Origin: Chloroflexi bacterium OHK40
GTDB lineage: Bacteria; Chloroflexota; Chloroflexia; Chloroflexales; Chloroflexaceae
Length of the DNA stretch: 44,854 nucleotides
Reading direction: 5' to 3'
NCBI GenBank assembly: GCA_004367505.1
Contig: SFCB01000121.1
Span: forward strand, 1 to 44,854
The notes under the pieces are model-generated. The model ran no database searches, was not told the DNA's origin, and saw only the letters and a list, made by a program, of their open reading frames with translations. The position numbers and the translations under genes are program-made. Position 1 is the stretch's first letter; every line of letters begins with the position of its first letter. Positions 1-44,854 of this stretch are shown in pieces.

Positions 1-26
1 CCCTGGCGTCGTCCTTGGAGCGTGCG

Positions 27-46
27 CCGCCAGCGTGAGCTGGCGG
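27..46. terminator. Stem-loop at the left edge
   Basis: A perfect 8-bp stem (CCGCCAGC / GCTGGCGG) closes a four-base GTGA loop of the GNRA class. There is no T-tract on either side, so it is either a factor-dependent terminator hairpin of a gene lying left of the window or a REP-type palindrome like those just downstream. The pairing is seen directly; the role is inferred. Confidence 0.4.
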
Positions 47-164
47 GTGCCGCGTAAGTGCAGGACTTTACGTCACACCCCAGGCCGCAGGCCAGGGCTG
101 CGGTACAGGCGCCCTTTTCCCCTCACCCCCGGCCCCGCTCCCACTGCGCTGGGTTAGTGCGTGC

Positions 165-587
165 GCTGGGTTCCTGCTTTCGCGGGAACGACACCTGGGC
201 GTTGGGGTCACGCCCGCGCAGGCGGGCGTCCAGGGTGGGAGGCCCGCGAGCCTGCCCCGCGCAAGCGGGGCCTGCCCCCGCGCAAGCCCCCGCGCAGGTG
301 GGGGGCTGGGTTCCCGCATGCGCTGGGTTCCCGCTTTCGCGGGAACGACACCTGGGCGTTGGGGTCACGCCCGCGCCCGCGTGTACCCGGGAACGCGGGG
401 GGCTGGGTTCCCGCTTTCGCGGGAACGACACATCGGCGCATGGGTGTCACGCCCGCGCAGGAGGGCGTCCAGGGAGCGACGCCGGCGAGCCCCGCGTGCA
501 CCCGGGAACGCGGGGGGCTGGGTTCCCGCTTTCGCGGGAACGACACCTGGGCGTTGGTGTCACGCCCGCGCAGGCGGGCCTCCAGGG
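165..587. repeat. REP-like palindromic repeat array (four copies)
   Basis: Four copies of a roughly 70-bp unit begin at 165, 322 (shortened), 402 and 517. Each full unit holds two palindromes: TTCCCGC-ttt-GCGGGAA type, followed about 25 bp later by CGCCCGC-gca-GGCGGGCG. Copies 3 and 4 are also preceded by a shared extra segment (about 378-402 and 490-516) containing CCCGGGAACGCGGGG. Spacing between copies is irregular (80-157 bp), the units are imperfect, and a partial unit lies at 301-316. This is the form of repetitive extragenic palindromes. Long open frames run through the array on both strands, but they only translate the repeat and are not genes. No gene is seen in 1-813. Confidence 0.85.
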
Positions 588-717
588 TGGGATGCCGCAC
601 CCCACCGCGACGGGTGTGGCGAAAGCGCCGTGGCCGAGGCCCCGGTCCGGCGGGGCCGGCACGGGTGAGGTGCCGGCGCCCGTATTGGTTGCGTGTGCAA
701 CAAGGCCTGGCGTCAGG

Positions 718-726
718 TGCTATAAT
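718..726 (+). promoter_or_regulatory. Extended -10 promoter of comEA
   Basis: TGC-TATAAT, a perfect -10 hexamer with the upstream TG of an extended -10. No good -35 lies at 16-18 bp, which is normal for extended -10 promoters. Transcription would start near 733, giving an 80-nt leader to the comEA start at 814. It lies just beyond the repeat array and supports the short form of comEA. Confidence 0.6.
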
Positions 727-813
727 GCGGAGGCCGAAGATCACAGGCGAATCTGCGGCGCCCCTCGCGCGGTACATGCCACGAGAGTGGTGTGGACCCG
801 TGAGGAGGCGACC

Positions 814-1446
814 ATGGGCGAGGCGCACTGGTGGCGCTCACCGCGGCTGGTGGCGGCCGCAGGCTGCTTTGTGCTGGGGGTGGTGGTGCTGTTGGCGGGG
901 CTTGTGCCGCGTCTGATGCCGGCGGAGCCAGATCCACATGGGCCGGGCCTGACGGATGACCTCGGTGATCTCGGCGTGCCCATCGACGCGATCGATCCGG
1001 CCGAACCCGGGCCGCCGGATGATCTGGTGGTCTATGTCTCAGGCGCCGTCGTCGCCCCCGAGGTCTACCGGCTGCCGGCGGGGGCGCGGGTGAAAGACGC
1101 GGTGCTGGCGGCGGGTGGGCTGCGGTCCGACGCGGCGGCCGAGCAACTCAACCTTGCCGCGCCCGTTGAGGATGCCCAACATGTTCATGTTCCATCACGC
1201 GGCGAGCCAGGTGCCGCGCAAGATGGAGGCGTAGCAGAGGCCAGTAACGGCCTGCTGAATCTGAACCACGCCTCCGCAGCCGAGTTAGAGGAGCTGCCGG
1301 GCGTGGGTGCAACGCTGGCTGAACGGATTATTCGCTATCGAGAGGAGCAGGGGCCCTTTACGAGTGTCGAGACGTTGCGCGAGGTGAGCGGGATCGGCGA
1401 GCGGCTGTTCGCACAGATCGCCCCACTGGTTACGGCGGGGCCGTGA
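814..1446 (+). CDS. comEA: ComEA-like DNA-binding competence protein
   Basis: A 210-aa membrane-anchored DNA receptor of natural transformation, which holds incoming double-stranded DNA on the outer face of the membrane before the ComEC channel. One transmembrane segment (about residues 10-32) is followed by an acidic, Pro-rich linker, an SLBB domain (about 68-125, starting VVYVSGAVVAPEVYRL) and a C-terminal pair of helix-hairpin-helix motifs (about 147-208, LNLNHASAAELEELPGVG and VSGIGERLFAQI). Length and domain order are typical. The open frame extends upstream through the repeat array, but the ATG at 814 has a GAGGAGG site 7-9 bp upstream and sits behind a clear promoter. comEC is not adjacent, so the rest of the machinery must lie elsewhere. 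Pyruvate kinase follows after 70 bp. Confidence 0.88.
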   Translation: MGEAHWWRSPRLVAAAGCFVLGVVVLLAGLVPRLMPAEPDPHGPGLTDDLGDLGVPIDAIDPAEPGPPDDLVVYVSGAVVAPEVYRLPAGARVKDAVLAAGGLRSDAAAEQLNLAAPVEDAQHVHVPSRGEPGAAQDGGVAEASNGLLNLNHASAAELEELPGVGATLAERIIRYREEQGPFTSVETLREVSGIGERLFAQIAPLVTAGP

Positions 1447-1516
1447 GTGTTGGAGCCGCCGGTACATCCGCACGTTCCGATACCGGGCGGGCCGTAGTGA
1501 GCGAGGAGCAGAGCGC

Positions 1517-2941
1517 ATGCGTCGTACGAAGATCGTGGCCACCCTCGGGCCAGCGACTGGCACGCCCGAGCGGATTGCCGGCCTGATCCGGGCCGGGATG
1601 AACGTCGCCCGGCTGAATTTCTCCCATGGTACCCACGCCGACCACGCCGCTCGTATCGCGATGGTGCGCCGGGCCGCCGCCGAGGCCGGGAAGCACATCG
1701 CCATCCTGCAGGATCTCCAGGGCCCGAAGATCCGCACCGGCTCCCTTGAGGGAGGCCAGCCGGTGGAGTTGGTAGCCGGCGCCCGGTTCGTGATCACCAC
1801 TGAGCCGCTGATCGGCAACGCCGAGCGGGTCTCTACGACCTATGCCGCGCTGCCATCCGACGTGCGCCCCCGCGATCGTATCCTGCTCTCCGATGGGCTG
1901 ATCGAGTTGGTGGTTGTCGGGCGGAACGAGACCGACGTTGAGACCGAGGTGGTTCACGGTGGCCGGCTGAAGGAGCACCAGGGGATTAATCTGCCGGGGG
2001 TGCGGGTGAGTGCGCCCGCCGCGACGGAGAAGGATATCGAAGATCTGCGCTTCGGCCTTGAGCAGGGCGTCGACTATGTGGCCCTCTCCTTCGTGCGCAG
2101 GGCGAGCGACATAGTGCAGGTGAAGGAGATTATCAAGCAGGCGGGCAAGAACACGCCGGTGGTGGCAAAGATTGAGCGGCCCGAGGCCCTGGACGTGCTG
2201 CCCGAGATCCTCGCGGTGGCCGATGCGGTGATGGTCGCGCGCGGCGATCTGGGGGTAGAGATGCCCCCGGAGCGGGTACCATTGGTGCAGAAGCAGATTA
2301 TCGACGCCGCCAACCGGGCGCTTATCCCGGTGATCACCGCGACGCAGATGCTCGAGTCGATGATCCAGAATCCCCGACCGACCCGCGCCGAGGCCAGTGA
2401 TGTGGCCAACGCGATCATCGACGGCACCGACGCGGTGATGCTCTCCGGCGAGACGGCCGCCGGCGCCTACCCGATCGAGGCGGTGCAGATGATGGCCCTG
2501 ATCGCCGATGCGGTGGAGGCGAGTGGGAGCGCCGTGGACCACAACGCTACCCCGCGCTGGGCCATCCCCGAGGTGCAGACAACGGCCCGCGCGATCGCCG
2601 ATGCCGCCGCGACGATCGCTCGCTCGCTGCCTGTGCGCGCGATCGCCGTGCTGACCCAGAGCGGCTCCAGTGCCCGGCTCGTCTCACACTACCGGCCATC
2701 CGTGCCGATTATCGCGTTCAGCCCCAGCGAGGAAACCGCCCGCCGCACCGCGCTCTACTGGGGTGTGACCCCGATGGTCACCCACGTGGAGGACCGGCTC
2801 GATGAGCTCGAGAAGCAGCTCCAGCTGATCATGCGTGACCGTGGTCTGTGCCAGCGCGGTGATCTGATGGTCCTCACCGGCGGCCATCCGGTCTATCGCC
2901 AGGGGCCGACCAACTTCCTCAAAGTGGTGACGATCGAGTAG
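1517..2941 (+). CDS. pyk: Pyruvate kinase
   Basis: A 474-aa enzyme converting phosphoenolpyruvate and ADP to pyruvate and ATP, the last step of glycolysis, in the cytoplasm. The N-terminus RRTKIVATLGPA is characteristic of the family. The active-site stretch around KIERPEALDVL holds the catalytic Lys and metal-binding Glu, followed by VARGDLGVE and the helix ITATQMLESMI. The C-terminal allosteric alpha/beta domain (about 350-474, with LTQSGSSARLVSHYRP) is complete. Length matches the bacterial family. The ATG is preceded by GAGGAG. It follows comEA by 70 bp on the same strand with no clear promoter of its own, so read-through from comEA is possible. The stop overlaps the start of a strong promoter for the next gene. 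Confidence 0.97.
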   Translation: MRRTKIVATLGPATGTPERIAGLIRAGMNVARLNFSHGTHADHAARIAMVRRAAAEAGKHIAILQDLQGPKIRTGSLEGGQPVELVAGARFVITTEPLIGNAERVSTTYAALPSDVRPRDRILLSDGLIELVVVGRNETDVETEVVHGGRLKEHQGINLPGVRVSAPAATEKDIEDLRFGLEQGVDYVALSFVRRASDIVQVKEIIKQAGKNTPVVAKIERPEALDVLPEILAVADAVMVARGDLGVEMPPERVPLVQKQIIDAANRALIPVITATQMLESMIQNPRPTRAEASDVANAIIDGTDAVMLSGETAAGAYPIEAVQMMALIADAVEASGSAVDHNATPRWAIPEVQTTARAIADAAATIARSLPVRAIAVLTQSGSSARLVSHYRPSVPIIAFSPSEETARRTALYWGVTPMVTHVEDRLDELEKQLQLIMRDRGLCQRGDLMVLTGGHPVYRQGPTNFLKVVTIE

Positions 2942-2946
2942 ATTCC

Positions 2947-2975
2947 TTGACACCCCCCCCGCGTGATGCTACCCT
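2947..2975 (+). promoter_or_regulatory. Sigma70 promoter of the BtuF-like gene
   Basis: A consensus -35 TTGACA (2947-2952), an exact 17-bp spacer and -10 TACCCT (2970-2975). The predicted start of transcription is about 2982, almost on top of the ATG at 2983. The promoter begins 6 bp after the pyk stop codon. Confidence 0.7.
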
Positions 2976-3009
2976 GTACCCGATGTCGGCGGACCTCCCG
3001 GAGTGTCGG

Positions 3010-3933
3010 ATGCGTATCGTCTCGCTCCTGCCCAGCACGACCGAGATCGCCTTCGCTCTCGGCCTCGGCGATGCGGTCGTGGCTGTCACCCACGAGTGTG
3101 ACTATCCCCCGGAGGCGCGTGGTCGTCCCGTCATCACGGCCAGCGCTCTCGATCATAGCAGCGCCAGTTCGGAGGAGATCGACGCTGCGGTGCGGGCTCA
3201 GCTCCGTGATAGCCGCTCGATCTACCGGCTCGATGAGGCGATGCTCGACGCCCTACACCCCGATCTGATCCTCACCCAGGCCCTCTGTGAGGTCTGCGCC
3301 GTCTCCTTCGGGATTGTCGAGCGTGCCGTGGCGACGGCAAGCAGTGAGCCGCGCATCCTCTCGCTCGAACCGGCGAGTCTGGAGGGGATCTTCGGCTCGA
3401 TTCTTGCGGTAGGCAACGCCACTGGCCGGCGTGCGCAGGCGCTGGCGCTGCTTGCCGAGCTGCGGGCCCGCGTGGAGCGTGTACGCGCACGGGCGGCCGA
3501 TGCGCCATCCCGGCCCCGGGTGGCCTTCCTCGAATGGTTCGACCCACCTTTTGGCCCTGGCCACTGGCTGCCGGAGCTCGTGAGCATTGCCGGCGGTCAG
3601 CCAGGGCTCGGTGAGGCCGAGCAGTCCTCTCGGCGCCTCTCCTGGGGCGATGTGATCGCCTTTGCCCCCGAGGTGATCGTGCTTGCCCCCTGCGGCTTCG
3701 ACCTGGAGCGGGCGAGCGAGGAGGCGGCTGCGATCCTGCCGCACCGCCCTGGCTGGTTCGCCTTGCCGGCTGTGCGCGCTGGCCGTGTGTACGCGGTGGA
3801 CGCCAACAGCTACATGAGCCGCCCGGGCCCGCGAATCGTGGATAGCCTGGAGGTGCTCGCGAGCCTCATTCACCCCGAGTTGTTCGCCGGCTGGGGCCCT
3901 CCCGGCGCAGCCCGGGCGCTAACCTTTGCGTGA
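3010..3933 (+). CDS. Cobalamin-binding-type periplasmic-binding-fold protein (BtuF-like)
   Basis: A 307-aa protein of the helical-backbone TroA/BtuF solute-binding family. The start MRIVSLLPSTTEIAFALGLGD, the THECDYP motif (about residues 35-41) and the cysteine motif TQALCEVCAV are typical of the COG0614 branch annotated as cobalamin-binding protein. The protein has neither signal peptide nor lipobox, so it is probably cytoplasmic. No permease or ATPase is next to it, as is usual for this branch, so transport is not proven. The start at 3010 has GGAG 7 bp upstream. An in-frame ATG at 2983 would make the mRNA nearly leaderless and add nine residues. Its own consensus promoter separates it from pyk. 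Substrate (cobalamin, another corrinoid or a metal chelate) is unproven. Confidence 0.8.
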   Translation: MRIVSLLPSTTEIAFALGLGDAVVAVTHECDYPPEARGRPVITASALDHSSASSEEIDAAVRAQLRDSRSIYRLDEAMLDALHPDLILTQALCEVCAVSFGIVERAVATASSEPRILSLEPASLEGIFGSILAVGNATGRRAQALALLAELRARVERVRARAADAPSRPRVAFLEWFDPPFGPGHWLPELVSIAGGQPGLGEAEQSSRRLSWGDVIAFAPEVIVLAPCGFDLERASEEAAAILPHRPGWFALPAVRAGRVYAVDANSYMSRPGPRIVDSLEVLASLIHPELFAGWGPPGAARALTFA

Positions 3934-3987
3934 GCCCTGGCTCGCTCCGGCGGGCCGCCGATCAAGGACGGACGGAGTTCTGGGGCA

Positions 3988-5790
3988 ATGACACACCAAG
4001 AGCCCACTATCGCCACTATTTTGCGGCTCCTGGCCAACGAGTACGACGGGCCTGTCGATGAGCGCCGGGTGCTTGAGCGGGTGCTTGAGCGTCGGCCTAG
4101 CAGTGCCAAAAACCCGTACGCCACCATCCGCGAGCGCCTGCGCTGGGACGGGCTCACTCTCGGCTGGCTGCGGCTCAATCGGGGCCAGCTGGTGCCGCTG
4201 CGGATCGCCCTTCTCGGCCTTCGTTTTCGCTGTCTGCCCCGCCCCCGCGATGTGGCCGCTGGTCTGCTCCCAGTTGCCCACCTTCAGCCCTTCGCTGGCC
4301 TGCGCAACTACGCCTGCACCCTCCGTGATGCCGCTGGCGCCGCGATCCCCTTCGTCGATCTCGATGCCGACGTCGGGCGTGAGACGGCGCTGCCAGCCTT
4401 CGACCTGGCGGCGTGGTACGCCCGAACCGGCTTTGAGCCGGGCGATAGCATCATTGTCACCGTCACCAGCGCGGAACCGCTGGAGCTGCGGATCGAGCGT
4501 GAGGAGCGCCTCGCCTTCCGCGATGCCGCCGTCGCCGCTCAGGATGCTGAACTGATCGAGCTGATCGTCGAGCGTGTTCGTCGCTCCCAGGCCGCCCTGG
4601 TGCCCTGTGATGAGGTGGTGCTCCCGATCTTCGCCACGGCCTCCTGGCGCAATGGCTACCCCGGCAGCCCCTGGCAGCACCTGGTGCTCCGCGATGGTCG
4701 CCTGCAGCTCGTAGACGATATCTTCCTTACGAGCCAGCGCATCGGCTCGCTCCACCTCTTCGGCAATGACGAGGTCTTTGAGCAGACCGAGCGCGGCGAG
4801 CGCGATTATCAGTCCAGCGATAGCGCTCTGCTCGCGGAGATCGAGTTGCTGCAGCGCGAGTTGCGCCAGGCCCGCCAGCGCGATGCCGAGGCCGGTCTGT
4901 GGAGCGGCCAGGTGCAGCGGGCCTCCGCCGCCTTCGGAAGCGTCGATGGCTCCGGCGGGCGTCGCCCGCTCTTCGGCCTTGATGAGGGCCGCGATGGGGG
5001 CGATTGGGCGCTCGATGACGATTGGGACCCCGATGGGATCTTCGCCGAGGACGAGGTGGACATGGACGATCCAGCCACCATCGATGCGGCCCAGCGCCGC
5101 ATGCTCGAACTGATCCCCCCGGCCGATGCCGCGCGCCTGCGGGATGCCCGCCCCGAGGAGGCCGAGCTGATCATCGCCGGGCATCTGAATATGCTGCTCA
5201 CGCGGGCCCCGGAGCTCTTCCCGCGCCTGGAGCTCGTGGCGCCCGATGAGGAGCTCGACCCGGCGGCCGAGGCGCTCCTCTCCGGCGACTGGCAGGAAGT
5301 CTGGGAGGACGAGTCGGTGGACGATCTGGGCGAGGAGCTCGGCGACGATGAGGTCGGCGATGCCTTTGCCGCCAGCGCGGATCTGATCGGCCAGTTCCAC
5401 GATTATCTGCTGGAGATGGGCAAGAGCGAGGGTACCGCCCGCGCGCGCGCCCGGGCCCTCCACATCTACGCCGACTTCCTTGCCTCCTACTACGGGCGTA
5501 CCCTGGCCAGCGGCGACTACGCGACCCTCGATGAGTGCCTCTTTTTCTACTATCCGCGCCGCGTGATGAATACCAGCTCGCGGCAGGTGCGGGAGCTCTG
5601 CACTGCGCTCAAGCAGTTCTACGCCTTCTTGCGTCAGCGTGGCCTCGTGGGCGATGAGCGCTTCGCGGAGGCGATCTGGCGACGGCGCGGCCAGGCCGCC
5701 CGGGTGGTCGAGCTCTACGAGCGCGTCTCCAGCGAGTCGCCTAGCTTTGAGCTTCTCTTCGAGCGCCTCTTCCTGCCTTACACCGAGTAA
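3988..5790 (+). CDS. Unrecognised 600-aa protein with C-terminal integrase-like core-binding domain
   Basis: I do not recognise the full-length family. The N-terminal ~60 residues look like a small helical DNA-binding-type domain (TIATILRLLANEYDG...RRVLERVLE). Residues about 60-270 form a beta-rich region with many Arg and Trp. Residues about 310-460 are very acidic (repeated DDD/EDE stretches) and low in complexity. The C-terminal ~125 residues (FHDYLLEMGKSEGTARARARALHIYADFL... onward) resemble the N-terminal SAM-like core-binding domain of tyrosine recombinases, but no catalytic R...HxxR...Y domain follows. There is no signal peptide or membrane segment. The start ATG at 3988 lies 54 bp after the previous gene, and the kinase gene follows after 77 bp on the same strand. 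The function is unknown. Confidence 0.75.
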   Translation: MTHQEPTIATILRLLANEYDGPVDERRVLERVLERRPSSAKNPYATIRERLRWDGLTLGWLRLNRGQLVPLRIALLGLRFRCLPRPRDVAAGLLPVAHLQPFAGLRNYACTLRDAAGAAIPFVDLDADVGRETALPAFDLAAWYARTGFEPGDSIIVTVTSAEPLELRIEREERLAFRDAAVAAQDAELIELIVERVRRSQAALVPCDEVVLPIFATASWRNGYPGSPWQHLVLRDGRLQLVDDIFLTSQRIGSLHLFGNDEVFEQTERGERDYQSSDSALLAEIELLQRELRQARQRDAEAGLWSGQVQRASAAFGSVDGSGGRRPLFGLDEGRDGGDWALDDDWDPDGIFAEDEVDMDDPATIDAAQRRMLELIPPADAARLRDARPEEAELIIAGHLNMLLTRAPELFPRLELVAPDEELDPAAEALLSGDWQEVWEDESVDDLGEELGDDEVGDAFAASADLIGQFHDYLLEMGKSEGTARARARALHIYADFLASYYGRTLASGDYATLDECLFFYYPRRVMNTSSRQVRELCTALKQFYAFLRQRGLVGDERFAEAIWRRRGQAARVVELYERVSSESPSFELLFERLFLPYTE

Positions 5791-5867
5791 CGGCACCATG
5801 CGCCAGGCACGCCGCAATCGTCGACCCCGCCCGTGGTCTATGGTCCACGGTGTACGGTGCGTGTGAG

Positions 5868-7937
5868 ATGCACCTCGCCCCCCATACGCTGCTCCAGGGC
5901 CGCTATCGGGTCCACGCCCTGATCGCCCAGGGTGGGATGGGTGCGGTCTACCGGGCCACCGATGAGCGCCTCGGCAATACGGTGGCCCTGAAGCAGACAC
6001 TCGTGGTAGACCCGCAGCTGCGGGCCGCCTTCACCCGCGAGGCGCGCCTGCTCGCTGGACTGCATCACCCGGCTCTCCCGGTCGTGAGCGATCACTTCGA
6101 GGAGGGTGGCCAGCAGTTCCTGGTGATGCAGTACATCCCCGGCGATGACCTGGCCACGCTGCTGCGGCAGCGGGGTGCGCCCTTTGCCCTGGACGAGGTG
6201 CTCCCCTGGGCCGATCGCCTGCTCGATGCTCTGGACTACCTTCACACCAGGCACCCGCCGATTATCCACCGCGATGTAAAGCCACAGAATCTGAAGCTTA
6301 CCTCGCGCGGCGAATTGATCCTGCTCGATTTCGGGCTGGCCAAGGGTGAGCCGGTCGGCGCGACGACACCGAATCCGAGCCTCTTCGGCTATACGCCCCA
6401 GTATGCGCCCCTGGAGCAGATCCAGGGGAGTGGCACCGACGCCCGCAGTGACCTTTACTCCGTTGGCGCGACGCTCTACGAGTTGCTGACTGGTACCCCC
6501 GCACCCGATGCTCTCACCCGTGCGACGGCCATGGTTCGCGGCGCGCCCGATCCGCTGGTGCCGGCTCACGCCCTGCGCCCGGAGTTGCCGGCGGCTGTCG
6601 GTGAGCTGCTCGGCCAGGCGCTCACCCTCAACCCGTCCCAGCGGCCGCCTTCGGCCAGCGCGATGCGCTCCGCGCTGCGGGCCGCGGTGAGCACGGCGGC
6701 TGCCCCCACCGGCGCAACACCACCGGCGCCACACAGCGCCGGCGTGGTGACGATAGCGCGCGCCGCCACGGCAACCGCCCATTCGTCTGCCGCTCCGCCC
6801 GTTCAGTTCACGGCCCCCCCGCCCGCCACCTTTCCACGGTCGCGGCCATGGGTCTTCGGTGGGGCCATGGTAGGGCTGCTGCTCATCATCCTGCTCGGGA
6901 TCGTTGTCTGGCCGGATCGCCCCAGGCGCGCCCCGGTCGTTGTCCCCACCCCGGTGGGCGCCATGCCCGTGAGCACGCCGGCGAGCTCCGACGCGCTGGC
7001 CGGCAACAGCCTGGCTGCGCCGGTGCCCCGGGGTGAGCCAGGCACGTTTGGCGGGGGCGAGTTGAGTGTCGTTGAGACCCTGCGTGGGGAGGAGGCGTGG
7101 CGCCGGATGTACGCGGCGAACCAGTATAACGCTGTGGCGCCTGAGGGCTACAGCTACCTGCTGGTGCGCCTCGACCTTGCGGCAGGCCCCGAGCCGATGC
7201 CCAAGCTCTACCCGCGGCTCGTTGGCACTGGACGGATGCTCTACGCGCCGGAGGGTGTGCCGCCCGAGCCACGCCTTCCCGAGGGTCTCGCCCCCGGCGA
7301 AAACGTCGAAGCCTGGGTTCCCTACCTCATCCCCACCGGCGAACAGAGCCTGGTGCTGGTCGTGGACTCGGTAGCCGCGGGTGTGGACCTCGATCCCGTC
7401 TTCTTGAGCGTGGATGCGGGTGCCAGGCTGCCGACCGATCCCGAACTGGAGCGGATCGACCCGAACCGGCTGGGCGTCGATCATCGGGAGCCCGCCGCCC
7501 CCGGCGAAACGGTCATTACCGAGGATTGGGAGTTGACCGTGCTGGACGCGCTGCGCGGCCCGCAGGTGCTTGAGGAGCTCGTGGCAGCCTATGCGCGTGT
7601 AGAGCGCCCGGCGGAGAACCATGAGTATGTGCTCGTCCGGCTGGAAGTGCGCTACATCGGCGCGGGGGGCGCCGTGGGGTATGTATCGGTCGGGCCGTTC
7701 AACCTGCGCTCGGTACGCACGACGGTGGACGACCCGGCCGCCAATACGATCGGGCACCCGCCGGTCTATATCTTGCCCCCCGATCGCCCGCACCTCGACG
7801 CGAGGCTCTACCCCGGTGGCACCGCCAGCGGCTGGACGGTGATCGAGGTGCCGGCCGGGGACCCGGATGTTGCCCTCGTCTTTACCCCTGGCATTGACCC
7901 ACAAGGCATCAACACGCGCTACCTCGCTCTGCCCTAG
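5868..7937 (+). CDS. Transmembrane serine/threonine protein kinase (PknB-type kinase domain)
   Basis: A 689-aa Hanks-type kinase. The kinase domain (about 8-270) has the glycine loop AQGGMGAVYRA, ATP-binding Lys42 (VALKQT), catalytic HRDVKPQN with Asp136, DFG with Asp154 and the activation-segment motif PQYAPLEQ. An Ala/Pro/Thr-rich linker leads to one transmembrane helix (about 327-349), then some 340 extracytoplasmic residues. These contain two similar beta-rich repeats, the second (about 545-685) resembling the DUF4352 immunoglobulin-like fold (EYVLVRLEVRY ... GGTASGWTVIEVP). There are no PASTA domains, so the sensed ligand probably differs from that of cell-wall PknB. ATG 5868 is chosen because the family starts close to the glycine loop; a GTG at 5850 is possible. 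It has no adjacent phosphatase. Confidence 0.9.
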   Translation: MHLAPHTLLQGRYRVHALIAQGGMGAVYRATDERLGNTVALKQTLVVDPQLRAAFTREARLLAGLHHPALPVVSDHFEEGGQQFLVMQYIPGDDLATLLRQRGAPFALDEVLPWADRLLDALDYLHTRHPPIIHRDVKPQNLKLTSRGELILLDFGLAKGEPVGATTPNPSLFGYTPQYAPLEQIQGSGTDARSDLYSVGATLYELLTGTPAPDALTRATAMVRGAPDPLVPAHALRPELPAAVGELLGQALTLNPSQRPPSASAMRSALRAAVSTAAAPTGATPPAPHSAGVVTIARAATATAHSSAAPPVQFTAPPPATFPRSRPWVFGGAMVGLLLIILLGIVVWPDRPRRAPVVVPTPVGAMPVSTPASSDALAGNSLAAPVPRGEPGTFGGGELSVVETLRGEEAWRRMYAANQYNAVAPEGYSYLLVRLDLAAGPEPMPKLYPRLVGTGRMLYAPEGVPPEPRLPEGLAPGENVEAWVPYLIPTGEQSLVLVVDSVAAGVDLDPVFLSVDAGARLPTDPELERIDPNRLGVDHREPAAPGETVITEDWELTVLDALRGPQVLEELVAAYARVERPAENHEYVLVRLEVRYIGAGGAVGYVSVGPFNLRSVRTTVDDPAANTIGHPPVYILPPDRPHLDARLYPGGTASGWTVIEVPAGDPDVALVFTPGIDPQGINTRYLALP

Positions 7938-8357
7938 TGGCCTAGCACCCTGATCCGACGGAGTACAGACGCTCCACCGGGGCGTCGCAGCGGGATCGCG
8001 ATCCAGTGGAAGTACCACGGTGGCCCACCAGGGAGAATCGGGAACCGTCCATCGCCGTCCACCTGCCGCACGCCCATCGACCAACGGGCGCCGCCCACCC
8101 GTTGACCACCGGTCGCCGCACGTAGGGCCGTGGGCCACAGCACGCTACAACCCCCGGGGCGCCCCCCGGGACGGTGTTCAGGGGCGGACAGAGTCTGTGT
8201 TTGATCGGTGGTTTGCCGCATCTTGATGGACTGTGTTTCCTCGCTCCCAGAGCGGGAGCGGGGGACAAGGAGCGCGGCCCAACGGGACGGCGGCCCCGGG
8301 GAGGGTGGGACACGGGGAGACAGGGACAGTGCATCAGAATGGCCAGCGATCACGCGT
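7938..8357. other. Gene-free intergenic stretch
   Basis: 420 bp without a supported gene. It holds the palindrome GGGGCGCCCC within a C/G-rich run at about 8151-8170, which may act as a hairpin after the kinase gene, and the dispersed repeat at 8176-8259. Short open frames here lack ribosome binding sites and look like noise. I see no convincing promoter for the M61 gene. Confidence 0.6.
8176..8259 (+). repeat. Dispersed intergenic repeat, copy A
   Basis: About 84 bp beginning GTTCAGGGGCGGACAGAGTC and ending in the palindrome GCTCCC-agagc-GGGAGC. It matches the reverse complement of 16330-16410 along its length, including the shared core GGTTTGCCGCATC. I judge identity at roughly 80% by eye, with small gaps. 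Only one end is found here, so it may be a truncated copy of the element at 16234-16409. Confidence 0.7.
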
Positions 8358-10130
8358 ATGATTACCTACACCATCTCCATGCCCGCGCCTCACTCGCATC
8401 TGTTCCACGTGACCATCGAGGTTGATGGAATCGACGGCGAGAGCATCGAGTTCATCCTCCCTTCGTGGACCCCCGGCTCATACATGATCCGTGAGTACGC
8501 GCGGCATGTGCAGGGCTTCGGGGCCTGGGCCGATGGCGCGGGTGAGTTGCCCTGGCGCAAACGCGCCAAGGACGCCTGGTGCGTCGAGATTGGCGCTGCG
8601 CGGCAGGTGGTGGTGAGCTACCAGGTGTATGCCAACGACCTGACGGTGCGAACGAGCCACCTGGACGGCACCCACGGCTACTTCAACGGCGCCTCGGTCT
8701 TTATGTATGTGGCCGACCGCAGCGACGAGCCGCTGCGGTTGCAGGTGGATGCGCCGGAGGCGTGGGTGGTAACCACGGCGCTAGACGCGGCCGATGCTGC
8801 GGCAACCGGCGCTCGCCCCGTTAGCCGGCCAGTGCCAGGTGTCCGGCGCTGGTCGTTCCAGGCCGAGAACTTTGATCAACTGGTGGACTCGCCGGTGGAG
8901 TGTGGCACCCACCGGTTGCTCTCATTTGAGGTGGACGGCATCCCGCACCGCCTGGCGATCTGGGGGCGCGGCAACGAAGATGAGGCCCGCCTGCGCGCCG
9001 ACACACAACGGATCGTCGAGGTGCAGCGCGACTTCTTTGGCGCGTTGCCCTACCGCCACTATACCTTCATCCTCCACCTGACCGATGGGCGCGGCGGGGG
9101 CCTTGAGCACCGCAACAGTGTCACCAACCAGCTGGACCGCTGGAGCTTCCGGCCCGAGCGCAGCTACGAACGCTACCTGTCGCTTACCTCCCACGAGCTC
9201 TTCCACGCCTGGATTGTCAAGCGGCTCCGACCAGCGCCGCTTGGCCCCTTCAACTACCGGGCCGAGAACTACACGCGCTTACTCTGGCTGATGGAGGGCG
9301 GCACGAGCTACTACGACGAGTTGCTGCTCGTGCGGGCCGGTCTGCTGAAGCCCGAGCGCTACCTGGAGCGCCTGGCAGAGAAGATCGTGGCGCTGCAGAG
9401 CCAGCCTGGCCGCCTGCTCCAGAGTGTGGAGCAGAGCAGCTTTGACGCCTGGATCAAGCTGTACCGGCCTGACGAGAACAGCGCCAACTCAAGTATCTCC
9501 TACTACCTCAAGGGCGCCCTCGTCTGCCTGTTGCTCGACATGGAGCTCCGCGCCCGCAGCGGCGGGTCCCGCTCGCTCGACGACCTGCTGCGTCTGCTCT
9601 ATGCGCGCTACCCGGCCGAGGGCCCGGGGATTCCCGAGGAGGGCGCGGTGCTGGCGGCGGCGGAAGAGTTGGTGGGTGAGCAGGGCAGCGCCCTGCGGGA
9701 CTTTTTCCGGCACTACGTGGCGGGCACCGAGGAACTTGACTACGCCCGTGGCCTGGCGACCGTGGGCCTGGAGCCGCGCTGGCATCGCCGGGGGCCCGAG
9801 GCATGGCTGGGCATGAGCCTCAAGCGCCAGGGCGAGCGCACGCTGGTGGCAGCGGTGCGGGCCGATGGACCGGCCTATGCGGCGGGTGTCTACGCCGACG
9901 ACGAGTTGCTGGCGCTTGATGGGTGGCGGGTGAACGAGGAGCGGCTCCAGGCACGGCTGGCCGAGCGGGCGCCTGGTGAGACGGTGCGTCTCAGCCTTTT
10001 CCGTGGCGACGCCTTGCTGGAGGTTCCGGTCTCGCTCGGCTCCGCCCCGCCCGACGCGCTGCAGCTCACGCCCGTGGAAGCGCCAGACGATGGGCAGCGA
10101 TCAGCGTACCGGAGTTGGCTGGGCCTTTAG
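8358..10130 (+). CDS. M61-family metallopeptidase with C-terminal PDZ domain
   Basis: A 590-aa zinc aminopeptidase-like protein of the glycyl aminopeptidase (M61) family. It has the family motif GGGLEHRNS about 25 residues before the zinc site HELFH (H279, E280, H283); Glu313 in LMEGGTSYYDE is the likely third ligand. The N-terminal domain (MITYTISMPAPHSHLFHVTI ..., about 1-170) is the beta-sandwich common to this family. Residues about 480-565 form a PDZ domain (WLGMSLKRQGER ... LLALDGWRV). No signal peptide is visible, so it is probably cytoplasmic. The open frame extends 50 codons upstream into the repeat, but those codons look non-coding and ATG 8358 gives the canonical N-terminus. It is convergent with the DtxR gene. 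Confidence 0.92.
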   Translation: MITYTISMPAPHSHLFHVTIEVDGIDGESIEFILPSWTPGSYMIREYARHVQGFGAWADGAGELPWRKRAKDAWCVEIGAARQVVVSYQVYANDLTVRTSHLDGTHGYFNGASVFMYVADRSDEPLRLQVDAPEAWVVTTALDAADAAATGARPVSRPVPGVRRWSFQAENFDQLVDSPVECGTHRLLSFEVDGIPHRLAIWGRGNEDEARLRADTQRIVEVQRDFFGALPYRHYTFILHLTDGRGGGLEHRNSVTNQLDRWSFRPERSYERYLSLTSHELFHAWIVKRLRPAPLGPFNYRAENYTRLLWLMEGGTSYYDELLLVRAGLLKPERYLERLAEKIVALQSQPGRLLQSVEQSSFDAWIKLYRPDENSANSSISYYLKGALVCLLLDMELRARSGGSRSLDDLLRLLYARYPAEGPGIPEEGAVLAAAEELVGEQGSALRDFFRHYVAGTEELDYARGLATVGLEPRWHRRGPEAWLGMSLKRQGERTLVAAVRADGPAYAAGVYADDELLALDGWRVNEERLQARLAERAPGETVRLSLFRGDALLEVPVSLGSAPPDALQLTPVEAPDDGQRSAYRSWLGL

Positions 10131-10216
10131 GCAAGGGGACAGGGCCACGGCAGCAGCAAACCCTGGATGCGCCCAGGATGAGAATGAAGTGCTCGCGGCT
10201 ATGGGCCAGGTTCACC

Positions 10217-10894
10217 TCAGATCCGCTCAACCTCGATCGTGCGGGCCATGCGGCGATCGAGGGCGTGGATCGTGTTGCCGAGGCGCACCGTCAGCGGGCC
10301 ATCGAAGGGGGCGCTAGCCGTCACCTCGACGGTCGCGCCGGGCACCAGGCCGAGATCAGCCAGGTAGCGCAGCCGTTCACCGCTCTGGTCGCGCACGCGG
10401 AGCACACGGGCGCACTCGCCGATGCTCAGATCGGCCAGCCGCACATCGTCCGAGGTGGGCAACTGGCCCTCCAGAGTGGGGATGGGGTCCCCGTGAGGGT
10501 CGAAGGTAGGGTGACCGAGGCGGTCGGCGATGCGGGCCTCGAGCTTCTCGCTGATATGGTGTTCGAGCTTCTCGGCCTCCTCGTGGACCTCGTCCCAGCT
10601 GTAGCCGAGGGCCTCGACGAGGTAGAGCTCGAGCAGGCGGTGGTGACGGATCACTTCGAGGGCGACACGCTCGCCGGCCGGTGTAAGCAGCACCCCCTGG
10701 TAGGGCGTATGCTGGACGAGGTTCATCTCGGCGAGCTTCTTGACCATGCCGGTGACCGATCCCGGCTTCGATCCGCGCTGTTCACCGAGGAGTGAGGTAG
10801 TGACGGCCCCATGCTGCTGCTGGAGCATATAGATCGCCTTGAGGTAGTCCTCAATGGCGGGTGTGATGCGGCTCTGGTCCTCGGATTCGGGCAT
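10217..10894 (-). CDS. DtxR/MntR-family metal-dependent transcriptional regulator
   Basis: A 225-aa metal-responsive repressor with an N-terminal winged helix (about 10-75), a dimerisation and metal-binding domain (about 76-150) and a C-terminal SH3-like FeoA-type domain (about 155-225), so it is the long three-domain form. Candidate metal ligands compared with MntR: Asp16 in IEDYLK, His85, Glu108, Glu111 and His112. The position equivalent to MntR Glu11 is Lys19, which could change metal choice. ATG 10894 follows a GGAGGAG site; the frame reaches further upstream without a better start. No metal transporter gene is adjacent, so the regulated genes are not evident. Mn versus Fe specificity cannot be decided. 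Confidence 0.9.
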   Translation of the reverse strand: MPESEDQSRITPAIEDYLKAIYMLQQQHGAVTTSLLGEQRGSKPGSVTGMVKKLAEMNLVQHTPYQGVLLTPAGERVALEVIRHHRLLELYLVEALGYSWDEVHEEAEKLEHHISEKLEARIADRLGHPTFDPHGDPIPTLEGQLPTSDDVRLADLSIGECARVLRVRDQSGERLRYLADLGLVPGATVEVTASAPFDGPLTVRLGNTIHALDRRMARTIEVERI

Positions 10895-10946
10895 CGGGTG
10901 GTCTCCTCCCTCGGCGCCGGCCGCCGGGCCGCAGCGCATCTGCACA

Positions 10947-10976
10947 ACTTTACCATAGGCCCTGGGCCGCCTGCAA
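10947..10976 (-). promoter_or_regulatory. Probable promoter of the DtxR-family gene
   Basis: On the minus strand, TTGCAG (10976-10971), an 18-bp spacer and TAAAGT (10952-10947), about 50 bp upstream of the start codon. It is back to back with the promoter of the gene at 11074, so both could share regulation. Confidence 0.4.
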
Positions 10977-10983
10977 CCGGGCA

Positions 10984-11012
10984 TTGCCACGCGGGCGCGC
11001 CCGTGCTATCCT
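10984..11012 (+). promoter_or_regulatory. Promoter of the gene at 11074
   Basis: TTGCCA (10984-10989), an exact 17-bp spacer and TATCCT (11007-11012) preceded by TGC, which is an extended -10. Predicted transcription start is about 11019, leaving a 55-nt leader. Confidence 0.6.
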
Positions 11013-11073
11013 CTCTCGTGAGGGGCATCCGCCATGGGGCGGTGCCCCGCCTGCTGTGCTGAGGGTGTCCACG

Positions 11074-11502
11074 ATGACGATCACTGACCGTATGCTCACG
11101 GGCGCCATCGCCAACAACCCGGCCAACTATGCCGGCGACGGCGAGTGGCGCTACTCGATCCCCCACCGGGTGCTCTACTTCAGCAAAGCCACCGAGCCCG
11201 ATCCGAAAGACAACGAGCCCTACTTCGCGCTCCCCTCGCTCAATCCGGATGGGTCACAGCGTATGGAGCAGGCGTTCCGGGCCTTCATTCGGCGCCGCTG
11301 GCCGCCAAGCCGCCAGCGCGAGCTCGAGCGCTTTGCCGAGAAGCGCGGCTGGAACCTGGCGATGGAGCTGAAGTACGGCGGTGGAGCCCTCGAGGACCGC
11401 GAGGCCGAGGAGTGGCAGTACGTCGTCAACCGCGAGTTGCAGCGCCTCGCCAGCGAGGTGCGAGCGCGGATCGCGGAGTTGGAGGCGGAGCGCGCGCGTT
11501 AA
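11074..11502 (+). CDS. Conserved-looking small cytoplasmic protein, function unknown
   Basis: A 142-aa soluble protein I do not recognise. The first half is rich in aromatic residues (NPANYAGDGEWRYSIPHRVLYF), and the second half is charged and helical (RQRELERFAEKRGWN ... ELQRLASEVRARIAELEAE), ending in a likely coiled coil. There is no signal peptide or membrane segment and no cysteine motif. ATG 11074 is chosen because a good extended -10 promoter ends 60 bp upstream and GAGGG lies at a suitable distance; the open frame extends further only by chance. It is divergent from the DtxR gene and convergent with the gene at 11694, so it forms a single-gene unit. Confidence 0.7.
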   Translation: MTITDRMLTGAIANNPANYAGDGEWRYSIPHRVLYFSKATEPDPKDNEPYFALPSLNPDGSQRMEQAFRAFIRRRWPPSRQRELERFAEKRGWNLAMELKYGGGALEDREAEEWQYVVNRELQRLASEVRARIAELEAERAR

Positions 11503-11693
11503 GGTGGGGCTACGCTTCGTCATTCTCCGTACCGATGCCCCCGCCCCGCCCCGGCGTGTGTGGCCGAACGATGGTGTTGTTGAGCATGCTGTATGTACGG
11601 CGTGGCGAACGTCCCTGCACAGGACGCCCCCGCGCCCTCCAGCAGTCTGCCCCAGGGCGGGCAACGCGCGGCACGGCGTGGATGGGCCAGGCG

Positions 11694-12095
11694 TTACACT
11701 GCCGAACGCGGTGGGGCGTGTCCCTCCGGGGTCACGCCTTCTTCCCGGATCACGATCGTGTGGGCGAAGCCAGCGATACGGTACGTGGCGCTGATGGTGA
11801 GGTGGTAGCGCCCGGATGGCGCGGCGCCGAGCGGGATCTCGGCCTCGGTTGCTTCACCATCGGTCGTTGCGCTGCCCACAGCGGGGCCGGCCTCCAGGTC
11901 GAAGATCACACTCACCGGCCGGGCACCGGGGCCATAGCTCCAGCGCAGCCCCGCGTAGTAGGGGCCCACACCGCTCACCCCGGTAAGGCGCGCGCCACGT
12001 GGGCGCGCTGGCACCAGCGACACACGGGCCAGCCAGAGGAGCGCGGCGGCCCACGCCCCGTACCAGGTGGCGCGCCGTAGCGTTGGTCGTCGCAT
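11694..12095 (-). CDS. Small membrane-anchored or exported protein, function unknown
   Basis: A 133-aa protein with a basic N-terminus (MRRPTLRRATWYG) and one hydrophobic segment (about residues 12-28), followed by an exported part of about 100 residues predicted to be beta-rich. The pattern ending GRYHLTISATYRIAGFAHTIVIREEG suggests an immunoglobulin-like or fibronectin-like fold, but I cannot name a family. There is no lipobox. ATG 12095 is 4 bp downstream of the YhbY stop, and its GAGGAG site lies inside the end of yhbY, so the two are translated from one message. The 190 bp separating it from the convergent gene at 11502 hold nothing I recognise. Confidence 0.65.
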   Translation of the reverse strand: MRRPTLRRATWYGAWAAALLWLARVSLVPARPRGARLTGVSGVGPYYAGLRWSYGPGARPVSVIFDLEAGPAVGSATTDGEATEAEIPLGAAPSGRYHLTISATYRIAGFAHTIVIREEGVTPEGHAPPRSAV

Positions 12096-12099
12096 CGGC

Positions 12100-12435
12100 T
12101 CACTCCTCATCAGAGTCTACCGCCCCACCATCGCCACGGGGTAGGACGATCACGCGCCGTGCCGGATCGGCACTGGGCAGGTAGAGCGTAATCACATTGC
12201 CGACGATCCCCACCAGCGCCGCCCCGGTCTCCTCGATGAGCGTGCTGGCGAGTTGCTCGCGCTGGTCTTTGTGCTCCAGCAGGCGCACCTTAATCAGCTC
12301 GTGAGCGGCGAGCTCGGCAACGACCTTGGCGAGGAGTGGCTCGGTGAGGCCCTGCCGGCCAAGCATGACGGTGGGCTTGAGCGGATTGGCGAGCTTGCGC
12401 AGATAGCTTCGCTGCGCTCTGGTCAAGAGGGTCAT
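12100..12435 (-). CDS. yhbY: YhbY-family CRM-domain RNA-binding protein
   Basis: A 111-aa protein made of a single CRM domain that binds pre-50S ribosomal particles and takes part in ribosome assembly. The start TRAQRSYLRKLANPLKPTVMLGRQGLT and the later LIKVRLLE and GIVGNVITLY motifs are characteristic. Length is slightly above the usual 97-105 because of an acidic tail (DGGAVDSDEE). It is the first gene of a two-gene unit with the exported protein downstream. The 117 bp upstream, up to the glycosyltransferase gene, contain an AT-richer patch (about 12443-12472) that may include a promoter, but I cannot assign clear boxes. Confidence 0.92.
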   Translation of the reverse strand: MTLLTRAQRSYLRKLANPLKPTVMLGRQGLTEPLLAKVVAELAAHELIKVRLLEHKDQREQLASTLIEETGAALVGIVGNVITLYLPSADPARRVIVLPRGDGGAVDSDEE

Positions 12436-12552
12436 GGGGGCATCCTAAACTATCGTCATTTCTTAACAGGGTTGAGCCGGCTGCGGAGGGCTCGAGCGCG
12501 CCAGAACCCCATCCGCTTGCGGCGCTCCGGCTCCTGGCGCTCGGCGCTCGCG

Positions 12553-13371
12553 CTAGCGCGGCGCCGGATCGTGGGGGGCGGGGAGCCGGGCCCCACGCGG
12601 GTAGCGGCCACGGAGATCATTCAGACGAACAGTGAGCACATCGCGCAGGTTGCGCAGCGAGTCGCGCACGGGGCTGACTTTCGTCTCGGTGCCGTACTGC
12701 CAGCGCACCGGCACCTCGGCGATCCGGTAGCCGAGCTTGCGGGCGAGGAAGAGGAGTTCGACATCGTAGGCGGTGACGGCGGCGCCGCGCACGATCGGGG
12801 CATCGTCGCCGTAGATGCGCACGCGCTGGAAGAGGTCGTGGGCCACGGCGCGCGGCATGGCCTTGAAGCCACACTGGGTATCCTCGATGCCGCGCAGGGC
12901 GACAAGGTGAATGATCGCGTTGAAGACGCGGCCCATCACATGGCGGTACCAGGGCTCACCCTCGCGGGTCGCACCGGCGCCCTCGCGCGAGCCGATCGCC
13001 AGCTCATAGCCGGCGCGCAGGCGGGCCTCGAGCTTGGGCCACTCCTCGATCGGCACGGCCAGATCGGCGTCGCAGAGCAGCACCAGCTCGCCGGTGGCGG
13101 CGAGCGCGCCGGCCCGCACGGCAAACCCCTTGCCACGATGGTCGCGGCGGAGCAGTTGCACGCCCGGCTGGCCAGCGGCCACGGTGGCGGTCCCATCCGA
13201 CGAGCCGTCGTCCACCACGATCACCTCGCTGCGGAAGGGCTGCCGGGCAAGGTAGGCATCGATGCGGGCGAGCGTCTCGGGAAGGCGCCGCTCCTCGTTG
13301 TAGGCCGGGATCACAATCGAAAGGTACGGCGCGTCGTCGGGCACGGTAGGCGGTCCTTTGGGCCAGGGCAT
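12553..13371 (-). CDS. Family 2 glycosyltransferase, dolichyl-phosphate glucosyltransferase-like
   Basis: A 272-aa GT-A enzyme. It has the nucleotide-binding motif VVDDGSSDGT (about 52-61) and the metal-binding DAD at 101-103 (LLCDADLAVP). The C-terminal signature GFKAMPRAVAHDLFQRVRI ... followed by ELLFLARKLGYRIAEVPV is that of the ALG5/DPM-like branch, which transfers a sugar from a nucleotide donor to a polyprenyl phosphate. There are no transmembrane helices, so it is a cytoplasmic or peripheral enzyme. ATG 13371 gives a short, Pro-rich lead before the first beta strand; a GTG nine codons in is an alternative. It lies 37 bp after another glycosyltransferase, probably in the same operon with rfbD, pointing to cell-surface polysaccharide synthesis. 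Confidence 0.88.
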   Translation of the reverse strand: MPWPKGPPTVPDDAPYLSIVIPAYNEERRLPETLARIDAYLARQPFRSEVIVVDDGSSDGTATVAAGQPGVQLLRRDHRGKGFAVRAGALAATGELVLLCDADLAVPIEEWPKLEARLRAGYELAIGSREGAGATREGEPWYRHVMGRVFNAIIHLVALRGIEDTQCGFKAMPRAVAHDLFQRVRIYGDDAPIVRGAAVTAYDVELLFLARKLGYRIAEVPVRWQYGTETKVSPVRDSLRNLRDVLTVRLNDLRGRYPRGARLPAPHDPAPR

Positions 13372-13408
13372 CGGCAGGGGCGATGCCACCGGCGCACGAC
13401 AGAAGGGC

Positions 13409-14329
13409 TCAGAACGAGAGGGTCTCCCCGGGTCGTAGCAGGGCACGCTTGCGCCAGAAGCGGGGGAGCGCGCGGAGCGCAGCCACCTGGCCGCGCAGGC
13501 GGGCGCGGGCCGCAGGCTCGCGGAGGTGGCGCAGGCTGTGGGCGGCAAAGCCGAGCTGCGAGGCGAGGAGGGCTGGCCAGAAGCGCCGCGCGAGCGGCGC
13601 GGGCATATTTTTAACCCAGACAAGCGCGAAGTTGCGCCCACAATAGTAGCTGGCGAGCGTCCCGCCGCCGGTGGCGCTCAGGCGGTGGTACACCACAGCA
13701 GTGGGTACGAAGATCGTACGCAGGCCACGCCGCCGCGCCCGCAGGTTCAGATCGACATCCTCGCAGTACATCACCAGGTCCTCGTCGAAGACGCGCCCGC
13801 CCTCGGCGAGCAGGTCGAGGGCGCTGCGGCGGTAGGCGGCGGCGCCTGCACAGGGCCCGAAGACTTCGCTCACCGCGTCGTACTGGCCGCGATCGCGCTC
13901 CCAGACCCCGCGGCTCCCGGGCTCGCCATTGGGGCGATAGAAGTCGCCAGCCGAGTGGAGATGGTCGCGACGGTCGAAGAGGCGCAGTTTGCTGGCCGCG
14001 AAGGCATAGCCGGGGTGGCGATCCAGCGCGCCCACGAGCTCGGCAAGCCAGGTGCGCTCGGCTTCAGTGTCGTTGTTCAACAGCACAACGTAGGGCTGCG
14101 CAGTCGCGGCGATGCCGGCGTTCACGGCGGCGGCCAGGCCCCGGTTGCGCGGCAGGCTCAGCAGCCGCGCCTCCGGGTAGCATTCGGCGAGGAGCGCACG
14201 GGTCTGATCGGTTGACCCATCGTCAACCACGGTCACACAAAAGTCGCGCCGGGTCTGGGCGCGCAGCGCATCCAGGCAGGTAGGCAGGAGGGCCGCGCCG
14301 TTATAGGTGGGGATGATGATGTCGATCAT
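13409..14329 (-). CDS. Family 2 glycosyltransferase (rhamnosyltransferase-like)
   Basis: A 306-aa GT-A enzyme. Key motifs are IIIPTYNGAALL at the start, VVDDGSTDQT (35-44), NND at 85-87 as the metal-binding motif and the conserved MYCEDVDLNLRAR near 197-209 holding the catalytic-base region. The sequence GNFALVW-like (RNFALVWVKNMP) near 245 is typical of the WbbL/GT2 group that adds rhamnose or related sugars. No membrane helices are seen. Its position directly downstream of a dTDP-4-dehydrorhamnose reductase supports a dTDP-rhamnose donor, but that is inference from context. Confidence 0.88.
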   Translation of the reverse strand: MIDIIIPTYNGAALLPTCLDALRAQTRRDFCVTVVDDGSTDQTRALLAECYPEARLLSLPRNRGLAAAVNAGIAATAQPYVVLLNNDTEAERTWLAELVGALDRHPGYAFAASKLRLFDRRDHLHSAGDFYRPNGEPGSRGVWERDRGQYDAVSEVFGPCAGAAAYRRSALDLLAEGGRVFDEDLVMYCEDVDLNLRARRRGLRTIFVPTAVVYHRLSATGGGTLASYYCGRNFALVWVKNMPAPLARRFWPALLASQLGFAAHSLRHLREPAARARLRGQVAALRALPRFWRKRALLRPGETLSF

Positions 14330-14374
14330 TGCGAGCCTATACCGGGCCGATCGCCAGTCTCTGGCCCCGGGCTG

Positions 14375-15229
14375 CTACGCCCGGCTCTCTGCCGCCGACA
14401 CTCCCAGGTAGGCCGCGAGGGCCTCGCCCCAGGGCCGCAGCGAAATGCCGAGGGCCGCGCCGGCGTAGTTGGCCAATGGCGTAAACGGCGGCGGGGTACT
14501 GGCGCGCTGAAAGTCGGCGAGGCGAATGGGGGTGATCGGAACGCCGGCATAGCCAGCGAGGCGCAGGATCTCCCGCGCGAAAGCGAAGCGTGAGCAGTGC
14601 CCCTCATTCACCAGATGGTAGGTGCCGTACTGTTCGGTGGCTACCAGGCGGGCCAGGGCCTCGGCGACATCCGCAGCATAGGTGGGGCTGCCCACTTCAT
14701 CGTCCACCATGCGCAGCCCGCCGGCGGGCGGATCGGCGGCGAGGCGCAGAACAGTGCGCACAAAGTTGCGCTCGCCACCGAAGAGCCAGGCCACGCGCAC
14801 GATATAGTACTGGTCGAGCGTCTCGCGCACGGCCATCTCACCGGCCAGCTTGGAGCGGCCGTAGGCGTTGATGGGGCGCGGCTGGTCGTACTCAGCGTAG
14901 GGGTGCGTGGCATCGCCAGGAAACACCTCGTTGGTGCTGATATAGACCAGCGCCGCGCCAAGGCGCCGGCAGGCGAGCGCGACATACTTGGTGCCGAGGG
15001 CGTTGATCCGGTAGGCGTGCTCGGGGTCACGGGCGCAAGCATCAACGTTGGTGAAGGCAGCCGGGTGGATCACGAGGTCGGCGCTGGTGGCAACCACCTG
15101 CGCCACAGCGGCGGGGCTCCCGAGCTCGAACGAGTCGTGGCCCAGGGCGACGATCTCGTGTCCCGGGCCAAGGGCTTTCTGCAAGGCGCTCCCGAGCTGC
15201 CCATGCGCCCCGGTAATTGCGATCCGCAC
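14375..15229 (-). CDS. rfbD: dTDP-4-dehydrorhamnose reductase
   Basis: A 284-aa extended SDR enzyme that reduces dTDP-4-dehydro-L-rhamnose with NAD(P)H, the last step of dTDP-L-rhamnose synthesis. It has the dinucleotide motif TGAHGQLGSAL (6-16), STNEVFPGD (98-106) and the catalytic YGRSK (Tyr123, Lys127). The GTG start at 15229 has an AGGAGG site and a strong promoter upstream. rfbA, rfbB and rfbC are not in the window, so the precursors must come from genes elsewhere. It heads an operon with two glycosyltransferases. Confidence 0.88.
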   Translation of the reverse strand: MRIAITGAHGQLGSALQKALGPGHEIVALGHDSFELGSPAAVAQVVATSADLVIHPAAFTNVDACARDPEHAYRINALGTKYVALACRRLGAALVYISTNEVFPGDATHPYAEYDQPRPINAYGRSKLAGEMAVRETLDQYYIVRVAWLFGGERNFVRTVLRLAADPPAGGLRMVDDEVGSPTYAADVAEALARLVATEQYGTYHLVNEGHCSRFAFAREILRLAGYAGVPITPIRLADFQRASTPPPFTPLANYAGAALGISLRPWGEALAAYLGVSAAESRA

Positions 15230-15284
15230 GCCCAACCCTCCTGATAACCTGGCCGCGCATCCGCGTGGCCCACTCCGAGGTGCA

Positions 15285-15313
15285 AGAGTAGCAGAAGGGG
15301 TTGCAGGCGTCAA
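15285..15313 (-). promoter_or_regulatory. Promoter of the rfbD-glycosyltransferase operon
   Basis: On the minus strand, TTGACG (15313-15308), an exact 17-bp spacer and TACTCT (15290-15285) preceded by TGC, which is an extended -10. Transcription would start near 15278, giving a leader of about 49 nt. Confidence 0.65.
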
Positions 15314-15846
15314 ACGCTTGGTCTTCGCTCAGGCCGGGGGCTTCGTAGGTGGCTGGACGCTGGATGCGGCGGAGGTAGTGTGCATGCCCGCTTCGCCCGT
15401 GCCTGGACGGAAGGCCAGGCTCTTGCCCACGGCGAGGCGCCAGGGCGAGCTCGCGCCCTCGCCTCGCTTCTGGATGAGTCGGGTATAGATGCCAGGTGAG
15501 CCGCCGTCCACGGGCGGAAAGCACTGGCCGAGAGGCGTACCCGTCTTCTGGTGGGCCGTGGCTGCACGCGAAACGGCAGCCCCCGGTGCCAGTGGTGCGC
15601 GACGAGCGACGCTACCGCGCTGGCCTAGAGCACAGCAGTGCAGGTGTCCGGCAGGTGACGTGCTGCGCGGCACACGCTCAGGCAGTGCCCGTAGCAGGCC
15701 AGCCGGACCAGGCCCGGCTCGCCGTGGCTGCCGGAGGCATCAAGCCCTGGCAGAATCAAGACAGCGGCCCCGCGAATACACTGGCCATTCCAACAGGGCA
15801 AGGGCAATCTGGCCCTGGTCGGAGAGCATACCGCATGTGGTGTCCT
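15314..15846. other. Gene-free stretch
   Basis: 533 bp in which I see no supportable gene. Open frames exist on both strands but none has a ribosome binding site, a recognisable motif or coding-like composition. It may hold decayed sequence. It separates the housekeeping-like genes from the small ABM gene and the catabolic region. Confidence 0.5.
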
Positions 15847-16161
15847 TCAGCTAGCGTCGATCGCGGGCGGCGTGAGGCCGTGGCCCCCAACTGGCTTTGT
15901 GACGACGTGCTCGCCGAATGAGGCGATCAGTGGCCTGCCGCGCGCAATCGCCGCCTGCACTGCGGGTAAGGCGAGCGAGGCCCGGTGATGCTCCTCGCTC
16001 TCCCAGACCTCGGTGATCCAGAGTGCGTCGGCCTCGGTCAGGTCGCAGGCGACGACGTAGCTCAGGCAGCCGGGCATCTCCGCCGCTCCCTCCAGCAAGA
16101 TGGTGATCAGCGCCTTGCGCTGCCCCGGCACGGCCAGCATCTTCCCAATCAGCCCATACAT
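15847..16161 (-). CDS. Antibiotic biosynthesis monooxygenase (ABM)-domain protein
   Basis: A 104-aa protein made of one ferredoxin-like alpha/beta ABM domain. The opening MYGLIGKMLAVPGQRKALITILLEGAAEMPGCLSY, then VVACDLTEADALWITEVWES, and ASLALPAVQAAIARGRPLI are typical of this small dimeric family (YgiN/LsrG-like), whose members act as cofactor-free monooxygenases or isomerases. The substrate cannot be inferred. The start at 16161 has GAGGGAA upstream; the longer frame (to 16302) is rejected because it runs into a repeat. It is an isolated gene in a gene-poor segment. Confidence 0.85.
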   Translation of the reverse strand: MYGLIGKMLAVPGQRKALITILLEGAAEMPGCLSYVVACDLTEADALWITEVWESEEHHRASLALPAVQAAIARGRPLIASFGEHVVTKPVGGHGLTPPAIDAS

Positions 16162-16233
16162 ACGCTGTTCCCTCGTTTCGAGGCGATGGCTCGCCGCTCG
16201 CAGAGTCGGCCGATCAACCACTGCCTGTTGATC

Positions 16234-16409
16234 TTCAGGGGCGGACAGAACGTCTGGTCGGAGCCGTGGTTCACGGCGTTGGGACACGCTCCTGGCCATC
16301 ACCCCCGCTTGCGCGGGGGTAGGCCCCCGGCTCCCAGAGCGGGAGATGAGGAACGTAGCCCGTCAGGATGCGGCAAACCGCCGAGCAACAGATTCTGTCT
16401 GCTCCTGAA
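16234..16409. mobile_element. MITE-like element with terminal inverted repeats
   Basis: A 176-bp non-coding segment bounded by inverted repeats of about 21 bp (TTCAGGGGCGGACAGAACG on the left; its diverged complement CAGATTCTGTCTGCTCCTGAA on the right). The 7-mer GTTGATC lies directly left of the element (16227-16233) and again 3 bp beyond its right end (16413-16419), which resembles a target duplication. The interior has a perfect 7-bp hairpin (CCCCCGC-ttgc-GCGGGGG) and the palindrome CTCCC-agagc-GGGAG. The right half matches the repeat at 8176-8259 in opposite orientation. No transposase is encoded, so it would move only in trans. Confidence 0.6.
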
Positions 16410-16702
16410 CCCGTTGATCGGCGGGGTGGCTTTCCGTCTGCCCCACTATAGCACACACGAGGGCGACATTGTGCACGGATGTTCTGGGTTCTCGCCGTAG
16501 AGTCGAGGCTGAATCTGGCCTGCCCGCTGTGTGCAGTGCCCAACTTGCGCATGAGACTCGCGAAGACCCGGGCCATGTCGCGGTTCACGCGGCTGACCGA
16601 GGCTCCGAGGGGTAGCCGACACTGGAGGGGAAGCGCTCACCCGGCCCTTCGCCGCGCATCTCCCGAAGAACACAACTGCTGGTACGAAAGCGTGTCCACG
16701 CC
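16410..16702. other. Gene-free stretch downstream of the flavoenzyme gene
   Basis: 293 bp with no gene that I can support and no clear terminator for the long minus-strand operon ending at 16703. It includes the right-hand GTTGATC copy flanking the MITE-like element. Confidence 0.5.
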
Positions 16703-17896
16703 TCAGTGCCGCCTCTGCACAAGATGCCGCTGAGTTACCGTGGAGGCAAGATACGTCTCTACAGCCACAGGGTCGAATCGCTCAGGGGAAAAGGCGGCCA
16801 GGTTCATGCGTGGCCGGCCATCGATCACCATGTCCGCCAGCAGTTCGCCGACCACCGGGTTGTAAGCGAAGCCGCCAGAGTGAAACGCGACGGCGAGGTA
16901 GAGCCCCGGCAGAGCGGCGACGGGTCCGACTACGGGCTCTCCATCCATTGAGAACGAGATGAGGCCCACTCGCTCCTCCTGCCAGGGTGCTCCTGTCAGG
17001 GTTGGCACCAATCTGCCGAAGCGCGAGCCCAGCCCCTCCCGCAGCGCTGTGGGGGCATCGACTCCCTCAAGCCGAAAGCTCAGGTCGGTGACCTTGATCT
17101 CCTCTCGATCCAGAGCCTCGACGCCGGCGAGCAGCCGCCCCCCACTGGCCGGGCGGATATATCCCCCGAGCGGGTTGGCGTTGATCGCGGGCAGGGCGGG
17201 CGGCTCGGCCAGTGGGGCAGTGAGGTAGCGCTGGTGGACGACCGTCTTGACCGGTGGGCGAACGCCGTCGCGCGATCCGAGGGCCAGCGTCCAGGCGTAG
17301 ACTGCGTAGATCACCGCGTCAGCCTCGATGCTGTCGTCGGCCAGGCGCACGCCGCAGGCGCGGCCGCCTTGTAGCAGCAGGCCTTCTGCCATAGTGCCCT
17401 CGCGTATCTCGACGCCCAGCTGGCGGCAGCGCCGGACCAGGGCGGGAAGATACTCGTCAGGCTCACTGTAGCCACCGTGCGGGTCGAAGAGGCCGATCTG
17501 CTCATCGGGGGGGGTAAGGGCTGGCCAGCGGAGGCGGATCTCAGCCGCAGACAGGATCTCGAAAGGGGCGCCCAGGCGTTCGTAGAGCGGCAGGAGCGCC
17601 TGCCGTTCCCGCCAGGATGGGGCGTCAAAGAGGTTGAGACAGCCCACATCCCGAAAGCGGTAGCCCTCCAGTTCGTCAGAGAGCTCGCGGAACAGAGCAA
17701 GGCTGCGCTTGCGCGCGAGCACGCCTGTCTCGCTCCAGAGCAGACCGGTGATGATACCGGCCGCCCGGGAGCTGGAGCCGGCTCCCACCCACTCCTTCTC
17801 GACTACCACGACCCGGGCGGCGCCACGGCGGGCGAGGTGGTAGGCCGCGCTCAGGCCCGTCACCCCGCCTCCTACGATCACGACTCGGAGACCCAT
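16703..17896 (-). CDS. FAD-dependent oxidoreductase of the DAO (sarcosine/glycine oxidase-like) family
   Basis: A 397-aa flavoenzyme with the N-terminal FAD-binding motif VVIVGGGVTGLSAAYHLARRG (5-25), Glu-ending second strand VVVVEKEWVGAGSSSRAAG and the C-terminal FAD motif LYLAVAFHSGGFAYNPVVGELLADM. This fold oxidises the C-N bond of secondary or primary amines (sarcosine, glycine, D-amino acids), usually producing an aldehyde or imine and H2O2 or reduced acceptor. The actual substrate is unknown. It is the last gene of the nine-unit minus-strand operon starting at 25906 and lies 17 bp after the SDR gene. The SDR, aminotransferase and deacylase upstream suggest it works on an amino compound released by them. 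Confidence 0.9.
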   Translation of the reverse strand: MGLRVVIVGGGVTGLSAAYHLARRGAARVVVVEKEWVGAGSSSRAAGIITGLLWSETGVLARKRSLALFRELSDELEGYRFRDVGCLNLFDAPSWRERQALLPLYERLGAPFEILSAAEIRLRWPALTPPDEQIGLFDPHGGYSEPDEYLPALVRRCRQLGVEIREGTMAEGLLLQGGRACGVRLADDSIEADAVIYAVYAWTLALGSRDGVRPPVKTVVHQRYLTAPLAEPPALPAINANPLGGYIRPASGGRLLAGVEALDREEIKVTDLSFRLEGVDAPTALREGLGSRFGRLVPTLTGAPWQEERVGLISFSMDGEPVVGPVAALPGLYLAVAFHSGGFAYNPVVGELLADMVIDGRPRMNLAAFSPERFDPVAVETYLASTVTQRHLVQRRH

Positions 17897-17913
17897 CGGT
17901 CACCTCCTGCTCA

Positions 17914-18717
17914 CTACCACGCCGTCCAGCCACCGTCGACGAGCAGGTTCTGGCCGGTAATGTAGGCACCGGCGTCGCTGGCCAGGAGCACCACGGCGCC
18001 CTTAAGGTCCTCGGGGCGCCCCATGCGACCGGCGGGCGTCCTGGCCTCGAGGCGCGCGATAAACTCGGGCAGCTGGTTGTGGGTCTCGGGCTTGGGGAAG
18101 GGGCCGGGGCTAATCGTGTTGACCCTGATACCATCGCGGGCCCAATAGACCGCCAGGTGACGGGTGAGTTGGACCACTCCGCCCTTGAGGGCATGGTAGT
18201 TGGGCGGGCTATTGACCGGCAGGTCGGTGTAGGCATCAGGGTAGCTCCCGACCACGCCATACATGCTGGCGATGTTGATGATCGCGCCGGGGCTGCGCCG
18301 GTGCTGCAGGTGCCGTGCGATCTCGCGGGCGAGCAGGAAGTAGGCGGTCACCCCGGTGTGGTAGGCCCGGTCAAAGTCCTCGGCGGTGGCGCTGTCGATC
18401 GAGGGGGCCGTGCCACCGTAGGCATTGTTGACCAGCACGTCTACCCGGCCGAGCCGCCCGACCACCTCGGCCACAAAGCCGGGGATGGCGTCGGTGTCGG
18501 ACTGGGCGAGCGCGAGGCCAAGGTGGCCCGCGCCGGGGAGGCTGGCCGCGAAGTCGGCGGCCTGCCCACCATCGCGGCTGGTGACTACCAGGGTGGCGCC
18601 GGCCTCGGCGAGAGCCCGGCTCATGGCCGAGCCGAGCCAACCGCAGGCGCCGGTGACGATCGCCACCCGCCCACGCAGATCGAATAGGGTGCTGACCGGA
18701 CGTTCTGTGAAATCCAT
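17914..18717 (-). CDS. SDR-family NAD(P)-dependent oxidoreductase
   Basis: A 267-aa classical short-chain dehydrogenase/reductase. It has VTGACGWLG (21-29), a variant of the glycine motif seen in gluconate-5-dehydrogenase-like SDRs, NNAYGG (97-102), Ser151 (INIASMYG), and catalytic Tyr174/Lys178 in YHALKGG. The C-terminal GQNLLVDGGWTAW is canonical. It would interconvert an alcohol and a ketone on a sugar- or hydroxy-acid-like substrate. ATG 18717 is chosen because the preceding residues of the frame are Pro/Arg-rich and overlap the end of the upstream gene. It lies 11 bp after the MlrC gene, so the two are co-transcribed. Confidence 0.9.
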   Translation of the reverse strand: MDFTERPVSTLFDLRGRVAIVTGACGWLGSAMSRALAEAGATLVVTSRDGGQAADFAASLPGAGHLGLALAQSDTDAIPGFVAEVVGRLGRVDVLVNNAYGGTAPSIDSATAEDFDRAYHTGVTAYFLLAREIARHLQHRRSPGAIINIASMYGVVGSYPDAYTDLPVNSPPNYHALKGGVVQLTRHLAVYWARDGIRVNTISPGPFPKPETHNQLPEFIARLEARTPAGRMGRPEDLKGAVVLLASDAGAYITGQNLLVDGGWTAW

Positions 18718-18728
18718 AGCTGTGTTCC

Positions 18729-20243
18729 TTACCGCTTGCTCGGCGGCAGCTCGGCGGGCGGGTCGAGGGGGAAGATCGGGCGGCTCAGGCGTCGGTAGGG
18801 GAAGCGACCCAGGTTCGCGCTGCACAGACCGGCGGTGTCCATCTCAACAACTCCTGCGGCAATGGGCAGGTAGGCGGCCCGGTAGGCCACGGCTGACTTG
18901 ACGACGATCAGCTTTTGGGTCTCGGGGACGACCCCCACCCCTCGTAGCTGGGCCAGATCGAAGGGAGGCGTCTTGCGCTCCGTCAGCACGATGTTCACCC
19001 CACCCGCTTGCAGCCAGACTGTGCGCCCCATGCTGATGGTGTCGCCATAAAACGCAGCGAAGTGGTTGGCTTTCAGCTCGCAGGGGAAGGTTCCGTCGCT
19101 CAGGCGGCGCACCACGCCGCGCACGCGCACGGGGTCGCCGTGCCAGCGATCTATCTTGCCGCCGACCGTGAGCTCCAGCTCGGCGCCCAGGCCCACCTCC
19201 CAACACGCTGCCACCGCCGCCGGGTCGGCGAGGACGACAGCTCCCTCCTCGACCTGCGCGTTGAGCATGGCCCGCAGCGCATCGGTGCCGTCGCCGGGGG
19301 TGCCACCACCGATGTTGTCGGCCGAGTCGACCAGGATGATCGGCCGGCCGGGCGTGGCCAGGGCGCGCCGCACCGCCTCATCGGGCGGGTAGTGCGTGGG
19401 CAGGGCCGCGTCGCGATGGGCCACCAGCAGTGCCGCGAGCTCATCGGCGTAGCGGCGGGCCAGGCCAGGATCGCCGTCGGTCGTCACGATTATGCTGGCA
19501 CCTGTGTCAGGTGTGTCGGCGTAGGCGAAGCCGCCCATCACGCAGATCGCCAGCACGCGCGGGTCCGCCCGCAGCTCGACTGCGCGCCGGTGCGCTGCTT
19601 CTAGCGGCAGATCGTCGGTGCCGGTAGCCTGGGGCGCCAGCAAGAGCCCTGGCCGGGCGATGGCTGTCGCCGGACGCAGGCCATCACGGAGCAGGCGCGC
19701 CAGGATGATGGCGGCGTCGATGCCCCGCTCGTAGGAGTCGATATGCGGATTCGTATTGAAAGCGACCAGCACGTCGGCGATGGCGACCGTCCGGTCGCTG
19801 ATATTGCCGTGCATGTCAAGCTCGACGACGATCGGGGTTGTCGGCCCGACGAGCCCGCGCACTTGGGCCAGCAGGTCGCCCTCAACGTCCTCCTCGCCCT
19901 CCGCGACCATGGCGCCGTGGAGGGCCAGTAGCACGCCGTCGAGGGGCCTGGCAGCGGCCAGGCGTCCCAGCAGTTCGTCGCGCAGGGCGGCGTAGGCCCC
20001 TGCGGTGACGGTGCCTCCGGGCATCGCCGCCGCGTAAAGGGTGGGCATGGCGAGCAGGCTGGCGGCCTCGCACCCCGCGAGTATGCCACCGATGCCAGAC
20101 CTGGTGCCGCCCATCGCCTGCGGCAACTCGTCACCACCGTAGCGGGCCTGGGTCTCGAACTGCCCCAGATCGGTGGGGGGCGTTACAAAGGTGTGGGTCT
20201 CGTGGACGATCCCGCCCACAGCGACCCGTGGCCGGGCACTCAT
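18729..20243 (-). CDS. M81-family metallopeptidase (MlrC-like)
   Basis: A 504-aa protein of the microcystinase C family, zinc enzymes first described in microcystin breakdown that hydrolyse linear peptides, but widespread in catabolic clusters of unrelated bacteria. Signature motifs: GGIVHETHTF (10-19), LALHGAMV (107-114), ELDMHGN (141-147) and NTNPHIDSYERG (164-174), which supply the metal ligands. The C-terminal domain carries DSADNIGGGTPGD. No signal peptide is seen, so it is cytoplasmic. The start overlaps the stop of the HemL-like gene by 4 bp (ATGA), indicating tight translational coupling. The substrate in this cluster is unknown and need not be a peptide. Confidence 0.92.
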   Translation of the reverse strand: MSARPRVAVGGIVHETHTFVTPPTDLGQFETQARYGGDELPQAMGGTRSGIGGILAGCEAASLLAMPTLYAAAMPGGTVTAGAYAALRDELLGRLAAARPLDGVLLALHGAMVAEGEEDVEGDLLAQVRGLVGPTTPIVVELDMHGNISDRTVAIADVLVAFNTNPHIDSYERGIDAAIILARLLRDGLRPATAIARPGLLLAPQATGTDDLPLEAAHRRAVELRADPRVLAICVMGGFAYADTPDTGASIIVTTDGDPGLARRYADELAALLVAHRDAALPTHYPPDEAVRRALATPGRPIILVDSADNIGGGTPGDGTDALRAMLNAQVEEGAVVLADPAAVAACWEVGLGAELELTVGGKIDRWHGDPVRVRGVVRRLSDGTFPCELKANHFAAFYGDTISMGRTVWLQAGGVNIVLTERKTPPFDLAQLRGVGVVPETQKLIVVKSAVAYRAAYLPIAAGVVEMDTAGLCSANLGRFPYRRLSRPIFPLDPPAELPPSKR

Positions 20244-21550
20244 TGGTTATCCACCTCGGTGAGGGCATCGTCGAGGGCCGCGATGGTGCGCTCGACATGG
20301 GCGTACGTGTGGGCGGTCGAGATGTACCAGATCCCGCGGTCGAGGACGCGCACGCCGCGCCTCAGGAGGGCCACCTTGAGTCGCCCGTAGCGCTCCTTGT
20401 CACAGTGCTGGATGTAGTCGCGGTAGTCGCTGATGGCGCTCAGCTCGGTGAATGCGAGGTGGAAGGCGGTTGGGAGTCCCTGGACAAGGAGCGGGACGCC
20501 GTGCCGGCTGGCCAGCTCGCGGACCCCATCGATCAGGGCCGAGCCGATCTCCTCCATGTGGCGGTAGGCTGCACCGTCATCGCGCTCAAGCTCTGCCAGG
20601 GCGGCGGCGGCGGCGGCCATCGAGATCACATTGCCGTTGAAGGTGCCGGAGTGGTTCACGTCGCGGGTGAGTCGCTCCATGTGGTCGCGTCGCCCCACCA
20701 GGGCGGCCGTCGCGAAGCCGCCCGCCATAGCCTTCGCGAACGTGGCGAGGTCGGGGGTTACGCCGAAGCGTCCCTGGGCGCCGGAGATGCCCAGGCGGAA
20801 CCCAGTGATGGTCTCGTCCATATAGAGCAGGGCGCCGTGCTGGTCACAGAGGCGGCGCAGGCCCTTCAGGAATGCCGGGGCCGGGGGGATGGCGCCGGTG
20901 TTGCACATCATCGGCTCTGTCATCACGGCGGCTATCTCGTGGCCGCGCTCGGCGAAGAGTTGCTCAACCAGGGCCAGGTCGTTCCAGGGCAGCAGCAGGT
21001 AGTCCCCGAGCACGCTGCTGGTCTGCCCGGCGCTCGAGAGGCGCAGCTGCGGCGACTCGCGGGGGCCTAGCTGATCGATGGGCGTGGCTGCGTTGAGCAG
21101 GACGTTATCGAACCAGCCGTGGTAGTGCCCCTCAAAGCGCAGGATCAGCGTTCGGCCAGTGATGGCGCGGGCCAGCCGCATGGCTGCCTGGACGAGCTCG
21201 GAGCCGCTCAGACCGAAGCGGCAGTGCTCGGCGCACGGGATCAGGCGCACGAGGGCCTCGGCGACCTCGATCTCAAGCTCGTGCTGGCCAGCGAAGAGTT
21301 GGCCCCGCCGCATGGCGCGCTCCACCGCGTCGAGCACGGCGGGGTGGGAGTGCCCGAGGATCATGGGGCCCTGGCCGAGCACATAATCGATATACTCGTT
21401 GCCGTCAACGTCGGTGATTATGGCCCCCGCTGCCCGTGCGAAGAAGAGCGGGAACGGGCGCTCGCCGGCGCGCACGTTGCTGGTCACGCCTCCCGGAATC
21501 GAGTTGCGGGCGCGCTCCAGCAGCCGCCATGACTCGGCCCAACTAATCAT
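20240..21550 (-). CDS. HemL-like class III aminotransferase
   Basis: A 436-aa PLP enzyme of the glutamate-1-semialdehyde aminomutase/class III transaminase family. It has the N-terminal ARNSIPGGVTSNVRA, the PLP-phosphate region GLSGSELVQAAMRLARA, HYHGW near 142-146, Asp245 in YMDETITGFR and the Schiff-base Lys273 in ATFAKAMAGGF. HemL itself functions in tetrapyrrole synthesis, but the catabolic operon makes that role unlikely; it more likely transaminates an amino sugar acid or beta/gamma-amino acid. It is translationally coupled to mlrC by a 4-bp overlap. A 105-bp gap upstream, with a possible hairpin near 21625-21658, separates it from the AspA-like gene. A paralogue lies at 36380-37720. 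Confidence 0.92.
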   Translation of the reverse strand: MISWAESWRLLERARNSIPGGVTSNVRAGERPFPLFFARAAGAIITDVDGNEYIDYVLGQGPMILGHSHPAVLDAVERAMRRGQLFAGQHELEIEVAEALVRLIPCAEHCRFGLSGSELVQAAMRLARAITGRTLILRFEGHYHGWFDNVLLNAATPIDQLGPRESPQLRLSSAGQTSSVLGDYLLLPWNDLALVEQLFAERGHEIAAVMTEPMMCNTGAIPPAPAFLKGLRRLCDQHGALLYMDETITGFRLGISGAQGRFGVTPDLATFAKAMAGGFATAALVGRRDHMERLTRDVNHSGTFNGNVISMAAAAAALAELERDDGAAYRHMEEIGSALIDGVRELASRHGVPLLVQGLPTAFHLAFTELSAISDYRDYIQHCDKERYGRLKVALLRRGVRVLDRGIWYISTAHTYAHVERTIAALDDALTEVDNQ

Positions 21551-21655
21551 AGGTCGTCCTTTCCTGGCTCTCTGGGAACCGCCGTGACAGCCACGAGATG
21601 TAGTCGTTGCAGCGCAGAGTCAAGCCCGGGACTATCGGGCGCGTGGGCCGGCTTG

Positions 21656-22672
21656 CTACATGCCTGCCTCGGCCGGCACGGCCAGCACAAAGGCGACGGT
21701 ATCCCCTGCGAAGACCCGGGGCTGGGTCCGCACCAATAGCACCCGGCCGGAACGCGCCGCCCTCACGACGGCCAGGGTGGTCCCGTCCGGGTGGCGCACG
21801 CTGCCAAGTGGCTGGCCAGCCGCGACCGGCTGCCACAGCTCTACCGCCGGCACAAATAGCCCCGAGCTCGGGCTAGGGTGATCGAGTTGGAGGTGCCCCG
21901 AGCCCGCGCTATCGTCCTCGATCAGCAGGCGGGCCTCCCGTGGGTAGTCGCCCTGCAGCACGCCCAGCAGGGCCAGCAGGTTGCTGAGGCCCCAGCGGGC
22001 CCTGGCGACATCTGCGGGTCGGGCCCGCCCCTCGCCGCGTAGCTCGATGTAGATCGCGGGCACGTTGCGGTCGGCCGCCGCTGAGAGCGTGCGCCCGGGC
22101 AGGGGCGAGGTGCCCCAGACCAGATCCAGCCCGAAGGCTACGGCCGCCGCCCGCTGACGCTCGCCCACCGCGTCGGGCCTGAGCATGTACCCGGCCAGTT
22201 CCTGGATCGCGTAGGCGTTGCCACCGGCGTGCAGGTCGGCGTAGAGATCGGCTATGGGGAGCAGGTGGGCCTGGAAGGCGTGGGCCAGGCGCTGCGATGG
22301 CCCGCCGTCCGGGCTGCCCGGAAAGACCCGGGCCAGGTTCAGGTGATCCCAGGCGCCCTCGCGCGTGGCGGCAGCAAAGGCCGGCCCGTTGAGCACCGGC
22401 ACTCCGACGAACGAGCCGGCCATCTCCTCAGTGTTGAGTTCGTCGAAGAGATCCTGGATGGCGATGACGCCCTCGTACTCATCGCCGTGGACAGCGCCGG
22501 TGGCCAGCAGGGTCGGCCCGGGCCGGCGTCCGCGAGCCACGAGGACTGGCACTGCGAGGGGCTGCCCGTCCGGAAGGGTGCTCACGAGCAGATGCAGCCG
22601 CCGCTTGAGTCCGGGCGGGCAGCGGTGGAGGTGAAAGTCGGCGATCGGAAGGCGTTCGGCGAGGCTCCACAT
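21656..22672 (-). CDS. Succinylglutamate desuccinylase/aspartoacylase-family deacylase
   Basis: A 338-aa zinc-dependent carboxypeptidase-like deacylase. Zinc ligands are His62 and Glu65 in GAVHGDEYEG and His148 in DLHAGG, followed by a C-terminal beta domain (about 240-338) with a biotinyl/lipoyl-like hammerhead pattern (VAAGQPLGSVRHPDGTTL). The family removes acyl groups from N-acyl amino acids (AstE, AspA, DoeB). Here it would remove an N-acyl group from a catabolic intermediate before transamination. It begins 9 bp after the DapA-like stop. No signal peptide is seen. Which acyl group and amine are used cannot be read from the sequence. Confidence 0.88.
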   Translation of the reverse strand: MWSLAERLPIADFHLHRCPPGLKRRLHLLVSTLPDGQPLAVPVLVARGRRPGPTLLATGAVHGDEYEGVIAIQDLFDELNTEEMAGSFVGVPVLNGPAFAAATREGAWDHLNLARVFPGSPDGGPSQRLAHAFQAHLLPIADLYADLHAGGNAYAIQELAGYMLRPDAVGERQRAAAVAFGLDLVWGTSPLPGRTLSAAADRNVPAIYIELRGEGRARPADVARARWGLSNLLALLGVLQGDYPREARLLIEDDSAGSGHLQLDHPSPSSGLFVPAVELWQPVAAGQPLGSVRHPDGTTLAVVRAARSGRVLLVRTQPRVFAGDTVAFVLAVPAEAGM

Positions 22673-22681
22673 AGGGTCTTC

Positions 22682-23605
22682 CTACAGGTAGCCGTGGCGT
22701 CGCAGCACGGCGGCCACACGCTCCTCCTCGGCGGCGGTGAAGCTGTGCAGTGGCTCGGCGACAGTGGTGTGGGCGATCACGCCCTGGAGCTTCAGGCCTG
22801 CCTTGAAGCCCCCCAGGGCCGAGGCGCTGGGCGAGTAGCCGGGGTCGCCCTGGGCGATCAGCTCGCAGAAACAGGCGAGCAGACGCTCCTGTACAGCCGC
22901 CGCGGCGGACCAGTCGCCGGCGCGGGCGAGGTCGTAGAGTCGCACATACTCGGTGGGGAGGACGTTGGCCAGCCCCGGCACGCTGCCGTGAGCGCCCATG
23001 TGCAGGCATGAGTCGACGATCAGCTCCGAGCCGGTGAAGGCGCGGAAGGGCAGGTGGCGTGTTCGCATCAGCACCTCGCGGAAGCCGTGGAAGTCGCCGC
23101 TGCTATCTTTCAGGCCGCAGATCGTGCCCTCCTCAGCCAGGGCGGCCACGGTGGCAGGCTCGAGCTTCACATTCACCGCCCCGGGCACGTCGTAGGCCAG
23201 GATCGGTAGCTCGACGGCGGCCCTCACGGCTCGGAAGTGCGCGATCAGCTCGCGCTGGCTCGCCCGGTAGTAATAGGGTGGCGCGAGTACCAGGGCGTCG
23301 GCCCCGGCGGCCCGTGCCATCAGGCCGTTCTCGATGCAGCGGCGGGTTGAGGTGTCGAAGATGCCAGCGAGGATGGGGGTCTGGCCGCCTGCAGCCGCTA
23401 CGGCCGTCTCCAGCATCAGGCGCCGCTGCTCGGCTGTGAGGACGGCGAGCTCGCCGGTTGAGCCGAGCACGAAGAGGCCGTGGACGCCGCCTGCGAGCTG
23501 GAAGGCCACCAGGCGGCGCACCGACTCGACGTCCACTGCCCCATCGGGGGTGAGCGGTGTACAGATGGGTGGGATGATCCCGTGCATGTCCGTAGGGTCA
23601 AACAC
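22682..23605 (-). CDS. DapA/NanA-family aldolase (dihydrodipicolinate synthase-like)
   Basis: A 307-aa class I aldolase of the TIM-barrel family that includes dihydrodipicolinate synthase, N-acetylneuraminate lyase and KDG aldolase. The Schiff-base Lys166 lies in GLKDSSGD, Tyr138 in LAYDVPG, and GSTGE (48-52) forms the carboxylate-binding loop. The context is catabolic, so cleavage to pyruvate (or a hydroxypyruvate-like product) and an aldehyde is more likely than lysine synthesis. The start is GTG 23605 with AGGAG 5 bp upstream. Its first codons overlap the last bases of the broken aminotransferase reading frame. Substrate is undetermined. Confidence 0.9.
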   Translation of the reverse strand: MFDPTDMHGIIPPICTPLTPDGAVDVESVRRLVAFQLAGGVHGLFVLGSTGELAVLTAEQRRLMLETAVAAAGGQTPILAGIFDTSTRRCIENGLMARAAGADALVLAPPYYYRASQRELIAHFRAVRAAVELPILAYDVPGAVNVKLEPATVAALAEEGTICGLKDSSGDFHGFREVLMRTRHLPFRAFTGSELIVDSCLHMGAHGSVPGLANVLPTEYVRLYDLARAGDWSAAAAVQERLLACFCELIAQGDPGYSPSASALGGFKAGLKLQGVIAHTTVAEPLHSFTAAEEERVAAVLRRHGYL

Positions 23606-23895
23606 CGTCTCTCCTTTGGGGCAAGCCTCTGCTTAGTGCGTGGCGGTCGCCGGTCTGTGCAAGGACCTGGGCCACGATCTCCAGGCCGACCAGTTCGTTC
23701 CAGGTCGTGAGCAGCCGCCGGGTGACAGGTCAGACCGTCTCGTCGCTCATGGGGCGCCCGTTGAAGCGTGTGGCCGGCACGATGTGCAGGCCATGCCGTG
23801 TCGCCGAGCATCACGGTTGCGTCGAAGACCGAGATGACGGCCCGCTCGGGCGGGAAGAGCTCGCCGTGAATCCGGACGCTGTGCTGGTGCTCCAT
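23598..23895 (-). pseudogene. Class IV aminotransferase remnant with large internal deletion
   Basis: The minus strand from 23895 reads a normal class IV aminotransferase N-terminus (HGELFPPERAVISVFDATVM LGDT, about 35 codons). After a frame change it reads what looks like the C-terminus of the same family (HGLHIVPATRFNGRPMSDETV, stop, then in a third frame PVTRRLLTTWNELVGLEIV). About 200 residues of the middle, including the PLP lysine, are missing. The gene therefore cannot be functional. Intact members are branched-chain or D-amino acid transaminases. It sits in frame order between SDR and dapA in the operon, so a transaminase step was lost here; the HemL-like enzymes may have taken it over. 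Confidence 0.75.
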
Positions 23896-23901
23896 CGGCC
23901 C

Positions 23902-24681
23902 TCAGTAGCTCAGGAAGCCGCCGTCGACCAGCCAGGTTGCGCCTGTGACGAACGCAGCCTGATCGCTGGCGAGAAACGCCACGACGGCACCAACCTCCTC
24001 CGGCGAGCCGCGGCGGCCGAGGGGTGTGACGCGGAAGAAGCGGCCTGAGGCCCCGTGGCTGGCTGCGTCGGCCACCACGCTGTGGCTCGCCGCCGTGTCG
24101 ATGTCGCCGGGGGCCACCGCATTCACGCGAATGCCGTGGGGCGCCAGTTCGATCGCGGCGGTCTTGGTGAGCCCGTCAAGGGCGGCCTTGGCGGCGCAGT
24201 AGGGCGCGGCGTGCTCCTGGGCGGCGTACTGGGCGACCGACGAGATGTTGACGATGCTCCCGCCGGCCCCCCGGGCCACCATGTGCCGCGCGGCCTCCTG
24301 GGTGCAGATGAAGGCGCCGTTCAGGTTGACCTCGATCACCTCGCGCCAGTGCTCGTCGCTCTCTTCCAGGAAGGGCCGCGGGGCGGCGGTCGTGCCGGTG
24401 AGCGCCGCGTTGTTGATCAGCACATCGACGGGGCCGAGCCGGCGGGCAGCCTCGTCGATCAGGGCGCGCACTTCCTCGCGGTGGCGCACGTCACACCCGA
24501 GGCCGAGGGCCCTGGCGCCCTCCGCCCGCAGCCCGGCGGCCGCCTCCTCCGCCACGGCGGCCCGGAGCTGGGCGATCACTACCGCAGCGCCCTCGGACGC
24601 GCAGCTGCGGGCAATGCCCAGACCGATGCCCGTGCCGCCGCCCGTAACCACCACCACCTTGCCCGCAAGTTTGCCGCACAT
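23902..24681 (-). CDS. SDR-family NAD(P)-dependent oxidoreductase
   Basis: A 259-aa classical SDR with cofactor motif TGGGTGIG (13-20), NNAALTG (90-96), Ser147/148, catalytic Tyr161 and Lys165 in YCAAKAAL, and the C-terminal TGATWLVDGGFLSY. It would oxidise or reduce a secondary alcohol of the pathway intermediate. ATG 24681 follows GAGG and lies 7 bp after the stop of the ThrC-like gene, whereas the longer frame begins with a TTG inside that gene. It differs clearly from the SDR at 17914, so the two are not recent duplicates. Confidence 0.9.
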   Translation of the reverse strand: MCGKLAGKVVVVTGGGTGIGLGIARSCASEGAAVVIAQLRAAVAEEAAAGLRAEGARALGLGCDVRHREEVRALIDEAARRLGPVDVLINNAALTGTTAAPRPFLEESDEHWREVIEVNLNGAFICTQEAARHMVARGAGGSIVNISSVAQYAAQEHAAPYCAAKAALDGLTKTAAIELAPHGIRVNAVAPGDIDTAASHSVVADAASHGASGRFFRVTPLGRRGSPEEVGAVVAFLASDQAAFVTGATWLVDGGFLSY

Positions 24682-24688
24682 CACTGCC

Positions 24689-25906
24689 TCATCCGCTCGC
24701 CGCAAGGGCCAGAATCTGCTCGACCTGGATTCGCTCCACGGCGTGGCCCTCGGCCATCCGCTGTGCCGCCACCATATCTTTGAAGCCCACCCCCGTCAGC
24801 CAGCAGGCCACCGTCTCGTCTCCTCGCAGCCGCCCGCTCGCGAGGTCGGCCCTGACGGCCGCCAGGGCCGTCGCGGCCGCGGGCTCGGCGAAGATGCCCT
24901 CGGCGGCGGCCAGTTCGGCCTGGGCGCTGTAGGTTGCCTCGTCGGGCACTGCGACAGCCCAGCCGCCTGACTCGCGGAGGGCGCGCAGCGCCAGGTCGCC
25001 GTCGGGCGGTGCGGTGAGCTGGATGCCCGAGATGGCGCTCTCGCAGCCGGCGATCGGGGCTACCGGCCTGCCGGCTGCCCAGGCCTGCACGATCGGGTCA
25101 CAGCCCTGCGCCTGTACGGCCACCATGTGGGGTAGTCGGTCGATCAATCCTGCCGCCCGCCACTCGATGAACCCCTTCCAGGAGGCGCTGAGTAGTCCGC
25201 CACCGCCGACGGGGATGTAGACCACATCGGGTGGGCGCCCGCCGAGTTGCTCGCAGACCTCGTAGCTGATCGTCTTGGCCCCCTCCATGGCGTGTGGGCT
25301 CAGGGTGCGCGCGGTGACTAGCATCGACCAGTTGTTAGAGTCGCAGATGGCCCTGAGGTTGCGCCACGTCGTCTGCTCTACAGCGGGGTCGTAGCCGAGC
25401 CGGGCCACGGCCCTCACCGTCGGGCCGTAGGCCAGGATCTGAGCCAGCTTGGCCGGCGCCGCGCGCTCCAGCGTGAAGAGGTGCCCCGGCACGCCAGCCC
25501 TCGCGCCGTATGCCGCAATGGCCGCGCCCGCGTTGCCCGACGATGTCGCGGCCCAGGCCGCCTTGCCAGTCTCGCGGAGGCGGGAGATCCCGACGGCGGC
25601 GATGCGGTCCTTGTACGAGCCAGTGGGGTTGGCGCCTTCGAGCTTGAAGTGCAGCCCCGGCAGATCGAGCGCGCGGCCGAGGCGCCCGGCGGGCAGCAGC
25701 GGTGTGCCGCCCTCGCCAAGGCTCACGGCATTGGCCGGGTCCTGAAGCGGCAGGCGGGACGCGTAGCGCCAGATGCCGGGCCGGGTGGTGTCAGTCGTCA
25801 GCGGGCGCTGGTAGCTGATCTCCACAAAGCCCCCGCATTTGGGGCAGGCGCTGGAAGAGCCACCGGGGGCGCGCCAGTCGCACACCTCACATGTGAGCGC
25901 GTACAT
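24689..25906 (-). CDS. Threonine synthase-like PLP enzyme with N-terminal zinc ribbon
   Basis: A 405-aa fold-type II PLP enzyme. A small zinc-ribbon-like head (Cys6, Cys9, Cys21, Cys24) precedes the catalytic domain, as in archaeal/plant-type threonine synthases. The PLP lysine is Lys99 (NPTGSYKDR), with SSGNAGAAIAAYG as the carboxylate-binding loop and GGGGLLSASWKG as the phosphate-binding loop. In a catabolic operon it may instead be a beta-eliminating ammonia-lyase or phospho-lyase. It is the first gene of the operon; ATG 25906 lies about 31 nt downstream of the predicted transcription start, with only a weak ribosome binding site. A TTG start at 25927 is less likely. Expression is probably controlled from the operator at 25982. 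Confidence 0.88.
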   Translation of the reverse strand: MYALTCEVCDWRAPGGSSSACPKCGGFVEISYQRPLTTDTTRPGIWRYASRLPLQDPANAVSLGEGGTPLLPAGRLGRALDLPGLHFKLEGANPTGSYKDRIAAVGISRLRETGKAAWAATSSGNAGAAIAAYGARAGVPGHLFTLERAAPAKLAQILAYGPTVRAVARLGYDPAVEQTTWRNLRAICDSNNWSMLVTARTLSPHAMEGAKTISYEVCEQLGGRPPDVVYIPVGGGGLLSASWKGFIEWRAAGLIDRLPHMVAVQAQGCDPIVQAWAAGRPVAPIAGCESAISGIQLTAPPDGDLALRALRESGGWAVAVPDEATYSAQAELAAAEGIFAEPAAATALAAVRADLASGRLRGDETVACWLTGVGFKDMVAAQRMAEGHAVERIQVEQILALAASG

Positions 25907-25920
25907 CGTCGGGGTCTCGC

Positions 25921-25948
25921 TTGACAAGGCAGGTGACGCCCCTACAAT
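25921..25948 (+). promoter_or_regulatory. Promoter of the iclR gene
   Basis: TTGACA (25921-25926), a 16-bp spacer and TACAAT (25943-25948). Transcription would start near 25955. The -10 box overlaps the -10 box of the opposing operon promoter by 5 bp, so the two promoters face each other and cannot be occupied at once. Confidence 0.7.
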
Positions 25949-25972
25949 ACAAGTGCCGCCATTTCAAGTCAA
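25944..25972 (-). promoter_or_regulatory. Promoter of the nine-unit catabolic operon
   Basis: On the minus strand, TTGACT (25972-25967), an exact 17-bp spacer and TATTGT (25949-25944). Transcription would start near 25937, 31 nt before the ThrC-like start codon. The 17-bp operator motif ends 9 bp upstream of the -35 box. Confidence 0.7.
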
Positions 25973-25981
25973 GATACTTCT

Positions 25982-25998
25982 GTTTCTTCTGGCGAAAC
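25982..25998 (-). promoter_or_regulatory. Predicted IclR operator, site 1
   Basis: On the minus strand the site reads GTTTCGCCAGAAGAAAC, with inverted arms GTTTC/GAAAC 7 bp apart. It matches the site at 33403-33419 at 16 of 17 positions. It is centred near -53 of the nine-unit operon and near +36 of iclR, between the iclR promoter and its GGAGG. Binding there could activate the operon and block iclR transcription. IclR-family proteins such as KdgR bind similar TGAAAC/GTTTCA arms, so the family fits. Confidence 0.65.
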
Positions 25999-26009
25999 GC
26001 GGAGGGGCG

Positions 26010-26777
26010 ATGACAAACGACTATATCGTGAAGCCGGTCTACAAGGCGCTTCAGGTACTGCTCTGCCTCGGCGAGGAGCGCCGCGAGATGGCCCTCTCCG
26101 AGATCTGCTACCGGGTCGCAATGCCAAAGACCACCACCTTCCGCTATCTGCAAACCCTCTGCGCCTGTGGCTTCGTCACCCACGACCCTGGCACCGACCT
26201 GTACCGGATCGGGCTCCGCCTCTGGGCCATCGGCCAGCTGGCCCGCGAGCCCCTGCACCTGCGTGAGACGGCCCTGCCCGCCATGCGCGAACTGCGCGAC
26301 CGCTTCAATGAGACGGTCAACCTCGGGATCCTCGACGGCCGCGATATCGTCTACCTCGACATGGTCGAGAGCCGCCGCTCGCTCCGCATGCAGGCGCAGC
26401 TCGGTGGCCGCGACCCTGTCTACTCGACGGCTCTGGGCAAGGCGATGGTCGCCTTCCTGCCCGAGGATCGCTGGCCCGAGCACCTGCCCACCCGCCTCAC
26501 CCCCCGGACTGACGCGAGCCACACCACCCTCGCCAGCCTGCGCGACGATCTCCGCCGCACGCGGGAGCGGGGCTACGGCCTCGATGATGGCGAGAACGAG
26601 GAGGGGGTTCGCTGCGTGGGCGCGCCAATCTTCGACCAGGACGGCCACGTCGCGGCCGGGGTGAGCCTCTCGGCCCCCGCGGCCCGCATGAACGATCGGG
26701 CGCTGCCCGAGGCGGCTGCGAGCGTCATCCAGACGGCCCTGGCGATCTCGTGCCGGCTAGGCTACCGCCCCAGGTGA
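26010..26777 (+). CDS. IclR-family transcriptional regulator
   Basis: A 255-aa regulator with an N-terminal winged helix-turn-helix (about 8-70; ALQVLLCLGEERREMALSEICYRVAMPKTTTFRYLQTL) and a C-terminal IclR effector domain (about 80-255; VNLGILDGRDIVYLDMVES, STALGKAMVAFLP, YGLDDGENEEGVRCVGAPI). The family includes both repressors and activators that bind small aromatic or sugar-acid ligands. ATG 26010 has GGAGG 4 bp before it. The frame extends 57 codons upstream into the promoter region, which is not coding. It lies between two minus-strand operons whose promoters both carry the same 17-bp site, and is the only regulator in the catabolic region, so it is the best candidate for binding that site. 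Confidence 0.93.
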   Translation: MTNDYIVKPVYKALQVLLCLGEERREMALSEICYRVAMPKTTTFRYLQTLCACGFVTHDPGTDLYRIGLRLWAIGQLAREPLHLRETALPAMRELRDRFNETVNLGILDGRDIVYLDMVESRRSLRMQAQLGGRDPVYSTALGKAMVAFLPEDRWPEHLPTRLTPRTDASHTTLASLRDDLRRTRERGYGLDDGENEEGVRCVGAPIFDQDGHVAAGVSLSAPAARMNDRALPEAAASVIQTALAISCRLGYRPR

Positions 26778-26785
26778 GGCCGCGG

Positions 26786-27694
26786 CTACTCAAGTCCATC
26801 CAGGGCGGCTCGCAGGTCGGGGCTGAGACCCTCGGTCGCCGCGATTCCCTGGTCGACGTGGGCGGGGGTACGGGCGCCGATGAGGACGCTGCTCAGCCCG
26901 GGCTGCCCCACCACCCAGGCCAGGGCGAGGTGGGCCATCGGGCGGCCGACGTCGGCCGCGATCGCCCGGAGCCCTTCCATCACGCGGAAGCGGGCCGTGG
27001 TGAAGTAGATCGCCTGGTGCGCCGGCACAACGTCGAAGCGGGTGCCTCTGGGCAACTCGCCTCCCTGCCGGTACTTGCCGGTGAGGAACCCGGCGCCGAG
27101 CGGGCTGTAAGTGATCATCCCGATCGCCTGGTCGGCGCAGAGGGGCCGTAGCTCCTGCTCGATCCGCCGGTCGGCGAGATTGTAGACGGGCTGCGTCGCC
27201 TCGAAGCGGGCCAGCCCGTGGACGTCCTGGATCCAGAGGGCCCTGGCCAGTTGCCAGGCGGCGTAGTTGCTGCACCCGATCGCGCGCGTCTTACCGGCCC
27301 GCACCAGTTCATCCAGGGCGCTCAGGGTCTCGAGCAGAGGCACCTCGGGATCAAAACGGTGAACCTGGAAGAGGTCGACGCTATCGACCCTGAGGCGGCG
27401 CAGGCTGGCCTCGCAGGAAGCTCGCACCCACTCGGCGGTGAGGGCGCCACTCACCTTCGTGGCAAGCGTCACCTGGCCCCGGGCTCGGCGCTCGGCGAGC
27501 CAGCGCCCGATGATGGCCTCCGACTCGCCGGCGGAGTAGGCCTCGGCGGTGTCGATGAGGGTGATGCCCCGCTCGAGGGCCCGGTCGAGCACGGCAAAGG
27601 CCGTTGCCTCGTCGATTTCGCGGCCGAAGGTTGCCCCGCCGATACCCACGGCGCTCACCCGCAGGCCGCTCCGCCCCAGTTCGCGCTGCTCCAT
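26786..27694 (-). CDS. Aldo/keto reductase
   Basis: A 302-aa NAD(P)H-dependent AKR TIM barrel with the complete catalytic tetrad Asp48, Tyr53, Lys80 and His112, and the family start ELGRSGLRVSAVGIGGATFG. The phosphate-binding C-terminal SSVLIGARTPAHV is present. It is the final gene of the ABC transporter operon, 10 bp after the Gfo gene, and is convergent with iclR, only 8 bp apart. An adjacent Gfo/AKR pair also exists at 33508-35507 in the divergent operon. The likely role is oxidation or reduction of a sugar-like substrate imported by the transporter, for example aldose to lactone or aldehyde to alcohol. Confidence 0.92.
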   Translation of the reverse strand: MEQRELGRSGLRVSAVGIGGATFGREIDEATAFAVLDRALERGITLIDTAEAYSAGESEAIIGRWLAERRARGQVTLATKVSGALTAEWVRASCEASLRRLRVDSVDLFQVHRFDPEVPLLETLSALDELVRAGKTRAIGCSNYAAWQLARALWIQDVHGLARFEATQPVYNLADRRIEQELRPLCADQAIGMITYSPLGAGFLTGKYRQGGELPRGTRFDVVPAHQAIYFTTARFRVMEGLRAIAADVGRPMAHLALAWVVGQPGLSSVLIGARTPAHVDQGIAATEGLSPDLRAALDGLE

Positions 27695-27704
27695 GGCTCA
27701 CCTC

Positions 27705-28790
27705 TCAGACAGAGGCGCCGAGGCTGGCCAGGGGCTCATCCACCGCCACGACGTCGAGGGGCAGGCGCACCGGCAGGCCGCTGCGGGCCGAGCGCACGCA
27801 GGCCTCACAGGTCTCGACGGCGGCGCGGCCATCCTCGCCGGTGACGCTGGGGGCCCGGCCCTCGCGCAGGCAGTCGATGAACTCCTGGAGCATCGCGGCA
27901 TGGGCGGCCATGCGCACAGGCGAGTTGGGATCGTTGCGGAAGTCGAAGGGCGGCTGCTCCCAGATCACCTCCCAACTGCGCTGCCTGCCGAGCCGTACGT
28001 TCGAGTACTGGTCCATCTCGAGCAGGCCGCGATCGCCGACGACCATGAAGCGAGTGCCGTGCTCGGGGAAGACGGCGTCGGGCAGTTCAAAGCAGAGGTT
28101 GAGTTGGGCCATGGCGCCGCTGGCGTAGCGCACCTGGGCCATGACGCTCATCGCGGGGAGTGGCAGGTCGGTCTGGGTGTCAATGTAGGCGAAAACCTCG
28201 GTCGCCTCGCTGCCGGTGAGCCAGCGCATGTAGTCGAAGTTGTGGACCGCCTGGTCGTAGAAGTGGCCGCCGCCAGTCGGCTCGCCGATCCAGGGCTTCT
28301 CGGCGACCGCGGCCAGGAAATCCTCGCGGGAGTGCATCGCGTAGGTGCGGATCTGCAGCACCCGCCCGATCGCCCCGGCGTCGACCAGTTCTTTGGCACG
28401 GGCCATGGTGCCGCGGAAGCGCAGGGTCTGGCTGACCATCAGGGTAACGCCGGCCTCGCGGCAGGCGGCGATCATGGCGTCGGCCTGGGCCACGCTTGGC
28501 GCAAACGGTTTCTCACTGAGTACGTGCTTGCCGGCGGCTGCAGCAGCCCGCACCTGCGGGAGGCGGATCTGCTCGGGCGTCGCCAGGATGACGGCGTCGA
28601 TGTCGGGCCGTGCCACAAGGGCCTCGATGCTCGGCTCGGCGGCGAGCCCGTACTCGGCCGCGAGGGCGGGGGCACGGCGGCCCACCGCCACCGCCACGGG
28701 CGCTGCGCCTCTCGTGTGCCGGGCCAGGGCCTCGGCGTAGGTGCGAGCCATGTATCCGGAGCCGACGATGCCGATGCGGACAGTGTCCAT
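27705..28790 (-). CDS. Gfo/Idh/MocA-family oxidoreductase
   Basis: A 361-aa NAD(P)-dependent sugar or inositol dehydrogenase-like protein. The Rossmann start RIGIVGSGYMARTYAEAL (5-22), the cofactor/catalytic motif SEKPFA with Glu93-Lys94-Pro95, and the GGGHFYDQAVHNFDYMRWLTG segment with the likely catalytic Asp/His are all present. The C-terminal tail carries the TGEDGRAAVETCEACVRSARSG motif also found, decayed, at 41774-41917. The start at 28790 has GAGGAGC upstream; the longer frame is rejected. It is co-transcribed with the ABC transporter, so it probably oxidises the imported substrate. Confidence 0.92.
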   Translation of the reverse strand: MDTVRIGIVGSGYMARTYAEALARHTRGAAPVAVAVGRRAPALAAEYGLAAEPSIEALVARPDIDAVILATPEQIRLPQVRAAAAAGKHVLSEKPFAPSVAQADAMIAACREAGVTLMVSQTLRFRGTMARAKELVDAGAIGRVLQIRTYAMHSREDFLAAVAEKPWIGEPTGGGHFYDQAVHNFDYMRWLTGSEATEVFAYIDTQTDLPLPAMSVMAQVRYASGAMAQLNLCFELPDAVFPEHGTRFMVVGDRGLLEMDQYSNVRLGRQRSWEVIWEQPPFDFRNDPNSPVRMAAHAAMLQEFIDCLREGRAPSVTGEDGRAAVETCEACVRSARSGLPVRLPLDVVAVDEPLASLGASV

Positions 28791-28825
28791 GCCAGTGCTC
28801 CTCAGCATCAAGAGCGCGCCCGACG

Positions 28826-29920
28826 TCAGTTCACGCGCCGCTCGCTGGCGGCATCGAAGAGGTGGACGCGGCCCCAGGGGATGCGTATGCTCACCTGATC
28901 GCCTATGCGGGGCGCGCTGTCGGGCTCGACGCGGGCCGTGAGCCGGTGAGGACCGCGGCGCACCTCGACGTAGGTGTCCGATCCGAGGGGCTCAAGGAGC
29001 TCGACCTCGCCGGTGAAGCCCTCACGCTCGGCGCCCGGTGGCCCTAGGCGGGCGTCCTCGGCGCGCACCCCCAGCAGCACCTCGCGCTCACCTGCGGCGA
29101 GGGCCGGCGGGGGTGGCCCATCGAGGGGCCAGCGCAGGTGTAGCCCCTCAGCCACGAGCTCGACGTTCCCCGCGGCGGCGCGTAGCTGGCCCGCGACCAG
29201 GCCCATGCGCGGCTTGCCGATGAAGGTCGCCACATACAGGTGGGAGGGCCGGCGGTAGATCTCCTGGGCGGGGCCGTACTGCACTACGATGCCGTCGCGC
29301 ATCACGGCCACGAAATCCGAGAGGATCATGGCTTCCTCCTGGTCGTGGGTAACAAAGATCGATGTTGTGCGCAGTTGCTGGTGGAGGCGCTTGATCTCCA
29401 CGCGCATGCGGGTACGCAGGCCGGCGTCGAGGTTTGAGAGCGGCTCGTCGAAGAGGAAGACTCTGGGCTCCTTGACCATCGCCCTGGCGAGGGCGACCCG
29501 CTGCTGCTGGCCGCCCGAGAGTTGGGCGATGCGTCGCCCGAGCAGCGGGCCAAGCTCGAGAGCCTCGGCGGTGGCGCGAACGCGGCGGTCGATCTCATCG
29601 CGGGGCCGGCGCTGCAGCTTCAGGGCGAAGGCGATATTGTCGAAGACGTTCATGTGCGGGTAGAGGGCGTAATTCTGGAAGACCATCGCCATGCCGCGCT
29701 CGTGGGGCGCCCAGCCGGTGATCGGCCGTCCGTCGAGCAGGATCTCGCCCCGCGACACTCGCTCAAGCCCCGCAATCATGTTCAGCGTGGTCGTCTTGCC
29801 ACAGCCCGAGGGGCCGAGCAGGGTCACGAAGGAGTGGTCGGGGATGTCGAGCGACACATCGCGCACCGCGTGCACGGGGCCGAAGGTCTTCGATAGGGCG
29901 CGCAGCTCAACCCGGCTCAT
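28826..29920 (-). CDS. Sugar ABC transporter ATP-binding protein (MalK/UgpC type)
   Basis: A 364-aa ATPase with Walker A GPSGCGKTT (36-44), Q-loop FQNYALYP, signature LSGGQQQRV (134-142), Walker B VFLFDEP (154-160) and a C-terminal TOBE/OB regulatory region (about 240-364; VLLGVRAEDARLG). This type couples to two MalF/MalG permeases as a homodimer and often serves several sugar transporters. Here it follows its permeases by 16 bp in the operon, so a complete ABC system is present. The C-terminal domain ends normally. Confidence 0.95.
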   Translation of the reverse strand: MSRVELRALSKTFGPVHAVRDVSLDIPDHSFVTLLGPSGCGKTTTLNMIAGLERVSRGEILLDGRPITGWAPHERGMAMVFQNYALYPHMNVFDNIAFALKLQRRPRDEIDRRVRATAEALELGPLLGRRIAQLSGGQQQRVALARAMVKEPRVFLFDEPLSNLDAGLRTRMRVEIKRLHQQLRTTSIFVTHDQEEAMILSDFVAVMRDGIVVQYGPAQEIYRRPSHLYVATFIGKPRMGLVAGQLRAAAGNVELVAEGLHLRWPLDGPPPPALAAGEREVLLGVRAEDARLGPPGAEREGFTGEVELLEPLGSDTYVEVRRGPHRLTARVEPDSAPRIGDQVSIRIPWGRVHLFDAASERRVN

Positions 29921-29936
29921 AGGGCACCTCGGCGCA

Positions 29937-30770
29937 TCAGTACTTCATGCCTTCCACGAGGCCCCGGACGATGAAGCGGTTCAGCACGAACACCAGCAGC
30001 ACCGGCGGTAGGAGCGCGAGCATCCCCGCTGCCGCCACCAGCGATGTATCGGAGTGGAAGGTCGTGCTGACCAGGGACGAGAGCTTGACCGTCACCGGCA
30101 CGGCGAGGCGGGTCGAGAGGATCAACCCGAAGAGAAACTCGTTCCAGGCCCCGATGAAGGCGAACACCGCCGTCGCGACCACGCCCGGCGCGGTGACCGG
30201 GATGATTACGCGCACCAGGGCGCCCAGGCGCGAGCAGCCGTCCATGCGGGCGGCGGCCTCCAGGGCGTAGGGCACCTGCTCGAAGAAGTTCTTCAGCATC
30301 CAGATCACGTAGGGCAGGAGGAAGGCCGTGTAGACCGCGATGAGCCCAAGGTGTGTGTCGAGCAGCTGCAAGCTGCGTAGCAGCAGGAACATCGGGATGA
30401 TCAGGATCATGGCCGGTACCATGCGCGCCGTCACGCTCAGGGTGAGGTAGAGGTTGCGGTGAGGTACGTTGAGCCGGGCCAGTGGGTAAGCCGCCAGCGT
30501 CCCCAGAGTCAGGCAGAGCAGCATGGTCGCCATGGAGACCAGGGCGCTCGTGCGCATGGCCCCGACGAACTCGGGCGAGGCCAGGGTGGCGGCGTACCAG
30601 CGCAGGCTGGTCTGCTCGAGGCGCAGGCGCGGCGGTACCGAGACGTAGTTAATCTCCGGCTGCACGCTCATCGTGGCGATCCAGGCCACGGGCGCGACCG
30701 TCCAGAGTAGCACCAGTGCCACCAGCGCGTAGACGGTCACGGGTCGGATCAGCGGCGAGGCCCTACTCAT
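29937..30770 (-). CDS. Sugar ABC transporter permease (MalG type)
   Basis: A 277-aa inner-membrane permease with about six transmembrane helices, the first at about residues 12-33. The EAA loop is YALEAAARMDGCSRLGALVRVIIP, which contacts the ATPase. The C-terminus FNRFIVRGLVEGMKY is typical of MalG-like CUT1 permeases. Its ATG at 30770 overlaps the 3' end of the MalF-type gene by 8 bp, so translation is coupled. The longer frame reading into the upstream gene is rejected. Confidence 0.93.
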   Translation of the reverse strand: MSRASPLIRPVTVYALVALVLLWTVAPVAWIATMSVQPEINYVSVPPRLRLEQTSLRWYAATLASPEFVGAMRTSALVSMATMLLCLTLGTLAAYPLARLNVPHRNLYLTLSVTARMVPAMILIIPMFLLLRSLQLLDTHLGLIAVYTAFLLPYVIWMLKNFFEQVPYALEAAARMDGCSRLGALVRVIIPVTAPGVVATAVFAFIGAWNEFLFGLILSTRLAVPVTVKLSSLVSTTFHSDTSLVAAAGMLALLPPVLLVFVLNRFIVRGLVEGMKY

Positions 30771-31713
30771 TGCGTGCCTCCCTCCTGCGGTGGCCGGCGG
30801 CCAGCAGGGGCGCCAGGCCACCGAGCAGCACAATCAGCAGCGCAAGCAGGGCGGCCAGGGCGGCCGCCTGGCCGAGGCTCAGGCGCTCGAAGGCATTGAT
30901 GAAGACCAGGTAGCTCAGCAGCACCGTGCCCTGCCCAGGCCCCCCCCGGGTGAGCGTGAAGATCAGGTCGAAGCTCTGGAGCGCGACGATCGTCTGCATG
31001 ACCACGGCGAAGATCAATATGCCGCGCAGCTGCGGCAGAGTGACGTGGCGGAAGCGAGCCAGTACCCCGGCACCGTCCATGCGCGCTGCGCGGTAGAGCG
31101 ACTCTGGGATGCTTTGCAGGCGAGCCAGGATAATCAGGGCCAGGAAGGGCAGGGTCTTCCATGCGGTGGCCAGGGCGGCGATCGTGATCGCCACCGGGGC
31201 GCTGTCGAGCCAGACGCGGTAGGCGGGGATGAGTCCGGCCTGCAGGAGCAGGGCATTGACCAGGCCGTAGTTGCTGTGGAAGAGGTAGCGCCAGAGCACG
31301 CCGGCTACCACCGGGGCCACGGCCCAGGGCAGCAGCACCAGCACCCGGGCGAACCCGCGTCCACGGAAAGGCTCGTTCAGCAGCAGGGCCACCCCCAGGG
31401 CCAGCAGTACGCTCGTCCCAACCGTCAGAGCGGCGAAGGCCAGCGTGCGCGCGAGCGACTCGCGCACGGCTCGCTCGCCCAGCACGCTGAGGTAGTTGCC
31501 CGGCCCCGCCCAGCGCCAGTCGGGCGACACAGTCAACTCGATGCGGAACAGGCTCATCGCGCCGGCGTAGGCCAGCGGGAATGCCAGAAACAGGAGCAGG
31601 ATCAGGGCTGCGGGCGCCAGCAGCAGGAGCCCGAAGCGCGCCTCGCTCATGCGGTGCAGGCGTTGCCCCAGGCTCGGGCGCAGCTCAGTTTGCTCAGGCA
31701 GGGTCGTGCGCAT
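30763..31713 (-). CDS. Sugar ABC transporter permease (MalF type)
   Basis: A 316-aa inner-membrane permease with about six transmembrane helices, starting at residues 22-45 (FGLLLLAPAALILLLFLAFP). The EAA loop is ESLYRAARMDGAGVLARFRHVTLPQL. LTRGGPGQGTVLLSYLVF near the C-terminus is the usual CUT1 motif. ATG 31713 is chosen, since the preceding codons of the frame fall in the intergenic hairpin region after the solute-binding gene. It overlaps the MalG-type gene by 8 bp. Confidence 0.92.
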   Translation of the reverse strand: MRTTLPEQTELRPSLGQRLHRMSEARFGLLLLAPAALILLLFLAFPLAYAGAMSLFRIELTVSPDWRWAGPGNYLSVLGERAVRESLARTLAFAALTVGTSVLLALGVALLLNEPFRGRGFARVLVLLPWAVAPVVAGVLWRYLFHSNYGLVNALLLQAGLIPAYRVWLDSAPVAITIAALATAWKTLPFLALIILARLQSIPESLYRAARMDGAGVLARFRHVTLPQLRGILIFAVVMQTIVALQSFDLIFTLTRGGPGQGTVLLSYLVFINAFERLSLGQAAALAALLALLIVLLGGLAPLLAAGHRRREARNE

Positions 31714-31766
31714 ACGCCACTTTGTCTGCTGCTCTACCAGGATCAGGGGAAGGGTTAGCTCGTGGG

Positions 31767-31797
31767 GTGCACAGGGCGGCTCCATCGCTCTGTGCAC
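31767..31797 (-). terminator. Intercistronic stem-loop after the solute-binding gene
   Basis: A perfect 8-bp stem (GTGCACAG / CTGTGCAC) with an additional inner GCG/CGC pairing lies 13 bp after the stop of the solute-binding gene and before the permease start. There is no T-tract. Such hairpins, as between malE and malF, protect the 3' end of the binding-protein message and lower permease expression. Confidence 0.6.
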
Positions 31798-31810
31798 ACA
31801 GCCCCTTCGG

Positions 31811-33199
31811 TCACGCGGCCTTCGCCCAGTAGTCGTCGATCACGTTCTGGCCGTCGGCCTGGATCCTGGTCAGAGCCTCCTGCGGCGAGGCCGAGCCGTC
31901 GACTACGGCCAGGGTCTGCTCGACGAAGATGGTCGCCAGGTCGGTGTAGTAGGGCGAGCCGTAGCGCGGCGAGGGGTAGCCGGTCTGCTCCTTGACCGCA
32001 GCGAACTGAGGCGCCCGGGCAAGCACCTCGGCGTCGTCGAAGATCGCCTGCACGGCGGGCGGGCGGCCCCAGCCTGTCGCTACCAGTCGCTGCACGTCGG
32101 GGCTCACGATATGCTCGAGAAAGGCCATGCCTAGCTCTTTGTTACCCGAGAAGCGGTTGATCGCGTAGCCCTCGAGCCCGTTTACCGAGCCGCTGCGCAG
32201 CGCCAGGCCCGGGATGATCCCCGTGCGGGCCTTGCCGACAATCTGTGACTGGTCGGGTGTCTCGGCCAGGACGAAGTGGTTGGGGAAGGCGAAGTAGTGG
32301 CCCATGTTGCCCGCACGGAAGATTTTGCCCTGCTCGATCGAGCTAGCCACGGTCACACCGGCCGGGTCGGCCACCTTCGAAACGACGAACATGTCGTGGA
32401 TGGCCTCCATCGCCATGAGCCCGTACTGGTCGTCCACGGTCAGGGTGCGCAGGTCGGGGCTGAGCAGCGTGCCGCCAGTAGAGTTATAGATCGAGATAAA
32501 GGTCACGAAGCCCGAGTTGGCGTCGCCCAGGGTGAAGAGCGTGGCATACTTGCCGTCGCCGCTCAGCTTCTTGCTGTGGTCCATGAACTCAGCCCAGCTC
32601 TGGGGCGGGCTCGCGGGGTCCAGCCCGGCTGTCTCGTAGAGCTCGCTGTTCCACATGAAGATCGCCATGTTGGTGTCGATCGGCATGCCGTACTGCTTGT
32701 CGAGGAAGGTGAAGGCCCGCTTCGAGGCCGGGGTCAGGCCGGCGATCAGTTCGGGCTTGGCGCTGGTCGTGATATCCTCGAAGAGGGTCGGGCCGTACTT
32801 CGCGTTGATCGCCTCCCACGCGATGAGCACGTCGGCCGAGGCGTCTTGCGAGGCAACGAAGACGGCGTACTTGGCCTCGACGTCGCCGCCGCCAACCTCG
32901 ACCCAGTTGACCTTCGCCCCCGTCCGCTCGGTAAAGAGCGGCACGTAGACGTCCCGCACATATGCGCCGTGATGCTGGGCCGAGAAGAGCGTCAGCTCGC
33001 GCCCGGCGAAGGGCTGGCTGACGCTGGCGGGCGCTGACGCCCCGCCCGGCGATCCGCCCGCAGGCGCCGCCCCATCAGGCCCGGCCGTAGGCGGTGCCTG
33101 GCCACACGCCGCGAGCACGAGCGTCCCGAGGGTCCCCACCCCAGCCAGCCGGAGAAAGCGCCGCCGTGAGAAAGGCTCGGGCGTCTGCTGGTCGAACAT
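31811..33199 (-). CDS. Sugar ABC transporter solute-binding lipoprotein (family 1)
   Basis: A 462-aa extracellular binding protein. The N-terminus combines a twin-arginine-type motif (SRRRFLR, 11-17) with a lipobox LAAC (Cys32), followed by an Ala/Gly/Pro-rich tether, so it is probably Tat-exported and lipid-anchored. The mature part is a cluster B SBP_bac_1 fold (LTLFSAQHHGAYVRDVYVPLFTERTGAKVNW ... YGMPIDTNMAIFMWN ... EGYAINRFSGNKELGMAFLEHI). Ligands of the family are sugars and oligosaccharides; the specific ligand is unknown. GGAGG precedes ATG 33199 at a good distance. It is the first gene of the operon and begins 160 nt after its predicted transcription start. Confidence 0.94.
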   Translation of the reverse strand: MFDQQTPEPFSRRRFLRLAGVGTLGTLVLAACGQAPPTAGPDGAAPAGGSPGGASAPASVSQPFAGRELTLFSAQHHGAYVRDVYVPLFTERTGAKVNWVEVGGGDVEAKYAVFVASQDASADVLIAWEAINAKYGPTLFEDITTSAKPELIAGLTPASKRAFTFLDKQYGMPIDTNMAIFMWNSELYETAGLDPASPPQSWAEFMDHSKKLSGDGKYATLFTLGDANSGFVTFISIYNSTGGTLLSPDLRTLTVDDQYGLMAMEAIHDMFVVSKVADPAGVTVASSIEQGKIFRAGNMGHYFAFPNHFVLAETPDQSQIVGKARTGIIPGLALRSGSVNGLEGYAINRFSGNKELGMAFLEHIVSPDVQRLVATGWGRPPAVQAIFDDAEVLARAPQFAAVKEQTGYPSPRYGSPYYTDLATIFVEQTLAVVDGSASPQEALTRIQADGQNVIDDYWAKAA

Positions 33200-33364
33200 C
33201 GTCGCCTCCTTGCATCTTCACAAAAGCCTGGCATGCGGGCGCAGCCGCGCCGCAATGCTCGATGAATGGGCGCACGCAGGGCCTCGCTCCGGCGTTAGCG
33301 CTGGCGTCTGCCGCCGTAGGCCGCGGGGCTGGGTGAAATCTGGGACGGAACCTGGGATATGCCA

Positions 33365-33393
33365 AATCTAGCACCTGGCCGGTCGCGGCGCAA
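33365..33393 (-). promoter_or_regulatory. Promoter of the sugar ABC transporter operon
   Basis: On the minus strand, TTGCGC (33393-33388), an exact 17-bp spacer and TAGATT (33370-33365). Transcription would start near 33358, leaving a leader of about 160 nt to the ATG at 33199. The operator at 33403-33419 lies 9 bp upstream of the -35 box. Confidence 0.6.
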
Positions 33394-33402
33394 GAAGCAG
33401 AT

Positions 33403-33419
33403 GTTTCGCGAGAAGAAAC
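33403..33419 (+). promoter_or_regulatory. Predicted IclR operator, site 2
   Basis: GTTTCGCGAGAAGAAAC, matching the complement of site 1 at 16 of 17 positions. It lies exactly midway between two divergent promoters: 9 bp separate it from the minus-strand -35 (33393) and 9 bp from the plus-strand -35 (33429). Its centre is near -53/-54 for both, a position typical of activator sites rather than occluding repressors. Confidence 0.65.
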
Positions 33420-33428
33420 GCTGCCATG

Positions 33429-33458
33429 TTGACGCTGACCTATCTCGTGTGGTACGCT
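33429..33458 (+). promoter_or_regulatory. Promoter of the plus-strand Gfo operon
   Basis: TTGACG (33429-33434), an 18-bp spacer and TACGCT (33453-33458). Transcription would start near 33465, 43 nt before the GTG start at 33508. The remaining intergenic sequence (33200-33364) shows no gene. Confidence 0.6.
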
Positions 33459-33507
33459 GGTCTATCCACTGAACCAGATCCACTGATGAGGCATCGAAGG
33501 AGGCGCT

Positions 33508-34554
33508 GTGGCCAGGCAGCTACGCTACGGCATCCTGGGCTCGGGCTTTATGGGCCGCACCCACGCCGAGGCGATCCGGCATCTGCCGAACGCGACCCTG
33601 AGCGCGGTGGCCTGTGGCCGCCGGGCGCCCCGTCTCGCTGCGGACTACGGGGTGGCCCTGTGCGCGTCTGCCGAGGAGCTGATCGGGCGCAACGACGTGG
33701 ACGCGGTGATCATCGCCACGCCGCAATACGCCCACGCAGAGGAGGCCCTCGCCGCCGCCGCTTGCGGCAAGCATCTGTTCATCGAGAAGCCCATGGCGAC
33801 GACCGTCGAGGACTGCGACGCCATCCTGACGGCCTGCGCCGCAGGCGGTCTGTCGCTGTCGGTGGGTTACCAGCAGCGCTATCGGGCCGTGCCCAGGGCT
33901 GCCCACGACCTGCTGCGCCAGGGGGTGATCGGGCAGCTCCTCACCATCCAGCTCTTCCAGGTCTTCCAGCTCTTCAGCGACCCGGCCTTCGGTGGCGACT
34001 GGTCGTGGTGGAGCGACCCCCGAGCGGTCGGCCACATTCTGGCCGGGGGTGTCCACGGGATCGACTTCTGCCGCTGGGCTCTCGGCGCCGAGGTGGTGAG
34101 CGCCGTGGCTCACTGCCGCACCTTCCGCGAGCAGCAGGAGCCGGAGAATACCACCATGGGGCTGTTGACCTTCAGCAACGGCGCGGTGGCGGCCCTCTGG
34201 GCGACCAGCGCCTGTCCGCAGCCTGGATTCCCCGGCCTGGCCTTTCGTGCCTTCCTGATGGGCGAGCGCGGCATTATGGACATGGACGCCTACGAGGCCT
34301 TGCGCGTGGCGGAGGGCGGGGCGTGGCGGGTGGCCGCCGAGCAGCCCCCCGTCAATACCGAGCAAGCAGCCACCGCTTTCCAGCAGCCGCGCATGGGCGC
34401 TTACATTGCCCAGCTCGCCGCCTTCACCGACGCGACCCTGGCTGGCACCCCACCTCCCGTCAGCGGCGCGGACGGGCGCGCCGGGGTGGCGGCCGCCCTC
34501 GCCCTGCTTGAGTCGTCGCGTAGCGGCCGCATCGTGCAGCTGGGGGGAGCCTGA
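33508..34554 (+). CDS. Gfo/Idh/MocA-family oxidoreductase
   Basis: A 348-aa NAD(P)-dependent dehydrogenase. It has YGILGSGFMGRTHAEAI (7-23), IEKPMA with Glu93-Lys94-Pro95 at the same positions as the Gfo protein at 27705, and GGVHGIDFCRWALG with the likely catalytic Asp. The C-terminal VSGADGRAGVAAALALLESSRSG tail is typical. The GTG start is preceded by GGAGG. It is the first gene of a four-gene operon, 2 bp before an aldo/keto reductase. It resembles the Gfo/AKR pair of the divergent operon, so the two pairs probably act on related or successive intermediates. Confidence 0.92.
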   Translation: MARQLRYGILGSGFMGRTHAEAIRHLPNATLSAVACGRRAPRLAADYGVALCASAEELIGRNDVDAVIIATPQYAHAEEALAAAACGKHLFIEKPMATTVEDCDAILTACAAGGLSLSVGYQQRYRAVPRAAHDLLRQGVIGQLLTIQLFQVFQLFSDPAFGGDWSWWSDPRAVGHILAGGVHGIDFCRWALGAEVVSAVAHCRTFREQQEPENTTMGLLTFSNGAVAALWATSACPQPGFPGLAFRAFLMGERGIMDMDAYEALRVAEGGAWRVAAEQPPVNTEQAATAFQQPRMGAYIAQLAAFTDATLAGTPPPVSGADGRAGVAAALALLESSRSGRIVQLGGA

Positions 34555-34556
34555 GC

Positions 34557-35507
34557 ATGGACTACCGGCTGCTCGGGCGTTCTGGCCTGCGGGTCTCGGC
34601 GCTGGCCCTCGGCACGGTCGAGCTGGGCCTGGAGTACGGGATCGCCCTGCCCGGCGAGCCGCCGCGCCTTTCGCCCGACGAGGGCGTGCGCCTGGTCCAC
34701 GCGGCCATCGACGCTGGGGTCACCCTGATCGACACCGCGCGGGCCTACGGCGCCAGCGAGGAGGTGCTCGGGGCGGCCCTGGCGGGGCGGCGGCACGAAG
34801 TGGTTCTGGCGACCAAGGTGCGTACCCAGGCCCCCGACGGTGCGACCCTGCGGGGCGAAGCCCTGCGCCGCGTTATGCGCGCCTCGCTGGAGGAGAGCCT
34901 GCGGGCTCTGCGCACCGACTACATCGACCTGTGGCAGATCCACAATGTCGACGACGCCCTGCTGGCTGAGGGCGAGGCCGTGGCGGCGGCCTTCGCCGAG
35001 GCCCGGCGCGCCGGCCTCGTGCGGGCCGTCGGCGGCTCCACCTATGGCGTCAAGGCGCCCCTGGCCGCCATTGAGTCTGGCCTCTTCGATGTACTCCAGG
35101 TGACCTACTCGCTTCTCGACCAGCGCCTCGAAAAAGGCGTCTTCCCCCTGGCCGGCGAGCGAGGCATTGGGGTGGTCGTGCGCTCGGTGCTGCTCAAGGG
35201 CGTTCTCACCGCCCGCGGCGACTACCTGCCCGAGCGCCTGGCCACCCTGCGCGAGCGCTCGCGGGCCTTCCGGGAGCTGGTCGCGGCGCGGGGCGGCGGC
35301 CTCAGCCCCGTGCAGGCCGCCATCGCCTTCGCCCTTGGCCACCCCGCGATTGGATCCACCCTGGTTGGCGTGCGCAGCGAGGGCGAGCTGCGCGAGGCCC
35401 TCGGTGCGACGAAGCAGCCTCTCGACCCGCGCCTGCGGTCCGAACTCGCCGCCTTACGCCTCGACGACCCCGACCTGCTCAATCCCTCGACCTGGGGCAT
35501 CCCCTGA
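34557..35507 (+). CDS. Aldo/keto reductase
   Basis: A 316-aa AKR with the complete tetrad Asp59, Tyr64, Lys87 and His129. A longer loop after residue 24 (LEYGIALPGEPPRLSPDEG) distinguishes it from the AKR at 26786 and places it near the L-fucose dehydrogenase/pyridoxal-4-dehydrogenase-like group, although the exact function is unproven. The end GSTLVGVRSEGELREAL is the cofactor-binding segment. It starts 2 bp after the Gfo gene, so the two are translated together. Confidence 0.92.
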   Translation: MDYRLLGRSGLRVSALALGTVELGLEYGIALPGEPPRLSPDEGVRLVHAAIDAGVTLIDTARAYGASEEVLGAALAGRRHEVVLATKVRTQAPDGATLRGEALRRVMRASLEESLRALRTDYIDLWQIHNVDDALLAEGEAVAAAFAEARRAGLVRAVGGSTYGVKAPLAAIESGLFDVLQVTYSLLDQRLEKGVFPLAGERGIGVVVRSVLLKGVLTARGDYLPERLATLRERSRAFRELVAARGGGLSPVQAAIAFALGHPAIGSTLVGVRSEGELREALGATKQPLDPRLRSELAALRLDDPDLLNPSTWGIP

Positions 35508-35566
35508 GGGGTTCTGCCGGCAATGATCCTGCGCTATGTCCAGTTTGTGAGCATAAGGGAGCACAT

Positions 35567-36346
35567 ATGCGCGCCAATCGCATCCTGGCTCGGCTGCGCG
35601 AGGGCGGCGCGACCCTGGTCGCCTCACCTTCCTCGTACGACTCGCCGAAGATCGTCGAGCTGCTGGGCCTGCTCGACTTCGACGGCGTCTGGATCGACAT
35701 GGAGCACATGGACTACGGCTACGAGCATGTATATGCCATGGCGCTGGCCTGCCGGGCGACCCGGATTGAGGCGATGGTGCGCATCAGGCGGGGCCAGTAC
35801 TGGAGCTACTCGCGGGCCCTGGAGTCGGGGGCGACGGGCCTGATGGTGCCTCACTGCCGCTCGGGCGCCGACGCCGCCGAGATCGTGCGCTGGAGCCGCT
35901 TCCACCCCGAGGGGATGCGTGGCATGGACGGTGTGGAGCCCGCGGCGGACTACGGTCTCGCGCCGATGGCTGACTATATGGCCCACGCCAACCGCGAGAC
36001 CTTCATCGCGGTGCAGATCGAGGACCGCGAGGCCGTGGACGATATCGACGCCATCGCCGCAACGCCAGGAGTCGACATCCTCTTCATCGGCCCGGCCGAC
36101 CTCTCCCAGAGCTACGGCATCCCGCTGCAGATGCAGCATGATCTGATGCTGCGGGCCGTAGATCGGGTGGCCGCAGCGGCGGCACGGCACGGCAAATGGT
36201 GGGGCCTGCCGGTCGCATCCGCCGAGATCGCGGCCCGCTACTACGAGCAGGGCGCCCGTTTCTTCGCCTGTGGGGCGGCGGTGATCATCCTGCAGCGGGG
36301 CTTCCGCCAGATCCGCGAAGCGTTTGCGCCCCTGCTGGGACGATGA
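35567..36346 (+). CDS. HpcH/HpaI-family class II aldolase
   Basis: A 259-aa metal-dependent aldolase that cleaves 2-keto-3-deoxy acids to pyruvate plus an aldehyde. DMEH (Glu46-His47) holds the general base, MVRIRRGQ the substrate-binding Arg, and Glu152 (QIED) with Asp178 (GPADLS) bind the divalent metal. It lies 59 bp after the AKR gene with GGGAG before ATG 35567. It lies next to a HemL-like aminotransferase, as the second HpcH gene does on the other side, suggesting the aldolase cleaves a deaminated keto-acid product. Substrate length is unknown. Confidence 0.92.
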   Translation: MRANRILARLREGGATLVASPSSYDSPKIVELLGLLDFDGVWIDMEHMDYGYEHVYAMALACRATRIEAMVRIRRGQYWSYSRALESGATGLMVPHCRSGADAAEIVRWSRFHPEGMRGMDGVEPAADYGLAPMADYMAHANRETFIAVQIEDREAVDDIDAIAATPGVDILFIGPADLSQSYGIPLQMQHDLMLRAVDRVAAAAARHGKWWGLPVASAEIAARYYEQGARFFACGAAVIILQRGFRQIREAFAPLLGR

Positions 36347-36379
36347 GCGGCGGGCGGGATGGATGAAAGATGAGGCCCT

Positions 36380-37720
36380 ATGGAGCAGATCAAGCGCCCC
36401 GAGCGCTCCTACGAAGCATATGATCGCGCCCTCGCCCTGATCCCCGGCGGCACCCAGCTGATCAGCCGGCGTCCCCAGCTCTACGCTCCCGGGCTTACCC
36501 CGCCCTACGCCGCGAGCGCCGCAGGGGCCCGTTTCACCGACCTCGACGGCAACACCTACCTCGACACCATGATGTGCGTCGGAGCCGCCATCCTTGGCTA
36601 CGCCGATGAGGCCGTGGACGCCGCCGTTGTAGCCCAGATCCGCCATGGGACGGCCTACAGCGTCAGCAGCCCCCTTGAGCTCGAACTGGCCGAGGAACTG
36701 GTGGCGACCATCCCCTGCGCCGAGATGGTGCGCTATTGCAAGGGCGGCGGCGAGGCCAACGCGATCGCCGTGCGCATCGCTCGGGCCGCTACCGGGCGCG
36801 AGATCGTCCTCTTCTGCGGCTACCATGGCTGGCAGGACTGGTACCTGGCAGCGAACCTGGAGGGCGAGCACGTGCTCGACAGCCACCTGCTGCCCGGCAT
36901 CCAGCCCCGTGGCATTCCCAACGGCCTGCGTGGTACCGCCTTACCCTTCCGCTACAACGACCTGGCATCGCTGGAAGAGCAGCTCGCGCGTCACAGGGGC
37001 GAGGTAGCCTGCATTATCCTCGAGGCGTCGCGGGGGGCCTCGCTGCCCGCCCCCGGCTTCCTGGAGGGCGTGCGGGCCCTGGCCGATGCCCACGGCGCCC
37101 TGCTGATCTTCGACGAGGTTGTGACGGGCTTCCGGATCGCCCTCGGCGGCGCCCAGGAGTGCTTCGGCGTGCTTCCCGACCTGGCCACCTACGCCAAGGC
37201 GATCTCCAACGGCTACGCCATGGGCGCCGTGGTAGGTCGCCGCGAGGTGATGCAGGTCGCGGCAGAGCTGTTCATCAGCAGCACCTACTGGTCCGACGCA
37301 GTGGGTCTGACCGCCGCGCTGACCACCCTGCGTGAGCTGCGCCGGCGTGACGCCCTGGCCTACGTCGGCGCCCTGGGCGAGGGCTTCCGCGCGCGCTTCG
37401 ACGCGGCGGCTGCGGCCCACGGGTTGCGCATGCGGGCCGAGGGGTTGCCCCAACAGCTGGCGATCGTGCTCGACGAAGGCTACGGGACCGCCCGCAGGGC
37501 GATCAAGGATCTCTACGTGCAGGAGATGACCCGCCGTGGCTTCTTCACCTCCCTGGGAGTGAGCCTGTCTGCCGCCCATCGCGAGGCCGACCTGGACGAG
37601 CTCGATGCCGGCTGGGCCGAGGTCTTCCCGCTGCTGGCGGCGGCGATCGCAGCGGGCAACGTAGCTGGGCGCCTAGAGGTGGCGCCCAGCATTGACGCCT
37701 TCCGGCGCCAGGTGGGCTGA
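36380..37720 (+). CDS. HemL-like class III aminotransferase
   Basis: A 446-aa PLP enzyme of the glutamate-1-semialdehyde aminomutase/class III family. It has YDRALALIPGGTQLISRRPQ at the start, YCKGGGEANAIAVRIARA as PLP-phosphate loop, GYHGWQDW near 147-154, Asp245 in IFDEVVTGFR and Schiff-base Lys273 in YAKAISNGYAMG. It is a divergent paralogue of the enzyme at 20240. Family neighbours next to HpcH aldolases often carry out transamination of amino sugar acids or beta-amino acids, but the substrate is unproven. It is the last gene of the plus-strand operon and is convergent with the aldolase at 37732. Confidence 0.92.
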   Translation: MEQIKRPERSYEAYDRALALIPGGTQLISRRPQLYAPGLTPPYAASAAGARFTDLDGNTYLDTMMCVGAAILGYADEAVDAAVVAQIRHGTAYSVSSPLELELAEELVATIPCAEMVRYCKGGGEANAIAVRIARAATGREIVLFCGYHGWQDWYLAANLEGEHVLDSHLLPGIQPRGIPNGLRGTALPFRYNDLASLEEQLARHRGEVACIILEASRGASLPAPGFLEGVRALADAHGALLIFDEVVTGFRIALGGAQECFGVLPDLATYAKAISNGYAMGAVVGRREVMQVAAELFISSTYWSDAVGLTAALTTLRELRRRDALAYVGALGEGFRARFDAAAAAHGLRMRAEGLPQQLAIVLDEGYGTARRAIKDLYVQEMTRRGFFTSLGVSLSAAHREADLDELDAGWAEVFPLLAAAIAAGNVAGRLEVAPSIDAFRRQVG

Positions 37721-37736
37721 GGGCCAGGCTCTCAGC
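37716..37736. terminator. Bidirectional hairpin across convergent stop codons
   Basis: A 21-bp palindrome, GCTGAG-ggccaggct-CTCAGC, in which nine of ten potential pairs are Watson-Crick and one is G-T. It contains the TGA of the aminotransferase (37718-37720) and the TGA of the opposing aldolase (37734-37732) in mirror positions. There is no T-tract, but the dyad can form in both transcripts and lies in an 11-bp gene spacing. Confidence 0.55.
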
Positions 37737-38487
37737 GGCCACACGCCGCGACGATCTGCGCGAGCCCCTGGGCGAGCAGGGCGCTCGGCTCGCCGATGCA
37801 CAGGAAGCTGTACCCCTCACGCGCCAGGGCCGGGCCGTCGCCGATCATCCACATATTCTTGCCCGCCGCGCGACCGGCGGCCCGGATTCGGGCCAGGGCC
37901 CCGACGAGTCGTGGGTCGGACGGCTCCCAGCAGCAGCCCAACTCCGCCGAGAGGTCGTAGGGGCCAACGGCGATTGCCGTCGTCAGGGGGTGAGCGGCGA
38001 TCGCGGCGGCGTTCGCGAGGCCTTGCCGCGTCTCGATCTGTGGCAGGATCACCAGGTGCTGCTCGAACTCGTCGCGCCAGGTTTGGTACTGGACATCCCC
38101 CAGCCAGTGGTTGCCCCATCCGCCTGGTCGGCGCCGCCCTCGTGGCGGCAGCAGGGCCGCCTCGGCCACTGTGTCGAGTTGGCCCGGCTCCTCGACCGAG
38201 GGCAGCATCAGGCCGCAGGGGCCCAGATCAAGGGCCCGCCGGACCTGGTCGTGGGCGCACGAGACGACCCGGATCAGCACGGGCAGGCCGACCAGCCGCC
38301 CGATCTGGCAGGCCTGGGCCACCTGGGCATCGTCGTGGGGGCCATGCTCGCGGTCGATAATGATGTAGTCGAGCCCCGCCAGCTTGCAGAGCTCCACCAG
38401 CCTCGGCCAGAGGTGCTCGGTCACCAGCACACCGGCGGTCAGTTGCTCCCCCCTGATGCGCCCGATCAGCGCGGCGGCGTGGTTCAC
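37732..38487 (-). CDS. HpcH/HpaI-family class II aldolase
   Basis: A 251-aa metal-dependent aldolase with DREH (Glu47-His48), LIRV with substrate-binding Arg, Glu152 (QIET) and Asp178 (GPYDLS) as metal ligands. The metal ligand numbers are the same as in the aldolase at 35567 although the sequences are well diverged, and this copy has an Arg/Gly-rich loop (PPRGRRRPGG, about 114-123). The GTG start at 38487 follows GGGGAG. It is the last gene of the minus-strand block that begins beyond the right edge, 57 bp after the Gfo gene. It presumably cleaves a 2-keto-3-deoxy acid in the catabolism of the ligand brought in by that block's transporter. Confidence 0.9.
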   Translation of the reverse strand: MNHAAALIGRIRGEQLTAGVLVTEHLWPRLVELCKLAGLDYIIIDREHGPHDDAQVAQACQIGRLVGLPVLIRVVSCAHDQVRRALDLGPCGLMLPSVEEPGQLDTVAEAALLPPRGRRRPGGWGNHWLGDVQYQTWRDEFEQHLVILPQIETRQGLANAAAIAAHPLTTAIAVGPYDLSAELGCCWEPSDPRLVGALARIRAAGRAAGKNMWMIGDGPALAREGYSFLCIGEPSALLAQGLAQIVAACGR

Positions 38488-38544
38488 CGGCTCTCCCCTT
38501 CTTGCGCGCGCAGCCGCTCGAGGTCGAAGCGGTCGGAGGAACCC

Positions 38545-39654
38545 TCAGGCCCAGCCCCGCTCGCGGGCGAGGTCGGCGAGGGCGGTGGTGCCGGGGGGCA
38601 GAGGCAGGGCCACGGGGGCGCTGCCGCGCCGCTGCGACTCGTAGATCGCCTCGATGATCTCCATCGAGGCGCGGCCGTCGGCTCCCGTGGAGCGCAGGGT
38701 GGCGCGGCCCTCGAGGGCATTGACCAGCTCGCGGGCGGCCAGCAGGAACGCGGGCGGCCCAGGCTCGACCGCCAGCGGCTGCCATACCAGGCTCTGCCAC
38801 TCGAACTCAGGGTGCTCGGCGGGCGGGTTCTCGATGTGGATGGGTGTGGCGGTGCCAATCTCGCAGCCGTCGTTGCCGAGGCGCATAGCCCCCCTGGTGC
38901 CGTGGAGCTCGACCCCAAAGCGGGTGTAGGCGGTCAGTTCGTTGACCTGGGTGATTGCGGTGACGCCGCCGTCGAAGCCGATCAAGGCCGAGCTGTCATC
39001 CTCGACCGGGTACTGGGTGTGGGCGCGGCGGGTGGCGGTGGCAGCCACCCAGCGGGCGTCGCCGGCGAAGAAGCGCAGCACGTCGAAGAGGTGGGTCGCG
39101 TCGTGGAGCAGCGGGCCTTCGAGCTCAGACTGCCAGCCCGGCGCGGGCTTGCCCCCCTGGCAGTAGCCAGTCATGGCCACCAGGTCGCCGATCGCACCGG
39201 CGCACAGCAACTCGCGGGCCCGCTGGTAGGCGGGGTACCAGCGCCGCGAGTGGTTCACCGAGAGCAGCACGCCCGCCCGGTTGCAGGCTCCAACGATGCG
39301 CTCGGTGTCGACCATGTTGAGAGCCAGAGGCTTCTCGCAGAAGATCGCCCGTGCGCCATTGGCCACGGCGGCCTCGACGATCGCCGCATGGGATCCGGGA
39401 TGGGTCGCTACACAGACGATCTCGGGGCGCACCTCGTGCAGCATCTCCTCGTAGTCGGTGTAAAGCGCTGTCACCCCGAAGCGCCTGCCGAACTCCTCAA
39501 GCCGCGCCCGGCCACGGTTTGCGCCGGCCACCAGCTGGCACTCGGGCAGCAGCGCGAAGGCCCCCGCGTGCGACACCCCCGTGGGCGGGTCGCTCTCCCA
39601 TAGCGCACCCACCCGCCCCGTCCCCACCACTGCCACTCGGTATCGCTGTGTCAT
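38545..39654 (-). CDS. Gfo/Idh/MocA-family oxidoreductase
   Basis: A 369-aa NAD(P)-dependent dehydrogenase. It has VAVVGTGRVGALWE (8-21), where the cofactor loop is longer than in the other two Gfo copies, CEKPLA with the conserved Glu-Lys-Pro, SVNHSRRW and LLHDATHLFDVLRFF with the probable catalytic Asp/His. The tail STGADGRASMEIIEAIYESQRRG is typical. It lies between an HpcH aldolase and the dipeptide-type permeases. It is the most divergent of the three Gfo proteins in the window, so a different substrate from the other two is likely. Confidence 0.92.
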   Translation of the reverse strand: MTQRYRVAVVGTGRVGALWESDPPTGVSHAGAFALLPECQLVAGANRGRARLEEFGRRFGVTALYTDYEEMLHEVRPEIVCVATHPGSHAAIVEAAVANGARAIFCEKPLALNMVDTERIVGACNRAGVLLSVNHSRRWYPAYQRARELLCAGAIGDLVAMTGYCQGGKPAPGWQSELEGPLLHDATHLFDVLRFFAGDARWVAATATRRAHTQYPVEDDSSALIGFDGGVTAITQVNELTAYTRFGVELHGTRGAMRLGNDGCEIGTATPIHIENPPAEHPEFEWQSLVWQPLAVEPGPPAFLLAARELVNALEGRATLRSTGADGRASMEIIEAIYESQRRGSAPVALPLPPGTTALADLARERGWA

Positions 39655-39717
39655 CGCTTCGCTCTGCCTCCTCGCTGCGGGCAGGGACGTGGCAGAGCCA
39701 GGCCCCCACGATCAGCG

Positions 39718-40623
39718 CTACTTGCCCTCCACCGCCCGCGGGTCGATCGCGTCGCGGATGCCGTCGCCAACGAAGTTCACGGCTAGCACGAAGAGCACGG
39801 TGCAGATCCCGGGGGGGATCCATTGCCAGGGCGTCTGCTCCATGGTGCTGATCGAGCGGGCGGTGTTGAGCATATTGCCCCAACTGGGCGTTGGCGGCTG
39901 AACGCCCAGGCCGAGGTAGCTCAGGCCGGCCTCGAGCAGCACGGCCGTAGCGACCCCAAGGCTGGCGTACACTAGCAGCGGGGCCATCGCGTTGGGCAGG
40001 ATGTGGCGCCAGGCGACCTGCAGATCGGTCATACCGATGCAGCGGGCCGCCTCGACGTACTCCTTCTGGCGCAACGAGAGGAACTGCCCACGCACGATGC
40101 GGCAGGGCGTCGGCCAGGTCAGCAGGCCGATGATGATCATGATCTTGTAGATCCCTGGCCCCAGGATCGCCACCACGCTCAGCAGCAGCACGATCAGCGG
40201 GAAGCACATGACGATATCGACCAGCCGCATGATCACATTGTCGACGAGGCCCTGGTAGTAGCCGGCGATCGCGCCGAGCACTGTTCCGACGACGAGCGAG
40301 CAGAGTACGGCTACAAGGCCCACCGATAGCGAGACCCGCCCGCCCACTAGGGTGCGGGCAAAGACGTCGCGGCCCGTCCGGTCGGTGCCAAAGGGGTGCT
40401 CCAGGCTGGGGGGCAGGTTGCGGGCCCGCAGGTCGGGCGAAAGCGCGGCCTCTTCCGAGCCGAGCAGCGCTGCGATCACCAGCACAACGATGATCACCAG
40501 CCCGATCATTGCCAGCCGGTGATGGCGGAAACGGCGCAGCGCCCGGGCCGTGGGCGAGTCCGAAGTGGCACGCCGCTCCTCGCGCGGAAGCACCAGGGTC
40601 TGTGAGAGGTTCTGCTGGCTCAT
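39718..40623 (-). CDS. Peptide/nickel-type ABC transporter permease (DppC-like)
   Basis: A 301-aa inner-membrane permease. The N-terminal soluble segment and first helix (MIGLVIIVVLVIAALLG) are followed by HPFGTDRTGRDVFARTLVGGRVSLSVG, the hallmark of the DppC/OppC family, and the EAA loop YVEAARCIGMTDLQVAWRHILPN. GLSYLGLGVQPPTPSWG and the C-terminal GDGIRDAIDPR are canonical. It follows the DppB-like gene by 2 bp. No ATPase (DppD/DppF) is present nearby. Confidence 0.94.
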   Translation of the reverse strand: MSQQNLSQTLVLPREERRATSDSPTARALRRFRHHRLAMIGLVIIVVLVIAALLGSEEAALSPDLRARNLPPSLEHPFGTDRTGRDVFARTLVGGRVSLSVGLVAVLCSLVVGTVLGAIAGYYQGLVDNVIMRLVDIVMCFPLIVLLLSVVAILGPGIYKIMIIIGLLTWPTPCRIVRGQFLSLRQKEYVEAARCIGMTDLQVAWRHILPNAMAPLLVYASLGVATAVLLEAGLSYLGLGVQPPTPSWGNMLNTARSISTMEQTPWQWIPPGICTVLFVLAVNFVGDGIRDAIDPRAVEGK

Positions 40624-40625
40624 GG

Positions 40626-41582
40626 CTATCCGTATCTGATGCGCGGGTCGGCTGCTGCGTATGCGAGGTCCGTGAGCAGGTTGGCGAGCAACACGCTAGC
40701 CGCAACCACAAGGTTGACGCCCATGATCAGCGGGTAGTCGCGCCCGGCGACCCCCTCGACGAAGAGCGAGCCCATGCCGGGCCACGAGAAGACCGTCTCG
40801 GTGATCACGGCGCCGCCAATCATGTCGGGTAGGGCCAGCCCGATCACTGTGATGACCGGGATCAGCGCGCTGCGGAAGGCGTGCACGATCACCACCGTGC
40901 GCTCCCGCAGGCCCTTGGCCCGCGCCGTGGTGATGTACGCGCTATGGATCACCTCGAGCATCGAGGACCTGGTGTAGCGCATGAGGATGGCGATGTAGGC
41001 GAAGCCCAAGATCATGGCCGGTAGCGCCAGGTGGTGCAGGAAGTCGAGCAGGCTGAAGGGCTGCCCCGGCGTGACCATGCCTGCGATCGGGAACCAGCCC
41101 AGGCGCAGCCCGAACACGTAGAGCCCCCCGAGGCCCAGCAGGAACGAGGGCGACGAGATGCCGAGGAAGGCGATCGTCGTCAGTGTGAAGTCGAGGGTCG
41201 AGTACTGGCGCAGCGCGGAGATGATCCCCAGCGGAATGCCGACCAGGCAGCCGATCGAGAGCGCTGTGCCCATCAGCACGATCGAGTTGACCAGGGCCCG
41301 GCCAACCACCTCGTCCACGGGGCGCCCGCCCACCGCCCGGTAGCCAAGGTCGCCCTGCAGCACGCGGCTCAGCCAGCGGCTGTAGCGCACGGGCAGGGGC
41401 TGGTCAAGCCCCAGCTCCCTGCGCATCGCCTCGCGCAGCGCGGGGTTGGCCCCCTGCTCCGGGCTCAGGTAGGCCGATACAGGGTCGCCAGGGGCCAGGG
41501 CGATGAACGTGAAGACCAGGACGGTCACGCCCAGCAGCACCGGGATGTTAATCAGCAGGCGTCGCAAGATGTACTGTCCCAT
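40626..41582 (-). CDS. Peptide/nickel-type ABC transporter permease (DppB-like)
   Basis: A 318-aa inner-membrane permease starting MGQYILRRLLINIPVLLGVTVLVF, with the family segment PGDPVSAYLSPEQ, LGLDQPLPVRYSRWL, GDLGYR and the EAA-type loop IHSAYITTARAKGLRERTVVIVHAFRSALIPV. The C-terminus NLLTDLAYAAADPRIRYG is canonical. GAGAGGAGA precedes ATG 41582. It pairs with the DppC-like permease downstream; a fragment of a second binding protein lies immediately upstream. Confidence 0.94.
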   Translation of the reverse strand: MGQYILRRLLINIPVLLGVTVLVFTFIALAPGDPVSAYLSPEQGANPALREAMRRELGLDQPLPVRYSRWLSRVLQGDLGYRAVGGRPVDEVVGRALVNSIVLMGTALSIGCLVGIPLGIISALRQYSTLDFTLTTIAFLGISSPSFLLGLGGLYVFGLRLGWFPIAGMVTPGQPFSLLDFLHHLALPAMILGFAYIAILMRYTRSSMLEVIHSAYITTARAKGLRERTVVIVHAFRSALIPVITVIGLALPDMIGGAVITETVFSWPGMGSLFVEGVAGRDYPLIMGVNLVVAASVLLANLLTDLAYAAADPRIRYG

Positions 41583-41696
41583 GGTCTCCTCTCAGGCGCC
41601 GGCACGGCCCCCGCCGGACTGTCCGATGGCGCGCCAGGGGTGTGCCCCCGCAGCGCGCCGTACGTCGAGCGCTCTCGATCCCCCCAGGAGCGGGCC

Positions 41697-41774
41697 CTAC
41701 TCGCGGATGAACCACAGCTCGGCCTGGTCGTAGTACGAGCCGCCGCTCGGGGCCGGCTTAAAGAAGAAGTTGCC
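41697..41774 (-). pseudogene. C-terminal fragment of a family 5 solute-binding protein
   Basis: The minus strand reads NFFFKPAPSGGSYYDQAELW FIRE and then a stop (TAG, 41699-41697). This matches the C-terminus of the solute-binding protein at 43235 (NFVYTPAPGGGSYYDAAELW SIEE, with 17 or so identical positions). Everything upstream of about 25 residues is missing, so this is the leftover of a paralogous binding-protein gene that once preceded the DppB-like gene, as in a normal dpp operon. The remnant ends abruptly near 41774, where a different gene fragment on the other strand begins. Confidence 0.8.
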
Positions 41775-41917
41775 ATATCGGCGTCGTGCAGGGCTTCGTC
41801 GAGGCCATCCTCGCCGACACTGCGCCCCCAGTGAGCGGTGCCGATGGGCGCGCCGCCGTGGCCATCTGTGAGGCCTGCCTGCGCTCTTCCGCTACGGGGC
41901 CGGCCATTGCCCTGTAG
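41774..41917 (+). pseudogene. C-terminal fragment of a Gfo/Idh/MocA oxidoreductase
   Basis: The plus strand reads HIGVVQGFVEAILADTAPPV SGADGRAAVAICEACLRSSA TG and a stop (TAG 41915-41917). It matches the C-terminal tail of the Gfo proteins at 27705 and 33508 (VSGADGRAG; GRAAVETCEACVRSA). No start codon or Rossmann domain is present on this side. It abuts the tail-to-tail solute-binding fragment within a few bases, so the two pieces were joined by a deletion or inversion that removed the rest of both genes. Confidence 0.8.
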
Positions 41918-41949
41918 AGCGCAGCCGGCCACGCCGTAGAGGCGCAACC

Positions 41950-43059
41950 CTACAGCGCGGCCGGTAGCCGGAACCAGCGGATCACTGAAACGCAATCTTC
42001 GACGCACCAGAAGGCCACGAAGACCTCGCCGTCGGGCATCAGCAGCCCGGCGGGCAGCCCGAAGCGCAATTTCGCGAAGCTGTGGCTGAGGTTGTCTCCG
42101 CCAACACTGTAGCCGCCGCCCCCGGAATCGTGGCCCCACAGCGCCAACTGGGCCTCGTTCACCCAGTTGGCGCCATCGAGCCGCGTGTAAGCGGCCCAGA
42201 GCCCCCGTGCGTCGGTGCGCCGGTAGACGCAGACGAGGCGCCCCTCGCCAAGCAGGATCGGCGTCGTGGTCTGCCCCTGGAGGCCCGTCGGGCGCGGCGG
42301 CCCGAAGCTGCGCCCCCCGTCGTGCGAGAGGGCGTAGTGGACCTCACGGTCGCGCCCCACCGCCAGGTCGTGGGTCCAGCAGACCGCCAGCAGGCGCCCG
42401 TCGCCCAGTTCGACGATCTTCTGTTCCCAGTAGATCACCCCCTCGGCGCTGCCGTCCATGACATCGACGTACTCGGGCCAGCTCGCCCCACGGTCGTGTG
42501 AGATCAGGGCGATCGCCTTCATGCCGTTGGGGCAGTACCCCTCCCAGCCCTTCCATGTCGCCGTGGGGACGAGCCAGCGCCCGTCGGCGAGGGCCAGGGC
42601 GGGGCTGCAGATCTCGAACGATGGCCCAACCAGGGGCGGTTCGACGACGGTCGGCCCGGCCCAGCTGCGGCCGCCATCGGTCGAGCGCAGCTGGATGAGC
42701 TCAGTCTCGACAAAGCCGAGTGTCGCCGGGTTGGTCAGGCCCTCGTCCTCGCGCGAGCGATCCCAGCGCGCCCCAAAGGCCAGCAACTCGCGATCAGACA
42801 TGCGGCTTATGCGCACGTGGGACGAGGTCGGGCGCGCGGTGTGCCGGCTGAAGATGGGCCCCTCCTGTTGCCAGGTACGGCCACCGTCCAGCGAGCGGGC
42901 CAGCATGGTGCGGTGGTCAGCGCTCTCAAAGCCACTGCCGAGCCCATAGGCGGCCAGGAGGGCGCCGTCCGGAAGCAGGGCCAGCGAAGGAAAGCTTGCC
43001 TGGCGGCTGGCGAGGTGGGGCTTCGGGTTGGCGTAGATCAGGCCGGTCTCGATGACCAT
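41950..43059 (-). CDS. Asp-box (BNR) exo-alpha-sialidase-like protein
   Basis: A 369-aa beta-propeller protein. Four Asp-box motifs are visible: SLDGGRTW, STDGGRSW, SHDRGASW and SHDGGRSF. The N-terminal region contains FPSLALLPDGALLAAYG. No signal peptide or lipobox is seen, so it is probably cytoplasmic, unlike most secreted sialidases. The family includes sialidases and other glycosidase-like or structural propellers, so sialidase activity is not certain. ATG 43059 with AGGA upstream gives the typical start; the frame extends 75 codons upstream through a hairpin and is rejected there. It lies between the solute-binding gene and the transporter permeases of this block. Confidence 0.82.
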   Translation of the reverse strand: MVIETGLIYANPKPHLASRQASFPSLALLPDGALLAAYGLGSGFESADHRTMLARSLDGGRTWQQEGPIFSRHTARPTSSHVRISRMSDRELLAFGARWDRSREDEGLTNPATLGFVETELIQLRSTDGGRSWAGPTVVEPPLVGPSFEICSPALALADGRWLVPTATWKGWEGYCPNGMKAIALISHDRGASWPEYVDVMDGSAEGVIYWEQKIVELGDGRLLAVCWTHDLAVGRDREVHYALSHDGGRSFGPPRPTGLQGQTTTPILLGEGRLVCVYRRTDARGLWAAYTRLDGANWVNEAQLALWGHDSGGGGYSVGGDNLSHSFAKLRFGLPAGLLMPDGEVFVAFWCVEDCVSVIRWFRLPAAL

Positions 43060-43173
43060 AGTCCGTCCTGTGTGCAGCTTCAGGAGTGGCGAGGAGGGCT
43101 CCTCCGCCAGACACCTGGCCCCACAGTCGCGATCAGGGATTGAGCCCGTATCACTTCTGGCTTGATCCTGTGC

Positions 43174-43202
43174 GCCAGCGGGGGATCGCGCCCCCCGCTG
43201 GC
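43174..43202 (-). terminator. Intercistronic stem-loop after the family 5 solute-binding gene
   Basis: A perfect 11-bp stem (GCCAGCGGGGG / CCCCCGCTGGC) with a 7-nt loop, starting 32 bp after the stop of the binding-protein gene and before the BNR gene. There is no T-tract, so it may act as a partial terminator and 3' protection of the binding-protein message. A smaller hairpin (GAGGAG / CTCCTC) lies at 43092-43105. Confidence 0.65.
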
Positions 43203-43234
43203 ATCTTCTGCACAGCAGCACCCAGGCCCCGCGC

Positions 43235-44854
43235 TTACTCCTCGATCGACCAGAGCTCGGCGGCGTCGTAGTAGGAGCCGCCACCAGGCGCCGGGGTATA
43301 GACGAAGTTCTGGATGCGATTCGACACCGCGACGTAGCGCTCCTGCTGCCAGAGGAAGATCCAGGGCAGCGTCTCGGACATTATCTCGCAGGCCTGCTGG
43401 TAGATCTCAGCCCGGGCCGCCGGGTCCATCGTGCTGGCGCCCTCCTCGAGAGCTGTGTCCAGCTCGGCGTTTGCGAAGCCGAGGTTGTTAGTGCCCTTGG
43501 GCCAGGCCGAGGACGAGTGGAAGTACTGGAAAGCACGGTGCGGGTCGGGGCCATTGGCGCCCCCAGCGAACGAGGCGCCGAATGCGAGGTCCTCGTAGTA
43601 GAGCTTGGTCCACGACGGGCCGTCCATCTGACGCGGCGTCACCGTGATGCCGACATCGGCCAGGTAGGCCTGAATGGTCGTCATGACGTCGAGGGAGAGC
43701 GGGTCGTTGTAGTAGGTCGAGAGCTCGATCTCGCCCACCGCAGCGCCGTCGAAGCCAATCTCCTCCAGGAGCGCCCGGGCCTGATCAGGGTCGTAGGGGT
43801 ACTTCGCGGCGACACTGTCGGGGATGTACTGGCTGTTGCCGTAGAGGCAGTTGACCGGGGTCGCGGCGCCGTTGTAGAGCGTCTCGATGATCGCCTCGCG
43901 GTCAATCGCGTAGAGGATGGCCTGGCGGAACCTGGGATCGCCGAAGATCGGAGTCTTGACCGAGTTGAACGAGAGGAAGTTGTCCACCTGCGAGGGCCCC
44001 GCGATCACGGTCACGTTGGGGTTCTGACGCAGGCGAGCAACCTCATCGGCGGTCACGTAGGCAAGGTCGATCTCGCCATTCTCCAGGGCCAGCAGGGCCG
44101 CCGCCGGGTCGGCGAAGCTGCGCCGGATCAGCCGCTCGAGCACGGGCGCCCCGCGGAAGTAGTCGTCGAAGCGGACCAACTCGGTGAACTGGCCGGGTTC
44201 ATGGTTGCTCATCTTGAAGGGGCCGGTGCCGATGGCGACCGTCGACCAGTAGTCGCTCTGGTCGATCGTTGCGCGGTCCAACGTTCCCAGCGAGGCCTCG
44301 TGGAGGATCCAGGTCTCGGCCAGGGTATCCAGGAAGGGGGCGTTCGGGGTCGTGGTGGTGATCGCAATCGTCGTCGGGTCGATCACCTCGATGCCCGCGA
44401 TCTCGGTCGCCGTGCCGTCCACGAACTCCTGGGCGCCCTCGATGGCCAGCAGCTGGCTAGCCTTGCTGCACCCACCGCTCGCCGGGTCCAGGCAGATCTC
44501 CAGTGAGAAGGCTACGTCGTTGGCGGTGAAGGGCGAGCCGTCGTGCCAGGTCACGCCTTCGCGCAGGGTAAAGGTCCAGGTCAGGTTGTCGTCGGAGATC
44601 TCCCAGCTCTCGGCCAGGTCGGGCACGATCGCGGTGTACTCGACGTTGTAGGTCACCAGGTGGCTGTAGATCTTGTTCAGCCAGTGGTAGTCGCCGCCGG
44701 CCTTGAGCGGGTTCAGGTTGTCAACGCCGACGCAACAGGGTCCGTTCCATGCGCCGGTCATCGTGCCGCCGCCCGCCGCCGTGGGCGCCGGGGCCGGGGC
44801 GCTGGTCGGGGCGGCTGCCTCGGTGGGCGCCGGAGCACTTGTTGGGGCCGGGGC
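43235..44854 (-). CDS. Peptide-type ABC transporter solute-binding lipoprotein (family 5), partial
   Basis: 539 residues are in the window; the 5' end lies beyond the right edge. The first 30 residues visible are an Ala/Pro/Thr-rich tether of the kind that follows the lipobox Cys of lipoproteins, and the frame stays open to the edge, so the gene does not begin at the ATG 44761. The mature part is an SBP_bac_5 fold (WNGPCCVGVDNLNPLKAGG ... WEISDDNLTWTFTLREGVTWHDG ... FRQAILYAIDREAIIETLYNG). Family ligands are peptides, nickel, opines and some glycosides. It is the first visible gene of the minus-strand transport block. The tail matches the fragment at 41697-41774. Confidence 0.9.
   Translation of the reverse strand, partial: APAPTSAPAPTEAAAPTSAPAPAPTAAGGGTMTGAWNGPCCVGVDNLNPLKAGGDYHWLNKIYSHLVTYNVEYTAIVPDLAESWEISDDNLTWTFTLREGVTWHDGSPFTANDVAFSLEICLDPASGGCSKASQLLAIEGAQEFVDGTATEIAGIEVIDPTTIAITTTTPNAPFLDTLAETWILHEASLGTLDRATIDQSDYWSTVAIGTGPFKMSNHEPGQFTELVRFDDYFRGAPVLERLIRRSFADPAAALLALENGEIDLAYVTADEVARLRQNPNVTVIAGPSQVDNFLSFNSVKTPIFGDPRFRQAILYAIDREAIIETLYNGAATPVNCLYGNSQYIPDSVAAKYPYDPDQARALLEEIGFDGAAVGEIELSTYYNDPLSLDVMTTIQAYLADVGITVTPRQMDGPSWTKLYYEDLAFGASFAGGANGPDPHRAFQYFHSSSAWPKGTNNLGFANAELDTALEEGASTMDPAARAEIYQQACEIMSETLPWIFLWQQERYVAVSNRIQNFVYTPAPGGGSYYDAAELWSIEE

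Follow-up and report, generated by a model that had tools for sequence, protein, structure and literature searches.

The window, i.e. the whole stretch of 44,854 nucleotides analysed, ends in a minus-strand transport operon with the gene order solute-binding protein (SBP), BNR/sialidase-like gene, two gene stubs, OppB, OppC and Gfo/Idh/MocA, followed by an HpcH/HpaI gene. The features are listed below from the contig end inwards; identities refer to the locus L045 (JAAUQO010000213.1) of Oscillochloris sp. MAG RM1_1_4 (hereafter G006), a member of another genus.

43235..44854, minus strand: family-5 binding protein of the operon (SBP; PF00496, 2.7e-91), N-terminus off the contig end
43174..43202, minus strand: hairpin shortly after the end of the full SBP (z -1.98 for the segment 43100-43237)
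41950..43059, minus strand: BNR/sialidase-like gene of 369 aa, intact, located between SBP and OppB (profile match, structure match, distribution)
41777..41917, plus strand: Gfo', remnant of a Gfo/Idh/MocA-type protein, last 46 codons and stop (matches to two Gfo tails in the window)
41771..41783, no strand: junction of the two truncated genes (possible breakpoint range, set by the ends of both homologies, with no bases left over between them)
41697..41774, minus strand: SBP', remnant of a family-5 solute-binding protein, last 25 codons and stop (24 residues aligned with the tail of the operon SBP at 71% aa identity)
41583..41696, minus strand: spacer from the SBP' stub to the OppB start (folding no better than shuffles, z 0.32)
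40626..41582, minus strand: OppB-type permease, intact (89% aa identity)
39718..40623, minus strand: OppC-type permease, intact (83% aa identity)
38545..39654, minus strand: operon Gfo/Idh/MocA gene, intact (81% aa identity)

SBP' translates from the minus strand of 41697-41774 as GNFFFKPAPSGGSYYDQAELWFIRE, with its stop codon at 41697-41699, and Gfo' from the plus strand of 41777-41917 as IGVVQGFVEAILADTAPPVSGADGRAAVAICEACLRSSATGPAIAL, with its stop codon at 41915-41917. The initial annotation had read these stretches as the tails of a binding protein and of a Gfo/Idh/MocA protein, both with intact relatives in the window, and a translated search found similarity to both of the named protein tails. 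SBP' matches the C-terminus of the operon SBP (E-value 4.6e-7), from whose tail it differs at 22 of 78 nucleotides, and a search with the whole operon SBP as the query also recovers the SBP' stretch (E-value 9.7e-5). Among 100 genomes, the window's own included, the only other non-self matches of SBP' at E<=0.1 were the SBP C-terminus of G006 (E-value 5.6e-7) and one protein in G099 (E-value 8.1e-5). Gfo' matches the tails of two Gfo proteins of the window, namely 27705 (tail 27768-27893; 45% identity, E-value 5e-8) and 33508 (tail 34414-34536; 54% identity, E-value 1.3e-7), and the similarity extends to the DNA level (80% over 63 query bases against 27790-27854). The E-values, each computed for one whole genome, lie well beyond chance, and both remnants are genuine protein tails. 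SBP' is assigned to SBP_bac_5 by its C-terminal homology to intact members with the stop in register, and Gfo' to Gfo/Idh/MocA by the same kind of homology with a stop near theirs. The remainder of SBP' is absent upstream, where the homology ends at about 41774-41783 and another gene lies beyond; the NAD-binding Rossmann domain expected of Gfo' is likewise absent, there being no PF01408 match on contig C98 from 39639 to 44854. In a set of 400 genomes of the phylum, 19 (the window's own included) contain matches to Gfo' at E<=1e-5, those in other genomes being 44-63% identical over 34-44 aa; no SBP' match was found in the surroundings of three of these Gfo' relatives (L223-L225).

The two homologies meet at about 41771-41783, where a common junction near 41774 had been proposed, and the cut ends come together to within some 12 bp, without filler. 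The relative orientation of the genes had, however, been misread: they were said to point toward each other and to be joined tail-to-tail. The minus-strand tail SBP' lies on the left and the plus-strand tail Gfo' on the right, hence the stops point outward, the truncated upstream ends abut, and the stubs read away from each other. Within 41400-42100, the range scanned, which takes in the block only as far as position 42100, flanking direct or terminal inverted repeats amounted only to short imperfect matches; over this range a mobile-element insertion scar is not supported.

Among 99 other related genomes, only G006 contains an OppB match of >80% identity. Its locus is collinear with the window over 8.6 kb, with the SBP 87% identical at the amino acid level, and its full SBP ends 79 bp before the OppB start. 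The same adjacency prevails elsewhere: in 98 loci of 5 kb or more, with 93 OppB hits (two loci counted twice, as L045/L185 in G006 and L180/L192 in G242), an SBP lies upstream on the same strand within 5 kb of OppB in 76 and within 600 bp in 74, the two larger gaps being those of L046 (1153 bp) and L110 (2264 bp). No SBP was detected upstream of the remaining 17 hits, four of which have <700 bp of DNA there. In the close set (19 distinct loci with OppB >50% identical) the SBP is upstream in 17, at a distance of 201 bp at most; L046 and L048 depart from this, the latter without a detected SBP upstream. The operons of four Chloroflexota loci (G006/L045, G242/L192, G202/L190 and G356/L191) agree with the window in order and protein families, but unlike the window they carry neither BNR nor stubs between SBP and OppB, where the gaps are 43-97 bp. 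The SBP subfamily itself has matches in nine of 158 genomes of the class, the window's own included; seven of the eight others have OppB on the fetched stretch and show no BNR between SBP and OppB, and the contig of the eighth (G494, L219) has no OppB match. Since G006 is collinear without the block and SBP adjoins OppB in most loci, the window has about 1.6 kb more than G006 between these two genes, namely the intact BNR gene and the stubs.

It had been suggested that the BNR gene and a second binding protein took over the place of the lost genes. The comparison supports the BNR gene as an addition but not the second SBP as a newcomer: on sequence evidence, the SBP at 43235 is the original one of the operon, the collinear ortholog of the SBP directly before OppB in G006, and the additions are the BNR gene and the stubs. 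The comparison with a related locus thus delivered a collinear relative without the block, but no genome with an intact SBP'-Gfo'-BNR block was found.

The BNR gene lies in a longer frame (41950-43284) that matches PF13088 (1.1e-13), and its protein matches the bacterial sialidase 1eur (E-value 5.3e-12). No BNR match at E<=1e-10 was found in the 40 other genomes of the same family searched. The nearest relatives among the 400 phylum genomes belong to other families and are 48-51% identical, and matches at E<=1e-45 occur in 12 genomes, the window's own included. In G242 and G202, BNR homologues (47-49%) share a contig with an SBP-OppB-OppC operon, about 2.5 kb from OppC in the former and about 11 kb from SBP in the latter, which suggests that the BNR gene may be a pathway companion and not random cargo. 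Weaker homologues (28-30%) lie on operon-type contigs of G356, G099 and G496, and the fetched stretches around four other BNR relatives (L178, L181-L183) contain no SBP or OppB matches. Composition gives no sign of a foreign origin, the GC3 of BNR (0.88) falling within the range of the operon genes and neighbours (0.87-0.92).

We propose, with a probability of roughly one half, that the lineage once carried an extra block between the operon SBP and OppB, comprising BNR, Gfo' on the plus strand and SBP' on the minus strand, and that Gfo' and SBP' formed a divergent pair whose heads faced each other. A single deletion that began within SBP' and ended within Gfo' would have taken both heads together with the intervening promoter region and left, as a non-functional scar, the two tails abutting at their cut ends in a clean join near 41774. 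Such an arrangement occurs in G202, which has one of the nearest relatives of the operon detected (OppB 63%, SBP 49%): there a Gfo and an SBP gene stand divergently in front of OppB-OppC, with the aligned parts of their heads 378 bp apart. A pair of this kind and one deletion would give exactly the geometry of the window. Such divergent SBP/Gfo pairs occur only twice in the 98 loci, the other being distant (L076, 24% identities), and the Gfo tail of G202 is not especially close to Gfo' (17 of 43 residues). The spacers of the window and G006 align too poorly for placing the ends of the block, and the spacer 41583-41696 has no reliable alignment to G006.

The initial annotation had the rest of both genes either lost or inverted. 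Loss agrees with the failure to find either body in the assembly: there the operon SBP has its next best match at only 31% identity, and all 24 matches of PF01408, the Gfo head, lie in open frames of at least 345 aa, a frame-length test that is loose because open frames can extend beyond the gene. The lack of a second close SBP and of a short PF01408 frame is thus consistent with loss of the bodies rather than their relocation, and inversion would be superfluous, as a single deletion would be enough. The stubs themselves are probably functionless. Over 26 codons (one at the junction and maybe non-homologous), SBP' differs from the full SBP by eight amino-acid-changing and five silent codons, whereas the full SBP differs from G006 in the tail codons by one and ten, respectively. 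This excess of amino acid changes points the way that a lack of constraint on a relic would predict, although the difference is non-significant: changes at codon positions 1-2 number 11 of 22 for the stub and 2 of 13 for the full gene versus G006 (Fisher p 0.07). Over so few codons SBP' may equally be a recent duplicate or an older paralog.

Three other explanations are ranked behind a single deletion in a gained block, in the order in which they follow. A possible but rather unlikely course is an insertion-duplication, in which DNA with BNR, a Gfo gene end and an SBP 3' end entered by a single crossover at the 3' end of the operon SBP, leaving a full SBP and a 5'-truncated copy flanking the cargo. 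The order expected from such an event would match the one seen (full SBP, BNR, Gfo stub, 5'-truncated SBP, OppB), and third-position divergence is equal, 11 of 26 between stub and full gene and 11 of 26 between full gene and G006. Against it, the repeat left is only 78 bp long at 72% identity, which is little for homologous recombination, and the G006-like tail is that of the full gene.

The polarity of the change could also be the opposite, if the common ancestor had the order SBP-BNR-Gfo'-SBP'-OppB and all that lay between SBP and OppB disappeared in G006; this would alter the polarity only, not the nature of the scar. The BNR homologues on operon contigs of the distant genomes mentioned above (G242 and G202; G356, G099 and G496) speak for such an ancestral block. 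We nevertheless hold it improbable, as in most of the relatives examined SBP immediately precedes OppB and none of the 40 other genomes of the family searched has a BNR match at E<=1e-10, so that the block was presumably gained in the window's lineage.

An assembly chimera at 41774 has to be considered for a contig of a draft genome that is split into 301 contigs, its contamination being estimated at 3.52%, the more so as only 3.1 kb separate the junction from the window end. We regard it as improbable as well: both flanks belong to the same locus, with the SBP ortholog on the right and OppB on the left, neighbours in G006; the repeats around the join are only short and imperfect; and a separate contig with the SBP' body was not found. 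Finally, chance open reading frames unrelated to the named proteins can be dismissed despite the shortness of the stretches (25 and 46 codons), being refuted by the matches to the named protein tails (E-values 5e-8 and 4.6e-7 against the whole genome) and by stops close to those of the relatives.

A scar of this kind had been offered as a possible explanation for the missing transporter ATPases. Beside the operon of G006 (contig L185) and of G242 (contig L192), both without the scar, nothing similar to the ATPase of the window (28826) was found; missing ATPases thus occur without the scar, and the explanation is not supported. The genome furthermore contains 20 oligo_HPY matches, 19 of them above the cut-off (Opp-type ATPase domains), on other contigs. 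ATPase matches near the operon were found in G202 and G356 and at the loci L049, L050, L052 and L054.

The stretch is a real but ordinary gene-remnant scar. Ordinary gene remnants and pseudogenes of prokaryotes, such as those surveyed in PMC522871, resemble those of the window in being truncated gene ends in an intergenic region, plausibly left by gain and then loss; the window differs from them in that two different genes are cut at one breakpoint and both heads are gone. The scar documents an episode of gene gain and gene loss in a transporter operon and has little significance beyond the locus. Its analysis identifies the SBP at 43235 as the operon's original one, in correction of the earlier reading, does away with an attractive explanation of why the ATPases are missing, and provides in the stubs an example of coding relics that are visible only via short-stretch comparison with neighbouring paralogs. 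A far-reaching and, in our view, highly doubtful extension is that the SBP-OppB gap is a preferred site at which such Chloroflexota operons gain and later discard pathway genes, leaving stubs; it would draw on the BNR gene in the window and the HpcH-like gene in L046, with the scar as a fossil of one exchange.

A few minor observations concern the relatives and the operon's surroundings. The HpcH-like match of L046 (L046:5206-5805), a locus of an Anaerolineae MAG, lies between SBP and OppB, in the same gap as BNR in the window. In the window, an HpcH/HpaI aldolase-family gene (37732-38487, minus strand) stands between the operon Gfo and aminotransferase genes; it is missing there in G006, where the aligned genes are no more than about 66 bp apart. 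The HpcH gene of G006 and its Gfo335 ortholog contain frameshifts, which are likely sequencing errors given the coverage of 3.45 stated in the record. The contigs of both genomes end within the Ala/Pro/Thr-rich N-terminal linker of the SBP (44750-44854 in the window), possibly a repeat-driven assembly break. G006 also has a hairpin directly after the SBP stop (L045:1619-1658; z -5.79 for its SBP-OppB spacer), and this hairpin and its counterpart in the window are possibly mRNA-stabilising or attenuating elements.
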